NCBI GenBank assembly: GCA_030602245.1
Contig: JAUWAC010000002.1
Coordinates: forward strand, 124,001 to 188,000
Reading direction: 5' to 3'
DNA from: Marinobacterium sp.
Lineage (GTDB): Bacteria > Pseudomonadota > Gammaproteobacteria > Pseudomonadales > Balneatricaceae
DNA length: 64,000 bases
The position numbers and the translations under genes were made by a program. The notes beneath the pieces were generated by a model. The model was not told the DNA's origin. It ran no database searches and saw only the letters and a list, made by a program, of their open reading frames with translations. How positions within the stretch are numbered: position 1 is the stretch's first letter; every line of letters starts with the position of its first letter. Shown piece after piece: positions 1 to 64,000 of this stretch.

Positions 1-1031
1 TGGGCGACCGGGACATCGATATAATCGGTCTCGCTGTGCCACGGATCGCGCTCGAAATCCGGATCGCTGATGTAAACATAACGATCGTCCGCACCGCTGA
101 TGACAACCCAGTGCGGAGCGCGGTTGCGGTTCAGTCGCCAGGTGCTGATCAGCGTGATTGCCACCGCACCGGTGCCGATCGCGTTAAGCAGTTCCGCGAC
201 AGACAGCTCTCGTTCGTGCAGCTGTACATCGGTGTCGGCCAGCTGCGCCAGATAATCCTGATGCACCAGTTCGATCACCTCTTTCTTGGCCGGATCCCGC
301 ACGCTGTCGATAAACGGCGTACCGGCCGGGGTGACGTAGAGGGCTGCTGCAAATCCTCGATGCCATGCACTCAGCGCCAGTCCGTGCGGCGAGCAGCCGC
401 CATGGCCCGAGGTCATGAAGATGGTGGTCGCCTCACGCCAGATGCGCAGTTCTTCGCGGCGTGTCATCGCACGCTCTGGCTGCAGTCGTGCCATGGCCAT
501 CAACAGGCAGGCGGGGCCGCAGGTAAATGCCGTGGTCTGCTCGTAATAGCGGGTGCGTGGGCTGGGCCCCTGTGCCGTGCGCCGGATCGTTTTCTCCATC
601 CGCAGGGCATCGCAGCCATCTTCGTAGTAGTCGGCGATGCGACCGAAACGGTGATAGCCGCAGCGTTCGTACAGCGCAATCGCCGGGTGGTTATCGCTGC
701 GGACTTCCAGCCGCATAAAGCCACAGCCGCGTTCGCGGGCATGTTGTTCGGCGGTCTGCAAAAGCGCGACGGACAGGCCGCATCCGCGCCACGCCGGCGC
801 GATGGCAATCGAGTACAGCCGTGCCAGGTTGGTGCCGGAGCGGTACAGATTCAGTACGTAGCCCGCCGGTGCCTCCTCAGCGTCGGCGATCAGCAGGTCG
901 GCGTGTTCGGAGCGCAGCATGTGGCCAAGGCTGCGACGTGACAAGCGGTCGCCGCTGAAACAGCGTTTTTCCAGTTCGCAGAGGCGGTCGAGATCATCGC
1001 GTCGGGCGCGGCGGATCGGCAGGTCGGTCAT
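1..1031 (-). CDS. GNAT acetyltransferase / C39-like peptidase fusion (3' end cut by window)
   Basis: The minus frame is open from an ATG at 1031 to the window edge (about 343 codons), so the C-terminus is missing. Residues about 1-150 read as a RimI-like GNAT acetyltransferase (start MTDLPIRRARRDDL; acetyl-CoA loop region IAIAPAWRGCGLSVALL; then SDNHPAIALYERCGYHRFG). From about residue 160 a papain-like C39 peptidase domain follows, with the presumed catalytic Cys in TTAFTCGPACLLM and the presumed His in APHWVVISG. This fusion architecture is known in gammaproteobacteria but its substrate is not. The gene is divergent from a RimK-family ligase, with 198 bp between the two starts. An acyl transfer plus peptide cleavage role on a small peptide is inference. 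Confidence 0.85.
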   Translation of the reverse strand, partial: MTDLPIRRARRDDLDRLCELEKRCFSGDRLSRRSLGHMLRSEHADLLIADAEEAPAGYVLNLYRSGTNLARLYSIAIAPAWRGCGLSVALLQTAEQHARERGCGFMRLEVRSDNHPAIALYERCGYHRFGRIADYYEDGCDALRMEKTIRRTAQGPSPRTRYYEQTTAFTCGPACLLMAMARLQPERAMTRREELRIWREATTIFMTSGHGGCSPHGLALSAWHRGFAAALYVTPAGTPFIDSVRDPAKKEVIELVHQDYLAQLADTDVQLHERELSVAELLNAIGTGAVAITLISTWRLNRNRAPHWVVISGADDRYVYISDPDFERDPWHSETDYIDVPVA

Positions 1032-1229
1032 GGGTGGGCACATACGGGCAGTTTCCGCCGATGCTACACCGCTGGCCGGTGGAAAACTACAGCCCGGTGA
1101 TGTGGTCAAGGGCCCTGTTCGCTTCACGCGATCGACCGCCCCTGAGCGGGTAAAAAATTGTCGCTGCGCATATTTGAGCGCCTTCGCATCCGGCGCATAC
1201 TGTGAGCAACAACAGCCAGGGAGTGAGTG

Positions 1230-2711
1230 ATGGCCGGGTTTTACGTGGTGGTGGATGATCTGCGGGACTGGACGCCCTATTTCCCCAGTCGTGACGTGAT
1301 CTCGTTTGAGCAGTATATGGCGCTGTCGGAGGAGCCGGGGCGCGGGCGCACGCGGATTATCAATTGCTGCCGCAACTCGAGATCGCTCGGGCGTGGCTAC
1401 TACTGCTCGCTGCTGGCCGAAGCCCGAGGGCACAATGTGATTCCGTCGGTGCAGGTGATCAATGATCTGCGCCGCAAATCGTTGTGGTCGCTGGAGCTGG
1501 AAGGGGTCGAGGCGGCGCTGGACAAGCTGGCGCTGGCCGAGGGGGATCAGCGCGAGCAGATCGACGTGAAGATCTTTTTCGGTGACTGCGATGTGCCCCA
1601 GTTGGCACCGCTGGCACGGCAGCTGTTCGAACGTTTCCCGATTCCGTTGCTGGAGGTGCGGCTCAAGCGTGAGCGGGGCTGGCGCATTCAGCGCATCCGT
1701 CAGGGGGCGCTGCGCGATCTTGCGGGCGAGGAGCAGGATCTGTTCGCGCAGGCGCTGGACCGTTTCAGCAACCGGATCTGGCGCAGGCAGCGGGCCCGCC
1801 GACAGTACCGCTACGATATGGCGATGCTGGTCAACCCCGAGGAAAAGCTGCCGCCGAGCGACCGTACCGCGATTGCCCGATTCGTGCGTGCGGGTAAGCG
1901 GCTGGGTATCAATGTGCAGCTGATCGGACGGCAGGATTACCAGCGCCTGGCCGAGTATGACGCCCTGTTCATTCGCGAGACCACGGCGATCGATCACCAC
2001 ACCTACCGTTTTGCGCGCAAGGCCGAGGCGGAAGGACTGGTGGTCATGGATGACCCGACCTCGATTCTGCGCTGCACCAACAAGGTCTACCTTGCCGATC
2101 TGCTGCGCACCCACCGGGTGCCGACGCCGAAAACCCGTATCCTCAGCGATGCCAGTGCCGAAACGGTCCGGAATTTGATCGAGGCGCTCGGCCTGCCGGT
2201 GGTACTGAAGATACCGGACGGCGCCTTTTCGCGCGGCGTGATCAAGGTGGAGAGTGCCGACGCCCTGACACAGGCGCTGAAAAAGCTGCGTCAGAGCTCG
2301 TCACTGGTGCTGGCACAGGAGTTTATGTACACCGATTACGACTGGCGCATTGGCGTGCTGAACAACAAGCCGTTGTATGCCTGTCGCTACTTCATGGTGC
2401 AGGATCACTGGCAGATCTACCGGCATGACGGCGGCAGCGAACCGGACTCCGGCGGGTTCGATACCCCGGCCACCTGGGAGGTGCCGCGCAAGGTGCTGGA
2501 CGTGGCGCTGAAGGCTGCGCGCCTGATCGGTGACGGTTTCTACGGCGTCGATATCAAGCAGTCGGGTGAGCGGGTGGTGGTGATCGAGGTCAACGACAAT
2601 CCCAGCATCGATTCCGGGGTTGAGGATCTGCAGCTCGGCGGCGCGTTGTACCACGAGATCATGGCCGAGTTTCTGCGCCGTCTGGAGCTGAAGCGGCAGA
2701 TGCCGGCGTGA
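1230..2711 (+). CDS. RimK-family ATP-grasp ligase
   Basis: This is a 493-residue protein with a RimK-like N-terminal region and a C-terminal ATP-grasp domain (about residues 270-480). The ATP-grasp part shows a lysine-rich strand near LPVVLKIPDGAFSRGV and metal-binding residues in VIEVNDNPSIDSG. RimK-type enzymes use ATP to join an amino acid, usually glutamate, to a carboxylate of a protein or peptide. This long form is not the ribosomal S6 ligase RimK itself, which is about 300 residues. I chose ATG 1230 over GTG 1227 because GGGAG at 1219-1223 sits 6 nt before it. It is divergent from the GNAT/C39 gene, and its TGA abuts the convergent pseudouridine synthase gene. Confidence 0.85.
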   Translation: MAGFYVVVDDLRDWTPYFPSRDVISFEQYMALSEEPGRGRTRIINCCRNSRSLGRGYYCSLLAEARGHNVIPSVQVINDLRRKSLWSLELEGVEAALDKLALAEGDQREQIDVKIFFGDCDVPQLAPLARQLFERFPIPLLEVRLKRERGWRIQRIRQGALRDLAGEEQDLFAQALDRFSNRIWRRQRARRQYRYDMAMLVNPEEKLPPSDRTAIARFVRAGKRLGINVQLIGRQDYQRLAEYDALFIRETTAIDHHTYRFARKAEAEGLVVMDDPTSILRCTNKVYLADLLRTHRVPTPKTRILSDASAETVRNLIEALGLPVVLKIPDGAFSRGVIKVESADALTQALKKLRQSSSLVLAQEFMYTDYDWRIGVLNNKPLYACRYFMVQDHWQIYRHDGGSEPDSGGFDTPATWEVPRKVLDVALKAARLIGDGFYGVDIKQSGERVVVIEVNDNPSIDSGVEDLQLGGALYHEIMAEFLRRLELKRQMPA

Positions 2712-3560
2712 TCAGGCCGGCCGATAGCGGCAGTGTTCAGACAGGAACGCGTCCGACAGCTCAAAGCTGACCCGGCGCCGCTGCAGCGGGCATTCAAACG
2801 CCAGCGCCACGGCAAACAGCTGCAGCCCCTGGGTGTTCTTGTTGCCCTCGCCATAACGCGGGTCGCCGATCACCGGGTGGCCGATGCCGCTCAGGTGGCG
2901 GCGGATCTGGTGGGTGCGGCCGGTGTCGATGTCGATCTCCGCCAGACTCTGCCGGCGGTCGGCGTCCCAGCTCAGGCGCTGGTAGCGGGTGTGGGCCGGC
3001 TTGCCGTCGAGGCGGGCATCGATCCGGCCGCTGTGCGGCAGCTCCCCGAGTACCCAGGCGCGGTAACGCTTTTCCACTTTGCGCTCGCGAAACAGCGCCG
3101 ACAGTTGGGCGGCGAGCCCGGCCTTATGTGCGATCAGCATCAGGCCGGCGGTTTCACGATCCAGACGGTGGACTGCAAAAGCGGTGCGGCGCGGCTCCAG
3201 TATCTGCTCCGCGAGGCGCAACAGCGACAGGTGATCGCCGAAATCGTTGCCCTGTGACAGCACGCCGGCGGGTTTGAACCAGACCGAATAGGCGCCGGCA
3301 TCATGCAGGCAGATGGGGGCGGGCGCAGTACGGGCGAGCAGCTCGGCATCATAGTACAGCTCGATCCGGTCGCCGCTCTTCAGGACCTCGGTCGCCTTGC
3401 GCAGTCGCTTGCGTCCGCGGCCGCGCCTGAGCCAGACGGCGCCTTTGGCCATCGCGTCCTTGATACGCTGGCGCGACAGCCCCGAGGCGTCGGCGAGAAA
3501 GTCGGTGACCTTGCGGCCGGCGTCGGTGGCAGCGATGGTCTGTTGCAGTTCCATTTTCAT
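2712..3560 (-). CDS. RluA-family pseudouridine synthase
   Basis: This 282-residue protein would isomerise uridine to pseudouridine in rRNA or tRNA. An S4-like RNA-binding segment lies at about residues 15-75 (SGLSRQRIKDAMAKGAV). The RluA catalytic motif HRLDRETAGLML carries the catalytic Asp, and GRTHQIRRHLSGIGHPVIGD is the conserved C-terminal signature. It overlaps the upstream TlyA gene by 4 bp (3557-3560), so the two are probably co-translated as an RNA-modification operon. The target nucleotide cannot be assigned from sequence alone; RluA-, RluC- and RluD-type enzymes share these motifs. Confidence 0.9.
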   Translation of the reverse strand: MKMELQQTIAATDAGRKVTDFLADASGLSRQRIKDAMAKGAVWLRRGRGRKRLRKATEVLKSGDRIELYYDAELLARTAPAPICLHDAGAYSVWFKPAGVLSQGNDFGDHLSLLRLAEQILEPRRTAFAVHRLDRETAGLMLIAHKAGLAAQLSALFRERKVEKRYRAWVLGELPHSGRIDARLDGKPAHTRYQRLSWDADRRQSLAEIDIDTGRTHQIRRHLSGIGHPVIGDPRYGEGNKNTQGLQLFAVALAFECPLQRRRVSFELSDAFLSEHCRYRPA

Positions 3561-4327
3561 GCGTGGGTCTCCGCCGGGCGTTTGCGGGCCACCAGTACGA
3601 ACTCGCGGTTGCCGTCGCCGCCCAGGATCGGACTGTCGTCGTAATCGAGGCAGTCAAAGCCCAGCGCGTCAAGCTGCTGTTCGATCCGTTGGCGCACCCT
3701 CGGATACAGGCTTGCATCACGCACAATGCCGCCCTTGCTGATATTCTCCGGCCCCACCTCGAACTGAGGTTTCACCAGCGTAATCAACAATCCCTGCGGG
3801 CGCAGCAGCGGGGCGAGGGCGTCCAGAATCAGGGTCTGCGAAATAAAGGACACATCCATGACCGCCAGATCAAAGCCGTGACCGTCGGTGTGGGCCAGCA
3901 GATCCGGTTGCAGTTCGCGCGCGTTGTAGCCCTCAAGACAGATTACCCGAGGGTCCTGACGCAGGCGCGGGGCCAGCTGATCATGGCCGACCTCGATACC
4001 AACCACCTTCGCAATACCGTGTTGCAGCAGGCAGTCGGTAAAGCCGCCGGTGGACTGGCCGACATCGATCGCCACCTTGCCTTCCAGCGGCAGGGCATGG
4101 CGGGTCAGCGCTGGTACCAGCTTCAGCGCGCCGCGCGAGACATAGCGGTCCGCTGCGCTGGCTTCAATATCGATCGGGATATCGGTGGCGAGTTTGAGGC
4201 CGGGTTTGGTGGCTACCAGCCAATCACCCTGGTTGATCCGAACCCGGCCTTCCTTGATCAGGCGCTGGGCGCGGGCGCGGCTGTCACAGAGGCCGCGTTC
4301 GACGAGGAGTATGTCCAGCCGTTGCAT
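3557..4327 (-). CDS. tlyA: TlyA-family rRNA 2'-O-methyltransferase
   Basis: This is a protein of about 256 residues with an N-terminal S4 domain (MQRLDILLVERGLCDSRARAQ, ending in VSRGALKL) and a FtsJ-like SAM methyltransferase domain. The SAM motif is DVGQSTGGFTDCLLQ. Later blocks are LAVMDVSFISQTLIL and LVKPQFEVG, consistent with the K-D-K-E tetrad of 2'-O-methyltransferases. TlyA enzymes methylate ribose in 16S and/or 23S rRNA. A TTG at 4342 would add five residues, but ATG 4327 gives the usual family start and has GGA upstream. It overlaps the downstream pseudouridine synthase by 4 bp. Confidence 0.9.
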   Translation of the reverse strand: MQRLDILLVERGLCDSRARAQRLIKEGRVRINQGDWLVATKPGLKLATDIPIDIEASAADRYVSRGALKLVPALTRHALPLEGKVAIDVGQSTGGFTDCLLQHGIAKVVGIEVGHDQLAPRLRQDPRVICLEGYNARELQPDLLAHTDGHGFDLAVMDVSFISQTLILDALAPLLRPQGLLITLVKPQFEVGPENISKGGIVRDASLYPRVRQRIEQQLDALGFDCLDYDDSPILGGDGNREFVLVARKRPAETHA

Positions 4328-4397
4328 CGTGGATTCCGACAATACAAAGCGCGCTAGTATAGCCGCTGCGGCGGGATCAGGGGGAGGGGAAAACGAG

Positions 4398-4419
4398 AAG
4401 GCGGCCCGCAGGCCGCCTT
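4398..4419 (-). terminator. Rho-independent-type terminator for the symporter gene
   Basis: A perfect 9-bp stem (AAGGCGGCC / GGCCGCCTT) with a 4-nt loop lies just beyond the stop codon of the minus-strand symporter gene. On that strand it is followed within a few bases by TTTTCCCC, a weak U-tract. Confidence 0.7.
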
Positions 4420-4428
4420 CAAGGTGCG

Positions 4429-5781
4429 TTACTTCTGGTTTTCGAAGTATTCGCGTGTCAGCCTGAACACGACCGGACTCAGCAGAGCCAGAGCGACCAG
4501 GTTGGGGATCGCCATCATCGCGTTCAGGGTATCGGCCACGAGCCAGACGAAATCCAGGCTCAGGGTTGCACCCACCGGAATCGCCAGAATCCAGAGGATA
4601 CGGTACGGCGTGATCGCCTGGACGCCGAACAGGAACTCGACGCAGCGCTCACCGTAGAACGACCAGCCGATGATCGTGGTGAAGGCGAAGATCGCCAGCG
4701 AGATCGCCACCAGATAGTTGCCGAACGCGGGCAGGCCGTGCGCGAAGGCGGCGCTGGTCAGAGCCGCACCGGATTCGCCGCTGGTCCAGACGCCGGAGCT
4801 GACGATCACCAGACCGGTGATGGTGCAGACGATCAGCGTATCGATGAAGGTACCCAGCATCGCAACCAGACCCTGACGGACCGGGTTGTGAGTCTGTGCT
4901 GCCGCGTGCGCGATCGGCGCAGAGCCCAGGCCTGCTTCGTTGGAGAAGACGCCGCGGGCAACACCGAAGCGGATCGCCGCCCAGACCGCCGCGCCGGCAA
5001 AGCCACCCTCAGCGGCCGCCGGTGAGAAGGCGTGGGTGAAGATCAGGCTCAGCGCATGCGGAATCTCTGCCGCGTTAATCGCCAGTACGATCAGACCGGC
5101 GATAATGTACGAGATCGCCATGAACGGTACCAGTGCGCCGGCGACGCTGCCGATGCGCTTGATGCCGCCAAGCAGGACCGAGCCGACCAGTACCATGATG
5201 ATGACGCCGCTGACCCAGTTCGGGATACCGAAGTTGGATTGCAGCACCTCTGCGACCGAGTTGGACTGGACGGTGTTACCGATACCGAAACCTGCGCAGG
5301 CGCCGAAGATCGCGAATGCAACACCCATCCAGGCCCATTTCTGGCCCAGACCGTTTTTGATGTAGTACATCGGACCGCCGACGTGGTTGCCGCGCTCGTC
5401 GGTTTCGCGGTACTTCACCGCCAGAACGGCTTCTGAGTACTTGGTCGCCATCCCGATCAGGGCGGTGATCCACATCCAGAACAGGGCGCCCGGGCCGCCG
5501 AGGAAGATGGCGGTGGCGACACCGGCAATGTTACCGGTACCGACGGTGGCCGACAGGGCCGTCATCAGGGCCTGAAACGGCGGGATCTCACCCTGGGCGA
5601 CATCCTCGGCCGAGGCCTTGCGTCCGCTCCACAGGAGACGGAAGCCGGTGCCGATCTTCAGGATCGGCATCAGTTTGAGCCCCAGGGAGAGGAAGAAGCC
5701 GACCCCAAGGATCAGGATCAGCATCAGTGGGCCCCAGACGACGCCGTTGATGCTGGAAATGAGTGATTCAAGAGCTGCCAT
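4429..5781 (-). CDS. Alanine/glycine:cation symporter (AGCS family)
   Basis: This 450-residue inner-membrane protein has about 10-11 hydrophobic segments. Family landmarks include SATVGTGNIAGVATAIFLGGPGALFWMW, KYSEAVLAVKYRE with GGPMYYI, and GVFSNEAGLGSAPIAHAAA. AGCS proteins import alanine or glycine with Na+ (or H+). The length is normal for the family. It is monocistronic, with a hairpin terminator just downstream. Its neighbour is the glycine betaine oxygenase operon, whose pathway ends in glycine, so a glycine role is possible but not shown. Confidence 0.93.
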   Translation of the reverse strand: MAALESLISSINGVVWGPLMLILILGVGFFLSLGLKLMPILKIGTGFRLLWSGRKASAEDVAQGEIPPFQALMTALSATVGTGNIAGVATAIFLGGPGALFWMWITALIGMATKYSEAVLAVKYRETDERGNHVGGPMYYIKNGLGQKWAWMGVAFAIFGACAGFGIGNTVQSNSVAEVLQSNFGIPNWVSGVIIMVLVGSVLLGGIKRIGSVAGALVPFMAISYIIAGLIVLAINAAEIPHALSLIFTHAFSPAAAEGGFAGAAVWAAIRFGVARGVFSNEAGLGSAPIAHAAAQTHNPVRQGLVAMLGTFIDTLIVCTITGLVIVSSGVWTSGESGAALTSAAFAHGLPAFGNYLVAISLAIFAFTTIIGWSFYGERCVEFLFGVQAITPYRILWILAIPVGATLSLDFVWLVADTLNAMMAIPNLVALALLSPVVFRLTREYFENQK

Positions 5782-6120
5782 CGATTGGTCTCCGAAATTA
5801 GTTGTCAGCTGACTGTCTGATCTGATTATTCTTCGAATAATACGGGTTAATATTCTGATGTTTAAAAAATAACCAGGTCATTAACCCATAGGTTCGCAAT
5901 GCTATAGAATTAATAACTGCACTGTCTATGTGTAAAAACGCTACAGATCGCGTTTGCACGCAATAACGGAAGAATTTTTTGTAACGCGCGTTTGAAATCG
6001 AGATTTTTTCTGGCTGTGTCGTTGCTGCAACGCCTTCAGGGTGACTTCTGTGTGCGTTTTGTGCAGTTCGGGCAACGAAAAACGCCGGCACTGGGCCGGC
6101 GTTAGCAGAAGGGCGAGGCA
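5782..6120 (-). promoter_or_regulatory. AT-rich intergenic region with inverted repeat upstream of the symporter gene
   Basis: This 339-bp stretch has no convincing gene and is much richer in A+T than its flanks. It contains a perfect 7-bp inverted repeat ATTATTC-TTC-GAATAAT at 5825-5841, 44 bp upstream of the symporter start. A second, wider pair, GGGTTAAT (5844-5851) and ATTAACCC, follows about 29 bp later. These are candidate operators for the symporter promoter. The far end holds the gbcA terminator. A 107-codon frame on the minus strand was dismissed as chance. Confidence 0.4.
6078..6103 (-). terminator. Terminator of gbcA
   Basis: A perfect 9-bp stem AACGCCGGC / GCCGGCGTT (6081-6089 and 6095-6103) with a 5-nt loop lies downstream of the gbcA stop. 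On the minus strand the stem runs directly into TTTTTCG, a classic intrinsic terminator. Confidence 0.85.
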
Positions 6121-7383
6121 TCAGCCCAGGTTTTTCAGTACGGTGTCGCTGTACCAGTCAAGGAAGTTGATGACGCCGAACTCGTAGGTCTTGGAGTACG
6201 GCCCCGGCTCGTAGCCGATGGAGTTGATTCCGCGCTGGTTCTCCTCCCCGAGCACACGGTCCTGATCGTTGGTGGCATCCCACACCTGACGCAGACGCTC
6301 CGGATTGTAGTCGACCCCTTCCACGGCATCCTTGTGCACGAACCACTTGGTGGTCACCAGCGACTCCTGCGCTGAAATCGGCAGCACGCGGAACACGATG
6401 AAATGGTCGCTCTGCATGTGGTTCCAGGAGTTCGGCAGGTGCAGGATACGCATCGAACCCAGATGGCGGTTCTTGATCCGACCGAGCAGCTTGCTGCACG
6501 CCTGCTCGCCGTCGATGGTCATGACCTGAGTGCCTTCCTTCAGCGGCATGCGGACGATGCGGTTGCGTACGCCGAAGCTCTTGTGTTCGTGCGGAATCCC
6601 CTCGGCATCCCACTGTGCTGCCATGCGCTGGTAGTGGTCGAGGAATTCCTGCGGCGCGCGCGGGTCGTTGGTGTCGTCCCATTCCAGAATGGTATTCAGC
6701 AGTTCCGGGTGGCTGCCGGCGCAGTGGTAACACTCGCGGTTATTCTCGATCACCAGCTTCCAGTTGGCCTGCTCGTACATGTTCGATTCGACGGCGAGCT
6801 TGGTGTTCTCGACGTCGTACGGCTCCATGTACTCTTCCAGCGTGGCGAGGAATTCATCGAAGTCCCCTTCCGGCTCCTCCTTGCCCAGACAGATGAAGAT
6901 GAAGCCGCCGGCGACCTTGCAGTGCGTTTTCTTCAGGCCGTGCTGCTTCATGTCGAACGCCTCACCCATCTCGGTGCCGGCGAACAGCAGGTTGCCTTTC
7001 AGGTCGTAGGTCCACTGGTGATAGGGGCAGACCAGATTGGCGACCTTGCCACGGTGCTCGGTGCAGACGCGGGAGCCGCGGTGGCGGCAGCTGTTATGGA
7101 AGGCGTTGATGCTGCCATCGGCATCGCGCACGATCAGTACCGGGTTCTGGCCGATCTCGACGGTGAAGTAATCGCCTTTGGCGGGGATTTCGCTGCTCAT
7201 GCCGACGAACAGCCACTCTTTCTGGAACACCTCCTCCATGTCGATGCGAAACATGTGCGGATCGTTATACAGCGGGCGCGGCAGCGAGTAGTCGCGGCGG
7301 CGTTCGCTGAGCAGGTGGGTCATCTCCTCGCGGGCCTGATCAAGGCTGGCATAGCTCAGGTTCAGCAGGTCGTTCTGTGTCAT
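6121..7383 (-). CDS. gbcA: Glycine betaine monooxygenase, oxygenase subunit
   Basis: This is a Rieske non-haem iron oxygenase of about 420 residues. The Rieske centre is the C-x-H / C-x2-H pair in CRHRGSRVC and CPYHQW. The mononuclear iron site is in ENNRECYHCAGSHPELL. Whole stretches such as SMRILHLPNSWNH and WDATNDQDR match what I know of Pseudomonas GbcA. With GbcB it demethylates glycine betaine to dimethylglycine and formaldehyde. ATG 7383 (MTQNDLLNL) is preferred because an upstream ATG at 7413 falls next to a GC-rich palindrome. It is divergent from gbcB, as in Pseudomonas. Functional assignment is by recognition and context; stachydrine- or carnitine-type relatives share the fold. Confidence 0.9.
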   Translation of the reverse strand: MTQNDLLNLSYASLDQAREEMTHLLSERRRDYSLPRPLYNDPHMFRIDMEEVFQKEWLFVGMSSEIPAKGDYFTVEIGQNPVLIVRDADGSINAFHNSCRHRGSRVCTEHRGKVANLVCPYHQWTYDLKGNLLFAGTEMGEAFDMKQHGLKKTHCKVAGGFIFICLGKEEPEGDFDEFLATLEEYMEPYDVENTKLAVESNMYEQANWKLVIENNRECYHCAGSHPELLNTILEWDDTNDPRAPQEFLDHYQRMAAQWDAEGIPHEHKSFGVRNRIVRMPLKEGTQVMTIDGEQACSKLLGRIKNRHLGSMRILHLPNSWNHMQSDHFIVFRVLPISAQESLVTTKWFVHKDAVEGVDYNPERLRQVWDATNDQDRVLGEENQRGINSIGYEPGPYSKTYEFGVINFLDWYSDTVLKNLG

Positions 7384-7726
7384 GGCGTTCAGTCTTCTCG
7401 TTGCATGTTGCATATGGGTGTGTGCCCCGATCAGGGGCGGCGCTCCTCACGACGCAATACCCCGCATCCCTTGGCGTTGTAACGAGAGGGGTGTATGTGT
7501 CTGGCGGCAATGCTGCCCCCGAGTGTGCAGGGGCAATATTCTGTTCGCGACATCGACCGATTCTGTTTAAGACAGAGGGGGTGGCGCACGGCGGGATTTG
7601 GTTGTTTTGAGACAATTCGCTGTCGCGAATAAGTAAGTGGCAGCACCGGCTTGGGCAGAAAATGGCCGCACAATGTGACCCCGGTTCAGAGGGTCGTGCC
7701 CAACATCCGTTTCAGGACCCGTAGCC
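7384..7726. promoter_or_regulatory. Shared gbcA/gbcB divergent promoter region
   Basis: This 343-bp region separates the divergent gbcA and gbcB genes and holds no convincing gene. Two inverted repeats stand out: GCCCC-gatca-GGGGC at 7424-7438, on the gbcA side, and ATTCGC-tgtc-GCGAAT at 7615-7630, about 100 bp before gbcB. In Pseudomonas this control region is bound by the AraC-type activator GbdR; no such regulator gene is in this window. Confidence 0.5.
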
Positions 7727-8854
7727 ATGAGCAACCCCAGTGTACCGAGCAGCAGTTCGGATGCGTTCATCCCTGTGTCGACCCAGATCTGGAGCAACGG
7801 CCGCCATGCGGTGCGCTGCGTCAAGGTGATCCAGGAAACCTGGGATGTCACCACCTACTGCTTTATGGCCGAGCAGCCGGTCATGTTCTTCTTCAAACCC
7901 GGTCAGTTCGTGACGCTGGAACTGGAGATCGAGGGCGAGACGGTGTTCCGCTCCTACACGATCTCCAGCTCGCCGTCGGTGCCGTACAGCTTCTCGATCA
8001 CGGTCAAGCGGGTGCCGGGTGGCCTGGTGTCCAACTGGCTGCACGACAACATGACCGAAGGCTCGGAGCTGGCGGTGCACGGGCCGGTCGGTGCCTTCAA
8101 CAGCATCGATTTCCCGGCGCGCAAGGTACTGTTCCTCTCCGGTGGCGTCGGTATCACGCCGGTGATGTCGATGACACGCTGGGCCTTCGACACCAACGCC
8201 GATGTGGATATGGTGTTCGTGCACAGCGCCCGTACGCCGCGTGACATCATCTATCAGCGCGAGCTGGAGACGATTTCGGCACGCATCAGCAACTTCGATC
8301 TGCACCTGATCTGCGAGCGCGTCGAGGCGGGGCAGAGCTGGGCCGGCTATCGCGGCTTCCTCGATCGCACCAAGCTCGACATGATCGCGCCGGATTTCCT
8401 CGAGCGGGAGGTGTTCTGCTGCGGCCCGACGCCGTACATGAAGGCGGTGCGGCGGATGCTGGAGCAGGCCGGCTTCGACATGACGCACTACCACGAGGAG
8501 TCGTTTGGCGCGACGCCGGAGACGATCGAAGAGCAGGCGGTGCAGGACGCTGAGGCCGCGGCTGAAGAGGCGGATGCACTGCAGGTCAGCGATCTGTATC
8601 AGGTCGAGTTCGCGAAAACCGGCAAGAGCGTACGCATCGCGCCGGGCGAAACCGTGCACACGGCGGCGGCCAAGCTCGGCCTGCACATTCCCAAGGCGTG
8701 CGGTATGGGGATCTGCGGGACCTGTAAGGTGAAGCGGATCGAGGGCGATATTGAAATGTCGCACAACGGCGGCATCACCGATGAAGATGTCGAAGCGGGC
8801 TACTTCCTCTCCTGCTGCAGCGTACCGCAGGGGGACGTGGTGGTCGAATACTGA
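7727..8854 (+). CDS. gbcB: Glycine betaine monooxygenase, reductase subunit
   Basis: This 375-residue protein is a class IA-like electron-transfer subunit. It has an FAD domain with the R-x-Y-S motif in FRSYTISSSP (about residues 80-90) and an NAD-binding region GGVGITPVMSM (about 140-150). A C-terminal plant-type [2Fe-2S] ferredoxin domain carries Cys residues in CGMGICGTC and SCC. It would pass electrons from NADH to the Rieske oxygenase GbcA. ATG 7727 has AGGA about 9 nt upstream. It is divergent from gbcA and convergent with the formate dehydrogenase regulator 22 bp downstream. Confidence 0.9.
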   Translation: MSNPSVPSSSSDAFIPVSTQIWSNGRHAVRCVKVIQETWDVTTYCFMAEQPVMFFFKPGQFVTLELEIEGETVFRSYTISSSPSVPYSFSITVKRVPGGLVSNWLHDNMTEGSELAVHGPVGAFNSIDFPARKVLFLSGGVGITPVMSMTRWAFDTNADVDMVFVHSARTPRDIIYQRELETISARISNFDLHLICERVEAGQSWAGYRGFLDRTKLDMIAPDFLEREVFCCGPTPYMKAVRRMLEQAGFDMTHYHEESFGATPETIEEQAVQDAEAAAEEADALQVSDLYQVEFAKTGKSVRIAPGETVHTAAAKLGLHIPKACGMGICGTCKVKRIEGDIEMSHNGGITDEDVEAGYFLSCCSVPQGDVVVEY

Positions 8855-8876
8855 GCCGGAGCGGCGCTGGTCGGTG

Positions 8877-9998
8877 TCAATCGGCCAGCGCGTCGACCAG
8901 CGCGTCCGGCGCGATGATGTCGCCACAGTGGCGCACATCGTAGCCGGGCAGAGCTGCAACGGCGGCCCGAAAGGCCTCGCCGTGCAGCATCTCCAGCAGA
9001 GCCTGACAGGCGGGGTGCTGCAGCGTGCGCTGGTGGCACGCCAGCAGGTAGTGCTCGCGGGCCAGTGGAATGAAGTCGAGACCGAACTGGCTCGCCGCGG
9101 CCTGCACGCCAAAGCCTGCGTCCGCCATGCCCGCAGCAACGTGGGCGGCGATGGCGGAATGCGTGTATTCGACGCCCGGCATTGCCAGCGACTCGCTGCC
9201 GGGCAGACCCGCATGACGCAGCAGTTCATCGAGCAGCAGCCGGGTGCCGGAGTCCTTTTCCCGATTGATAAAGCGAATCCCGTCCCGGCACAGGTCGGCA
9301 AGCCCCTGAATCGACAGCGGGTTGCCCGCGGCCAGCATCAGGCCCTGCTGCCGCGTGATGAAACGGATAATGCGGTGTGCGCGGGGTTTGAGCAGGTCGG
9401 TCGGCAGCGTGCGCAGCGAGGGGCCGGTGGACTGGGCCGGCAGGTGAAAGCCGGCCAGATCGCACTGCTCGCGTGCCAGTGAGGCCAATGCATCGACGGC
9501 GTTCTGGTACTGCAGGTCGAGCTCGAATGTGCTGGCAAAGCGGGGCAGCAGCTCGACCGCGTAGCCGTGGCTGGCATGCAGTCGCAGCCGGGGGCGGGTC
9601 CCGGCCAGCAGCCGCGATAGCTCCAGATTGAGCTCGGAGGTGATGTTGTCCAGCTGCGGCTCAAGGCGCGCGATGACGCGTTTTTCGGCCCACAGCAGTT
9701 TGGCGCCCAGCGGCGTCAGGCGGGCGCCGCGTCCTTTGGCCAGCTCGACCAGCGGGGTGCCGAAGAACTCCGCCCACTTGTTGAGCTGGTTCCAGGCGTG
9801 CCGATAGGAGATGCCGGTGGCGCGGGCGGCGTGGGTCAGCTTGCCTTCGCTGTCGATGTGGCGCAGCAGCAGGAACAGTTGCGGGTCCAGCTCGCGGCCG
9901 CATTCGTCGCGGAACGACCAGGTCGGCACGATGCGGATCTTGTGCGCCGTACGCGCCGGTTCGGCGCCTGAGGCGGCGTCGGATTCAGAGATAGGCAT
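8877..9998 (-). CDS. ModE/LysR-type regulator with substrate-binding domain (probable formate dehydrogenase regulator)
   Basis: This 373-residue protein has an N-terminal winged helix (about residues 40-110; LLLRHIDSEGKLTHAARATGISYRHAWNQLNKW) like ModE. From about residue 135 a periplasmic-binding-protein-like domain follows (HASHGYAVELLPRF to ADAGFGVQAAASQ). This combination is typical of regulators found beside molybdoenzyme genes. It is divergent from fdsG with 115 bp between the starts, and that gap contains a strong palindrome. Control of the fds operon in response to formate or molybdate is inferred from position and domains. It is not a standard LysR protein, since the helix-turn-helix is ModE-like. 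Confidence 0.8.
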   Translation of the reverse strand: MPISESDAASGAEPARTAHKIRIVPTWSFRDECGRELDPQLFLLLRHIDSEGKLTHAARATGISYRHAWNQLNKWAEFFGTPLVELAKGRGARLTPLGAKLLWAEKRVIARLEPQLDNITSELNLELSRLLAGTRPRLRLHASHGYAVELLPRFASTFELDLQYQNAVDALASLAREQCDLAGFHLPAQSTGPSLRTLPTDLLKPRAHRIIRFITRQQGLMLAAGNPLSIQGLADLCRDGIRFINREKDSGTRLLLDELLRHAGLPGSESLAMPGVEYTHSAIAAHVAAGMADAGFGVQAAASQFGLDFIPLAREHYLLACHQRTLQHPACQALLEMLHGEAFRAAVAALPGYDVRHCGDIIAPDALVDALAD

Positions 9999-10063
9999 CA
10001 GGTTTCATATTTTGATATTCAGAGCCGAATGGTAATTTGGCACCCATAACAAGAGCAACACTT

Positions 10064-10099
10064 CCGACCAAATATGAAAATAAGTTCATATCTGGTCGG
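10064..10099. promoter_or_regulatory. Palindromic operator upstream of fdsG
   Basis: Two 15-nt arms (10064-10078 and 10085-10099) form an inverted repeat with a 6-nt spacer and only one mismatch. The arms read CCGACCAAATATGAA and TTCATATCTGGTCGG. The repeat ends 2 nt before the fdsG ribosome-binding site (GGAGG, 10102-10106). A further TTTCATAT lies at 10003-10010, just upstream of the regulator's own ATG, so one protein could control both directions. Confidence 0.7.
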
Positions 10100-10113
10100 C
10101 TGGAGGTCACGTC

Positions 10114-10611
10114 ATGAGTACCCTCGGCAGCACGCCCTGGCAAGCGGATATCGCGCGCGCGATCATCGATGAGCTGAAACACAAACCGGGCGCACTGCTC
10201 CCGATCCTGCATGCGATTCAGGACCGCTTTGCCCATATCCCGGAAGAAGCGGTGGCGCTGATCGCACCCGCGCTCAGGCTGAGCCGCGCCGAAGTGCACG
10301 GTGTCATCAGCTTCTATCACCATTTTCGTACCCGGGCGCCCGGTCGCCACGTCGTCGAGGTGTGCCGCGCCGAGGCATGTCAGGCGCAGGGTTCCCGTGC
10401 GCTCGAAGCCCATGCCAAGGCGGCGCTGGGCATCGACTATCACGACACCAGCGCCGACCGCGCCGTCACGCTGGAGCCGGTGTATTGCCTCGGCAACTGC
10501 GCCTGTGGCCCGTCGGTGCGGGTCGGCGATGAGATCCACGCACGCATGACGCCGGCGCGCTTCGATGCGCTGATCGAGCGCCTGCGCACCGACACGCTGG
10601 AGGTGAAGTGA
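10114..10611 (+). CDS. fdsG: NAD-dependent formate dehydrogenase gamma subunit
   Basis: This 165-residue NuoE-like subunit has a thioredoxin-like [2Fe-2S] fold. Ligand cysteines are visible in EVCRAEACQAQGS and YCLGNCACGPSV. In the FdsGBA complex it shuttles electrons next to the FMN/NAD subunit in the cytoplasm. It is the first gene of the fds operon, with a strong GGAGG seven bases before ATG 10114, and its stop overlaps the fdsB start (TGATG). Length and motifs are normal for the family. Confidence 0.93.
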   Translation: MSTLGSTPWQADIARAIIDELKHKPGALLPILHAIQDRFAHIPEEAVALIAPALRLSRAEVHGVISFYHHFRTRAPGRHVVEVCRAEACQAQGSRALEAHAKAALGIDYHDTSADRAVTLEPVYCLGNCACGPSVRVGDEIHARMTPARFDALIERLRTDTLEVK

Positions 10612-12182
10612 TGGCCACGCGTATCTACGTCCCGTCCGACACCACGGCGAAGGCGCTGGGCGCCGATCGGCTGGCGCAGCGCATCGCGGCACTGGCAGCC
10701 CGGCAGGGGCTGGAGCTGGAGATCGTGCGCAACGGCACCCGCGGCCTCTACTGGCTCGAGCCGTTGCTTGAGGTCGACACCGCGCAGGGGCGCGTTGGCT
10801 TTGGTCCGGTCGAGGAGCAGGATCTGGAGTCGCTGTTCGATGCCGAATTCTGGCAGGGCGATGTGACACACCCGCTGGCCCTGGGGCTGGTCGAGGAGAT
10901 TCCGTATCTGCGGCGGCAGCAGCGTTTCACCTTTGCCCGCGCCGGAATCACCGACCCGCTGTCGCTGGACGATTACCGCGCCCACGGTGGCTATCGCGGT
11001 CTGCCCAATGCGCTGGCGATGGCCGCGCAGCAGATCGTTGATGAGGTCAGGGAGTCGGGCCTGCGCGGTCGTGGCGGTGCGGCATTCCCCACCGGTATCA
11101 AGTGGCAGACTGTGCTCGACGCGCCTGCCGATCAGAAGTACATCGTCTGCAATGCCGATGAGGGCGACTCCGGTACCTTCGCGGATCGTCTGGTCATGGA
11201 GTGCGATCCGTTCATGCTGATCGAGGGCATGACCATCGCCGGTCTCGCCGTTGGCGCGACCCAGGGCTACATCTACCTGCGCTCGGAATATCCGCTGGCG
11301 CAAAAAAATCTGAATGCGGCGATCGCAACCGCCTATGCCAACAACCTGCTCGGCGACGATATTCAGGGCAGTGGCAAGCGCTTCGATCTGGAAGTGCGCA
11401 TGGGCGCCGGCGCCTACATCTGCGGTGAGGAAACCTCACTGCTGGAAAGTCTGGAGGGCAAGCGTGGCCTCGTGCGCGCCAAGCCGCCGCTGCCGGCGAT
11501 CGTCGGTCTGTTCGGCAAGCCCACCGTGGTCAATAACGTGCTGTCGCTGGCGGCGGTGCCGTTCATTCTCGACCGGGGCGCCAAGGCCTACGCCGACGTC
11601 GGCATGGGGCGTTCGCGCGGCACGCTGCCGTTCCAGCTGGCCGGTAACGTGAAACAGGGCGGTCTGGTGGAGCTGGCATTTGGCCCCAGCCTGCGCGAGT
11701 TGATGTTCGACTTCGGCGGCGGTACCCGTAACGGGCGTCCGCTGCGCGCGGTACAGGTGGGCGGCCCGTTGGGCGCTTACCTGCCGGAGAGCCAGTGGGA
11801 CACGCCGCTGGACTATGAAGCATTTGCCAAAGTCGGCGCCGTGCTCGGTCACGGTGGCGTGGTGATGTTCGACGATACGGTCGATATGGGCGAGCAGGCG
11901 CGCTTCTCGATGGAGTTCTGCGTGGCCGAGTCCTGCGGCAAGTGCACGCCGTGCCGCATCGGCTCGACCCGTGGGGTCGAAGTGATCGACCGCATCCGCG
12001 CCGGTGAGAACGTCGAAGCCAATCTGGAGCTGCTGTCCGATCTGTGCGAAACCATGGTCGATGGTTCCCTGTGCGCGATGGGCGGCATGACGCCGTTCCC
12101 GGTACAGAGCGCGATGACGCATTTCGGCGAAGACTTTGTGAAGAACACGTCCAACGCTCAAGCGCTGGCGCAGGAGGTCTGA
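10611..12182 (+). CDS. fdsB: NAD-dependent formate dehydrogenase beta subunit (FMN/NAD-binding)
   Basis: This 523-residue protein joins an N-terminal ferredoxin/thioredoxin-like region to a NuoF-type module. The glycine-rich NADH/FMN loop GLRGRGGAAFPTG is near residue 150, GAGAYICGEETSLLESLEG near 265, and the [4Fe-4S] motif ESCGKCTPCR near 440. It takes electrons from the molybdenum subunit and reduces NAD+. ATG 10611 is chosen over GTG 10608 because GGAGG at 10599-10603 is 7 nt upstream and the TGATG overlap with fdsG indicates coupling. Confidence 0.94.
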   Translation: MATRIYVPSDTTAKALGADRLAQRIAALAARQGLELEIVRNGTRGLYWLEPLLEVDTAQGRVGFGPVEEQDLESLFDAEFWQGDVTHPLALGLVEEIPYLRRQQRFTFARAGITDPLSLDDYRAHGGYRGLPNALAMAAQQIVDEVRESGLRGRGGAAFPTGIKWQTVLDAPADQKYIVCNADEGDSGTFADRLVMECDPFMLIEGMTIAGLAVGATQGYIYLRSEYPLAQKNLNAAIATAYANNLLGDDIQGSGKRFDLEVRMGAGAYICGEETSLLESLEGKRGLVRAKPPLPAIVGLFGKPTVVNNVLSLAAVPFILDRGAKAYADVGMGRSRGTLPFQLAGNVKQGGLVELAFGPSLRELMFDFGGGTRNGRPLRAVQVGGPLGAYLPESQWDTPLDYEAFAKVGAVLGHGGVVMFDDTVDMGEQARFSMEFCVAESCGKCTPCRIGSTRGVEVIDRIRAGENVEANLELLSDLCETMVDGSLCAMGGMTPFPVQSAMTHFGEDFVKNTSNAQALAQEV

Positions 12183-12184
12183 TC

Positions 12185-15040
12185 ATGTTGCAGCATTTTG
12201 ATCCGAATAAAGATTATGGCACTCCCGCCAGTTTGAGTGAAAAGCAGGTCACGCTGGAGATCGACGGTATCGAGATCACGGTGCCGGAAGGCACCTCGGT
12301 GATGCGCGCCGCCGCACTGGCCGATATCAATATTCCGAAGCTCTGCGCGACCGATAACCTGGACGCGTTCGGTTCCTGCCGTCTGTGTGCGGTGCAGATC
12401 GAAGGGCGTCGCGGTTTGCCGGCCTCCTGTACCACCCCGGCCGAGCAGGGCATGAAGGTGTGGACCCAGAACGACAAGCTGGCCAAACTGCGTCGCAACA
12501 TCATGGAGCTGTATATCTCCGACCACCCGTTGGACTGTCTGACCTGCCCGGCCAACGGCAACTGCGAGCTGCAGGATATGGCGGGCGCGGTGGGCCTGCG
12601 CGAAGTGCGCTACGGCTTCGACGGCGAGAACCATCTGGATGCGCCGAAAGACACCTCCAACCCCTATTTCACCTTCGATGCCAGCAAGTGCATCGTCTGC
12701 TCGCGCTGCGTGCGGGCCTGCTCGGACGTGCAGGGCACCTTTGCGCTGACCATCGACGGTCGCGGTTTCGACTCCAGGGTGGTGGCCGGTCAGGACGAGA
12801 ACTTCCTCGACTCCGAGTGCGTCTCCTGCGGTGCCTGTGTGCAGGCCTGTCCGACCGCGACGCTGATGGAAAACGCCGTTATCGAAATGGGACAGCCGGA
12901 GCACAGTGTGGTCACGACCTGCGCGTACTGTGGCGTGGGCTGCTCGTTCAAGGCCGAGATGAAGGGCGATAAGCTGGTGCGGATGGTGCCCTACAAGGGC
13001 GGCGACGCGAACCACGGCCACGCCTGCGTCAAGGGGCGTTTTGCCTTCGGCTATGCGACCCATAAGGACCGTATCCGCGCGCCGATGATCCGCGATACCA
13101 TCGACCAGCCCTGGAAAGAGGTGAGCTGGGAAGAGGCGATCGGTTTTGCGGCCAGGCGTCTGAAGGAGATTCAGGCGAAGTATGGCCGCGAGAGCATTGG
13201 CGGGATTACCTCGTCGCGCTGCACCAACGAAGAGACCTATCTGGTGCAGAAGCTGATTCGCGCTGCCTTCGGCAATAACAACACCGATACCTGCGCCCGC
13301 GTCTGCCACAGCCCCACCGGCTATGGCCTGAAACAGACTCTCGGTGAGTCTGCCGGTACCCAGACCTTCGATTCAGTGATGAAAGCCGACTGCGTACTGG
13401 TGATCGGTGCCAACCCGACCGATGCGCATCCGGTATTCGGATCCCTGCTGCGCCGCCGTCTGCGCGAGGGGGCACAGCTGATCGTGGCCGATCCGCGTCA
13501 TATCGATCTGCTGGACACGCCACATCTGGGCGATGCGATGCACCTGCCGCTGCGGCCCGGCTCCAACGTGGCGCTGGTCAACGCACTGGCCCATGTGGTC
13601 GTCACCGAAGGACTGGAAGACCGCGATTTTATCGCGGCGCGTTGCGATGACGGTGCCTACGCCAAGTGGCGGGCATTCATCGCTGACGCGCGCCATGCGC
13701 CGGAAGCGGTTGCGAGCATCACCGGCGTGGCCGCCGAGCAGATCCGCGCGGCGGCCCGTGCCTATGCCAAGGCGCCGAACGCGGCGATCTACTATGGGCT
13801 TGGCGTCACCGAGCACAGTCAGGGCTCCACCACCGTGATGGGCATCGCCAATCTGGCGCTGGCGACCGGCAACATCGGTCGTGAAGGCGTCGGGGTGAAC
13901 CCGTTGCGGGGCCAGAACAACGTGCAGGGCTCCTGCGACATGGGGTCCTTCCCGCACGAGCTGCCGGGCTATCAGCACGTGGCCGATCCGGTCGCGCGCG
14001 GTCGCTTCGAAGCCGCGTGGGGCGTCACCCTCGATGATGAACCGGGACTGCGGATCCCCAACATGTTCGATGCCGCCATCGCTGGCCAGTTCAAGGCGAT
14101 GTATGTGCAGGGCGAGGATATCGCCCAGTCCGACCCGAACACCCAGCATGTCGAACAGGCGCTGCGTTCACTGGAGTGCCTGATCGTGCAGGACATCTTC
14201 CTCAACGAGACGGCCAAGTTTGCCCATGTGCTGCTGCCGGGCTCGACGTTCCTGGAAAAGAACGGCACCTTCACCAACGCCGAGCGTCGTATCAATCGTG
14301 TACGCAAGGTGATGCCGCCGGTCGCCGGCAAGGAAGACTGGGAAGTGACCGTGGCGCTGGCCAACGCGCTCGGGTATCCGATGGCGTATCGCCACCCGTC
14401 CGAGATCATGGACGAGATCGCCAGCCTGACGCCGAGCTTCGCCGGTGTCAGCTACGAAAAGCTCGAACAGCATGGCAGCCTGCAGTGGCCGTGTAACGCC
14501 GAGCACCCGGAGGGGACACCGATCATGCACGTTGACAGTTTCCCGATCGGCAAGGCGCAGTTCGCCCTGACCGAATTCGTACCCACCGACGAACGGGCCA
14601 GCCGTCGTTTCCCGCTGCTGCTGACGACCGGCCGTATTCTCAGCCAGTACAACGTCGGCGCCCAGACCCGGCGTACCGCCAACCAGGCCTGGCATGACGA
14701 AGATGTGCTGGAGATTCATCCGCACGATGCAGAGGAGCGTGGCATCAACGACGGGGACTGGCTCGGCATCTCCAGTCGTGCCGGACAGACTGTACTGCGT
14801 GCCCGCATCAGCGAACGCATGCAGCCGGGCGTGGTGTATACGACCTTCCACCATCCGGGCAGCGGTGCCAACGTCATCACCACCGACAACTCCGACTGGG
14901 CGACCAACTGCCCCGAATACAAGGTGACAGCGGTGCAGGTCGAAAAGGTCACCCAGCCGTCGCAGTGGCAGCAGAACTTCCAGGCCAACCACCAGCGCCA
15001 GCAAAAGTTTCTGCGCGACGCACAGCCGGAATCCCGGTAA
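12185..15040 (+). CDS. fdsA: NAD-dependent formate dehydrogenase alpha subunit (molybdenum catalytic)
   Basis: This 951-residue protein carries, in order, an N-terminal [2Fe-2S] domain (CRLC region), a His-Cys [4Fe-4S] site (HPLDCLTCPANGNC), two ferredoxin clusters (CIVCSRCVRAC, CVSCGACVQAC), a further [4Fe-4S] (CAYCGVGC) and the bis-MGD molybdenum domain. The catalytic residue is Cys374 in CARVCHSPT, so this is a cysteine and not a selenocysteine enzyme. It oxidises formate to CO2. The start is ATG 12185, two bases after the fdsB stop and preceded by AGGAGG. Its stop overlaps fdhD (TAATG). Confidence 0.95.
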   Translation: MLQHFDPNKDYGTPASLSEKQVTLEIDGIEITVPEGTSVMRAAALADINIPKLCATDNLDAFGSCRLCAVQIEGRRGLPASCTTPAEQGMKVWTQNDKLAKLRRNIMELYISDHPLDCLTCPANGNCELQDMAGAVGLREVRYGFDGENHLDAPKDTSNPYFTFDASKCIVCSRCVRACSDVQGTFALTIDGRGFDSRVVAGQDENFLDSECVSCGACVQACPTATLMENAVIEMGQPEHSVVTTCAYCGVGCSFKAEMKGDKLVRMVPYKGGDANHGHACVKGRFAFGYATHKDRIRAPMIRDTIDQPWKEVSWEEAIGFAARRLKEIQAKYGRESIGGITSSRCTNEETYLVQKLIRAAFGNNNTDTCARVCHSPTGYGLKQTLGESAGTQTFDSVMKADCVLVIGANPTDAHPVFGSLLRRRLREGAQLIVADPRHIDLLDTPHLGDAMHLPLRPGSNVALVNALAHVVVTEGLEDRDFIAARCDDGAYAKWRAFIADARHAPEAVASITGVAAEQIRAAARAYAKAPNAAIYYGLGVTEHSQGSTTVMGIANLALATGNIGREGVGVNPLRGQNNVQGSCDMGSFPHELPGYQHVADPVARGRFEAAWGVTLDDEPGLRIPNMFDAAIAGQFKAMYVQGEDIAQSDPNTQHVEQALRSLECLIVQDIFLNETAKFAHVLLPGSTFLEKNGTFTNAERRINRVRKVMPPVAGKEDWEVTVALANALGYPMAYRHPSEIMDEIASLTPSFAGVSYEKLEQHGSLQWPCNAEHPEGTPIMHVDSFPIGKAQFALTEFVPTDERASRRFPLLLTTGRILSQYNVGAQTRRTANQAWHDEDVLEIHPHDAEERGINDGDWLGISSRAGQTVLRARISERMQPGVVYTTFHHPGSGANVITTDNSDWATNCPEYKVTAVQVEKVTQPSQWQQNFQANHQRQQKFLRDAQPESR

Positions 15041-15876
15041 TGAGCCAGCGCATGAGCCAGCCGTCGCTGACAGGGGAGCAGCGTTTCCCGGTGCAACGCC
15101 GTTACGGCAGTGAGCGGGAGCTGGCCGAGGATTGTCTCGCCGACGAGGTCGCCGTGGCGCTGGTGTACAACGGTCTGTCCCATGTGGTGATGATGGCCAG
15201 TCCCACCGATCTGGAGGATTTCGCGCTCGGTTTCAGCCTCAGCGAGGGGATCATCGAGCGTCCGGATCAGCTGTACGGCGTCGATATCATCGAGCAGCCG
15301 CTGGGCATCGAGTTGCAGATCGAGCTGGCCAGCGCACGGTTTGACCGGCTCAAACAGCAGCGGCGTAATCTGGCCGGGCGCACCGGCTGTGGGCTGTGCG
15401 GAGCCGAATCGCTGGTGCAGGCGATCAGCGCAGCGAACCCGGTCGCGCCTGCACTTCTGCCCTCAGCAGCGGCGATTGAAACGGCGCTGCAGCAGCTGCG
15501 TGCGCACCAGCCGCTGCAAGCCAGTACCGGTGCCGTACACGGGGCCGCGCTCTGTGCCGGCAGCGGCGATATCCTGCTGCTGCGCGAAGATGTGGGACGC
15601 CACAACGCACTGGACAAGCTGATCGGCGCGCTCCATCAGACGGCCGACAGCCCGAGTGAGAGGGCACAGCACTTCGTACTGATCTCCAGCCGTGCCAGCT
15701 ACGAGATGGTACATAAATGCGCGGCTGCCAACCTCGGCAACCTCGTTGCCGTGTCGGCGCCCACGGCGCTGGCCGTTGAACAGGCCGCACAGGCCGGCAT
15801 CAACCTGATCGGCTTCGCCCGCCCGGGCCGCCATGTGATCTACACGACAGCAGAGAAAGAGCACAACCATGTCTAA
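15040..15876 (+). CDS. fdhD: Formate dehydrogenase sulfurtransferase FdhD
   Basis: This 278-residue accessory protein passes sulfur from a cysteine desulfurase to the molybdenum cofactor, which is needed for active formate dehydrogenase. The conserved C-x2-C is in TGCGLCGAES, and further landmarks are DVGRHNALDKLIG and LISSRASYEMVHK. ATG 15040 overlaps the fdsA stop, and its 3' end overlaps fdsD by 8 bp. The placement between fdsA and fdsD is the usual fds operon order. Confidence 0.94.
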   Translation: MSQRMSQPSLTGEQRFPVQRRYGSERELAEDCLADEVAVALVYNGLSHVVMMASPTDLEDFALGFSLSEGIIERPDQLYGVDIIEQPLGIELQIELASARFDRLKQQRRNLAGRTGCGLCGAESLVQAISAANPVAPALLPSAAAIETALQQLRAHQPLQASTGAVHGAALCAGSGDILLLREDVGRHNALDKLIGALHQTADSPSERAQHFVLISSRASYEMVHKCAAANLGNLVAVSAPTALAVEQAAQAGINLIGFARPGRHVIYTTAEKEHNHV

Positions 15877-16099
15877 CGAGAAAGATCACCTGATCAAGAT
15901 GATCAACCAGATTGCCCGCAACAACAGCAGCGCGGGCGATGACAGCGCCGTCGCCGACGTGGTCGCCGGCCACATTAAAAAATTCTGGTCCCGCCGCATG
16001 AAACAGCAGCTGTTCGAGCTGGTCGAGCAACGCAGCGAACGGCTCTACCCGGCCGCCCGCATGGCTGGGGAGCGTTTGCGCAGTGCGCAGGTGAACTGA
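15869..16099 (+). CDS. fdsD: Formate dehydrogenase delta subunit
   Basis: This small 76-residue protein has the FdsD signature: NQIARNN near the start, VAGHIKKFWSRRMK in the middle and an acidic/basic C-terminal helix. FdsD is required for maturation or stability of the FdsGBA enzyme; its exact biochemistry is less clear than that of the other subunits. It overlaps fdhD by 8 bp and ends the operon. The CRISPR-Cas locus begins 160 bp later. Confidence 0.92.
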   Translation: MSNEKDHLIKMINQIARNNSSAGDDSAVADVVAGHIKKFWSRRMKQQLFELVEQRSERLYPAARMAGERLRSAQVN

Positions 16100-16224
16100 G
16101 TGACAGGGACGACCCCTTAGCCGTTAGCAGGTGCCAAAAACACGCAGTGTCAACGCTGCCGGGCGTGTGCTGCCGGTGTCATCATCCGCCGTGCTTGGAT
16201 GGAGGCGGCAAACCTGCGAGGATT

Positions 16225-16235
16225 AGGTCCGACCT
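16225..16235. promoter_or_regulatory. Palindrome in the cas1 promoter region
   Basis: The 11-bp perfect palindrome AGGTC-c-GACCT lies 24 bp before the cas1 ATG, in the gap after fdsD. Its position suits an operator or a start-site element for the cas1-cas2/3 transcript. No known consensus was matched. Confidence 0.3.
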
Positions 16236-16259
16236 GAAGTCTATATGGTGGGGCTAAAC

Positions 16260-17237
16260 ATGGACGATTTTTCCCCTTCAGACCTGAAGACCATCCTTCA
16301 TTCCAAGCGCGCCAACATTTATTACCTGGAGCACTGTCGGGTGCTCGTCAACGGTGGGCGCGTGGAGTACGTCACAGACGAGGGACGCCGCTCCCATTAC
16401 TGGAACATCCCGATTGCGAATACCACCACCGTGCTGTTGGGCACCGGAACCTCCATCACCCAGGCGGCGATGCGCGAGCTGGCCAAGGCGGGTGTACTGG
16501 TGGGCTTCTGTGGCGGTGGTGGCACCCCGCTGTTCAGCGCCAATGAGGTGGATATCGAAGTGGCCTGGTTTTCGCCGCAAAGCGAGTATCGGCCAACGGA
16601 GTATCTGCAGCATTGGGTGCGTTTCTGGTTCGACGAAGCCAAACGGTTGGACGCTGCGCGCCTGATTCAGCTGGCACGGCTCGACCAGCTGCAGCAACAT
16701 TGGCTGAGCAGCCGGCTGCTGAAGGAACAGGGGTTTGAGGTCTCAGCCGGTCAGCTGAAGCCCTTGTTGGAGCAGCATCGAGAGCAGATTCAGCAGGCCG
16801 CCAATGTGACGGCGTTACTCACCGAAGAGGCACGCCTGACCAAGCATCTGTTCAAGCTGGCGGCGCAGACGGTGGCATACGGTGATTTCGTGCGGGCGAA
16901 GCGGGGCAGCGGCACCGATCCGGCTAACCGTTTTCTCGACCACGGCAATTATCTGGCGTATGGACTGGGGGCTACCGCGACCTGGGTATTGGGATTACCG
17001 CATGGTCTTGCCGTCCTGCACGGCAAGACCCGCCGGGGTGGGCTGGTGTTTGATGTGGCCGATCTGGTCAAGGACGCGCTGGTGCTGCCGCAGGCCTTTT
17101 TGTCCGCGGTAAAAGGGGAACAGGAGCAGGAGTTTCGCCGCCACTGCATCGAATCCCTGACCCGAGCCGAGGCGCTGGACTTTATGATCGAGACGCTGAA
17201 AGACATTGCCACTCGCGTCGGAGGGGGCGGGGCATGA
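16260..17237 (+). CDS. cas1: CRISPR-associated endonuclease Cas1 (type I-F)
   Basis: This integrase of 325 residues inserts new spacers with Cas2-3. The start MDDFSPSDLKTILHSKRANI is the standard I-F Cas1 N-terminus, so ATG 16260 is preferred over 16245. The metal-binding C-terminal helical domain contains GLPHGLAVLHGKTRRGG and FDVADLVKDALVLPQAF, carrying the expected His and Asp ligands. Its stop overlaps the cas2-3 start by 4 bp (17234-17237), so the adaptation genes are co-translated. Nothing looks truncated. Confidence 0.96.
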   Translation: MDDFSPSDLKTILHSKRANIYYLEHCRVLVNGGRVEYVTDEGRRSHYWNIPIANTTTVLLGTGTSITQAAMRELAKAGVLVGFCGGGGTPLFSANEVDIEVAWFSPQSEYRPTEYLQHWVRFWFDEAKRLDAARLIQLARLDQLQQHWLSSRLLKEQGFEVSAGQLKPLLEQHREQIQQAANVTALLTEEARLTKHLFKLAAQTVAYGDFVRAKRGSGTDPANRFLDHGNYLAYGLGATATWVLGLPHGLAVLHGKTRRGGLVFDVADLVKDALVLPQAFLSAVKGEQEQEFRRHCIESLTRAEALDFMIETLKDIATRVGGGGA

Positions 17238-20200
17238 ACGTGCTACTGATCTCCCGTTGCAGCAAAAACGCGCTGACCGAGACGCGGCGCATACTGGATC
17301 AGTTTGCGGAACGCCGCGGCGAGCGCACCTGGCAAACGCCCATTACCTGGGATGGGCTGACGACGCTGCGTAAGTTATTGCGTAAAACCGCGCGTAAAAA
17401 TACCGCCGTAGCCTGCCACTGGATTCGCGGCCGGGACCACAGCGAACTGCTGTGGATTGTCGGCGATGCCGGCCGCTTTAACGAAGAAGGTGCCGCGCCA
17501 ACCAACACCACCCGGCGGGACATCCTGCGGCAGCAGGATGAGAACGATTGGCACACCGCGGAAGATATCAAGCTGCTGGCCGCGCTGGCCGCCCTGATGC
17601 ACGATCTGGGCAAGGCCTGTGAGGCGTTTCAGCGCCGGCTTCAGGGCAGGGGCGAGGACGGGCCGAACATCTATCGCCATGAGTGGATTTCGTTACGTCT
17701 CTTTCAGGCCTTCGTCGGCACCGACAACGACGCCGGCTGGCTGGCCCGCCTGGCGGATGAGGGCATGGATGAGCACGCTTGGCTGGACCGGCTGATACGG
17801 GATGGCCTTGATAAGGGGGAGCGCCACCCGTTCAGGACGATGCCGCCGCTGGCCTGTGCCATCGGCTGGCTGATTCTGACCCATCATCGCCTGCCGTGTC
17901 GCCCCGACCTTGAGGGCCTGAGAGAGATCGACCTTGAAGCGCCGCTGCTGGATCTGGACGCGCAGTGGAATCAGCACCACGACGGTGACGACCCCCGCCC
18001 GATCCAGCCCTACTGGACGTTTTCAGCCCGGCTTCCGGTCGCCACGGGACGCTGGCGCACCCAGGCCGCCAAATATGCCCAGCGTCTGCAGCAGCGTCTG
18101 GATCGGGCCGCCGATGGCTGGCTGGAGAACCCCTATGTCATGCATCTGGCCCGGTTGACCCTGATGCTGTCCGACCACCACTACTCGAGCCTTACCGCAC
18201 CCGGTGAGCGCGTCCGTGGCGAGGCCGATTACCCGTTGTACGCCAATACCAACCGCAAGACGGGGGCGTTGTGCCAGCGCTTGGATGAACACCTGCTGGG
18301 GGTGGCCAGAGTCAGCGGTCATGTCAGTCACCACCTGCCGACGCTGAGCGACAATCTGCCCCGGCTGGCACGGCACAAAGGCTTTCGACAGCGCAGTCAG
18401 GTGCCGCGTTTTCGGTGGCAGGATCATGCCTTTGATCTGGCTGAGGGGTTACGGGAAAAGGCGGATAAACACGGTTTCTTCGGCATCAATATGGCCTCGA
18501 CCGGGTGTGGTAAAACCCTCGCCAACGGTCGCATCCTGTACGCTCTGGCAAACCCCTGTAAAGGCGCGCGATTTTCCGTTGCGCTCGGGCTGCGCACCCT
18601 GACGTTACAGACCGGACAGGCCTATCGTGATCGCTTGAATCTCGGGGACGATGAGCTGGCCGTGCGCGTGGGGGGTAGCGCCAGCCGCCAGTTGTACGAA
18701 TTCTATGAACGCCAGGCCGAGCAAAGCGGTTCCGCCTCCGTACAGGCCTTGGTTCCCGAGGACAGCCATGTGGTGTTTGAAGGCGGTTTTTCCGATCACC
18801 CGGTGCTGCAAACGGCTGGCCACGATGATCGCATCAAGGCGCTGATCTCGGCACCGGTGTTGGTGTGTACCGTCGATCATCTGGTGCCGGCGACCGAGAG
18901 CGAACGGGGGGGCCACCAGATCGCCCCGATGCTGCGCCTGATGAGCAGCGACCTGGTGCTGGACGAAATTGACGATTTCGACCTGAACGATCTGCCCGCC
19001 CTGACGCGGTTGGTCTACTGGGCGGGCCTGCTGGGCAGCCGGGTTCTGCTGTCTTCGGCCACCCTGCCGCCGGCCCTGTCCGAAGGGCTGTTCCGCGCCT
19101 ACAAGGCGGGTCGGGAGATCTACCAACGCAACCGGGGCGAACCGGGAACGCCCGTGAATATCTGCTGCGCCTGGTTTGATGAGCATGATCGCCAGCATCA
19201 GGATTGCGCGGATGAGCACGCGTTTGCCTCGGCACACCGTGCCTTTGTGGAACGGCGCCAGCATAAGCTGGCGCAGGATCAGGTCCGGCGTCGTGCACAG
19301 CTGGTGCGATTGTCGTCTGCTACAGACGACGCGGAAACGCTGCGTCAGCGCTTCGCGCGGGATCTGCTGCAGCAGGCACAACGGCTGCACCAGGCCCACC
19401 ATACGATCGACCCCCACGCTGGTAAGCGGGTCAGTTTCGGGCTGATCCGGATGGCCAACATCGAGCCACTGGTCGAGGTGGCGCGGGCGATCTACCGCCT
19501 CGGCGCGGAAGCTGGCACATGGATGCATCTGTGCGTTTACCACGCCCAGTACCCCCTGCTGCTCCGTTCCGCCATCGAGCGGCAGCTGGATGGCGCCCTG
19601 AACCGCCAGGACGCTCAGGCCGTGTTTGATCGGCCCGAGATTCGCGGCAGGTTGGATGCCCACTCGCAACAGGACCAGCTGTTTATCGTTCTGGCCAGCC
19701 CGGTCTCGGAGGTGGGGCGAGACCATGATTACGACTGGGCCATCGTCGAGCCGTCGTCCATGCGCTCGCTGATCCAGCTGGCCGGGCGGGTGCGCCGCCA
19801 TCGTGTTGGCCCTTGCGACTCGCCCAATATCGCACTGCTGCATACCAACCTGAAGGCCCTGGAGCGGCCGGGCCAGCCCGCTTTCTGCCGTCCCGGGTTC
19901 GAGGACCATGACCACCGGTTGAACAGCCATGACCTGGCTCGCCTCCTGCAACCGGAGGAGCGGGAGGTCATCGATGCCCGGCCGCGCATTCTGCCGCGAG
20001 GGGAACTCCGGCCCAGGGACAGCCTGGTCGATCTGGAACATGCCCGGTTGCAGGCGCAGATGTTGGCTGAGCCGGTGGCGCCGGCCACCCCGACGGGAAA
20101 CCGCCGCCGGCGCCAGCGTTCTATGGCGCCGCCGCTGTCGGCGGCCAGCTGCTACCGCCAGCCCGGTGCCATGCTCACCGCCTTGTTGCAGCGCAAGCAG

Positions 20201-20536
20201 CGCTTCCGGACCAGCGCTGCCCAGCAGGACGATCTGGTGTTGCTGCCGGATGATGAGTGCCTGAACGTCAATCTGTACAAGGTGGAGTTCGACCGCAGTC
20301 AGCGTCGGGATCTCTACATTCCAGTAGACCACCTGTTCCACCCCGTCGAGCTGGAACCGGCCGAGGGCATCGTGACCTGGGGCGCGGAGGACTACTTGAC
20401 AGCACTGCAGGCCCTGGCGGATGAGATGGGATTGACGCCGGACGTGTGTGCCCGGCGTTTCGGGACCCTGTCCTTGGATCAGAGCACCCAGGGCTGGGCG
20501 TTTCATCCGGCGCTGGGTTTTACGCGAAGGCGTTGA
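17234..20536 (+). CDS. cas3: Cas2-Cas3 fusion nuclease-helicase (type I-F)
   Basis: This 1100-residue protein has the I-F-specific architecture. The N-terminal Cas2-like domain (about 1-95; MNVLLISRCSKNAL) is followed by an HD nuclease domain with HDLGKA at 123-128. The superfamily 2 helicase has Walker A ASTGCGKT near 420, the Walker B motif LDEIDDFD near 575 and LSSATLPPA near 605. It works with Cas1 in spacer capture and is recruited by the Csy complex to degrade targets. It is followed by an unusual 223-bp AT-rich gap before csy1, described separately. Confidence 0.96.
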   Translation: MNVLLISRCSKNALTETRRILDQFAERRGERTWQTPITWDGLTTLRKLLRKTARKNTAVACHWIRGRDHSELLWIVGDAGRFNEEGAAPTNTTRRDILRQQDENDWHTAEDIKLLAALAALMHDLGKACEAFQRRLQGRGEDGPNIYRHEWISLRLFQAFVGTDNDAGWLARLADEGMDEHAWLDRLIRDGLDKGERHPFRTMPPLACAIGWLILTHHRLPCRPDLEGLREIDLEAPLLDLDAQWNQHHDGDDPRPIQPYWTFSARLPVATGRWRTQAAKYAQRLQQRLDRAADGWLENPYVMHLARLTLMLSDHHYSSLTAPGERVRGEADYPLYANTNRKTGALCQRLDEHLLGVARVSGHVSHHLPTLSDNLPRLARHKGFRQRSQVPRFRWQDHAFDLAEGLREKADKHGFFGINMASTGCGKTLANGRILYALANPCKGARFSVALGLRTLTLQTGQAYRDRLNLGDDELAVRVGGSASRQLYEFYERQAEQSGSASVQALVPEDSHVVFEGGFSDHPVLQTAGHDDRIKALISAPVLVCTVDHLVPATESERGGHQIAPMLRLMSSDLVLDEIDDFDLNDLPALTRLVYWAGLLGSRVLLSSATLPPALSEGLFRAYKAGREIYQRNRGEPGTPVNICCAWFDEHDRQHQDCADEHAFASAHRAFVERRQHKLAQDQVRRRAQLVRLSSATDDAETLRQRFARDLLQQAQRLHQAHHTIDPHAGKRVSFGLIRMANIEPLVEVARAIYRLGAEAGTWMHLCVYHAQYPLLLRSAIERQLDGALNRQDAQAVFDRPEIRGRLDAHSQQDQLFIVLASPVSEVGRDHDYDWAIVEPSSMRSLIQLAGRVRRHRVGPCDSPNIALLHTNLKALERPGQPAFCRPGFEDHDHRLNSHDLARLLQPEEREVIDARPRILPRGELRPRDSLVDLEHARLQAQMLAEPVAPATPTGNRRRRQRSMAPPLSAASCYRQPGAMLTALLQRKQRFRTSAAQQDDLVLLPDDECLNVNLYKVEFDRSQRRDLYIPVDHLFHPVELEPAEGIVTWGAEDYLTALQALADEMGLTPDVCARRFGTLSLDQSTQGWAFHPALGFTRRR

Positions 20537-20564
20537 AAATAAAACGATCTAGCCCGCCAACTAT

Positions 20565-20636
20565 TGATGCTGCCTGCGCGGCAGAAAGAAAAGCTAAACG
20601 CAATTTTTATCAGCTGTCTACTCGACAGTAGGGACA
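20565..20636 (+). ncRNA. Putative mini-CRISPR guide RNA: two degenerate repeats around a short pseudo-spacer
   Basis: In the cas2-3/csy1 gap, pseudo-repeat 1 has stem CTGCC (20570-20574), a 5-nt loop, and GGCAG (20580-20584), then AGAAA (20587-20591). The stem is identical to that of the array repeats, with a changed loop. Pseudo-repeat 2 has CTGTC (20614-20618), a 5-nt loop and GACAG (20624-20628), with a compensatory C-G to T-A change. Cleavage by Cas6f after each stem would release a 44-nt RNA (20585-20628): an 8-nt handle, a 16-nt guide and a 20-nt hairpin part, against 60 nt for normal crRNA. Such degenerate mini-arrays are known as CreA antitoxin or CreR Cas-regulating RNAs in other loci. 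Transcription here is inferred, not shown. Confidence 0.6.
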
Positions 20637-20655
20637 CTGTAGTTGAAATTTTTAT

Positions 20656-20672
20656 AAAAGTTAAACTCAATT
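20656..20672 (+). promoter_or_regulatory. Near-copy of the pseudo-spacer upstream of csy1 (possible guide target)
   Basis: AAAAGTTAAACTCAATT at this position matches AAAAGCTAAACGCAATT at 20589-20605 in 15 of 17 bases. The two mismatches are exactly six bases apart, which is the spacing of the flipped-out, unpaired guide bases in Csy complexes. It lies about 90 bp before the csy1 ATG, in the likely csy promoter zone. Against a targeting role, the flank reads AA and not the CC motif that I-F systems use. A regulatory role is therefore open. Confidence 0.4.
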
Positions 20673-20759
20673 GGTTGAAAATCTCATTGGGTTTACTAGT
20701 TTTAGAAAAAGAGGGGAAGTTAACCCGCTTCTCTGGAGCGAACTCTAAGGAAGATCGTA

Positions 20760-22055
20760 ATGAAAAGCCTAGTTCAGGAAGAAGGGCGAGCGCTGCGTCA
20801 GTTGATGCAGACGTTTATTGGCGACCGCCTGGCCGCCAAAGTGGAAAAACTGGAGCCCGATGACCCGAAATACGCGGCGCTTCAGGCGCAGTACCAATTC
20901 GACAACTGGATTGAGGACGCCGCCCGACGCGTCGGGCAACTGCAGGTGGTGACGCACACGCTGAAAGCGATCCACCCCGATGCCAAAGGCACCAATCTGT
21001 TTGTGCCCCCCGAAAACCTGCCGGATATTCCTGCGATTGGCAGCCACTTGCTGGGGGAGGACTACGCCACCGATGTGGTCGGGAACGCGGCGGCCCTGGA
21101 CGTATACAAGTTCCTGAAGCTCGAATATGAAGGCAAGACGCTGCTGGCCCGTGCCCTCGAGATGGATCCGGCCCTGCTGGCGGCGCTGAGCGATGATCCG
21201 GATCAGGCACGGGAGTGGGTACAATCCTTCGCCGCCATTACCCAGGCCAAAGGCAGTCATCGCAGCAGTACCCGAGCCAAGCAGATTTACTGGTTGGTCG
21301 GGGAGGACCCGACGCAGGATGACGATTTCCACCTGCTGGCGCCGCTGTACCCCTCCGCACTGGTCCATCGTATCTATCAGCGCATTCAGCACGACCGTTT
21401 CAGCGATGAGGCCAAGGCGGCTCGTCAGGCGCACCGTGAGAAAAAGCCTGCTGAAACGGGGTACGTGGACTACCTCCATCTGGCAACCCAGAAACTGGGG
21501 GGGACCAAACCGCAAAATATCTCCCAACTCAACAGCGAGCGTGGCGGCAATAACTACCTGTTGGCGTCCTTGCCGCCGACCTGGCATTCCCGCGACAACC
21601 GGCCTCCCTTGCATGGGGATTCTGTGTTTCCCCGCTTCATGCGCCAGCGTCAACCGCGCGGGTTGATGGAGACATTGCAGGCCTTTTTGCGCGGCAACCC
21701 GCCGGCCAACAGGCACACCCGTTTGCGGGTCGACGCCTTGGTCGATGCCCTGATCGAGGAGCTGATCCTGTTCAGCGCCCATCTCCATCAACTGGAGCCG
21801 GGCTGGAGCGCTGAGCCGGAGTGCCGGCTGGTTGAAGCGGAGCAACTGTGGCTGGACCCGGGACGAGCCGAGCAGGACGAGGCCTTTTCGGCGCGCCGAA
21901 GCGCGGGCGACTGGGTTGATGAGGTGCAAAATCGGTTTGCCAATCAGGTTAACCGGGCGCTGCGGGAGCTGCCCGTGGGAGACCACGAACAGCGCGAATG
22001 GCGCCGCCGTATCGATCGAAAACTGAATGCACTGCGGGAGGTGATCGATGACTGA
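20760..22055 (+). CDS. csy1: Type I-F Cascade large subunit Csy1 (Cas8f)
   Basis: This 431-residue protein, with Csy2, forms the tail of the Csy complex and reads the CC PAM. It shows the Csy1 features TNLFVPPENLPDIPAIGSHLL near 80-100, GGTKPQNISQLNSERGGNNYLLASLPP near 245-270, and a lysine/arginine-rich middle. The start is ATG 20760 with AAGGA about 8 nt upstream. It begins the csy1-2-3-cas6f operon and overlaps csy2 by 8 bp. The preceding AT-rich gap implies that it has its own promoter. Confidence 0.95.
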   Translation: MKSLVQEEGRALRQLMQTFIGDRLAAKVEKLEPDDPKYAALQAQYQFDNWIEDAARRVGQLQVVTHTLKAIHPDAKGTNLFVPPENLPDIPAIGSHLLGEDYATDVVGNAAALDVYKFLKLEYEGKTLLARALEMDPALLAALSDDPDQAREWVQSFAAITQAKGSHRSSTRAKQIYWLVGEDPTQDDDFHLLAPLYPSALVHRIYQRIQHDRFSDEAKAARQAHREKKPAETGYVDYLHLATQKLGGTKPQNISQLNSERGGNNYLLASLPPTWHSRDNRPPLHGDSVFPRFMRQRQPRGLMETLQAFLRGNPPANRHTRLRVDALVDALIEELILFSAHLHQLEPGWSAEPECRLVEAEQLWLDPGRAEQDEAFSARRSAGDWVDEVQNRFANQVNRALRELPVGDHEQREWRRRIDRKLNALREVIDD

Positions 22056-23025
22056 ACCCGGTACCCTGCTGATCCTGCCACGGCTGCGCATCCAGAATGC
22101 CAACGCGATTTCCGGCGTGCTGACCTGGGGCTTCCCGGCCATGACCGCTTTTGTGGGGCTGATGCACGCACTGGAGCGCAAGTGCCTGGCCCATGGCCTG
22201 GAGGTGGCCTTCCCCGGTATCGGCGTTGTCTGCCATCAGCATGAGGCGCAGGTGACGACCGGTGGCTACACCCGTGCTTTCCACCTGACCCGCAACCCGG
22301 TGGACAAAACCGGCAAGACGGCTGCGATCGTGGAGGAGGGGCGTATCCACCTGGAGATCAGTCTGATCCTCGAGGTCGACTTGCAGGATATGCGCTTGAG
22401 TAGCGATCAGGATGAAGCGGAGTTTGCCGAACGGGTGGCGGAGCTGCTCACGACCCTGCGCGTGGCGGGCGGGACGATCCAGCCGCCCTTGCCGGGCAAG
22501 CGGCAGCACCGTCCCAGCCTGTTAGCGGTCGACTCTTCACCGGAGGTTCGGATGCGCCAGCTGCGCCGGCTCCGGCAACAGCTGCTGCCGGGATTCGCCC
22601 TGGTACTGCGGGACGACCTCCTGCAACAGCACCTCGGGACGATGCGGCAAACCGACCCCGACGCTGATCTGCTGGATGCCTGGCTGGATCTGTCACGTTT
22701 GAACCACGAATGCCGTGCAACGGACGAGGGTATCGAATGGCTCATCCGGCGTGACTACCCGGGCTGGCTGGTGCCCATTCCCATCGGTTTTACGGCACTG
22801 TCGGAACTGTATGGGGCCGGCGAAGTAGAAGCGGCTCGCGACCCAACGACGCCGTTCCGGTTCGTAGAGGGGATTTACTCCCTCGGTCAGTGGGTCAGCC
22901 CGCACCGCTTTAACGCTTTCAATGATTTCCTCTGGTATGTGGACAACGATCCGGATACCGGCATCTACCGCTTGAACAATGACTATCACCTGACTGCCCA
23001 GCGTGACGAAGAAAAGGAGCTTTGA
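22048..23025 (+). CDS. csy2: Type I-F Cascade subunit Csy2 (Cas5f)
   Basis: This 325-residue Cas5-like protein binds the crRNA 5' handle with Csy1. The N-terminus [29 protein letters not shown] and the C-terminal stretch [21 protein letters not shown] are typical of Csy2. ATG 22048 has a strong GGGAGG upstream inside csy1, which it overlaps by 8 bp. It is followed by csy3 after a single base. Confidence 0.95.
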
Positions 23026-23026
23026 C

Positions 23027-24064
23027 ATGGCCAAGCAAGAAACCCTGAAGACCGCCTCCGTACTGGCATTTGAGCGGAAATTGGATGTGTCCGATGCCCT
23101 GATGTTTGCAGGAGACTGGTCGAATCGTGAGGACGCGGATCGCTGGCAGCCGGTGGAGGTCCGTGAAAAATCCGTGCGCGGAACCATTTCCAACCGCCTG
23201 AAAACCAAGGACCAGGACCCCGCCAAACTGGATGCCGCGATCGAAAACCCCAACCTGCAAACCGTGGACGTGGCCACCCTGCCCAGCGACTGTGACACCC
23301 TGATGGTGCGCTTCACGCTGCGGGTGCTGGCGGGTGCCGGCACCCCGTCTGCCTGCAACAATGCCGACTATCAGCAAAAGCTGAATGCGGTGGTGTCGGG
23401 ATATGTCGAGCGGCACGGGTTTGGTGTGTTGGCGCAAAGGTATGCGGCCAACCTGGCCAACGGACGCTTTCTGTGGCGTAACCGCGTCGGTGCCGAGTCC
23501 GTCGAGGTGCAGGTATCCCGCCTTAAACAGGGAGCGCGCGAGCACAGCTGGCGCTTCGATGCGTTGAGTTATTCCCTGCGCGGTTTTGACCCGTCCGGTG
23601 ACAACGACGAAGGACTCAAGGCCCTGGCCGCGCAGATCGAAGCGGGACTGGCGGGCGAGCAGCACGTATTGCTGGAGGTGACCGCGTTCGCGCGCGTGGG
23701 AGCCGGGCAGGAGGTTTTCCCTTCCCAGGAGCTGATCCTGGACAAGGGCAAGGGAGACAAGAGTCGCACCCTGTATCAAATCAGCGGAATTGCGGGGCTG
23801 CATTCGCAGAAGGTCGGCAACGCATTGCGCACCATCGACACCTGGTACCCGGTGGACGGCGACATGCCGCTCGGCCCGATTGCGGTCGAGCCCTACGGTT
23901 CAGTTACCACGCAAGGCAAGGCGTACCGCCAGCCGAAAGACAAGGCGGACTTCTATAGCCTGCTGGACAACTGGGTGCTCAAGGACAAGGAGCCCACCGA
24001 GGGTGATCAGCACTTCGTAATGGCCACGCTGATTCGTGGCGGTGTATTCGGGGAGGCTGGGTGA
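23027..24064 (+). CDS. csy3: Type I-F Cascade backbone Csy3 (Cas7f)
   Basis: This 345-residue protein makes up the six-copy backbone that wraps the guide RNA. It starts [19 protein letters not shown] and contains the conserved region [20 protein letters not shown]. Each Csy3 thumb flips out one guide base in six. ATG 23027 is one base after the csy2 stop and has AAGGAG upstream. The length is normal for the family. Confidence 0.96.
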
Positions 24065-24065
24065 C

Positions 24066-24629
24066 ATGGATTACTACCTGGAAATCCGACTGCAGCCGGA
24101 TCCGGAGTTTCCGCTCAGCTTTCTGTTTGGCGCGCTCTACGGAAAATTGCACCGGGCGCTGGTGACGCTGGAATCCGATGACATCGGCGTCAGCTTTCCG
24201 GACTACAGTCTGTCACCACGGGCTTTGGGCAACCGTCTGCGACTGCATGGAACCGAAACGGCTCTATCGCGGCTGATGGCTCAGGACTGGCTCAGAGGAA
24301 TGGCCGATCACGTCCGGTGTTCAGATATCCTGCCGGTGCCGGATGCCGTGCACTACCGAACGGTTGCCCGGCGCCAGTTCAAAACCAGCAGCGAACGGCT
24401 GCGCCGGCGTCGCATGAAGCGCAAAGGCGAAACCCACGAACAGGCCGTCCGCGCCATCCCCGACAGCGCCGAGCAAACGCCGAACCTGCCGTTCGTGCAT
24501 ATGCGAAGCCACAGCACGGATCAGCACTTTGTTCTGTTCATTGAACAAGGCGAGTTGAGGGAGGAGCCAAGGGCTGGCCAGTTCAACACCTACGGGCTCA
24601 GCCGGCAGGCCACGATTCCCTGGTTCTGA
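24066..24629 (+). CDS. cas6f: crRNA endoribonuclease Cas6f (Csy4)
   Basis: This 187-residue protein cuts pre-crRNA at the base of each repeat hairpin and stays bound to it. The catalytic His29 is present (GKLH29), the serine region is MRSHSTDQHF, and an arginine-rich helix (RLRRRRMKRKGE) contacts RNA. The start MDYYLEIRLQPDPEFP matches the family, so ATG 24066 is used, one base after the csy3 stop. The array leader follows directly. Confidence 0.96.
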   Translation: MDYYLEIRLQPDPEFPLSFLFGALYGKLHRALVTLESDDIGVSFPDYSLSPRALGNRLRLHGTETALSRLMAQDWLRGMADHVRCSDILPVPDAVHYRTVARRQFKTSSERLRRRRMKRKGETHEQAVRAIPDSAEQTPNLPFVHMRSHSTDQHFVLFIEQGELREEPRAGQFNTYGLSRQATIPWF

Positions 24630-24662
24630 CCCTTTTTTATCCCTTTAAAAATTCAATATGAA

Positions 24663-24675
24663 AATCAAATGGTTA
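24663..24675 (+). promoter_or_regulatory. Leader-distal IHF site
   Basis: The sequence AATCAAATGGTTA matches the IHF consensus WATCAA-N4-TTR at every position. It lies 83 bp from the first repeat. IHF bending of the leader is known to guide Cas1-Cas2 integration in type I-E and I-F systems. Confidence 0.7.
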
Positions 24676-24729
24676 CCTGGCCCCTGTCAACAAGGGGTCA
24701 GGCGATCACCTGATTGGTTGTTCTTTAAA

Positions 24730-24742
24730 AATCAGTGAATTA
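24730..24742 (+). promoter_or_regulatory. Leader-proximal IHF-like site
   Basis: The sequence AATCAGTGAATTA fits the IHF consensus with a single mismatch (G for A at position 6). It ends 16 bp before the first repeat. With the distal site it gives the two-site leader layout known from other I-F systems. Confidence 0.55.
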
Positions 24743-24758
24743 CGGCATAACAGCTCTA

Positions 24759-27366
24759 CTTCGCTGCCGCACAGGCAGCTGAGAAAAACGGCCCGCGCGA
24801 GATCGCCTGCATCATCAACTTCGCTGCCGCACAGGCAGCTGAGAAACTGCAGGATCCGACCCAGCTGGCGCTGCTTAACTTCGCTGCCGCACAGGCAGCT
24901 GAGAAAGATCCGCATGCGGCATGGAGCAGGCAACCGGCCTTCGCTGCCGCACAGGCAGCTGAGAAAAACCTCCTGTCAGTGAATGGTCGCGCCGGTCCCT
25001 TCGCTGCCGCACAGGCAGCTGAGAAAACTTTGAGTACGTGGTTGCCCGAGAAAAACACCTTCGCTGCCGCACAGGCAGCTGAGAAAAAAGAGAATGAAGA
25101 GCGCATCAAGCAGTATCACTTCGCTGCCGCACAGGCAGCTGAGAAATGGCGTCCGGCCCGCTGATCATTGGTGTGGACCTTCGCTGCCGCACAGGCAGCT
25201 GAGAAATGCTCATGGGCCATTCGGGACAGGCGTGAGCCCTTCGCTGCCGCACAGGCAGCTGAGAAATGGTATTGGCAACCAGAGTACCGCAAGCCACTCT
25301 TCGCTGCCGCACAGGCAGCTGAGAAAGATCAGCTCCAGGTTCTTCACCTTGTCAGGCCCTTCGCTGCCGCACAGGCAGCTGAGAAAAAATCCGCGAACCA
25401 ACTGGCACCGGCCGTCGCCTTCGCTGCCGCACAGGCAGCTGAGAAACGCGACCTCACCATCGCGCCGACGCTACCCACCTTCGCTGCCGCACAGGCAGCT
25501 GAGAAAATCCGCCTGAAAACAACCCTGCGCACCGCCCGCTTCGCTGCCGCACAGGCAGCTGAGAAAAAACAGGACGTTGACGACACCTGTTTCGTAGTCT
25601 TCGCTGCCGCACAGGCAGCTGAGAAAAGATTTCAAGATGCGATCCTGTGTACTGAAACCTTCGCTGCCGCACAGGCAGCTGAGAAAAGATGCGCTGACGG
25701 GGCGGTTTGCCGCCGACCCTTCGCTGCCGCACAGGCAGCTGAGAAAGTCGACGTTGACCAGGCCGCGGATTTCGTAGGCTTCGCTGCCGCACAGGCAGCT
25801 GAGAAATCAGATTCTTCTTCCCGGCGTTTCATCGAGCGCTTCGCTGCCGCACAGGCAGCTGAGAAATGCTCGCGTGAAGCTATCAGCTCGCCCCCAATCT
25901 TCGCTGCCGCACAGGCAGCTGAGAAATGGTATCGGTTGCAGCCGTACCAGGGCGCCTTCTTCGCTGCCGCACAGGCAGCTGAGAAATTCTGGTACTCGCC
26001 GTTGGCGTCAGTGTTGAGCTTCGCTGCCGCACAGGCAGCTGAGAAAAAGAAATGATGAGCGAGAACACACTACCCGTCCTTCGCTGCCGCACAGGCAGCT
26101 GAGAAACAGCGGCCCACAGGGACATGAACCCGACGAACCTTCGCTGCCGCACAGGCAGCTGAGAAAAGCCAGCTTTGCCGCCTTAACTATTTGTTCCGCT
26201 TCGCTGCCGCACAGGCAGCTGAGAAACAGCATTTCCATCAGATCAGAAGGCCATAGTCCTTCGCTGCCGCACAGGCAGCTGAGAAACTCAGGGGCATCGG
26301 TACCAGATCGGCGAGATACTTCGCTGCCGCACAGGCAGCTGAGAAAACGCTATCCGGTCGCGGCCATCAACATCGAATCTTCGCTGCCGCACAGGCAGCT
26401 GAGAAACAGTTCTTCACGCCGTTCGACGTCTCCCGGGTCTTCGCTGCCGCACAGGCAGCTGAGAAATTCCCGAAACGATCCTCATAAGTATCGCTGACCT
26501 TCGCTGCCGCACAGGCAGCTGAGAAATCTGTCTATCTCCAGCTGCAGCAGGAAGCCATCTTCGCTGCCGCACAGGCAGCTGAGAAATTGCGGGACCAGAC
26601 CGACCGCCAGTAGTCCAGCTTCGCTGCCGCACAGGCAGCTGAGAAATTGACCGACGAGTGTCCGAGAATACGCTGTAGCTTCGCTGCCGCACAGGCAGCT
26701 GAGAAAAGCTCCGCATAAGTGCGCCAGTTGATCACCTCCTTCGCTGCCGCACAGGCAGCTGAGAAATTGCGGATGACGCGGGGCCGGAAGATCTGCGCCT
26801 TCGCTGCCGCACAGGCAGCTGAGAAATCACGAACGTGTTCCCCGTAGTAAACCTGGCCCTTCGCTGCCGCACAGGCAGCTGAGAAAAAAAACACTGTTGA
26901 ACTGAATGAGCTGGTTGACTTCGCTGCCGCACAGGCAGCTGAGAAAATAACACTTTTGCGTCGCAGATAATACGCATACTTCGCTGCCGCACAGGCAGCT
27001 GAGAAACCATGGCTGATCCAATTTGAGGGCGTTGTAGGCTTCGCTGCCGCACAGGCAGCTGAGAAAGGCCGGGCCGAACGCGCGGGCCACATGCTGCGCT
27101 TCGCTGCCGCACAGGCAGCTGAGAAATTGTGCTTGACCTCCCAGTCATCAGCGAAAGACTTCGCTGCTGCACAGGCAGCTGAGAAATGCTCACCGGCTGG
27201 CTGCCGTGGCCAGCCGATCTTCGCTGCCGCACAGGCAGCTGAGAAATTACTGCGTTGGAACAGGGTACACCGGTTCCACTTCGCTGCCGCACAGGCAGCT
27301 GAGAAAAGCCCCTCGTCGCTGTTCCTCCGAGGAAACCTCTTCGCTGCCGCACAGGCAGCGCTGACG
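24759..27366 (+). CRISPR. Type I-F CRISPR array, 44 repeats and 43 spacers
   Basis: The 28-nt repeat has the I-F form: CTTCG, stem CTGCC-GCACA-GGCAG, then the 8-nt handle CTGAGAAA. The repeat period is exactly 60 bp throughout, so all 43 spacers are 32 nt. Repeats start at 24759, 24819 and so on to 27339. The repeat at 27159-27186 has one change (C to T in the stem-loop region). The final repeat at 27339 loses its last bases (AGCGCTGACG in place of the normal end), marking the old, leader-distal end. No duplicated spacers were noticed. The crRNA strand is plus, and the adjacent cas6f should process it. Confidence 0.98.
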
Positions 27367-27417
27367 CGGCGGTTATGTTTGGAAGGAGCGGTGGCTGGTG
27401 ATCGAATCTGACCGATT

Positions 27418-27433
27418 TGGCATGTTCTGTGCT
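27418..27433 (+). promoter_or_regulatory. Possible sigma-54 promoter for the chemoreceptor gene
   Basis: TGGCATG-TTCT-GTGCT has the GG and GC pair separated by 10 bp as required at -24/-12, and differs from the consensus at few positions. It lies 180 bp before the chemoreceptor ATG in the gap after the CRISPR array. The rest of this 246-bp gap shows nothing else recognisable. Confidence 0.3.
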
Positions 27434-27612
27434 TTTCCACCGTCATTCTCCTGCCTTGCAGGTAAATATTGTGAATGGATGCCAATTTGCTGGTTTATTG
27501 CACTATATTCTGTGCATTTAATGGCGTGCCTGGCATGTTGAGATGTCTGCCGTGCACCCCTTTGGTGCGCCCTGGGCGTTGATCAAACGAAAACCTGGAG
27601 TAGTTGGATTCC

Positions 27613-29769
27613 ATGAAGCTCAACATCACCATCAAACAGTCCCTGGTGGCCGGGCTTGCGATCAACCTGTTGTCGCTCGCGGTGTTTGGCCTGATCGCGT
27701 TTCAGTCGATTACAACGCTGAATGGCAATCAGCGGGAGCTGGGTCTGAGTGCTCTGTTCGAGACGCAGGGGCGCAATATCAGCCAGTCGGTCGGGGCTGT
27801 GATGGCGCACAACAGCCGGTTGCTGTCGGCCGATACGCCCGAGGAGTTGCAGACGCTGTCGGAGCAGGCTGACGTGACCCTGTTCGAGCGTGCACTGGCG
27901 GAAGACCGGGCGATCGTGCAGCAGCTGGAGCTGCCGGCATCCCGGCGTGATCTTCTGGTGCAGCAGCTGGATCAGCTGGAGCAGCGCTTTGACGGCTTCA
28001 AGGCCCAAAGCGATCGGCTGTACGCTCAGTGGATGGATATTCTGGTGCTGGAGCAGCGCATGCCGCTGCTGATCGGCGAGATCGATACGCAGACGGATGC
28101 GGCGATCGAGCAGATCGAGTCCCTGACGACGGATCTTGGGCATCTGGTGACGCGACAGGGACGCCAGTTCGCTCGCAGCGTGCGCAGTCTGCGTAACGTG
28201 GAGCGCTCGGCGCTGGATGAGCTGCGTGCCGGTTTTCAGGAGATCGTGTTTGGCAACGAGCCCAAGGCGAGAGCGGTCAGCGAGGAGGTGCGCACCGATA
28301 TCGTCAAGCTGACCGCCGTCTCGCGCAGGATTTTGCTGGTGCGTGATCCTGAGCAGCTGTCGATGTTGCGGGATGAGGCGCTGGCACCGTTGGCGCAGAC
28401 GCTCGATGAAAAGCTGGAGCATCTGGTGACGCTGCTGCATCAGCAGCCGTCGATGCAGGAGAAGGCGCAGGCACTGGCCGAGCGCTATCGCGCGATCATG
28501 CAGCGGGTCATGGGCAGCGACGATGCACTGTACGAAATGAAGGCGCGTCAGCTGGCGGAAACGGCGGAGCTGCGCCAGCTGGATGATCAGCTCGGACAGT
28601 CCCGCAGCGCGGTGCTGGCGGTGCTCGGCCAGTTGTCGGAGAGTGCGCAGCAGATTGCGCGTGATGTTGAAGCCTCTTCGTCTGCCACCGCGTCGACCGC
28701 CCGGGTGATGCTGCTGATCGGCGGTGCGATCGTGGCGGCGCTGATGCTGGCGGTCGGGGTGTTGCTGCTGCGCCGTATCATTACGCCGCTGCGCTTCATT
28801 ACCCATCGTATGGACGAGATCGCCAGCGGCGATGGTGATCTGACGGCGCGTATCCAGATGGAGCGCAGCGACGAGATCGGCCGGCTGGCGCAGAGTTTCA
28901 ATGCGTTTGTCGGCGTGATTCAGGAGCTGGTGCGTAAAACGTCGCAGGCGGGGCAGCATGTGGCGATGACCACCGAGCAGACCGCCGCCCGCACGGAAAC
29001 CATGACTGCCGGCGTCTACGAGCAGAAGCGCGAAGTCGATACGGTGGTATCGGCGGTCCATGAGATGGCCAAGAGTCTCGAGGAGGTCGCGGCGAATGTG
29101 GCAGCGACCTTCGAGTCGGCCAGTCAGGTGGATGGGCTGGCGCAGCAGGGACGCTCTGAGGTCGACAGTGCGATTGAGCGTATTCGTGTGGTGGCTCAGT
29201 GCGTGGAGCAGGGCACCGCGGTGGTCGGGCAGTTGAACGAGGACAGCCAGTCGATTGGCGAAGTGCTCGAGGTGATCCGCCAGATCTCCGAGCAGACCAA
29301 CCTGCTGGCGCTGAACGCGGCGATCGAAGCGGCCAGAGCCGGCGAGGCCGGACGAGGGTTTGCCGTGGTGGCCGACGAGGTGCGCACGCTGGCACAGAAA
29401 ACCCACGATTCAACGGCGCGGATTCAGGTCATCATCGAGCAGCTGCAGCGCAACGCGACCGGTGCCAACGAAGCGATTCGGCGCGGTTACGAGGAGTCGC
29501 TGGTGGCGGTGGAACAGGCCGATCGCACCGGGCAGGTGTTGTCGCAGGTGACCCGTTCGATTGCCGATATTCGCCTGATGGCGGAGCAGGTGGCGGCGGC
29601 GACGGAGGAGCAGTCCGCCGTGGCCAACGATATCAACGGCCACATGGCGTCGATCTCACAGGTGACCGATGTGACCTCGGAGCATGTCGGCGGTATCCGC
29701 GAGGACTTCACCCGGCTGCAGGCGCAATCCCGCGAACTCGATGCCGTGGTGGGTGCGTTCAAGATCTGA
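27613..29769 (+). CDS. Methyl-accepting chemotaxis protein
   Basis: This 718-residue chemoreceptor has a transmembrane helix near residues 10-30, a long mainly helical sensory region to about 360, a second membrane helix (VMLLIGGAIVAALMLAVGVLLL), a HAMP domain (RRIITPLRFITHRMDEIASGDGDLTARI) and a cytoplasmic signalling domain. The signalling tip is EQTNLLALNAAIEAARAGEAGRGFAVVADEVRTLAQ. The ligand is unknown. ATG 27613 is chosen over TTG 27604, which would leave only 3 nt to GGAG. A strong terminator follows the stop. Confidence 0.93.
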   Translation: MKLNITIKQSLVAGLAINLLSLAVFGLIAFQSITTLNGNQRELGLSALFETQGRNISQSVGAVMAHNSRLLSADTPEELQTLSEQADVTLFERALAEDRAIVQQLELPASRRDLLVQQLDQLEQRFDGFKAQSDRLYAQWMDILVLEQRMPLLIGEIDTQTDAAIEQIESLTTDLGHLVTRQGRQFARSVRSLRNVERSALDELRAGFQEIVFGNEPKARAVSEEVRTDIVKLTAVSRRILLVRDPEQLSMLRDEALAPLAQTLDEKLEHLVTLLHQQPSMQEKAQALAERYRAIMQRVMGSDDALYEMKARQLAETAELRQLDDQLGQSRSAVLAVLGQLSESAQQIARDVEASSSATASTARVMLLIGGAIVAALMLAVGVLLLRRIITPLRFITHRMDEIASGDGDLTARIQMERSDEIGRLAQSFNAFVGVIQELVRKTSQAGQHVAMTTEQTAARTETMTAGVYEQKREVDTVVSAVHEMAKSLEEVAANVAATFESASQVDGLAQQGRSEVDSAIERIRVVAQCVEQGTAVVGQLNEDSQSIGEVLEVIRQISEQTNLLALNAAIEAARAGEAGRGFAVVADEVRTLAQKTHDSTARIQVIIEQLQRNATGANEAIRRGYEESLVAVEQADRTGQVLSQVTRSIADIRLMAEQVAAATEEQSAVANDINGHMASISQVTDVTSEHVGGIREDFTRLQAQSRELDAVVGAFKI

Positions 29770-29785
29770 AGCCGATGTGCTCGGG

Positions 29786-29818
29786 GCCCGGCACCGTTCG
29801 CGGTGGCCGGGCTTTTTT
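29786..29818 (+). terminator. Intrinsic terminator of the chemoreceptor gene
   Basis: The stem GCCCGGC / GCCGGGC (29786-29792 and 29806-29812) is extended by ACCG/CGGT around a TTCG loop and followed by six T residues (29813-29818). It overlaps the stop codon of the convergent ABC transporter gene. Confidence 0.9.
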
Positions 29819-31643
29819 ATCTGTCTTCAGGTGTCACGGAGCGCTCATCGCGCTGCAGGCGCCACATCCGTGCGTAGTGACCGTTCAGCGCCAGCAGCTG
29901 CTGGTGGCTGCCCTGTTCGACGATCTCGCCCTGATCCAGCACCAGAATCCGGTCGGCGTCGATGACCGTCGACAGGCGGTGAGCGATGACGAGGCTGGTG
30001 TGGTTTTTCGCCAGCGTATTGAGTGCACTGAGGATCGCCTGCTCGCTGGCGCTGTCGAGCGCGGACGTGGCTTCATCGAACAGCAGGATCGGCGGCTTTT
30101 TCAGGATCACGCGGGCGATGGCGATGCGCTGCTTCTCACCGCCGGAGACCTTGAGGCCGCGCTCGCCGACCCGGGTCTGAACGCCGTCGGGCAGGGCGTC
30201 GATAAAGCGATCGAGGCTGGCCATCCGGATCGCATCGCTGACCGCCTCGGGGGCGGCATCGGGCTGGCCGTAGGCGATGTTATTGAAGATGGTGTCGTTG
30301 AACAGCACGGTGTCCTGCGGCACGACGCCGATCGCCCGGCGCAGACTGAGCTGAGTCACGGCGCGGATCGACTGACCGTCGATGAGGATGTCTCCGCCAT
30401 TGAGGTCGTAGAAGCGGAACAGCAGTCGCGCCAGTGTGGATTTCCCTGAGCCGCTGGGGCCGACGATCGCCACCTTCTGGCCCGGCTCCACGCGAAAGCT
30501 CAGGTTGCGGATGATCGGCCGCTCGGCATGGTAGGCGAAACTCACGTCACGAAACTCGATGGCGCCGGCGGTGACGACGAGCGGTCTGGCATCGGGTGCA
30601 TCCTGTACCGTCGGTGTTGTCTTCAGCAGCGCGAACATGTTTTCGATATCGGTGAGGGCGCGGCGGACCTCGCGGTAGACCATGCCGAGGAAGTTCAGCG
30701 GCAGGAACAGCTGCAGAATGTAGGCGTTGATCATGACCAGGGAGCCGAGCGTCATCTCGCCGCTGACGACGTCCGTGGCGGCCAGCCACAGCAGCAGAAT
30801 CATGCCGGCGGCGATGATCAGGGCCTGTCCACTGTTGAGCAGCATCAGCGTGAGGCGGGTCTTGAGGCGCGCCGACTCCCAGCGCGCCAGATTGCGGTCG
30901 TACTGCTCGGCCTCGAACGCTTCGTTATTGAAGTATTTGACCGTTTCGTAGTTGAGCAGGCTGTCGATGGCGCGGGTGTTGGTCTCGGAATCGAGCTGGT
31001 TGGATTCACGCACGAAGCGGTTACGCCACTCGGTGGTGATGATGGTGAAGTAGATGTAGATACCGACGCTGACCAGAATGATCAGCGCGTACCAGGCGCT
31101 GAAGTTGATCAGCAGGATGCCCGCCACCAGCGCCAGTTCGATCAGCGTCGGCACGATGTTGAACACCAGCATCCGCATCAGGAAACCGAAACCGTTGCCA
31201 CCGCGATCGATATCACGCGAGATGCCGCCGGTCTGGCGCGAGAGGTGAAACTCCAGCTCCAGCGCGTGCAGGTGGCGGAACACGCGCAGCACCATCTGTC
31301 GCATGGCGCGTTCGGTGATGCGGCTGAATACCGCGTCCCGTGCCTCGCTGAAGAACACCGAGCCAAAGCGCAGCAGGCCGTAGAATACGACCATCAGCAC
31401 CGGCACGGCGATCATCTGGTGCTGGGCCTGATCCAGGCTGTCGACGATCTGTTTCAGTGCCCAGGGCATGGTGACGGTGGCCAGCTTGGCCATGACCAGC
31501 AGCATGAAGGCGACGCCCATCCGGGCACGAAACGCCCACAGGTAGGGCCAGATTGTTCTGAACACGTCCAGCGCCTGTGCCAGACCAACCGCTTCTGCGG
31601 CCGGGGTGTGGGCGTGCTGCTGGCGGTGAGAGCGTCTGCGCAT
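29817..31643 (-). CDS. Atm1-type ABC exporter (fused permease and ATPase)
   Basis: This is a 608-residue half-transporter. Residues about 30-320 form the six-helix membrane domain, including NTRAIDSLLNYETVKYFNNEAFE, a signature of the Atm1/HMT1 branch. The ATPase domain has Walker A GPSGSGKST, signature VSGGEKQR and Walker B ILLFDEATSALD, with the switch His in IAHRLSTV. Atm1-like proteins export glutathione-linked or sulfur-containing compounds and can confer metal tolerance; the substrate here is not known. Upstream lie imperfect tandem repeats (31701-31770). Confidence 0.9.
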   Translation of the reverse strand: MRRRSHRQQHAHTPAAEAVGLAQALDVFRTIWPYLWAFRARMGVAFMLLVMAKLATVTMPWALKQIVDSLDQAQHQMIAVPVLMVVFYGLLRFGSVFFSEARDAVFSRITERAMRQMVLRVFRHLHALELEFHLSRQTGGISRDIDRGGNGFGFLMRMLVFNIVPTLIELALVAGILLINFSAWYALIILVSVGIYIYFTIITTEWRNRFVRESNQLDSETNTRAIDSLLNYETVKYFNNEAFEAEQYDRNLARWESARLKTRLTLMLLNSGQALIIAAGMILLLWLAATDVVSGEMTLGSLVMINAYILQLFLPLNFLGMVYREVRRALTDIENMFALLKTTPTVQDAPDARPLVVTAGAIEFRDVSFAYHAERPIIRNLSFRVEPGQKVAIVGPSGSGKSTLARLLFRFYDLNGGDILIDGQSIRAVTQLSLRRAIGVVPQDTVLFNDTIFNNIAYGQPDAAPEAVSDAIRMASLDRFIDALPDGVQTRVGERGLKVSGGEKQRIAIARVILKKPPILLFDEATSALDSASEQAILSALNTLAKNHTSLVIAHRLSTVIDADRILVLDQGEIVEQGSHQQLLALNGHYARMWRLQRDERSVTPEDR

Positions 31644-31700
31644 GGCAATACACCGATCAGAAAGAGGGCAGGGCGCGGGTCCCGGTGTAACGGGGAGCAG

Positions 31701-31770
31701 ACCCGTTCAGGTTGCGCGGGGTACACCCGTCAAGGTTGCGCGAGTAACACCCATAAAGGATGAGAGTACC
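31701..31770. repeat. Imperfect 24-bp tandem repeats upstream of the ABC exporter
   Basis: Two adjacent 24-bp units (31701-31724 and 31725-31748) share 19 of 24 bases, with a common core of GGTTGCGCG. A third, weaker unit beginning ACCC runs to 31770. They lie 58-127 bp upstream of the exporter's ATG in the gap after groEL. They could be repeated operator sites; no known motif was recognised. Confidence 0.55.
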
Positions 31771-31848
31771 GTCGAGTCCGGCGTCATGCCAGCGGTGACT
31801 ATCGTTCGGGTTGCCGTGGGAAGGGGTGGCGCTGTGCGGGGAGGGAAA

Positions 31849-31870
31849 GGCCGGGAGGCGAACCTCCCGG
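31849..31870 (-). terminator. Probable terminator of groES-groEL
   Basis: A perfect 8-bp stem CCGGGAGG / CCTCCCGG with a 4-nt loop (31851-31870) lies 16 bp beyond the groEL stop. On the minus strand it is followed by CCTTTCCC, so the U-tract is weak. Confidence 0.6.
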
Positions 31871-31886
31871 CGTGCGGTGCGGCTGA

Positions 31887-33826
<1,940 letters not shown>

Positions 33827-33909
33827 ACCTAAGATTTCCTCCTTACAACCTGCCAATTACAGGCAACAAAAAGAAAACAACGGGCGCGCCATCGCGCTCG
33901 TGGAACCTC

Positions 33910-33938
33910 AAATAGGGTCGGCGGGCAGCGCTTTCAAG
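33910..33938 (-). promoter_or_regulatory. Sigma32 heat-shock promoter of groES-groEL
   Basis: On the minus strand CTTGAAA (33932-33938) is followed, after 14 bp, by CCCTATTT (33910-33917). This is close to the heat-shock consensus CTTGAAA-N13-17-CCCCATNT. It supports heat induction of this groES-groEL copy. No CIRCE element was seen. Confidence 0.75.
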
Positions 33939-34034
33939 AGCAAATTTTTTTGAAAAAATTTCAACTTTTTCGCCCGTGGCGTGAAAAATCTTTTGCTAAA
34001 TTGAAAGAGTGTTCGCTTGTCAGGGAGGGAGTCC

Positions 34035-34622
34035 ATGAGTCGTGTGAATGATGCCGGTCGGTATGGCCTGGCCGAGTACTTTCGCCAGCAGCTGGATGCA
34101 CAGTCGCAGCTGCATGCGGATGAGGAAACGCGCTGGTATCTGGGCAATCTGCTGGAGCGCTTCAGTAGCAGCGATGTGTTGTTCAGCTATGCCGATGGCG
34201 AGCGGGGCATTCGCCCGCTGGCGCTTTTATATGACGATGCCAGTCGTTGCCCGCATGAGCATGAGCGCTGTCTGCTGCTGCGCCAGCTTGGCGATCAGGC
34301 GCTGTTTCTGGGCGCGCTGTTTCCCGAGCACTATGCCCGCAAGGGGATCCGGCGTGACTACTTCATCGGCATGGGCAGCGGCGCCTATGACTATCTGGCC
34401 GCGCATGCGCGTGAACTCAGACACGTCTTTGCCGAGCTGGCGGGCCGCTTTGCGCAGATGCTGGAGCTGGTGGCACGGATCTGTCGGCGCTATCGCGAAT
34501 ACGATGCCGGCGAGATCATGGCGCTGTATCAGCGCTGGCGGGCGACCGGTAATCCGGCACTGGCGCAGCAGCTGATCGCCGCCGGTATCCCGATCGATGA
34601 TTCGGGGGAGCGCAGCCACTGA
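34035..34622 (+). CDS. Conserved hypothetical protein, 195 residues
   Basis: I do not recognise a named family. The protein is soluble, mostly helical and rich in Arg, Leu and Ala, with no signal peptide or membrane segment. Distinct stretches are NDAGRYGLAEYFRQQLD, RCLLLRQLGDQALFLGALFPEHYARKG and YFIGMGSGAYDYLA. ATG 34035 has GGGAGGGAG upstream, whereas TTG 34017 lacks a good site. It is divergent from groES and followed 81 bp later by the SLC13 permease. No function is claimed. Confidence 0.75.
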   Translation: MSRVNDAGRYGLAEYFRQQLDAQSQLHADEETRWYLGNLLERFSSSDVLFSYADGERGIRPLALLYDDASRCPHEHERCLLLRQLGDQALFLGALFPEHYARKGIRRDYFIGMGSGAYDYLAAHARELRHVFAELAGRFAQMLELVARICRRYREYDAGEIMALYQRWRATGNPALAQQLIAAGIPIDDSGERSH

Positions 34623-34703
34623 ACGCCATCCGCGAGATCCATGGCTGCGCAGCCCGGCAGCGGTTGCCGGCACTGACAATGCCCGCCCGGGCCAGGAGCT
34701 GAA

Positions 34704-36542
34704 GTGACTCAGGAGCAGCTGCTCATCGTCGCTATCCTGTTGGCGACCATGCTGATGTTCGTCACCGGGCGCTGGCGCCATGATATGGTCGCCGGCGCGG
34801 CGCTGCTGGCCTGTGTCCTGAGCGGACTGATTCCGGCCGACGAGGCATTCAGCGGTTTTGCGCACCCGGCGGTGGTGACGGTGGCCTGTGTGCTGGTGCT
34901 GAGCCGCGCGCTGCAGTACACCGGCGCCGTGGATCTGCTCACCCGTCACGCGCTGCCTGCCAATGCGGGCCCCACGCTGAGCCTGATGGCGCTGACCGGG
35001 CTCGGCGCGCTGCTGTCCGGTTTCATGAACAATGTCGGCGCGATGGCGCTGTTGATGCCGGTCGCGATGCAACTCGCCGCACGGCTTGAGCTGACACCCG
35101 GGCAGGTGCTGATGCCGCTCGCATTTGGCACCATCCTCGGGGGGCTGACCACGCTGATCGGGACGCCGCCAAACCTGATCGTGTCGGGCTTTCGCAGCGA
35201 GAGCATCGGCGCCGGCTTTGCCATGTTCGACTTCACGGCGGTGGGGCTGCCGGTGGCCGTGCTCAGCGCGCTGTTCATTGCGCTGCTGGGATGGCGCCTG
35301 GTGCCGGCGCGCAAGCAGCCGGGGCGAGAAGGGTTTGACACCGGTGCCTATGTCACCGAGGCACGGGTGACAAAAGAGAGCCGTGTGGCCGGCAAATTGC
35401 TGCGCGAGATCGAGTCCGAGCTGGAGCAGGCCGATGCGCAGGTGATCGGTCTGGTGCGCAATGAGGTGCGGCTTAATGCACCCACCTCCGGGCGGCGTAT
35501 TCGGGCCGGTGACATTCTCGTCATCGAAGCCGATGTGGAGTCTCTGGCCGGTGTGCTGAGCGGGTTGGGGCTGGAGCTTGAGGAGGCGGCATCTGCGGCC
35601 GAACAGGGCTCTGGCGAAGACGCCTCGGGTGGCACGGATGAGGCGGCCGAGGAGGCCGATACCCGCGCATCGAACCGCAGCGGCGAAGGCATGATCATGA
35701 TGGAGCTGGTGGTGCGCACCGAGTCGCGGTTGCAGGGGCGCTCGGCCCGCGACATCCAGCTGCGGACTCGCTACGGACTGAATCTGCTGGCGGTTTCGCG
35801 CGAAGGGTCGCGCATGAAGGCGCGGCTGCGCACACTGAAAATCCGCGCCGGGGATCTGCTGCTGATGCAGGGGGCAGAGGAAGCGCTGAGCGACTTTGCG
35901 GCTGACAACGGCTGCGTACCGCTGGCAGAGCGGGAGCTGCGTATCCCCGATCGCGGCAAGGCGCTGGCGGCTTCGCTGATCATGCTGGCGGCGGTTGCCG
36001 CAGCCGCACTTTCGCTGCTGCCCACGGCGATCGCGTTTGCCGCCGGTGTGCTGGCCACGATGGCGCTGCGGACCCTGCCATTGCGGGCGGTCTACGATGC
36101 GATCGACTGGCCGGTCATCGTCCTGCTGGGAGCACTGATGCCGGTGGCTGCGGTCATGGAGAACACCGGCACCGCGGCACTCGTGGCCGAGCTGCTGCTC
36201 GAACAGGTGGCCGGCGGCAGCGCGCCGCTCGCCATCGGCCTGATCCTGACGCTGACGATGTTGGTGTCATGCGTGGTCAATAATGCCGCCACTGCCGCGG
36301 CGATGTGCCCGATCGCTCTGGGCGCCGCGGCGACGCTGGGTGTCAGCGACGACGCCTTCCTGATGGCGGTGGCGATCGGCGCGTCCTGCGCCTTCCTGAC
36401 CCCGATCGGCCACCAGAACAACACCCTGATACTGGGGCCTGGCGGGTTCCATTTCAGTGATTACTGGCGCCTGGGGCTGCCGGTATCACTGCTGGTGATG
36501 CTGATCAGCGTGCCGCTGCTGCTGTGGGTCTGGCCGCTGTAG
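34704..36542 (+). CDS. SLC13-family permease with two TrkA-C domains
   Basis: This 612-residue membrane protein has two blocks of helices (about residues 1-185 and 415-612) separated by a cytoplasmic part with two TrkA-C/RCK-C domains (about 215-290 and 330-405). The motif GLTTLIGTPPNLIVSGF and its late counterpart SCAFLTPIGHQNNTLILGPGGF are the paired family signatures. Such proteins import anions such as sulfate, dicarboxylates or taurine-like compounds with Na+ or H+; the ion here is unknown. The start is GTG 34704, with GGAG upstream. Confidence 0.88.
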   Translation: MTQEQLLIVAILLATMLMFVTGRWRHDMVAGAALLACVLSGLIPADEAFSGFAHPAVVTVACVLVLSRALQYTGAVDLLTRHALPANAGPTLSLMALTGLGALLSGFMNNVGAMALLMPVAMQLAARLELTPGQVLMPLAFGTILGGLTTLIGTPPNLIVSGFRSESIGAGFAMFDFTAVGLPVAVLSALFIALLGWRLVPARKQPGREGFDTGAYVTEARVTKESRVAGKLLREIESELEQADAQVIGLVRNEVRLNAPTSGRRIRAGDILVIEADVESLAGVLSGLGLELEEAASAAEQGSGEDASGGTDEAAEEADTRASNRSGEGMIMMELVVRTESRLQGRSARDIQLRTRYGLNLLAVSREGSRMKARLRTLKIRAGDLLLMQGAEEALSDFAADNGCVPLAERELRIPDRGKALAASLIMLAAVAAAALSLLPTAIAFAAGVLATMALRTLPLRAVYDAIDWPVIVLLGALMPVAAVMENTGTAALVAELLLEQVAGGSAPLAIGLILTLTMLVSCVVNNAATAAAMCPIALGAAATLGVSDDAFLMAVAIGASCAFLTPIGHQNNTLILGPGGFHFSDYWRLGLPVSLLVMLISVPLLLWVWPL

Positions 36543-36562
36543 TTCCTGTCGTGCCGTCATCA

Positions 36563-37783
36563 TCAGCGCTTGAGCAGCGCATTCAGCTTGCAGCCCTCGT
36601 CGGCTGCTTCGGCGAAGGTGGGGGAGATACCGGCCGCCAGCAGTTTGCGCGCGGCCATATGGTCGGCGGGCTTGTTCACCGTATGCACGGCGATCAGCTG
36701 CTCGCCACGGTACAGGAACAGGGTAAATTTACCGCTGTCCATGTCGCCGCGCTGAACCACACGGTCATAGCCCTGATGCAGCCCCGCCATCTGCAGCTTG
36801 TATTCATACTGATCGGACCAGAACCAGGGCACGGCATCGTAGCGGGCATCCTCACCACAGATGTTGGCTGCGATCACTCTGGCCTGATCGACGGCGTTCT
36901 GCACCGACTCGATGCGGGTACGCCGGCCGGCCATCGGGTGTTCGCAACAGACGGCATCGCCGGCAGCCCAGATCGACGGGTCACGGGTGCGGCAGTGGCG
37001 GTCGACCAGAATACCCTGTTCGCAGTCGAGGCCGGCCTGCTCGGCAAGGCGCGTATCCGGGGTGACGCCGATGCCGGCGACCAGCAGGTCGCACGCAAGC
37101 GTTCGGCCATCGCTGGTGGTGACAGTCAGGCGACCCTCCCGGCGGCGGGTGACGGTTTCGATGCGGCTGTGCAGACGGATATCGGCGCCCTGTTCGCGGT
37201 GGCGCGCCTGCATGAAAGCGGACAGCTCCGGCGTCACGCTCTGGGCCAGAATGCGCTCGCCGCGCACCAGAACGGTGACCCGTTTGCCGAGTTTGACCGC
37301 CGTGGCGGCGAACTCCAGGCCGATGAAGCCGCCGCCGACGACGACGATCTCTTCCACCGCATCGAGGCGTGCCCGAATGCCGTTGATGTCATCAAGCGAT
37401 TTGATGTAGTGCACATCGCCCGCGACCTCCTCGGGTACTGCCAGCGGGCGCAGCTGTGCGCCGGGTGCGAGCACCAGTTGGTCGTAAGCGATGGTCTGAC
37501 CGTTGTCGAGCCGGACCTGTTTTGCCGCGCGCTCGATCGCTTCGGCACGGCGGCCCAGATGCAGCGCCACTGATTGCTCGGCAAACCAGCTTTCGGCACG
37601 GAACAGCAGCGTATTCGGATCGGCGCCGTCAAGCAGGTAGCTTTTCGACAGCGGCGGGCGCTGATAGGGCAGATGCGGCTCGGCGTCGATCAGTGCGATC
37701 GAACCGGTATAGCCGCCCTTGCGCAGGCTGTCGATGCACTGAAAGCCGGCATGGCCGCCGCCGATGATGACGATGCCGGCCAT
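36563..37783 (-). CDS. Ferredoxin reductase (FAD/NADH) of the P450 operon
   Basis: This 406-residue flavoprotein resembles putidaredoxin or rhodocoxin reductase. The FAD motif is IVIIGGGHAGFQC (residues 4-16), the NAD motif VVVGGGFIGLEFA near 147, and the late FAD motif SIWAAGDAVCCEH near 270. It would pass electrons from NADH to the [2Fe-2S] ferredoxin encoded one base upstream. It is the last gene of the P450-ferredoxin-reductase operon and convergent with the SLC13 permease. Confidence 0.9.
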   Translation of the reverse strand: MAGIVIIGGGHAGFQCIDSLRKGGYTGSIALIDAEPHLPYQRPPLSKSYLLDGADPNTLLFRAESWFAEQSVALHLGRRAEAIERAAKQVRLDNGQTIAYDQLVLAPGAQLRPLAVPEEVAGDVHYIKSLDDINGIRARLDAVEEIVVVGGGFIGLEFAATAVKLGKRVTVLVRGERILAQSVTPELSAFMQARHREQGADIRLHSRIETVTRRREGRLTVTTSDGRTLACDLLVAGIGVTPDTRLAEQAGLDCEQGILVDRHCRTRDPSIWAAGDAVCCEHPMAGRRTRIESVQNAVDQARVIAANICGEDARYDAVPWFWSDQYEYKLQMAGLHQGYDRVVQRGDMDSGKFTLFLYRGEQLIAVHTVNKPADHMAARKLLAAGISPTFAEAADEGCKLNALLKR

Positions 37784-37784
37784 C

Positions 37785-38108
37785 TCAGCTCTGCTCCTCG
37801 GGCAGACGCACGACGATGCCGTCGAGGGCGTCTGACATGCGGATCTGGCAGCTCAGTCGGCTGTTTGGCAGGCGCTCGCTGACGGTGCCGTCGAGCAGCT
37901 CGTCCTCGTTCTCGCTCATCTCCGGCAGCTTGTCGAGAAACGCCTCGTCGATATAGCAGTGACAGGTGGCGCAGGCGCAGGAACCGCTGCACTCACCCTC
38001 GATGCCGTCGATGCCATTCATGACGGCGCCCTGCATCAGCGTCATACCGTTGGCCAGATCCAGTTCGGTGGTGTTGCCGGCAAAATCGATATAGGTAACC
38101 CTGGACAT
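37785..38108 (-). CDS. [2Fe-2S] ferredoxin, adrenodoxin type
   Basis: This 107-residue ferredoxin has cluster ligands Cys40, Cys46, Cys49 and Cys87 (pattern C-x5-C-x2-C-x37-C), the spacing of putidaredoxin and terpredoxin. It carries electrons singly from the reductase to a bacterial cytochrome P450. It lies between the P450 gene (130 bp upstream) and the reductase gene (1 bp downstream), which makes a complete class I system. Confidence 0.92.
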   Translation of the reverse strand: MSRVTYIDFAGNTTELDLANGMTLMQGAVMNGIDGIEGECSGSCACATCHCYIDEAFLDKLPEMSENEDELLDGTVSERLPNSRLSCQIRMSDALDGIVVRLPEEQS

Positions 38109-38238
38109 CTCGTTTTCCTCAATCTTGTCGTTGTTGCGTGTTACTCAGTGCGGCGGCAGCTGTGGTCGCATCCGGTCGACTGGCTGCCACCACGGAGGCG
38201 GCAGCGCGCCCCCTGAGGGGGCTACGCTCCTGTTCGGC

Positions 38239-39399
38239 TCAGGCCCTGACCCACAGATGCAGCGGGCTGCGGAACGTGGAGGACGGCATCCATTCCAGCT
38301 CCTGCTCGACGGCGTGGATCGTCGGGTACATCTGCAGAATCTCCTCGACGGCGATCTTGCACGCCAGGCGCGCGATGGCGGTGCCGAGGCAGGCGTGTAC
38401 GCCGCCGCCGAAGCCGAGATGCCCCTTCGGCTTGCGCGCCAGATCGTAGACATCCGGGTTCGGGAACTGGCGCTCGTCGCGGTTGCCCGAACCGTAGGCG
38501 AGGCAGACGAAATCACCGGGCTTGAGGGTCTGGCCGTGCAGTGTGATCTCCTTCTGGACGCAACGCTTGAAGCGCTGTGCCGAGGTGTTGTAGCGCAGGC
38601 TTTCCTCGATCGCGTCCGGAATCTTCGACGGGTCTGCCACCAGCGCATCGCGCACGTCGGTGAACTCGGTCAGGTTCTTCATCAGCATGCTCATGAAGCC
38701 GGACAGGGACTCGATACCGGCCATGATCAGCGTCGTGACCGTCAGCTGGATCTCTCGATCCTGCAGTTTTTCACCATCGATCTCGGCCAGGATGAACTGG
38801 CTCAGCAGGTCTTCGCCCGGCTCACGCTTGCGGATCTCCACCAGCGTATCGGCGTAGTCACGCATCCATTCGAACGCGGCCAGATGTTCCGGCGACTTGG
38901 TGCGGGTGACCGGGTCCGACTGCACCATGAGTACGGCTTTCTCGCGCACCTGATCGAGGTTTTCCGGCGGCAGGTTGAACAGGTAGGCGATCAGATCCAC
39001 CGTGTAGTTGGCGGAGAAATCCTCGACGAAATCGAACGGCTGCTTGTCGCGGACCGCCTCGAGACGATTGCGTGCCGCGGCTCGGGCCGGCTCGATCAGG
39101 TGGTCGAGCGCCCGCTTCATCACCGCCTTCTGAATCAGGGCGCGCATGCGGTCGTGGCGGGGAGGATCGGAGGTGCCCAGTGTGGCGCCGGCGCGGTTCG
39201 GCATCTCGGACATCAGATTGCCGCTGGCCGACGAGAAGGTCTCCCAGTCGTTCAGCGCCATGACGATATCCTGATAGCGGGACAGAACCCACATGTTCGC
39301 TTCTTCGCTCCAGAAACACGGATATTCGTCGCGCAGGGTCTTATACGCCGGGAAGGGATTGGCGTCGATCTCTGGAGAGAACGGATCGAATCGGAACAT
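38239..39399 (-). CDS. Cytochrome P450 (class I)
   Basis: This soluble P450 of 386 residues has the haem-binding loop FGGGVHACLG (Cys337), the ExxR pair Glu266-Arg269 (ESLR), and the I-helix sequence AGIES at 227-231. Most bacterial P450s have AG-x-D/E-T here; this one has Glu-Ser as the acid-alcohol pair. It begins an operon with its ferredoxin and reductase. The substrate cannot be told from the sequence; bacterial class I P450s often attack terpenes, aromatic ethers or fatty acids. A 27-bp inverted repeat lies 110 bp upstream. Confidence 0.93.
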   Translation of the reverse strand: MFRFDPFSPEIDANPFPAYKTLRDEYPCFWSEEANMWVLSRYQDIVMALNDWETFSSASGNLMSEMPNRAGATLGTSDPPRHDRMRALIQKAVMKRALDHLIEPARAAARNRLEAVRDKQPFDFVEDFSANYTVDLIAYLFNLPPENLDQVREKAVLMVQSDPVTRTKSPEHLAAFEWMRDYADTLVEIRKREPGEDLLSQFILAEIDGEKLQDREIQLTVTTLIMAGIESLSGFMSMLMKNLTEFTDVRDALVADPSKIPDAIEESLRYNTSAQRFKRCVQKEITLHGQTLKPGDFVCLAYGSGNRDERQFPNPDVYDLARKPKGHLGFGGGVHACLGTAIARLACKIAVEEILQMYPTIHAVEQELEWMPSSTFRSPLHLWVRA

Positions 39400-39508
39400 C
39401 GCTCAACCTCGCGTTTGTCGTTGTTATCGGATACGAGGTTTCATTTTAGGAGCGGTGTTGACCCCTCAGGAATGCATTTAGAGGGTCACTGCTTGTACTT
39501 TTGGAACA

Positions 39509-39535
39509 CATAGGCACATTTTTTATATGCCTATG
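39509..39535. promoter_or_regulatory. Inverted repeat between the P450 operon and the Lrp-type gene
   Basis: Perfect 8-bp arms CATAGGCA (39509-39516) and TGCCTATG (39528-39535) flank an 11-bp AT-rich core. The site lies 110 bp upstream of the P450 start and 42 bp beyond the Lrp-type stop. Outer GGCACA/TGTGCC bases extend the symmetry. It may be an operator for the P450 operon or the Lrp-type terminator. Confidence 0.45.
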
Positions 39536-39576
39536 AGTGCTGTGCCTTTGCGGTTCCGGCAGCGGCCTGAGTGGGT

Positions 39577-40077
39577 TCAGTCTTCGCGGCCGTTGGCTTC
39601 CGTCGGCAGCGCAGACTGTTCCTTGACCTCTTCCATGACGATATAACTCTTGGAGTTCTTGACGCCGGGGAGGGTCAGCAGCATCTGGCCGAGCAGCTCG
39701 CGGTATTGCGACATATCCTGCAGGCGCGCCTTGAGCAGGTAGTCGGCATCGCCGGAGACCAGATGGCACTCAAGGATGTAGGGCAGGGTTTCCACCGCGC
39801 GGTTGAACTTTTCGAACGCGTCCGGGGACTGGTAGGAAAGCGCGATCTCGACGAATACCAGCAGGTTGTAGTCGAGCATTTCGGGGTTGATGCGGGCGTG
39901 GTAGCCGGTGATGACGCCGTCGCGTTCCAGGCGCTTGACGCGTTCCATGCAGGGGGTTGTCGACAGACCGACCCGATCGGCAAGCTCAGTGTAGGAGACT
40001 CGGCCTTCCTGTTGCAGGATGCTCAGGATGTTGCGATCGATCCGGTCGAGCTTTCTCTGTTTCTGTGTACTGGCCAT
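39577..40077 (-). CDS. lrp: Lrp/AsnC-family regulator
   Basis: This 166-residue protein has an N-terminal helix-turn-helix (about 10-60; LDRIDRNILSILQQEGRVSYTELADRVGLSTTPCMERVKRLE) and a RAM ligand-binding domain (about 75-150). It is very close to true Lrp or DadR in length and sequence. It is divergent from ridA-alr, and in Pseudomonas the equivalent DadR regulates alanine catabolism there. The dadA gene usually found in that cluster is absent here. Confidence 0.9.
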   Translation of the reverse strand: MASTQKQRKLDRIDRNILSILQQEGRVSYTELADRVGLSTTPCMERVKRLERDGVITGYHARINPEMLDYNLLVFVEIALSYQSPDAFEKFNRAVETLPYILECHLVSGDADYLLKARLQDMSQYRELLGQMLLTLPGVKNSKSYIVMEEVKEQSALPTEANGRED

Positions 40078-40417
40078 AATTTGGTTTTTATTTCTGACTT
40101 ATCGGAAAAAACAGTTTCATTTTATCGGTGAATTGCGAAATACACAAAAAATTAATCTGAATCATTGTTTACAATGAATGCCGGTCCGGCTTCGTTGTTC
40201 AGAGCAATAAGTGTACCGCGCATGTATCCGCTTGGGGAGTTGTGCAAACGCCACCGGATGTCGTGTGCAGACATGTGCCGGCTGAAATGGGGCTGGCAGC
40301 CCGACCGGGCTTGGGCGAAGATAGGCGGCTCAGCTCCTCCGCCCGAAGCTGACCTTTGCAATACAGAGACTATAACAGCAGAGCCACAAAAACAGTTTTG
40401 TGACTGAAGGATCAACT
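40078..40417 (+). promoter_or_regulatory. lrp/ridA divergent control region with 5'-UTR hairpin
   Basis: This 340-bp gap holds no gene that I can support. A plausible ridA promoter has CTGACC (40349-40354), 16 bp, then TATAAC (40371-40376). The transcript would then begin close to a perfect hairpin, CACAAAA-ACAG-TTTTGTG (40385-40402), which ends 15 bp before the ridA ATG and just before its GGA ribosome site. The lrp side is AT-rich and could hold Lrp autoregulatory sites. Confidence 0.45.
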
Positions 40418-40807
40418 ATGTCCAACAAGAGCATTATCAGTACCGAAAAAGCACCGGCCGCGATCGGCCCGTACTCTCAGGCCGTCAAGGTGGGCAACAC
40501 CGTCTACATGTCGGGTCAGATCCCGCTGGTGCCGGAAACGATGGAAGTCGTGACCGAGTCATTCGAGGCTCAGGCCGTGCAGGTGTTCGAAAACCTGAGC
40601 GCAGTGGCCGAGGCGGCCGGTGGTTCTCTGGCCGATATCGTGAAGCTGACGATCCTGCTGTCGGACATGGACCGCTTTGCCGAGGTCAACAGCGTGATGG
40701 AGCGCTATTTCAAGGCGCCGTTCCCGGCCCGTGCCGCGTATGCGGTGAAAGCGCTGCCGAAAGGCGTTGATATCGAAATCGAAGGTGTGATGGTAACAGC
40801 CGGCTGA
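40418..40807 (+). CDS. ridA: RidA-family enamine/imine deaminase
   Basis: This 129-residue RidA/YjgF protein has the start [32 protein letters not shown] and the conserved Arg in [15 protein letters not shown]. RidA hydrolyses reactive enamine and imine intermediates made by PLP enzymes, releasing ammonia. It lies 28 bp before an alanine racemase gene, a PLP enzyme that may be its client. An in-frame upstream extension is not family-like, so ATG 40418 is used. Confidence 0.95.
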
Positions 40808-40835
40808 TCAGACCGGCTGGGGCGGAGGAGAGTTC

Positions 40836-41918
40836 ATGAGTCGTAAAGTGCGTGCCGATGTGGATCTGGATGCGATCCGGCACAACTACCGGCTGGCCCT
40901 TGCTCAGGCGCCGAGCGCCCGGGCGGTGGCCATTATCAAGGCCAATGCGTATGGCCACGGTGCCGTGCCGGTGGCGCGGGCGCTGGAGCCGGAGGTGCCG
41001 GCGTTTGGCGTCGCGGCAATCGAAGAAGCACTGGAGTTGCGTGAAGCGGGCATTCAGGTTCCGATCATGTTGCTGGAAGGCTGTTTCGATGCCGACGAGT
41101 TGCCGCTGGTTGATCGCCACGGATTCTGGCCGGCGCTGCACAGCGATCATCAGCTGGAGGCGCTGGAAGCGGCGAATATGAAAAGCCGTTTCCCGGTGTT
41201 CCTGAAGGTCGATACCGGGATGCACCGTCTTGGCTTTGCACCGGCGGATGTGCCCTCGCGGGTACAACGCCTGCAGGCACTGGCGTGTGTCGAAGAGGTG
41301 ATCATCATGACGCACTTCGCCCGCTCGGATGAGCCGCAGCAGGGTGCGACTCAGGCGCAGATCGAGTGCTTTGAATCACTGCAGGGCATCGACGGTCTGG
41401 GCGCCTGCCTGTCCAATTCGGCAGCGGTGATGGCATGGCCGCGTGCGCACGGCAACTGGGTACGTCCCGGCATGATGCTGTACGGCGCGACGCCGTTCGG
41501 TGAGCCGCAGGCGGTTGCGGATCAGCTGCAGCCGGCGATGACGCTGAGCACCGAGATCATCGCGCTGCGCGATGTTGCGGTCGGCGAGACGGTGGGCTAC
41601 GGCGGCACCTTCGTGTGCGAGCGGCCGACCCGCATCGCGACCATCGCCATGGGCTACGGCGACGGCTATCCGCGCCATGCCCGTAACGGTACGCCGACGA
41701 TCGTGCGTGGGCAGCGTGCTCCGGTCGCCGGTCGCGTGTCGATGGATATGATGACGCTGGATGTCACCGATGTGCCGGGCGTGCAGATCGGCGATCGTGT
41801 CGAGCTGTTCGGCAAGCAGTTGTCGGTGGCGGAAGTGGCCACCTGGTGCGATACCATCCCCTACACCATGGTGACCTGCCTGACGCCGCGCGTACCGCGC
41901 TACTACAGTGGCGAGTAA
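40836..41918 (+). CDS. alr: Alanine racemase
   Basis: This 360-residue PLP enzyme interconverts L- and D-alanine. The PLP lysine is in AIIKANAYGHGA near residue 35, and the catalytic tyrosine region is VGYGGTFVCERPTRIATIAMGYGDGYPR. It may be catabolic (DadX-like), since it lies with ridA opposite an Lrp/DadR-type regulator, or the cell-wall enzyme; sequence alone does not decide. GGAGG precedes ATG 40836. Confidence 0.95.
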   Translation: MSRKVRADVDLDAIRHNYRLALAQAPSARAVAIIKANAYGHGAVPVARALEPEVPAFGVAAIEEALELREAGIQVPIMLLEGCFDADELPLVDRHGFWPALHSDHQLEALEAANMKSRFPVFLKVDTGMHRLGFAPADVPSRVQRLQALACVEEVIIMTHFARSDEPQQGATQAQIECFESLQGIDGLGACLSNSAAVMAWPRAHGNWVRPGMMLYGATPFGEPQAVADQLQPAMTLSTEIIALRDVAVGETVGYGGTFVCERPTRIATIAMGYGDGYPRHARNGTPTIVRGQRAPVAGRVSMDMMTLDVTDVPGVQIGDRVELFGKQLSVAEVATWCDTIPYTMVTCLTPRVPRYYSGE

Positions 41919-41950
41919 CGCACGCGGCGACTAACCCAGGGTGTCTCGCC

Positions 41951-42751
41951 TCAGTGACGGTCGAGCAGCCGCACCAGCAGCTGCTTGACCGTGTCCGGTT
42001 CAAACGGCTTGTCGGCCAGCGCGTCGACGCCGGATTGACTGATATTGCGCAGGTGAGCGTCCTGCGCCTCAGATGTGACCATCAGAATTGGCAGGTGCGC
42101 GTGCATCTCCGAGTGGCGGATGAAGTCGGCCAGCTCGGCACCGTTGACCTCTGGCATGTTGTAGTCGGTGACAACCAGATCCACCACCTCCCGCTGCAGC
42201 TTTTCAATCGCCTCGCGACCGTCGCCAGCCTCCACGATGTGGCGGATACCGAGGTTTTCCAGCACGCGCAGGATATGGCGGCGCGCCATGCGACTGTCGT
42301 CGACGACCATGACCCGCAGGCTGTCGACATCAAACATCTCCAGATCCAGATCCTGAGGATCGAGCAGATCCAGCGTTGCGTTCAGCGCGGCGCCAAGCTG
42401 CACGCGGGTGAAGGGTTTGGGCAGGATCGCGACGACCCCGGACTGCTTGAAGATTTCGAGCTGTTCGCGCCGGTTTTCGCTGGAGATCAGCATGAAAGGG
42501 GTGTCGCTGAGCGCGGGGCGGGAGCGGACATACTGCAGCAGCTGATCGGCCGAGCCGTCGGGGTAGTGCAGGGCACTGATGATCAGATCCGGATGCAGAC
42601 GTTCGATCAGTTCCACGGCTTCGGCATGGGTGCCAACGGCGTCGATCGCCAGTACATGCTCATCTTCGAGCTGGTGCATGATGATCTTGCGCTGCATCGG
42701 GGAGGGTTCGACCAGCAGGATATGCAGATCATCGGTGCTGATGCGGGACAT
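41951..42751 (-). CDS. Response regulator with two receiver domains
   Basis: This protein of 266 residues is two CheY-like receiver domains in series and has no output domain. The second (about 145-266) is intact: VVDDSRMARR, phospho-acceptor in VVTDYNMPEVNG, MVTSEAQ and DKPF. The first (about 8-125) has lost the phospho-acceptor Asp (LIISALHYPDGS) but keeps SSENRRE and PKPF. The first domain may therefore act as a dimer or partner surface. ATG 42751 has AAGGA 6 nt upstream, so earlier in-frame starts are not used. A chemotaxis or phosphorelay role is likely, but the partner is unknown. Confidence 0.88.
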   Translation of the reverse strand: MSRISTDDLHILLVEPSPMQRKIIMHQLEDEHVLAIDAVGTHAEAVELIERLHPDLIISALHYPDGSADQLLQYVRSRPALSDTPFMLISSENRREQLEIFKQSGVVAILPKPFTRVQLGAALNATLDLLDPQDLDLEMFDVDSLRVMVVDDSRMARRHILRVLENLGIRHIVEAGDGREAIEKLQREVVDLVVTDYNMPEVNGAELADFIRHSEMHAHLPILMVTSEAQDAHLRNISQSGVDALADKPFEPDTVKQLLVRLLDRH

Positions 42752-42837
42752 GGGCATTCCTTGAGCGGCTCTTGTTATCACCTCTAACGATAAAGCCACA
42801 GTAACTGTAATGCCATAGTTCCGACGGGGGAGCGGGG

Positions 42838-43470
42838 TCAGGCGGTGACCCAGAGCACCCAGGCGTCGTTTTCACCCACCGATACCAGCGCGTGCCCCAT
42901 CTCGCAGTCGTAGTAGGCGCTGTCGCCGGTTTCGAGCCGGATCGGCTCATAGAATTCGGTGTACAGCATCAGCGGACCCTCAAGCACGTACAGAAACTCT
43001 TCGCCGTCGTGGCGTACCCATTCCCGGTACTCCTCGAACGAGCGCGCCCGCACCCGGGTGCGGTACGGGATCATCTTTTTACGCGTCAGTGCCGTGGCCA
43101 GCAATTCGTGTTCGTAGGTCGGGGTCGGGTGCGGACGCCCTTCGCCGGCACGTGTGATATCACGCCGGCCACCGCCGGAACGATCGCGCCGGGGCTGGGT
43201 GAACAGCTGCGGGATATCGATACCCAGGCCGTTGACCAGCTTGGTGACAGCGCTGAAGGTGGGGGAGATCTGTTCGTTTTCGATCTTCGACAGGGTCGAG
43301 CGTGCCAGCCCGGTGAGCTTGCTCGCCTCTTCCAGTGTCAGGTTCTGGCTCAGCCGTATCTCGCGCACACGCTGGCCGAGCTGCAGTGGTTCGACACGGG
43401 CCTCGCTATCGGCACGTTCGATCTGCAGTGACTGTTTGTCGGACTGTAGAAAATGGGGCCGATCGGTCAT
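42838..43470 (-). CDS. XRE-family regulator with cupin domain
   Basis: This protein of about 210 residues has a helix-turn-helix (about 33-90; LGQRVREIRLSQNLTLEEASKLTGLARSTLSKIEN) and a C-terminal cupin domain (about 130-210; FLYVLEGPLMLYTEFYEPIRLETGDSAYYDCEMGHALVS). Regulators of this type, such as PuuR, sense small metabolites and often repress nearby catabolic or transport genes. Two tandem ATGs exist (43473 and 43470); GGAG lies 6 nt before the second. No obvious target operon is adjacent. Confidence 0.88.
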   Translation of the reverse strand: MTDRPHFLQSDKQSLQIERADSEARVEPLQLGQRVREIRLSQNLTLEEASKLTGLARSTLSKIENEQISPTFSAVTKLVNGLGIDIPQLFTQPRRDRSGGGRRDITRAGEGRPHPTPTYEHELLATALTRKKMIPYRTRVRARSFEEYREWVRHDGEEFLYVLEGPLMLYTEFYEPIRLETGDSAYYDCEMGHALVSVGENDAWVLWVTA

Positions 43471-43549
43471 CATCCGCTCCGTCGGGGAAACTCTTGCGGC
43501 CTAAAGGAAACTCTATGGCGGCCAGTATAGCCGCACTGTCCGGATCGGA

Positions 43550-44080
43550 TCACCACATCAGATCATCGGGAATCTTGTAGTCCGCGTAAGGGTCGTCTTC
43601 TGCAGGCTGTTCCGGCTCCGGCCGCGGCAGCACCACATCCGGCAGGCGCTGGCGGATACGCTCGGCGGTCTCGGCCGGGATCAGATGGTAGTTGCCGTCG
43701 AAGAACGCGATCAGCAGCTGGCCGCGGGCAAGCTGTCCGAGCAGGGCGTCATTGATCCACAGCTGCTTGACCTTTTTCTCGTGCACGAAGTTGTAACGGG
43801 TTTCACCATCCTTCGGTCGCGGCACTGAATGCTGTGCGATCAGCTGACGTACCTCGGCGGTGGCAGCTTTCTGTGCCTGTTCCGCCTGCCGCTGTCGGTT
43901 CAGTTCGCGGTCTTTTGCCGCCTTCTCGCGACGGGCGGCTTCCAGCGCGGCTTGCTGGCTTTGAGCATCTTCCGGGGCCTGGCCTTTCTTCTGCTTCTTC
44001 TTTGCCTGCTTGGCCTTCTTCGCCTGCTCCTTGCTTGCAACGCCGGCCTTGAGTAGCTGTTCCTGAAGTGAAATCGCCAT
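43550..44080 (-). CDS. DUF2058 (YaiL-type) nucleic-acid-associated protein
   Basis: This 176-residue protein has a strongly basic coiled-coil-like first half (KEQAKKAKQAKKKQKKG, then a long Glu/Arg/Gln helix) and a compact C-terminal part (YNFVHEKKVKQLWIN, LIAFFDGNYHLIPAETAERI). This is the DUF2058/YaiL family, thought to bind nucleic acid, with no firm function. It starts MAISLQEQLLKAGVA as in the family. It is a single gene between divergent and convergent neighbours. Confidence 0.9.
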   Translation of the reverse strand: MAISLQEQLLKAGVASKEQAKKAKQAKKKQKKGQAPEDAQSQQAALEAARREKAAKDRELNRQRQAEQAQKAATAEVRQLIAQHSVPRPKDGETRYNFVHEKKVKQLWINDALLGQLARGQLLIAFFDGNYHLIPAETAERIRQRLPDVVLPRPEPEQPAEDDPYADYKIPDDLMW

Positions 44081-44302
44081 CGTTAAATAACCCGAAACTA
44101 GTCGTTACCCGAAAAAGTGAGGTGAATCCAAAACGCGAAACTATACCGGATACGCCCGCTGTATGCAGTGCCGAGAACGGCATCAATGGCCACTGTGCGC
44201 GCGGGATCGGCAGTATGCGAGGGTGTGTGACACCGCTGCGTACAGCATAGATAATGGCGGCTGGCCGAAACTGAAAAAACGCTTTGAAACAAGGATACGT
44301 CG

Positions 44303-44917
44303 ATGTCACTGATGCTGTGGAGCTCGCTGTTTCTGGTCTGCCTGATGGGCGCCATGTCGCCGGGGCCCAGTCTGGCCGTGGTGCTGCGCGAAACGGTGCG
44401 CAACAGCCGCCGACATGGCGTGGTGGCGGGCCTTGCACACGCACTCGGGGTCGGGCTCTGGGCATTCCTGACGGTGCAGGGGCTCGCGCTGCTGGTGGCG
44501 CAGCACCAGACCCTTTACATGGCACTGAGCTGGGGCGGAGCGGCCTATCTGGCGTGGATGGGGATTCAGGCGTGGCGCCATGCCGGCGAGTCGCGGGTGC
44601 TCGACATCGGCGAGGGCAAGGTGCACACCCTGTTCAGCGCGGCCCGCGCCGGCGCCCTGATCTCGCTGTTGAACCCGAAGCTGGCACTGTTCTTCATGGC
44701 CCTGTTTTCCCAGTTCGTCAGCGCCGAGCAGAGTCTGCTGGCGCAGTGGGTGATGATCCTGACCGCGACCATCGTCGACGGTGCCTGGTATACGCTGGTT
44801 GCCCTGCTGCTGTCTCAGCCGCGCCTGCTGAGCGCCCTGCGCCGCCGCGCCGCGCTGGTCGAACGCGCCACCGGCACGATTCTGCTCGGGCTCGCCGTGC
44901 GGGTCGTGACGTTGTGA
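44303..44917 (+). CDS. LysE-family amino-acid exporter
   Basis: This 204-residue membrane protein has about six hydrophobic helices and the LysE/RhtB signature MGAMSPGPSLAVVLRETVRNSRRHG near the start, then LLNPKLALFFMALFSQF in the middle. Members export amino acids or their derivatives; the substrate is not predicted. ATG 44303 has AAGGA 7 nt upstream. It is monocistronic. Confidence 0.92.
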   Translation: MSLMLWSSLFLVCLMGAMSPGPSLAVVLRETVRNSRRHGVVAGLAHALGVGLWAFLTVQGLALLVAQHQTLYMALSWGGAAYLAWMGIQAWRHAGESRVLDIGEGKVHTLFSAARAGALISLLNPKLALFFMALFSQFVSAEQSLLAQWVMILTATIVDGAWYTLVALLLSQPRLLSALRRRAALVERATGTILLGLAVRVVTL

Positions 44918-44989
44918 CAGTTGACACTTTAAGCATCGTTTCAGACTGAATCTGTCACACTGAAGGCAAACCCCGATACAGGATGCCCC

Positions 44990-46429
44990 ATGGGAATTGG
45001 ACGCAAGCTGAAAGGCTGGATGGGTGAGGAACGGGCCGAGGCGCTGCGTGAGCGGCTGCATGAGGTGGCCGAACAGAGTACAGAGCGTCATCTGCGGCTG
45101 GCCGTGACCGGGCTGAGTCAGAGTGGCAAGACGGTGTTTATTACGGCGCTGGCTCATCACCTGCTGCAGGCGCATCGCAGTGTCTCGCTGCCGTTTTTCG
45201 AGGTGGCCGCCAGTGGTCGTATCGTCAGTACCCGCGATCTGAGCCCGACGGCGCCACGGCCGTTTCCGTTGCAATCAGCGCTGGCGCGGCTGGCACAGGA
45301 GCCGCCCGCCTGGCCCGCGTCGACCGAGGATCTGTCTGAGGTGCGACTGGCGATTCGTTATCGCCGCACGGCCGGCTTGCGCCGTCTGCTCAGTGAAACC
45401 GGTACGCTGTACCTCGATATCATCGATTACCCCGGTGAATGGCTGCTGGATCTGCCGATGCTGACGCTCGACTACGCGGGTTGGTGTGCGCAGCAGGCAC
45501 AGCTGTTTGCGGTGGAGCCTCGGGCATCTGTGGCTGAGCAGTGGCTGGCACAGGTGCGTGCAATCGACTGGAGTGCACCAGCCGATCGGCAACAGATTCG
45601 CGATCTGAGTCAGTCATTTGCCGATCTGCTGCAGCAGCTGCGCGCCGATCCGCACGCGCTGAGTCTGCTGCAGCCGGGGCGGCTTGTGTTACCCGGTGCG
45701 CTGGCCGGGGATGAGCGTCTGGCGCTGTTTCCGCTTCCGGTGGCAGAGTGGCCTGCCGGGGGCTGGCCGCCCGGCAGCGGCGGCGAGCTGCTGAGTCAGC
45801 GTTACGCAGGCTATCGCGACGACGTGGTGAAGCCGTTTTATACCCGCCATTTTGCGCGCTTTGATCGTCAGATCGTGCTCGTGGACTGTCTGAAAACGCT
45901 GAACCGGGGCGAGCACTGTTTTGATGACATGAAGCGGGCGCTGACATCGATTCTGCAGAGTTTCAATTACGGCCGCTCCGGCTTTTTGCGGCGTCTGTTC
46001 AGTCCGCGCATCGATCGCGTGCTGTTTGCGTCCACCAAAGCAGATCATGTCACCGCGAATCAGCACCATAATCTGGACCGTTTTCTGGAGCTTATTATTC
46101 AGGACGCGCAGCGGGATATCCGCTTCGAGGGCATCGAGACCCGCTGCCTCGCGCTGTCATCGGTGCGTTCGACGCAGGCGGCCGAAGCGCAGGTGGATGG
46201 GCAGACACTTTCCTGTCTGCGGGGCTGGCGCAAGTCGGATGGTGAAGAGGTGGCGCTGTTCCCCGGCGAGGTGCCGACCGAGCTGCCGCGGCCGCAAGAC
46301 TGGAATGACGAGCGCTTCCGCTTTATCGATTTCGCGCCGCGCCGGTTACCGTTGAATGATCTGCAGGCGAAACATCATATTCGTCTGGATCAGGTGCTCG
46401 AATACATGATGGGGGATCTGTTTCGATGA
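44990..46429 (+). CDS. ycjX: YcjX-family P-loop GTPase-like protein
   Basis: This 479-residue protein of the DUF463/YcjX family has Walker A GLSQSGKTVF (about residues 42-51) and a conserved DIIDYPGEWLLDLP block. YcjX is a stress-linked GTP-binding protein whose role is not well defined. It overlaps ycjF by 4 bp, the same order as in Escherichia coli. The length is normal. Confidence 0.93.
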   Translation: MGIGRKLKGWMGEERAEALRERLHEVAEQSTERHLRLAVTGLSQSGKTVFITALAHHLLQAHRSVSLPFFEVAASGRIVSTRDLSPTAPRPFPLQSALARLAQEPPAWPASTEDLSEVRLAIRYRRTAGLRRLLSETGTLYLDIIDYPGEWLLDLPMLTLDYAGWCAQQAQLFAVEPRASVAEQWLAQVRAIDWSAPADRQQIRDLSQSFADLLQQLRADPHALSLLQPGRLVLPGALAGDERLALFPLPVAEWPAGGWPPGSGGELLSQRYAGYRDDVVKPFYTRHFARFDRQIVLVDCLKTLNRGEHCFDDMKRALTSILQSFNYGRSGFLRRLFSPRIDRVLFASTKADHVTANQHHNLDRFLELIIQDAQRDIRFEGIETRCLALSSVRSTQAAEAQVDGQTLSCLRGWRKSDGEEVALFPGEVPTELPRPQDWNDERFRFIDFAPRRLPLNDLQAKHHIRLDQVLEYMMGDLFR

Positions 46430-47448
46430 GCGGTGATACGCAGTGGCAGAAGCCACGTTATCTGGAGCCGGATCAGTTGGCACAGACCCCGGCGCGCGAT
46501 GAGCAGGTACGTGCTCGCGAGCTGCCGCTGACAGCAGTATCGGATGTGGCCGAGGATGAGTCATCGCCGGCAACCGTTTCCGCAGCCCCGTCACAACCGC
46601 GCCGATCCCGCGGGCGTCGTCTGTTTGCGCTGTCGATCGGCGGGCTGCTGACGGCCGGTGTCGGGATCGAGCTGTACCGGCTGCTGCAGTGGGGCTTTGC
46701 CACCCATCCGTGGCTCGGTGCAGGACTGTCCGGGCTGCTCGCGCTGGCGCTGATCAGTGGCGGGACGCAGGTGTGGCGAAGTCTGCGCGGATTGCGGCAG
46801 TTGCGTCAGACCGAGGCGTTGCAGCAGCAGGCCGAGCGACTGCTGCTGCACAGCGGTCAGGGGCAGGCGAGTCGGTTTCTGAAGCAGCTTGAGGTTCAGT
46901 ATCAGCAGCGACCAGGTCATCAGACGCTGCTGGATGCGATCCGGGATCTGGACTCGGCCTACAGCGATGCGGAGGTGGTGCGTTATCTGTCGCGTCATGC
47001 GTTGACCGAGCAGGATGCCCGGGCCCGTCGCTGCGTGCAGCGCTACAGCATCGAATCCGGCGTGCTGGTGGCGCTCAGTCCGTGGGCAACGTTCGACATG
47101 TTGCTGGTGGGCTGGCGCAATCTGCGTATGCTGCGCGAGATCGCGGCGATCTACGGTATTGCACCCGGCGCCGCGGCGCAGTGGGCGCTGTTGCGGCGCG
47201 TGCTGCACAGTCTGGCGTTTGCCGGCGCCAGTGAAATGGCGATCGATGCCGGCTCGGCGGCGCTGGGCAGTTCGCTGACGTCGACGTTGTCGGCGCGGGC
47301 CGGACAGGGGCTGGGGGCCGGGCTGTTTACTGCACGTACCGGCGTTGAGGCGCTGCGGCTGTGTCGACCGTTGCCGCAGGTGGTGCGTGAGGAACCGCTG
47401 CTCAAGGCGGTGGCCAGCGGCATTGTCGAGCGTCTGGGGCGGGGCTGA
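46426..47448 (+). CDS. ycjF: YcjF-family inner-membrane protein
   Basis: This 340-residue TIGR01620/DUF697 protein has two membrane helices near residues 65-110 (LFALSIGGLLTAGVGIELYRLL; LGAGLSGLLALALISGG) and a C-terminal helical domain (VLVALSPWATFDMLLVGWRNLRMLREIAAIYG). It is the membrane partner of YcjX, with which it overlaps by 4 bp. The N-terminal 50 residues are charged and variable. Confidence 0.92.
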   Translation: MSGDTQWQKPRYLEPDQLAQTPARDEQVRARELPLTAVSDVAEDESSPATVSAAPSQPRRSRGRRLFALSIGGLLTAGVGIELYRLLQWGFATHPWLGAGLSGLLALALISGGTQVWRSLRGLRQLRQTEALQQQAERLLLHSGQGQASRFLKQLEVQYQQRPGHQTLLDAIRDLDSAYSDAEVVRYLSRHALTEQDARARRCVQRYSIESGVLVALSPWATFDMLLVGWRNLRMLREIAAIYGIAPGAAAQWALLRRVLHSLAFAGASEMAIDAGSAALGSSLTSTLSARAGQGLGAGLFTARTGVEALRLCRPLPQVVREEPLLKAVASGIVERLGRG

Positions 47449-47458
47449 AACATGCCGT

Positions 47459-47487
47459 TTGCAATCGCCTGCCGGGCTGCTTATACT
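47459..47487 (+). promoter_or_regulatory. Sigma70 promoter of the 4.5S RNA gene
   Basis: TTGCAA (47459-47464), a 17-bp spacer and TATACT (47482-47487) form a strong sigma70 promoter. The predicted start near 47494 lies about 55 nt before mature 4.5S RNA, so a 5' leader would need trimming, as RNase P does in Escherichia coli. Confidence 0.75.
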
Positions 47488-47549
47488 GCGCGCCTGTTTC
47501 GGGTTGTACACGTCCAGTGCGGCCCGGGATAAGGCGCAAAGCCGCGTTA

Positions 47550-47664
47550 TGGCGGCTCTGCCGGTCCTCTCGCAACGATACGCCGTGAACCTGGTCAGGC
47601 CCGGAAGGGAGCAGCCACAGCGGCCGATTCGTGTGCCGGGATGTCAGGCTGGTGGAGTCGCCCC
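47550..47664 (+). ncRNA. ffs: Signal recognition particle 4.5S RNA
   Basis: The apical loop signature GGTCAGGCCCGGAAGGGAGC, followed by AGCC and GTGTGCCGGGATGT, is the conserved SRP RNA domain that binds Ffh. The ends pair over more than 12 bp (GGCGGCTCTGCCGG with CTGGTGGAGTCGCC). The length is about 115 nt, as in Escherichia coli (114 nt). The exact 3' end is uncertain by a few bases. It targets membrane proteins to the translocon together with Ffh. Confidence 0.95.
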
Positions 47665-47673
47665 CAGTTTCTC

Positions 47674-48699
47674 TCACTTCTTTCCGCTTTTTTTCTGCTG
47701 TTCGGTACGACTGAGCACAATCTGATTGCGTCCGCTGTTCTTGGCCTCGTACAGGGCGGCGTCTGCGCGTTGCAGCAGACTGTCGTAGTCGTCGTGCGGA
47801 TAGAGTCGGGTGACGCCCGCGCTGACCGTCAGTGACAGCGACTGCTCACCGGGTGTCGTGAAGCGGGTGTTGACGAACGCGTTGTGGATACGCTGCGCGG
47901 CTTGCATCGCCGCCTGTTCGTCGATGAACGGCATCAGCAGAATGAACTCTTCGCCGCCGTAGCGAAAGCCGGTATCCGATTCACGCAGATTGTTGCGGAT
48001 GATGCTGCCGAAGCCGCGCAACACTTCATCACCGAACAGGTGGCCGTGGGTGTCGTTGACCTCCTTGAAGTGGTCAAGATCAAACATCGCCAGCGCCATC
48101 GGCTGATCGTAGCGGGTACAGAGCTTGATCTGGTGCTCGACCTCCCGGCGCAGCTGGCGTGCGTTGTAGAGCTGGGTCAGATCGTCGGTGACACTGAGGC
48201 GACGGTAGCGTTTTTCGCTTTCCCGCAGCTTGTGCTCGGCCTGTTTGCGGGCGCTGATGCTGACCAGTGTCTCGATCGCTCCGGCGATCTGTTGATTCTG
48301 GTCCAGCAGCGGCGCGGCGGTGAAGGAGAGCCATTCGCCCTGCGCGCCCATCTCCGGGAAGAAATCCTCCGCCTCCCAGGCACCCTGAATCAGTTTCGAT
48401 GCGTGGTACTTGGCCGGGTAGAACTGCTCCAGCTGTTCGGTGTGGGCGTGGTCGATGATCAGGTCCGCCAGCGTCGGCCGCGGGTGGGAATAGAACGGCA
48501 TCCACTGGTTGGAGGTGCCGACCATCTGCTCGGCACCCAGACCGGTCAGGTGTGCCAGTGCCTGGTTCCAGTGGGTGATGACGTGATGTCGATCGATGAC
48601 GAACGCGGGGATCGCCAGTTTGTTGATCAGTTCTTCCGGGGCGATCGTATCGGCTCCCGCGGGGACTGTCCCGTTGGCTCCAGCTGGGTTGGCAAGCAT
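47674..48699 (-). CDS. PAS-GGDEF diguanylate cyclase
   Basis: This 341-residue protein has an N-terminal PAS domain (about 20-150; IPAFVIDRHHVITHWNQALAHLTG) and a C-terminal GGDEF domain (about 175-335). The active-site loop reads GGEEF in RYGGEEFILLMPF, and the metal/substrate motif FDLDHFKEVNDTHGH is intact, so it should make cyclic di-GMP. No inhibitory RxxD site is evident just before GGEEF. ATG 48699 is preferred to TTG 48705 because AAGG lies 6 nt upstream. It is divergent from dnaX. Confidence 0.92.
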   Translation of the reverse strand: MLANPAGANGTVPAGADTIAPEELINKLAIPAFVIDRHHVITHWNQALAHLTGLGAEQMVGTSNQWMPFYSHPRPTLADLIIDHAHTEQLEQFYPAKYHASKLIQGAWEAEDFFPEMGAQGEWLSFTAAPLLDQNQQIAGAIETLVSISARKQAEHKLRESEKRYRRLSVTDDLTQLYNARQLRREVEHQIKLCTRYDQPMALAMFDLDHFKEVNDTHGHLFGDEVLRGFGSIIRNNLRESDTGFRYGGEEFILLMPFIDEQAAMQAAQRIHNAFVNTRFTTPGEQSLSLTVSAGVTRLYPHDDYDSLLQRADAALYEAKNSGRNQIVLSRTEQQKKSGKK

Positions 48700-48909
48700 C
48701 GGCAACCTTTTTTTACTGCACCGGCGCGCGGCACTGTGCCGCGGACAGGTCTGACAAGGACTTTCTTACCCATACTAGTGTCGGGGTCTTGCCCCGCCAT
48801 TAGAGAATAGTCGCAATTTGCCGATAGCGAAGCGTCTAACGAATGCAGGGGCTCTCGTGCTACTATCTGCCCCTTGCACAACGAACAGACGCGAGCGGAA
48901 CGAGGCACG

Positions 48910-50898
<1,989 letters not shown>

Positions 50899-50947
50899 GA
50901 CAGCTTTTCGTGCAATAACGGTTTTTGTAATTGAAGAGGTACCGGAG

Positions 50948-51271
50948 ATGATGAAAGGCATGGGGAACCTGATGAAGCAGGCCCAGAAGATGCAGGAAGA
51001 GATGCAGAAGGCGCAGGAAGAGATCGCCAACGCCGAGGTCACCGGCGAGTCCGGCGCCGGCCTTGTCAGCATCGTCATGAACGGTCGTCACGATGTCAAA
51101 AAGGTGTCGATCGATGACAGCCTGATGGAAGAGGAGAAGGAGATCCTCGAAGATCTGATCGCCGCGGCGGTGAACGATGCCGTGCGCAAGATCGAGCACA
51201 ATACTCAGGAGCGGATGTCCAGTCTGACCGCCGGCATGGGTATGCCGCCGGGCTTCAAGATGCCGTTCTGA
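50948..51271 (+). CDS. ybaB: YbaB/EbfC nucleoid-associated protein
   Basis: This 107-residue protein begins [26 protein letters not shown] and ends [12 protein letters not shown], both hallmarks of YbaB. It binds DNA as a dimer with pincer-like helices. It lies 49 bp after dnaX and one base before recR, the standard order. AGAGG lies 8 nt before ATG 50948. Confidence 0.96.
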
Positions 51272-51272
51272 T

Positions 51273-51872
51273 ATGGCATTCAGTCCGTTACTTCAGAATC
51301 TGATCAGCGCGCTGCGCTGTCTGCCCGGTGTCGGCCCCAAGTCGGCCCAGCGGATGGCGCTGCACCTGCTGGAGCGGGAGCGGGATGCCGCGCTGACGCT
51401 GTCGCAGGCGCTGGTGGAGGCGGTGGAGAATATCGGCGAGTGCAGCGAATGCCGCACATTGTCGGAAGACCCGGTCTGTGAGATCTGCGCCAGCGCCTCG
51501 CGTGACCGTTCGCTGCTGTGCGTACTGGAGTCGCCGGTGGATATGCTCGCCGTCGAGCAGACCGGGGGCTACAACGGTACCTATTTCGTGCTCAAGGGGC
51601 ACCTGTCTCCGATCGATGGGATCGGCCCCGATGCGCTGGGCATCGACCAGCTGGTCGAGCGCGTCTCTCAGGGCGAGGTCAAGGAGCTGATTCTGGCGAC
51701 CAACCCCACCGTGGAAGGGGAGGCGACCTCCCACTACATTGTCGAGCAGCTCAAAGATGATCCGGTTCGCATCACCCGCATCGCACACGGTGTGCCGGTG
51801 GGGGGGGAGCTGGAATACGTCGATGGCGGTACGCTGGCGCATGCGCTGGCCGGTCGTCGGTCGCTGCGATAA
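51273..51872 (+). CDS. recR: Recombination protein RecR
   Basis: This 199-residue protein has an N-terminal helix-hairpin-helix ([20 protein letters not shown]), a four-cysteine zinc motif ([16 protein letters not shown]) and a Toprim domain ([28 protein letters not shown]). With RecF or RecO it loads RecA on gapped DNA. It begins one base after the ybaB stop. Confidence 0.97.
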
Positions 51873-51881
51873 GGAACGTAC

Positions 51882-53066
51882 ATGAACCAAGCGCTCGCGG
51901 ACTGGGATTGGCGTCAACTGGAACAATCGGCGCAGCAGCCGTGCTGGATCCGGGACAGTGCGACGCTGGCCGACTGCTGCGCCCGATGGCGGCAGCTGTC
52001 GATGGTGGCGCTGGATACGGAATTCATGCGGGTGGATACCTTCTACCCGCGCCCGGGTCTGATTCAGCTGGCGGATGCGCAGCAGTGCTACCTGATCGAT
52101 CCGCTGACCATCGAGGATTTCAGCGCGTTTGTCGAACTGATGGCCGATGAGCGCGTGCTCAAGGTCGTGCATGCCGGCAGCGAAGATCTGGAACTGATGC
52201 TCAACAGCTACGGCGTGCTGCCCGAACCGCTGTTCGATACCCAGATCGCGGCGGCCTTCGCCGGCTGGGGCTTCAGTATGGGGTTGCAGCGCCTGGTCGA
52301 TCATGCGCTCGGCGTTCAGATCGGCAAGGGGGAAACCACGTCCGACTGGCTGCAGCGCCCGCTGAGCCCGGAGCAGGAGCTGTATGCGGCACTCGATGTG
52401 GCTTATTTGCCGGCGATTGCCCTGCAGCTGCGTGCGCAGCTGGAGCAGTCGGGCCGGCTCGCCTGGGTTGCCGAGGAGTGTGCCGAGCAGCGTCGAGCCG
52501 TCATCGATACCGACCCGCAGGGCTGGAGCTATTATCAGCGCTTCAGTCAGGTGTGGAATATCTCCGACGTGAAGCGGGCCGGCCTGCGAGATCTGACGGC
52601 CTGGCGCGAGCAGGCGTGTCGTGCCCGTGATATCCCGCGCAACCGTATTCTGCGCAACCAGCATCTGCTGTCGATCATCGAACGCTGGCCGACGACTTTG
52701 CAGGAGCTGAATCGGGTGCCCGAGCTGCGCCGACGCGTGGTGCGGGAGGACGGTGAGGCGATTCTGGCCTGTCTGGCCGGGGCGGAACAGTCGGCGGCGG
52801 AGAATCCGCCGGCACCGATCCAGCGCCCGCTGCACTACGCCTGGAACAAGCGCATCAAGGCGCTGAAGGCGATCGGTCGTCAGGTTGCGGACGAGATCGA
52901 TATCGCGGTGGAGGTGTTGCTGCGCAAGCGTGACATCGATGCCCTGATTCAAACCCGGGATGAAACCGGACAGTACAGTCTGCCGCCGAGCCTGTCGGGC
53001 TGGCGCAGGCCGCTGGTGGGGGATCGTCTGATCGCCCGTCTGAACGAATTCGAACAAGAGACATGA
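51882..53066 (+). CDS. rnd: Ribonuclease D
   Basis: This 394-residue 3'-5' exoribonuclease has the DEDD motifs: VALDTEFMRVDTF near 45, VVHAGSEDLELM near 95 and a late YAALDVAYLPAIALQL near 168. One HRDC domain follows (about 205-285), then a second helical domain. RNase D trims tRNA and other small RNA 3' ends. It lies 9 bp after recR and 1 bp before the ycgL-type gene, so it is co-transcribed. Confidence 0.95.
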   Translation: MNQALADWDWRQLEQSAQQPCWIRDSATLADCCARWRQLSMVALDTEFMRVDTFYPRPGLIQLADAQQCYLIDPLTIEDFSAFVELMADERVLKVVHAGSEDLELMLNSYGVLPEPLFDTQIAAAFAGWGFSMGLQRLVDHALGVQIGKGETTSDWLQRPLSPEQELYAALDVAYLPAIALQLRAQLEQSGRLAWVAEECAEQRRAVIDTDPQGWSYYQRFSQVWNISDVKRAGLRDLTAWREQACRARDIPRNRILRNQHLLSIIERWPTTLQELNRVPELRRRVVREDGEAILACLAGAEQSAAENPPAPIQRPLHYAWNKRIKALKAIGRQVADEIDIAVEVLLRKRDIDALIQTRDETGQYSLPPSLSGWRRPLVGDRLIARLNEFEQET

Positions 53067-53067
53067 G

Positions 53068-53355
53068 ATGAAGATCTGCAGTATCTACAAGAGCCCGCGC
53101 AAGGACGAGATGTATCTCTACGTCGACAAGCGCGACGCGCTGAGCCGCGTGCCAGAACCGCTGCTGGAGATGTTTGGTCAGCCGCAGCATGTCATGGACA
53201 TGCCGCTGAAGGCGGATCGCAAGCTGGCTCGGGTCGAGGCCAGCAAGGTGCTTGAAGGCATCGAAGAGAAAGGCTACTTCCTGCAGATGCCGCCGCCGAA
53301 AGAGGAATATCTGCTCGATCTGTATCAGGACCGTCCCGTGAGCGGGGTACGCTGA
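53068..53355 (+). CDS. ycgL: YcgL-domain protein
   Basis: This 95-residue protein of the DUF709/YcgL family has the pattern KICSIYKSPRKDEMYLYVDKRD and LLEMFGQPQHVMDMPL. Its molecular function is not established. It sits between rnd and the ycgN-type gene with gaps of 1 and 2 bp, the conserved rnd-ycgL-ycgN order. Confidence 0.93.
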   Translation: MKICSIYKSPRKDEMYLYVDKRDALSRVPEPLLEMFGQPQHVMDMPLKADRKLARVEASKVLEGIEEKGYFLQMPPPKEEYLLDLYQDRPVSGVR

Positions 53356-53357
53356 GC

Positions 53358-53801
53358 GTGTCGCAGGAAGTGTTCTGGCGCCGCAAGACACTGCGCGAAA
53401 TGACACCGGCGGAGTGGGAGTCGCTGTGCGACGGTTGCGCCCTCTGTTGTCTGCACAAGGTGGAGGACGAAGATACGCAGGAGGTGTTCTACACCACCGT
53501 GGTCTGTCATCTGCTGGATCTGGACAACTGCCACTGCACCGAATATCAGCGCCGCTGCCAGCTGGTGCCCAGCTGTATCAAGCTGGCGCCGGAGGATGTG
53601 GAGGCGTTCGAGTGGCTGCCACCGACCTGCGCCTACCGGCTGGTTCATGAAGGCAAGGATCTGCCGGAGTGGCATCCGCTGGTCAGCGGCGATAGGGAGA
53701 GCGTCATCCGCGCCAACGCCTCGGTACTGAGTTATTACGAAGTGCGTGATAACGAGATTCACGAAGAGGAGCTGATCAACTTCATCGTCGATGACAGTTG
53801 A
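53358..53801 (+). CDS. ycgN: YcgN/UPF0260 cysteine-cluster protein
   Basis: This 147-residue protein of the YkgJ-like zinc/iron cysteine-cluster family has Cys residues in CDGCALCCLHK, CHLLDLDNCHC and PTCAYR. These probably bind a metal or Fe-S centre; the function is unknown. The start is GTG 53358, 2 bp after ycgL. A bidirectional terminator follows. Confidence 0.93.
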   Translation: MSQEVFWRRKTLREMTPAEWESLCDGCALCCLHKVEDEDTQEVFYTTVVCHLLDLDNCHCTEYQRRCQLVPSCIKLAPEDVEAFEWLPPTCAYRLVHEGKDLPEWHPLVSGDRESVIRANASVLSYYEVRDNEIHEEELINFIVDDS

Positions 53802-53854
53802 GGGCGTGCGCCGGGCCGGCGTGCCGAAGGGCGAATCGTCTGCCGGACGGGTAC

Positions 53855-53882
53855 AAAAAAGAGCGCCGAAGCGCTCTTTTTT
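53855..53882. terminator. Bidirectional terminator between ycgN and rpsA
   Basis: AAAAAAGAGCGC-CGAA-GCGCTCTTTTTT is a perfect 12-bp inverted repeat with an A-tract and a T-tract. It can stop transcripts from ycgN on the plus strand and rpsA on the minus strand. Confidence 0.95.
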
Positions 53883-53899
53883 AGTGCCTGATGAAAGAC

Positions 53900-55582
53900 T
53901 TAGTCTTTCTGGCTGGCCAGCTGCTGCTTGATCAGGTCGCCGATGGTGGTCGGACCAGCCACTTCGACTTCCTGGTTGCGCACGGCGTTCAGAGCTTCTT
54001 TCTCTTCAGCCTGGTCCTTGGCGCGAACAGACAGGTTGATCGCACGGTTGCGGCGGTCCACACCGGTGATCTTCGCTTCGACTGTGTCGCCTACGGACAG
54101 GGCGGTGGTTGCGTCATCGATGCGCTCAGCGGCGATCTCAGAGGCTTTCAGGTAGCCTTCGATGCCGTCAGCCAGATCGATTACAGCGCCCTTGGCATCA
54201 ACGCTCTTGACCGGAGCAGAGACGATGGAGCCTTTCGGGTGAGCAGCCAGGTACTCGCTGAACGGATCAGTTGCGAGCTGCTTGATGCCCAGAGAGATGC
54301 GCTCCTTCTCGGCGTCGATCGACAGGATAACCGCGTCGACTTCTTCACCTTTCTTGAACTGACGCAGAGCGGTTTCCGGATCCGCATCCCAGGAGATGTC
54401 GGACATGTGCACCAGACCGTCCAGATCGTTGTCCAGACCAACGAAGATACCGAAGTCGGTGATGGTCTTGATGGTGCCGCTGACACGGTCGCCGGCAGCG
54501 TACTGCTCAGAGAAGGATACCCACGGGTTGGCAGTGCACTGCTTGATACCCAGGGAGATACGACGACGCTCTTCGTCGACGTCCAGGATCATCACTTCTA
54601 CCTCGTCGCCGATCTGAACGATCTTGGACGGGTGGATGTTCTTGTTGGTCCAGGACATTTCGGACACGTGTACCAGACCTTCAACGCCATCTTCGATGGA
54701 CGCGAAGCAACCGTAGTCGGTCAGGTTGGTGACGCGAGCAGCAACCTTGGTACCGGCCGGGTAGCGCGCCTTGATGTCATCCCACGGATCAGCAGACAGC
54801 TGCTTCAGACCCAGGGAGATGCGGCCGCTTTCCTTGTCGAACTTGATGATCTTGACGGTGATCTCGTCGCCCGGAGTCAGCATTTCGCTCGGGTGAGAGA
54901 TACGCTTCCACGCCATGTCGGTGATGTGCAGCAGGCCGTCAACGCCACCCAGGTCGATGAACGCACCGTAGTTGGTGAGGTTCTTGACGTAACCCTTGGC
55001 GATCTGACCCTCTTCCAGAGTGGCCAGCAGCTCTTCACGCTGGGCGCTGTTAGCTTCCTGCAGCACGGCGCGGCGGGAAACAACGATGTTGTTGCGCTTC
55101 GGATCCAGCTTGATCAGCTTGAATTCCAGCTCTTTGCCTTCCAGGTGCTCAACGTCACGGATCGGACGAACGTCTACCAGAGAGCCCGGCAGGAAGCCCT
55201 GGATGTTGTTGATGCTGACAGTGAAGCCGCCTTTGACCTTGCCAGAGATGTAACCCTTGACGGTCTCTTCAGCTTCAAATTTCGTCTGCAGAACTTCCCA
55301 TGCTTCGGCACGCTTCGCCTTTTCGCGGGACAGACGGGTTTCACCGAAGCCATCTTCAACTGCTTCCAGGGCGACCTTGACGGTATCGCCGACGGAGATT
55401 TCCAGTTCGTTGGCATCGTTGACGAACTGTGAACGCGGGATAACGGCTTCAGACTTGAGGCCAGCGTTCACGGTAACCCAGTCGCTGTCGATATCGACAA
55501 CTTCACCCATGACCAGGGTGCCCGGAGTCATCGCAACGTTTTGCAGGGATTCTTCAAACAGTTCAGCAAAGCTTTCGCTCAT
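53900..55582 (-). CDS. rpsA: 30S ribosomal protein S1
   Basis: This 560-residue protein has six S1 (OB-fold) domains in series. Repeated strands include [39 protein letters not shown] and [19 protein letters not shown]. It binds mRNA leaders for translation initiation. The length matches gammaproteobacterial S1. Its codon choice is visibly more biased than its neighbours', as in highly expressed genes. Two hairpins in the 5' leader may serve autogenous control. Confidence 0.97.
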
Positions 55583-55601
55583 GAAAATGTCCTATTATTG
55601 T

Positions 55602-55645
55602 GCTGCCAGAGGCAGCTTGCCAGCCTGTATCGTCAGCTATACAGG
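55602..55645 (-). promoter_or_regulatory. Structured rpsA leader (probable S1 autoregulatory element)
   Basis: Upstream of rpsA, two perfect hairpins follow one another. CCTGTAT / ATACAGG has an 8-nt loop (55624-55645), and GCTGCC-AGA-GGCAGC lies at 55602-55616. The second ends 19 nt before the ATG, and a weak AGGA lies between. Stacked hairpins with a poor Shine-Dalgarno resemble the Escherichia coli rpsA leader through which S1 represses itself. The rest of the 191-bp gap is not informative. Confidence 0.5.
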
Positions 55646-55773
55646 GTCGGTTATCGATACTCACCCGCCCGCCACCGCGCTGACGTAGGTGAGGGGCGAA
55701 TGATAAAGTTGCAAAATTATACAGACCTGGCTGCCGGATGAACAGCGGCGGATGCACCTGATCGGGGGAAAAG

Positions 55774-56565
55774 TCAACCGGCGGCGCTGCTGGCCAGTTT
55801 GGCGCTCAGTTTCTGGCGCAGCGGGATGCGGCAGGGCGGCAGTACGATCTCCAGATCGGCCTTGAGCGCGTCCGACAGGCGGGTGGAACTCGGATCGTCG
55901 AACCAGCGCGCGATCATGCGCGCTTCGTCGGCGGAGTTGGCAGCCAGCTCGATGGCGTTGCCAACGCAGAAACCGTAGGTCACCAGATCTTCCCGGATCA
56001 GCTGTGCCCGGCTGGCGCTGTCCAGCATCAGACGGTTGGCATCGATAAAGCGGCGGTACTCGTTCAGCGCCGCCGTGGCCATGATCTCGATCCAGAAGTT
56101 GGAGTAGCGGCTGGCTTCCGGCAGATCGCGCAGCAGCTGTTTCAGCTCCTCGTGGGTGCGCGTCATCTCCTGCTCCAGCGTTTCCGGCGCGAACTGCTCG
56201 TTGAGCGCCTTGTACTGCTCGAGCGCCGCGATCTGCTCCTCGAGTTCGGCCACTTTCTGCTCCAGCGCGGTGTTTTCCTCCAACAGCTGGTCGCGGTCCT
56301 GCAGCAGCCCGTGAATCACTTTTTCGACCGGGGTCAGTTCATCCTCGGCAAAGGTGGCCGGCACCTGCTTTTGCCCCAGTACGCCCTTGGATTCGGTGTA
56401 GGGGCTGACCGGCATGATCTCGAAGCCGAACTTTTCCAGTACCTGGTTGTTGGCTTCGTGCTGGGCCTGCAGCGAGTCCCAGAAAAAGTAGACTGCCGCC
56501 CCAAGCGAGGCGAGCACGACCGGAACGGCGATCAACAGTATCAGCGAGGTCTTGCCGACTTTCAT
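55774..56565 (-). CDS. Membrane-anchored coiled-coil protein, unknown function
   Basis: This 263-residue protein has one N-terminal membrane helix (SLILLIAVPVVLASLGAAVYFF) and a coiled coil (about 85-120; LLQDRDQLLEENTALEQKVAELEEQIAALEQ). A helical C-terminal domain with NEYRRFIDANRLMLDSASRAQ and VGNAIELAANSADEARMI follows. It should face the periplasm. It sits 11 bp downstream of prc on the same strand, so a shared transcript and an envelope role are likely. I do not recognise a named family. Confidence 0.75.
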   Translation of the reverse strand: MKVGKTSLILLIAVPVVLASLGAAVYFFWDSLQAQHEANNQVLEKFGFEIMPVSPYTESKGVLGQKQVPATFAEDELTPVEKVIHGLLQDRDQLLEENTALEQKVAELEEQIAALEQYKALNEQFAPETLEQEMTRTHEELKQLLRDLPEASRYSNFWIEIMATAALNEYRRFIDANRLMLDSASRAQLIREDLVTYGFCVGNAIELAANSADEARMIARWFDDPSSTRLSDALKADLEIVLPPCRIPLRQKLSAKLASSAAG

Positions 56566-56576
56566 GCAGTGATCCT

Positions 56577-58661
56577 TCAGTGTGTCAGACGGCTCTGCGC
56601 GGTGGCCTGACGACCGGCCAGACTGATCATATCAAGCAGGATCGCACCGCTTTCATGCAGGATCGCCTCCGCATCCGGGTCGATGGCGCGGCCCTGTGCA
56701 TCCCGCGGCAGAGAGTCGTCGAGCTGAGCCAGCGATTCCACCGGCTCGAGTCCCTTGGCCCGGCGGCGCGCGTTCTCCTGCTCGAGCAGCCAGCTTTCCG
56801 CTTCGTCGCGTTCCCGTTTCAGCTGCGCCTCGTTGAGCGGTACCCGGCTGCTGCGTTTGCGCTCGCGCAGATGACTGATCTGCGCCTCCATGAAGCGGAA
56901 GTCGGGGTCGTTACGGGTGCGCTGTTCGTGACGCGCGATCAGTTCGGGAATCAGGCTGTCGAGCGAGGGGAAACGGCCATAGCGGACCGGGCGGACCTGA
57001 TCCCACGGCAGTGCCGCGTCCAGCGCGCTTTCGCCGATTTCGTTTTCGTCGTACAGCGATGGCAGCTCGATGTCCGGCACCACGCCCTTGTGCTGGGTGC
57101 TGTCGCCGGAGATACGATAGAACTTGGAGTGGGTCATCTTCAGCTGGCCGTGATCGATCGGCTGCACCACCTGTACGGTGCCCTTGCCGAAGGTACGGTT
57201 GCCGACGACGAGGCCGCGCTCGTAGTCCTGAATGGCACCGGCGAAGATCTCCGATGCGGACGCACTCAGGCGGTTGACCAGAACGGTCAGCGGGCCGTTC
57301 CAGGCCACGTCCGGATCGAAGTCGCCGAGGATATCGACGCGGCCGTCCGGATCCCGAATCTGCACTGTCGGCCCGCGGCTGATAAACAGGCCGACCAGCT
57401 CGTTGGCTTCACGCAGGGAGCCGCCACCGTTATCGCGCAGATCGATGATCAGGCCTTCGATCTGCTCCTGCTTCAGTTCGTCGATCAGCTTGCGGACATC
57501 GCGCGTGGTGCTCTTGTAGTTGGGGTCGCCCTTCTGCAGTGCGGCAAAGTCGATATAGAACGCCGGGATCGTAATGACGCCGACCTTGTGGCTGCGTCCG
57601 TTGCGCTCGAGTTCCAGCACGCGGCTCTTGGCGGCCTGCTCCTCGAGCTTGACCTTGGAGCGTACCAGCCGCACGGTCTTGCGCACGGTCTGGTCCGGGG
57701 CGTCGGCGGGGATGATCTGCAGCCGTACGACCGTGTCCTTGGGGCCGCGGATCAGCTGTACCACGTCATCCAGACGCCAGCCGACGATATCTTCGAACTC
57801 GCCGTCCTCACCCTGTGCGACGCCGACGATCAGGTCGGCGGGCTTGAGCTGGCCGCTCTTCTCGGCCGGGCCGGCCGGTACCAGGCTGACGATTTTGGTC
57901 ATCTCATCCTGGCTTTGCAGCACGGCGCCGATGCCCTCCAGCGACAGGCTCATGTTGATCTGGAAACTCTCGGCATTGACCGGCGAGAAGTACTGGGTGT
58001 GCGGGTCGAACTCGGCGGTCAGTGCGTTGACGTAGGTCTGGAACACGTCTTCGCTCTTGGCCTGTTCGGCGCGCTGTTTCTGCGAGCGGTAGCGCTTGAG
58101 CAGCACCTCGCGGGCGTCGTCGAGGCTCTTGTCTGCCAGCTTCAGACTCAGCAGCGCGTTCTTGACCCGTTTGCGCCAGTGATCCTCCATCTCGGCTTCC
58201 GTCTCCAGCCAGGGGGCGTTCTCACGCTCAAGGTCGATCGATTCGTCGACGGTGAAGTCATACACCACGCTGTCATCCTCGAGGCGGTTGATGACGTAGT
58301 CGAGGCGCTCCAGATTGCGCTCTTCAAAACGGTTGTAGATGGCGTAGGCGGCGCTGAGGTCGCCGGCGCGAATCTGATCGTCCAGCGTTGTCCGGTAGGC
58401 TTCGAACTCGCGGATGTCCGCGGCGTAAAAGAAGCTGCGGGTCGGGTCCAGGCGCTCCAGATAGCGATCGAGCAGTGAGCTCGACAGCGCATCGTCGAGC
58501 GCGATCTGGTTGTAGTGGCCGCTCTGCAGTGTGGAGATCACATCGAGCAGGGTCTGGTGGTAGATCGGGTCTGCTTCGAGGCGTGCCTGTGCCGGCAGGC
58601 TGACGCTCAGGAGGGTGCAAACGGAGACAACGAAGGCAAGAAGCCGGGCACGGATGCTCAT
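56577..58661 (-). CDS. prc: Tail-specific periplasmic protease
   Basis: This 694-residue protease has an N-terminal signal peptide (LLAFVVSVCTLLSVSLPAQA), a PDZ domain near residues 240-330 (SLEGIGAVLQSQDEMTKIVSLVPAGPAEKSGQL) and an S41 catalytic domain. The catalytic Ser is in NRLSASASEIFAG and the Lys in RTFGKGTVQ. A C-terminal DUF3340-like region follows. It cleaves proteins with non-polar C-termini and trims peptidoglycan hydrolases. Confidence 0.95.
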   Translation of the reverse strand: MSIRARLLAFVVSVCTLLSVSLPAQARLEADPIYHQTLLDVISTLQSGHYNQIALDDALSSSLLDRYLERLDPTRSFFYAADIREFEAYRTTLDDQIRAGDLSAAYAIYNRFEERNLERLDYVINRLEDDSVVYDFTVDESIDLERENAPWLETEAEMEDHWRKRVKNALLSLKLADKSLDDAREVLLKRYRSQKQRAEQAKSEDVFQTYVNALTAEFDPHTQYFSPVNAESFQINMSLSLEGIGAVLQSQDEMTKIVSLVPAGPAEKSGQLKPADLIVGVAQGEDGEFEDIVGWRLDDVVQLIRGPKDTVVRLQIIPADAPDQTVRKTVRLVRSKVKLEEQAAKSRVLELERNGRSHKVGVITIPAFYIDFAALQKGDPNYKSTTRDVRKLIDELKQEQIEGLIIDLRDNGGGSLREANELVGLFISRGPTVQIRDPDGRVDILGDFDPDVAWNGPLTVLVNRLSASASEIFAGAIQDYERGLVVGNRTFGKGTVQVVQPIDHGQLKMTHSKFYRISGDSTQHKGVVPDIELPSLYDENEIGESALDAALPWDQVRPVRYGRFPSLDSLIPELIARHEQRTRNDPDFRFMEAQISHLRERKRSSRVPLNEAQLKRERDEAESWLLEQENARRRAKGLEPVESLAQLDDSLPRDAQGRAIDPDAEAILHESGAILLDMISLAGRQATAQSRLTH

Positions 58662-58802
58662 CGGAAGAGGAGGGCTCCTGGTGTTTCAATTAATACCTGA
58701 GACCAGCCGACAGGCTGCCAGGTTCCGCCGAGTAAGGGGTTCGAGTGTAGTCAGCGCACCTTCTAATGTAAAATCGCCCGCAGTGAGTGATAAGGAGTAG
58801 GG

Positions 58803-59336
58803 ATGAAACGGTCCAACCGCTGGATTCTGTGTCTGATGCTTGCCGTGGGTCTCGCCGGGTGCGGCGAGGATCCGGAAGAAGCACGTTTTCGTCAGCAGCT
58901 GATCGACAAGGCGCTGAACGATGAAACCCGGCGTGCCGGTGATGCCTTTCTGGCCGAAAACGCGCAGCAGCCGGGTGTTCAGGTGAAACCGTCCGGGCTG
59001 CAGTACAAGATCATCCGCGAAGGGGAGGGTGCCTCGCCCGGTCCGCGCGATGTGGTGGTCGTGCATTACGAGGGGCGGCGCATCGATGGCGAGGTGTTCG
59101 ACAGCTCCTACGCACGCGAAAAGCCGGCCCGCTTCCCGCTCGATCAGGTGATCAAGGGCTGGGCCGAAGGTCTGCGTGACATGAAGGTTGGCGGTGAGCG
59201 GATACTGTACCTGCCGGCTGATCTTGCCTACGGCGCGCGCAGTCCGTCGGTGATGATCCCCGCCAACTCGGCGCTGATTTTCCGGGTCGAGCTGCTCGAT
59301 GTCGAAAGTCCCAACGCCCCCGCGGCTGGAGAATAG
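58803..59336 (+). CDS. FKBP-type peptidyl-prolyl isomerase, lipoprotein
   Basis: This 177-residue protein has a lipoprotein signal with lipobox LAGC (Cys20), a short helical dimerisation segment (about 25-60) and a C-terminal FKBP domain ([48 protein letters not shown]). It would assist folding of envelope proteins. It precedes apeB by 1 bp and is divergent from prc. Confidence 0.93.
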
Positions 59337-59337
59337 A

Positions 59338-60624
59338 ATGAATCTGAACGCGTTCAATGAAGATCTGCTGAACTTTCTCGACCGCTCGCTGACGCCGTGG
59401 CATGCGGTCGAAGCGATGCGTTCGCGGCTGGATGCGGCGGGCTTTGTGGGACTGGACGAGCGCGCCAGCTGGCAGTGTCTGCCGGGGCAGGGCTATTACA
59501 TCGTCCGCAACGGCTCCTCGATCATCGCCTGGCGGCAGCCGGTCGCCGGCGCTGAGCTCAACGGCTGGCGTCTGATCGGCGCCCATACCGATTCGCCCTG
59601 TCTGCGGGTCAAGCCGCAGCCGGAGCTGCATCGCAAGGGGTATTTCCAGCTCGGTGTCGAGGTCTACGGCGGCGCGTTGCTCAACCCCTGGTTCGACCGC
59701 GATCTGTCGCTGGCCGGGCGCGTCAGCTGGCGTGATGCCAGCGGCGACCTGCACAGTTCGCTGATCGACTTTGCACGGCCGATCGCAACGATTCCGAGCC
59801 TGGCGATCCATCTCGATCGCGAAGCCAACAGCAGCCGCACCATCAACGCCCAGACCTATCTGCCCGCCCTGCTGGGGCAGGCCGATAAGAAGCCGGACTT
59901 CCGGCAACTGCTGGCGCGCCGGCTCAGCGAGCAGGGGCAGAGTGCGGTGGCGCAGGTGCTCGACTATGAGCTGTGCTTCTATGACTGCCAGCGTGCCGCC
60001 CTGATCGGGCTGGAGCAGGAATTTATCGCCTCGGCACGGCTCGATAACCTGCTCAGCTGCTACATCGGTCTGCGCAGCCTGCTCGATGCGCAGCCGGGGC
60101 CCGGTCAGGTGCTGGTCTGCAACGACCATGAGGAGGTCGGCAGCATGAGTGCCGCCGGTGCGCAGGGACCGATGCTGAAGCAGTGGCTTGAGCGTCTGCT
60201 GCCCGACCCGGACGCGCGCCATCGTTCGTTGGCCGCATCGATGCTGATCTCGGCGGATAACGCCCACGGCGTCCATCCGAACTTTGCCGACAAGCATGAT
60301 GACAACCATGGTCCGCTGCTCAATGCCGGTCCGGTCATCAAGCTCAACGCCAACCAGCGTTACGCCAGCAACAGCGAGACCAGTGCGCTGTTCCGCCATC
60401 TGGCCGAGCAGCAGCAGGTGCCGGTGCAGGCGTTCGTGGTGCGCGCCGACATGGCCTGTGGCAGCACCATCGGCCCGATCACGGCAGCGGAGCTCGGGGT
60501 ACCGACGCTGGATATCGGCGTGCCCCAGTTTGCGATGCACTCGATTCGCGAACTGGCAGGCAGCCATGATGCCCATAACCTCTACCGGGTGCTGACCCCG
60601 TTTCTGCAGCTCGCCACGCTCTGA
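59338..60624 (+). CDS. apeB: M18-family aspartyl aminopeptidase
   Basis: This 428-residue metallo-aminopeptidase has the zinc-site residues in [13 protein letters not shown] (near residue 82), [18 protein letters not shown] (near 262) and [22 protein letters not shown] (near 305). It removes acidic N-terminal residues from peptides. An upstream in-frame extension overlaps the FKBP gene; ATG 59338 is family-like ([24 protein letters not shown]). Confidence 0.95.
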
Positions 60625-60808
60625 TCGCCCCCCCGTGCGCGGGTTGAGAACTGGCGCCGATGTGCCATCCTGAGATCAGGCGTGCCCGGTTTCAGGTGGA
60701 GGCATGGCGCCAGCAGGCGGCCCGGTTCGTTGTCTGCCCTGCCAGCGCGCGGGTGCAAGCGGCACCGGCGTCGCTGCCCCACCGGCGCAGACGGAATAAG
60801 GAGGGGCG

Positions 60809-62296
60809 ATGGGACGGTCGATCAGCCGCGCCAGCTATTCGGCGCGCTCGATTCAGCGCTTTCAGGCAAAACTGCAGAGCGATCTGGACGCCTTTGCCAA
60901 ACTGCTCGCCCAACCGGGGTTTGGTGAGGGGCCGGCCACCTTTGGCGCCGAACTCGAACTCTATATCGTCAACGCCAATGGCCGTCCGGTGGGCTGCAAC
61001 GTCGAGATTCAGTCCGCGCTCGACGATCCGCAGGTGACGCTGGAACTGAACCGCTACAACCTCGAATACAACCTGTCACCGGTGCCGGTGCGCGGGCGCC
61101 CGTTTGCCGCCACCGAGCAACAGATCGTCGATGCCCTTGCGGCGTTGAATACAGCCGCGCAACCGTTCGCTGCCGAGGTGATGCCGATCGGCATCCTGCC
61201 GACGCTGAAACGGCGCGACTTCGGGCCGCGCAATATGACCGATCTGCAGCGCTACCACTGTCTGACCCAACGTCTGGCGGACCTGCGCGGCAAGCTGTTT
61301 TCGATTCGTATCAATGGCGAAGAGCCGGTGGAACTGCGCTCCCGCGATCTCACCCTTGAGGGCGCCAATACATCGCTGCAGCTGCATTACCGCGTCAATC
61401 CGGCGGACTATGCACGCACCTTCAACGCCGTGCAGCTGGCCACGCCGATCGCACTGGGTATCGCCTGCAACTCGCCGTTCATGCTCGGGCGACGGCTGTG
61501 GCACGAGACGCGGATACCGCTGTTCAAGCATGCCATCGACGGTTACACCCGCGACCTGCGCGATGCGCACCTGCCATCACGGGTGGATCTGGGCAATGGC
61601 TGGGTGCGCGAGGGTATCCATGAGCTGTTCGCCGAAAATGTCTACCTGCACCCGCCGCTGCTGCCGATCTGCGAGCAGGAGGACCCGGCCAGGGTGCTGA
61701 AGCAGGGCAAGGCGCCGCAGCTGTCGGAGCTGCAGCTGCATCAGGGCACGGTCTGGCCATGGAACCGGGCGATCTACGATCCTGTCGATGGTGGTCATTT
61801 GCGGATCGAGCTGCGGGCGCTGCCGGCGGGGCCGACCGCCTGCGACATGATGGCCAATGCGGCGTTTCTGATCGGGCTCAGCGAGGGGCTGGCGCCGCAG
61901 ATGGCGCGTCTGGTCGCCGCGATGCCCTATCAGACGCTGGTCTACAACTTCTACCGGGCGGCGCAGGAGGGACGAACGGCGCGGCTGTTCTGGCCCCGCG
62001 AGCAGGGCGGCGGGTTTGATGAGATCAGCGTTGCCGAACTGGCGCAGCGGTTGCTGCCCACCGCGGCCGAGGGGCTGGAGCGGATCGGTGTCTACAAGCG
62101 CGATCGCGATCATTATCTGGGTGTGATTGAGGAACGGCTCGAGGCCGGGACCAGTGGTGCGAACTGGCAGCTGCGGCAGTTTGCGCGGCTGCAGCGCTCG
62201 GAGAAGCGCCATCTGGCCCTGAGTCGGATGGTCCGTCAGTATATGGAGAACAGCCGGCGCAACCTGCCGGTGGCGCAATGGAAGGATATGCCGTGA
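60809..62296 (+). CDS. GCS2-family glutamate-cysteine ligase-like enzyme
   Basis: This 495-residue protein belongs to the carboxylate-amine ligase (GCS2/YbdK-like) superfamily, with FGAELELYIVNANGRPV near 45 and a mid block LEGANTSLQLHYRVNP. HLRIELRALPAGPTACDMMAN near 330 provides conserved acidic and arginine residues. It probably forms a gamma-type amide bond using ATP; the true substrates are unknown. It overlaps the downstream aspartoacylase-like gene by 4 bp. The 184-bp gap before it holds no gene that I can support. Confidence 0.85.
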   Translation: MGRSISRASYSARSIQRFQAKLQSDLDAFAKLLAQPGFGEGPATFGAELELYIVNANGRPVGCNVEIQSALDDPQVTLELNRYNLEYNLSPVPVRGRPFAATEQQIVDALAALNTAAQPFAAEVMPIGILPTLKRRDFGPRNMTDLQRYHCLTQRLADLRGKLFSIRINGEEPVELRSRDLTLEGANTSLQLHYRVNPADYARTFNAVQLATPIALGIACNSPFMLGRRLWHETRIPLFKHAIDGYTRDLRDAHLPSRVDLGNGWVREGIHELFAENVYLHPPLLPICEQEDPARVLKQGKAPQLSELQLHQGTVWPWNRAIYDPVDGGHLRIELRALPAGPTACDMMANAAFLIGLSEGLAPQMARLVAAMPYQTLVYNFYRAAQEGRTARLFWPREQGGGFDEISVAELAQRLLPTAAEGLERIGVYKRDRDHYLGVIEERLEAGTSGANWQLRQFARLQRSEKRHLALSRMVRQYMENSRRNLPVAQWKDMP

Positions 62297-63342
62297 GTAT
62301 CGACAGCGATCCGATCAGGATCATCGAGGCACCCCGGCCCGGCAGCTGGGCGGCCGATGAAGAGACGTTTCTGAACCAGCTCGGCGGTGCGGCGCTGATC
62401 ATCGTGCCGGGACGCGACTCGAGTCGTTGCCGCGCCGTCTGCACGCTGCTGCATGGCAATGAGCCGTCCGGCGTGCGCGCACTGCACCGGTTTCTGCGCT
62501 CCGGCCATGAGCCGGTGGTCGATCTGCTCTGTTTTATTCCGGCGGTGGAAACCGCGCTGCACGAACGCCTGTTTCAGCACCGCTACCTGCCGGGCGAGCG
62601 CGATCAGAACCGCTGTTTTCGGCCGCCGTTCGATGACCGCCCCGGCCGCATCGCGCAACGTCTCTTACAGCTGCTGGACGTGTACCGGCCGGAATGCCTG
62701 ATCGATATTCACAACACTTCCGGTGCGGGGCCCGCGTTCGGTGTCGTCGCCCACGAGGACAGTCGCCACGAGGCGCTGGTGTCGCTGTTTACCCAGCATC
62801 TGGTGGTGACGGATCTGCAGCTGGGCGCGCTGATGGAGCTGAGCCGGCCGCAGCGGCCTATCGTTACCGTGGAGTGCGGCGGCGCCGGCGATCGCCGTGC
62901 GGATCGCATCGCCTTCGAGGGGCTGATGCGCTACGTCGACGACGATCAGGTGTTGGCACTGGCCCGCGGCGTGCATCTGGAGCTTTATCACAGCCCGGCG
63001 CGGCTGGAGCTGGCTGACGGCTCCACTCTCGCGTTCGATACCCGGCCGGTGCCGGGGGTCGATCTGACCGTGCCGCCGGATCTGGAACGCTTCAATTTCG
63101 GCACGGCGCCGAGCGGGACGTTTATCGGCTGGCTCGGGTCGCAGCAGAGCCGAGCGCGGCTCAGTGCGCGCACCGGGTCCGGTGTCGACCGTCTCGAGGA
63201 GTGGTTTCGTATCGAAGAGGGGCGGCTGATCACGACGCAGCCGTTGAAGCTGTTCATGATCACCCACCGCAAGGATATCGCGCTCAGTGATTGTCTGCTG
63301 TACGCGGCGCCGGAAACCGAACGCCGCAGCGTCGACAGCTGA
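62293..63342 (+). CDS. Succinylglutamate desuccinylase/aspartoacylase family hydrolase
   Basis: This 349-residue zinc carboxypeptidase-like protein has the zinc motif HGNEPSGVRAL and the later DIHNTSGAGPAF with its zinc His. VECGGAGDRRADRIAFEG matches the catalytic Glu block. Members remove acyl groups from N-acylated amino acids. The start is GTG 62293, which overlaps the GCS2 stop and has AAGGA 7 nt upstream. With the GCS2 gene it forms a coupled ligase-hydrolase pair, perhaps for an N-acyl or gamma-glutamyl compound (inference). Confidence 0.85.
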   Translation: MSIDSDPIRIIEAPRPGSWAADEETFLNQLGGAALIIVPGRDSSRCRAVCTLLHGNEPSGVRALHRFLRSGHEPVVDLLCFIPAVETALHERLFQHRYLPGERDQNRCFRPPFDDRPGRIAQRLLQLLDVYRPECLIDIHNTSGAGPAFGVVAHEDSRHEALVSLFTQHLVVTDLQLGALMELSRPQRPIVTVECGGAGDRRADRIAFEGLMRYVDDDQVLALARGVHLELYHSPARLELADGSTLAFDTRPVPGVDLTVPPDLERFNFGTAPSGTFIGWLGSQQSRARLSARTGSGVDRLEEWFRIEEGRLITTQPLKLFMITHRKDIALSDCLLYAAPETERRSVDS

Positions 63343-63352
63343 GCGCGCGGGC

Positions 63353-64000
63353 TCAGCCCAGCGTCGGATAGTCGGTGTAGCCCTGCGGCCCGGAGGCGTA
63401 GAAGGTGTTGGCATCCGGGGTATTCAGCTCGGCACCGGTGCGCAGCCGCTCGACCAGATCCGGGTTGGCGATGTAGGGCACGCCAAACGCCACCGCATCC
63501 GCCTTGCCGGATTCGATCCAGTCGTTGGCCAGTGCACCGTCAAACTGCTCATTGGCAATGTAGACCCCGCCGAACAGCTGCTTGAGCTGCGGGCCGAGGC
63601 TGTCCGGCCCGGCTTTTTCACGTGCGCAGATGAAGGCGATACCGCGTTCGCCCAGTGCCCGGGCGACGTAGCTGTAGGTTTCGGTCCGGTTGGAGTCGGA
63701 CATGTCGTGGGCGTCCGCGCGCGGTGACAGGTGAACGCCCACGCGGTCGGCCCCCCATACATCGATCGCCGCATCGGTCACCTCCAGCAGCAGGCGGGCG
63801 CGGTTTTCCAGCGAGCCACCATAGCGGTCGGTGCGCTGGTTGGTGCCATCGAGCAGGAACTGCTCCAGCAGATAGCCATTGGCGCCGTGGATCTCGACAC
63901 CGTCAAAGCCGGCTTCACGGGCGTTGATCGCGCCCTGACGATAGGCGTCCACAATGGCGGGGATTTCGTCGCTTTCCAGTGCGCGCGGTGTCACGTAGGG
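63353..64000 (-). CDS. Old Yellow Enzyme-family ene-reductase (5' end beyond window)
   Basis: The minus frame runs from the stop at 63353 to the window edge, about 215 codons of a C-terminal half. The block AREAGFDGVEIHGANGYLLEQFLLDGTNQRTDRYGGSLENRARLLLEV is diagnostic of the NADH:flavin oxidoreductase/OYE family. The FMN-phosphate region VYIANEQFDGALANDWIESGKADAVAFGVPYIANPDL follows. It resembles NemA-type alkene reductases that reduce activated C=C bonds. The true start lies outside the window. Confidence 0.93.
   Translation of the reverse strand, partial: PYVTPRALESDEIPAIVDAYRQGAINAREAGFDGVEIHGANGYLLEQFLLDGTNQRTDRYGGSLENRARLLLEVTDAAIDVWGADRVGVHLSPRADAHDMSDSNRTETYSYVARALGERGIAFICAREKAGPDSLGPQLKQLFGGVYIANEQFDGALANDWIESGKADAVAFGVPYIANPDLVERLRTGAELNTPDANTFYASGPQGYTDYPTLG

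Follow-up and report, generated by a model that had tools for sequence, protein, structure and literature searches.

A probable CreR-type regulatory mini-array upstream of csy1 in a type I-F CRISPR-Cas locus

Examination of the gap between cas2-3 and csy1 in the window (the whole stretch of DNA that was analysed, 64,000 nt) revealed a minus-strand mini-array, made of two degenerate CRISPR repeats around a 16-nt guide, and a PAM-flanked target of this guide beside a promoter-like sequence that reads into csy1. The element, its PAM and target, the pattern of mismatches between guide and target and the position upstream of csy1 recur across type I-F loci. We consider it likely that the element is a type I-F CreR-type regulatory mini-array, and that the Csy complex loaded with its guide sits at the csy1 promoter and represses csy1-csy4 without cutting. 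The type I-F effector gene would then probably carry its own RNA-guided brake, and the strand on which the RNA should be looked for is corrected to minus. Regulatory mini-arrays (CreR, I-F CreA) are already published, and the window element is a well-supported further example. Standalone repeats reportedly form mini-arrays whose spacers are partly complementary to cas promoters, notably those of cas8, and a type I-F1 mini-array is said to have been shown to act as a regulatory guide (both attributed to Shmakov et al. 2023).

The type I-F set of the window is complete, with cas1, cas2-3, csy1, csy2, csy3 and csy4 followed by the array. The cas2-3/csy1 gap is 223 nt long (20537-20759, between the cas2-3 stop at 20536 and the csy1 start at 20760). 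The features on which the argument rests are the following:

16245-20536, plus strand: cas1 and cas2-3, upstream of the gap (PF01867; PF21384, PF22590, PF21802)
20562-20589, minus strand: 3' pseudo-repeat, 28 nt (hairpin 20584-20570), 18/28 letters equal to the array repeat
20570-20613, minus strand: predicted mature CreR-like RNA, 44 nt (8-nt handle, 16-nt guide, 20-nt 3' part), its ends predicted from a Cas6f cut after the stem
20590-20605, minus strand: guide, 16 nt, AATTGCGTTTAGCTTT, between the handle and the 3' pseudo-repeat, equal to the target except at positions 6 and 12
20606-20633, minus strand: 5' pseudo-repeat, 28 nt (hairpin 20628-20614, handle CTGATAAA at 20613-20606), 18/28 letters equal to the array repeat, handle 7/8
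20656-20672, minus strand: target (protospacer) AATTGAGTTTAACTTTT, 15/17 letters equal to the guide strand
20673-20674, minus strand: PAM CC (GG on the plus strand), adjoining the target
20675-20680, plus strand: predicted -35-like TTGAAA, immediately following the PAM, in the presumed csy1 promoter
20697-20702, plus strand: weak -10-like TAGTTT, with a 16-nt spacer from TTGAAA (8/12 matches in total)
20760-22055, plus strand: csy1 (cas8f; PF09611, 458.5 bits), first of csy1-csy2-csy3-csy4, the presumed repressed gene
22048-24629, plus strand: csy2, csy3 (cas7f) and csy4 (cas6f) (PF09614, PF09615, PF09618), the rest of the effector and the processing enzyme
24759-27366, plus strand: main CRISPR array, 28-nt repeat CTTCGCTGCCGCACAGGCAGCTGAGAAA, period 60

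A search against Rfam over 20400-25000 returned four array repeats and one match far below the cut-off, and a plasmid search with the cas2-3/csy1 gap gave no match. The main array carries two irregular repeats: the one at 27159 has CTGCT in place of CTGCC, and the last (27339-27366) is intact through GGCAGC and then reads GCTGACG, the usual degenerate repeat of a trailer end. Upstream of the CRISPR locus, 12044-15876 encodes a molybdopterin/iron-sulfur oxidoreductase subunit and an FdhD/NarQ protein.

Since a hairpin looks alike on both strands, the strand of the mini-array had to be read from its non-palindromic parts (handle, loop and flank). On the minus strand, the 3' hairpin CTGCCGCGCAGGCAG (CTGCC-GCGCA-GGCAG) is one letter off the array hairpin CTGCCGCACAGGCAG, and the 5' hairpin CTGTC-GAGTA-GACAG is followed by CTGATAAA, equal to the array handle CTGAGAAA in 7 of 8 letters. 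The best two non-overlapping 28-nt windows of this strand match the array repeat at 18/28 and 18/28, a sum reached in none of 2000 dinucleotide shuffles; a single 28-nt window scoring 18 occurs in 0.55% of them. These repeat and handle matches place the mini-array divergent from csy1, with two repeat-like elements in crRNA orientation around a short guide. Chance hairpins were ruled out by the shuffles of this repeat pair and by the survey described below.

The guide matches a site 85 nt upstream of csy1 that is flanked by CC, the type I-F PAM (PMC10097628, available text). Over the first 18 letters, guide strand and target mismatch solely at positions 6, 12 and 18; the 17th letter of the guide strand falls in the 5' part of the 3' pseudo-repeat, five letters of which follow the 16-nt guide. 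No CC-flanked site with at most two mismatches in 17 was found for the minus-strand guide in 10000 dinucleotide shuffles of the gap. This target is the sole exact occurrence of the pattern CCAATTGNGTTTANCTTT in the genome (2.39 Mb, 90.67% complete). Allowing up to three mismatches adds six sites, among them the guide itself, which lacks CC; a reversed control pattern gave two. The guide pattern also hit at least 120 stretches in viral contigs, a result which is uninformative because 15 specified bases are too few. According to the accessible parts of PMC12774636 and PMC5904413, type I effectors flip out one base in six along the guide/target pair and leave it unpaired. Mismatch at flipped positions only is what should be expected of a target read by an effector, and not of an antisense RNA or a duplicated stretch.

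The recurrence of the element was surveyed in 201 regions upstream of csy1 homologues, 197 of them of at least 1500 bases. They came from several csy1 searches, one of which contributed 52 of its 78 genomes with a match and another 50 of 59. For G670 and G814 no pieces were used, and for G804 the second was omitted; loci L002, L036, L043, L044 and L054 were dropped as the same places as others, and L001 and L063-L189 (own-genome and viral pattern matches) were dropped as well. Candidates on both strands had to show a 5-pair hairpin (G-T allowed, loop 4-6) followed by a handle with at least 6/8 letters of CTNAGAAA. The next 17 letters were taken as the guide and matched to a CC-flanked site in the same region with at most four mismatches, no position being privileged and the guide itself being excluded. 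An element with its own CC target was found for 66 of the 287 hairpin-plus-handle candidates, in 64 of the 201 regions; weak stemless matches (L035 twice, L047, L226 and L232) were not counted. The other 15 dinucleotides in place of CC gave 0-8 matches each, and swapping regions between loci gave matches in 28 of 5705 trials. In the family sample, 8 of 21 csy1 loci carry an element, the window's own included. Gaps with an element have a median length of 385 nt (1 of 51 measurable gaps below 100) and those without have a median of 108 (56/117 below 100), the csy1 starts of the survey being rule-based estimates.

Some genomes appear twice in the survey, and the pairs of guide and target were thinned by guide similarity (at least 12/17 equal) to 50, among which some relatedness remains. 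In these 50 pairs, mismatches are concentrated at position 6 (34/50), 12 (32/50) and 18 (35/50), against 51/750 over the other 15 positions of 1-17; about 37/50 would be expected of an unconstrained base at equal base frequencies. Mismatches per 50 pairs are 0, 1, 1, 1 and 0 at positions 1-5, then 2, 4, 6, 2 and 5 at 7-11 and 2, 9, 7, 5 and 6 at 13-17; they reach 22 at position 19 and 25 at position 20, climbing to 39 at 26. Positions 1-5, 7, 10 and 13 stay paired, 6, 12 and 18 vary freely, and from about 17-20 onward pairing disappears. In an earlier set of 31 pairs, which overlaps the set of 50 and is not independent of it, positions 6, 12 and 18 were each mismatched in 23/31, positions 1-5 never. 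Position 6 is matched in 16/50 survey pairs, compared with 45% of off-targets in E. coli I-E (PMC5904413, available text). The set amounts to a natural mutagenesis of the I-F effector.

The Csy1 proteins of the window and of Marinobacter lutaoensis T5054 (L023) share 99% identity, which suggests that the window derives from this species or a close relative of it. The two gaps show three differences, one in the -10-like letters and none in the element, the PAM or target positions 1-17. In Marinobacterium iners and Oceanimonas smirnovii (Csy1 identity 77% and 74%) the gap is about 50 nt long and has no element, which indicates that the element is dispensable; in G024 (75% Csy1 identity) an element is present with an unrelated guide. 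It is unlikely that the window element is the relic of a regulatory mini-array that is now inactive, its target match being left by recent ancestry. The degeneracy of both repeats (18/28), the weak promoter and the short guide would suit such a relic, as would the predicted folding of the minus strand, where a competing CUACU/AGUAG hairpin is preferred over the 5' Cas6f hairpin. Folding was better than that of shuffles on neither strand (z -0.48 and -0.27). However, degenerate 5' repeats are common among survey elements, unconstrained mismatches should not be limited to positions 6, 12 and 18, and the few differences from M. lutaoensis spare the element, the PAM and target positions 1-17.

In the available parts of recent reviews (PMC12948488, PMC13131331, PMC12737573), CreRs are described as having degenerate repeats and a short guide with limited complementarity to a cas promoter, as being bound by the effector and as generally lacking a toxin gene. 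The window element likewise has degenerate repeats, a short guide and complementarity to a PAM-flanked site (CC target, 20674-20656) in a cas promoter, here a predicted one, and no toxin gene was found. CreRs are named there for types I-B, I-E and V-A (PMC13131331) or for type I and V-A (PMC12737573), and the window element belongs to type I-F; it is further set apart from the CreRs as presented in the accessible text of these reviews by its short guide (about 16 nt) and by mismatching at the flip positions, 6 nt apart.

The presumed csy1 promoter is weak, and a stricter consensus scan at 9/12 found no promoter on either strand of 20480-20800. A scan for intrinsic terminators over the same coordinates found a sole site, inside cas2-3, and none between target and csy1, and the 85-nt interval (20675-20759) holds no start codon or mini-ORF preceded by an SD. 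A promoter beside the target would therefore read straight into csy1. In the survey, the 42 pairs with a minus-strand target tend to have a -35-like hexamer 0-3 nt after the PAM, which reads GG on the plus strand. The best -35 match there averages 7.64/12 (8 or more in 26/42 pairs, less in 16); shuffles average 5.79 (sd 0.18), and no other block of offsets exceeds 6.57. Examples are TTGATA-17-TATAAT and TTGACA-16-TATTAT, to be compared with TTGAAA-16-TAGTTT in the window.

The same layout calls to mind the CreTA of some Acinetobacter I-F loci, in which the guide RNA is an antitoxin (CreA) that represses a small toxin RNA in the gap, csy1 being a bystander. In strain WCHA45 the I-F CreTA occupies the cas3/csy1 gap; its mini-array and toxin mini-ORF point away from each other, and the target is flanked by CC (Wang et al. 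2023, PMC10097628, here and below as far as its text was available). Its CreA has a 20-nt guide with handles of 8 and 20 nt, gives about sevenfold repression and needs Csy4 and the Csy complex, not Cas3 (PMC10097628). The window element shares with it the cas3/csy1 gap, the CC PAM, the 8-nt handle, the 20-nt 3' part, natural mismatches at positions 6 and 18, and pairing up to position 17, which the WCHA45 CreA needs (PMC10097628). In the latter, function is lost on changing any of positions 2-5, 7-9 and 13-17 and partly impaired by a change at 1; changes at 10, 12, 19 and 20 are tolerated, and positions 6, 11 and 18 lack pairing in the natural guide (PMC10097628). The survey pairing profile agrees with this except at 1, 10 and 11, which are mostly kept in the survey. 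The WCHA45 CreA represses the toxin RNA creT from a target downstream of the creT start site (PMC10097628), whereas the target in the window abuts a -35-like element that reads into csy1, with no toxin reading frame found.

The element-bearing survey loci bear on this point in both directions. Under a loose rule (ATG/GTG/TTG, at most 30 codons), 24 of the 50 loci hold one or more SD-preceded mini-ORFs between target and csy1, all 24 being among the 31 long loci, in which the target is more than 85 nt from csy1. An ATG mini-ORF of 5-20 codons lies there in 12/50. In the 19/50 compact loci, the window among them, at most 85 nt separate the target from the estimated csy1 start, so csy1 would be the gene served by a promoter in the window interval. 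None of these 19 has an SD-preceded mini-ORF, an absence partly expected from the short intervals. The 64 element-bearing loci include both compact (CreR-like) and long cases, the latter possibly CreTA-like, and some mini-ORFs of the long group may be unrecognised I-F CreTA toxin RNAs. For the window itself, an antitoxin of CreTA is quite unlikely: the 85-nt interval downstream of the target, where a small toxin gene would be expected, has no SD-preceded start or terminator-like site, though a toxin RNA of some different make is conceivable. The first-pass annotation had suggested that a mini-crRNA of CreA or CreR kind might tune csy expression or guard the system. The tuning is borne out by the PAM-flanked target at the presumed csy1 promoter and by recurrence in many I-F loci, and the absence of an SD-preceded start codon between target and csy1, hence of coupling to a toxin gene, speaks against the guard.

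The same annotation had placed two hairpins in the gap, and these are present, with starts 44 nt apart: CTGCC-TGCGC-GGCAG (20570-20584) and CTGTC-TACTC-GACAG (20614-20628) as written on the plus strand, both with 5-bp stems and 5-nt loops. The compensatory change that it saw in the second stem (C-G to T-A, the pair being preserved) proved to be one case of a general pattern, since stems covary among the I-F loci. Searching by handle and target only, with no stem required, gave 56 non-redundant cases, 44 of which have a full 5-bp stem with a 5-nt loop, in 17 forms that include CTGCC/GGCAG, CTGCT/AGCAG, CTACC/GGTAG, CTGTC/GACAG, CTACT/AGTAG and CCACT/AGTGG. Stem cells are paired in 245/280, against 48-121 with the partner slid by one or two letters, and full stems occur at 179 of 20100 random places. 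The orientation assigned to the hairpins did not hold. Both had been read as crRNA-like on the plus strand, giving a 44-nt guide RNA from 20585 to 20628 whose guide begins with GCTAAACGC. The CTGCC/GGCAG stem of the first hairpin is real; the plus-strand letters after GGCAG, where an AGAAA-type handle had been noted, are AAAGAAAA, a poor handle. The best plus-strand windows match the array repeat at 15 and 14 of 28 (the second hairpin alone also scores 14/28), a sum reached by 13% of shuffles. The plus-strand guide has no CC-flanked target, its best sites having 8 or 10 mismatches in 17 against two for the minus-strand guide, and 63 of the 66 survey elements lie on the strand opposite csy1. 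The plus-strand reading is very unlikely on these grounds, even though the plus-strand minimum-energy structure contains the second hairpin in Cas6f geometry and the first in a shifted register. A 44-nt product is predicted on either strand because the hairpins are palindromic, so the size given for the RNA and its guide of about 16 nt stand, and strand, guide sequence and ends are replaced (20613 to 20570, minus strand). In L191, L192 and L303, the three survey elements on the csy1 strand, the target is on the plus strand.

That the hairpins merely titrate Cas6f and Cas7f as decoys, with an irrelevant guide, is extremely unlikely: solitary I-F repeats (Racr) do so in phages (PMC10651486, available text), but the window has two repeats inside a cas operon instead of a solitary repeat in a virus genome, and a PAM-flanked guide-target match with a 6-nt mismatch pattern would have no reason to exist.

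For the CreR-type mini-array, the following sequence of events can be proposed. The gap would be transcribed from the minus strand, and Csy4 (Cas6f) would cut the transcript after both hairpins, releasing a 44-nt crRNA-like RNA with the 8-nt handle CUGAUAAA, the 16-nt guide and a 20-nt 3' hairpin end. This RNA would load into Csy1-4, and the complex would find CC-AATTGAGTTTAACTTTT at 20674-20656, directly upstream of the csy1 -35-like element. We propose that Cas2-3 would not be triggered and the complex would act as a repressor because guide and R-loop span only about 16-17 nt. Repression may lift once the complex is drawn off by ordinary crRNAs or anti-CRISPR proteins, a feedback response that we infer from published CreRs.

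Work on I-F1 complexes is indirectly consistent with repression that depends on the effector and proceeds without cleavage. According to the available text of PMC7296934, complexes remain purifiable and form R-loops when the guide is shortened 6 nt at a time to as little as 14 nt, and guides below the normal 32 nt (shortened by 6-18 nt) never trigger Cas2/3. The 14-nt guide binds weakly in vitro and suppresses phage in cells no better than a non-targeting one (PMC7296934). The 16-nt guide of the window lies between this weakly binding length and the 20-nt guide, which binds (PMC7296934). The proposed brake bears on the use of I-F systems as repressors and on the way in which anti-CRISPR proteins alter Cas levels.

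Two further regularities of the survey concern the effector itself. Guide length L and the number N of Cas7f subunits are related by L = 6N - 4 (PMC7296934, available text). Four of the 50 pairs have no recognised 3' stem and were dropped; in the other 46, the distance from handle to 3' stem falls into groups of 18-21, 24-26, 29-34 and 36-37 nt. A Rayleigh test supports a period of 6 (p about 1e-6, weakened by locus relatedness), and the fit is poorer for periods of 4, 5, 7, 8 and 9. Whole Cas7f steps predict such increments of about 6 nt. The window element, at 21 nt, is among the shortest in a range of 18-37. The second regularity is an excess of A in the target at the flipped positions 6, 12 and 18 (36, 31 and 28 of 50). 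Taken together, A makes up 95/150 in targets and 39/150 in guides at these positions, compared with 204/750 at the other target positions of 1-17. This is perhaps a base preference of the Csy complex. Neither regularity was met in the literature searched, which barely touched A enrichment.

We tentatively suggest, as a possibility that we rate well short of probable, that I-F regulatory guides load a purposely shortened Csy complex in whole Cas7f steps (about 19, 25, 31 and 37 nt from handle to 3' stem), and that at positions 6, 12 and 18 this complex favours A on the non-target strand (T on the target strand) whatever the guide. If true, shortened repressor complexes would make up an effector form in their own right, able to evolve and following a separate rule for reading DNA. 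The 50 pairs make two ideas testable, namely that 6-nt length steps set a state of 'bind but do not cut', and that the complex reads the flipped base. The 8 plus-strand targets are also A-rich at the flipped positions (14/24, against 30/120 elsewhere), so the A enrichment is not due to promoter direction alone. The window target has A at all three (20667, 20661 and 20655).
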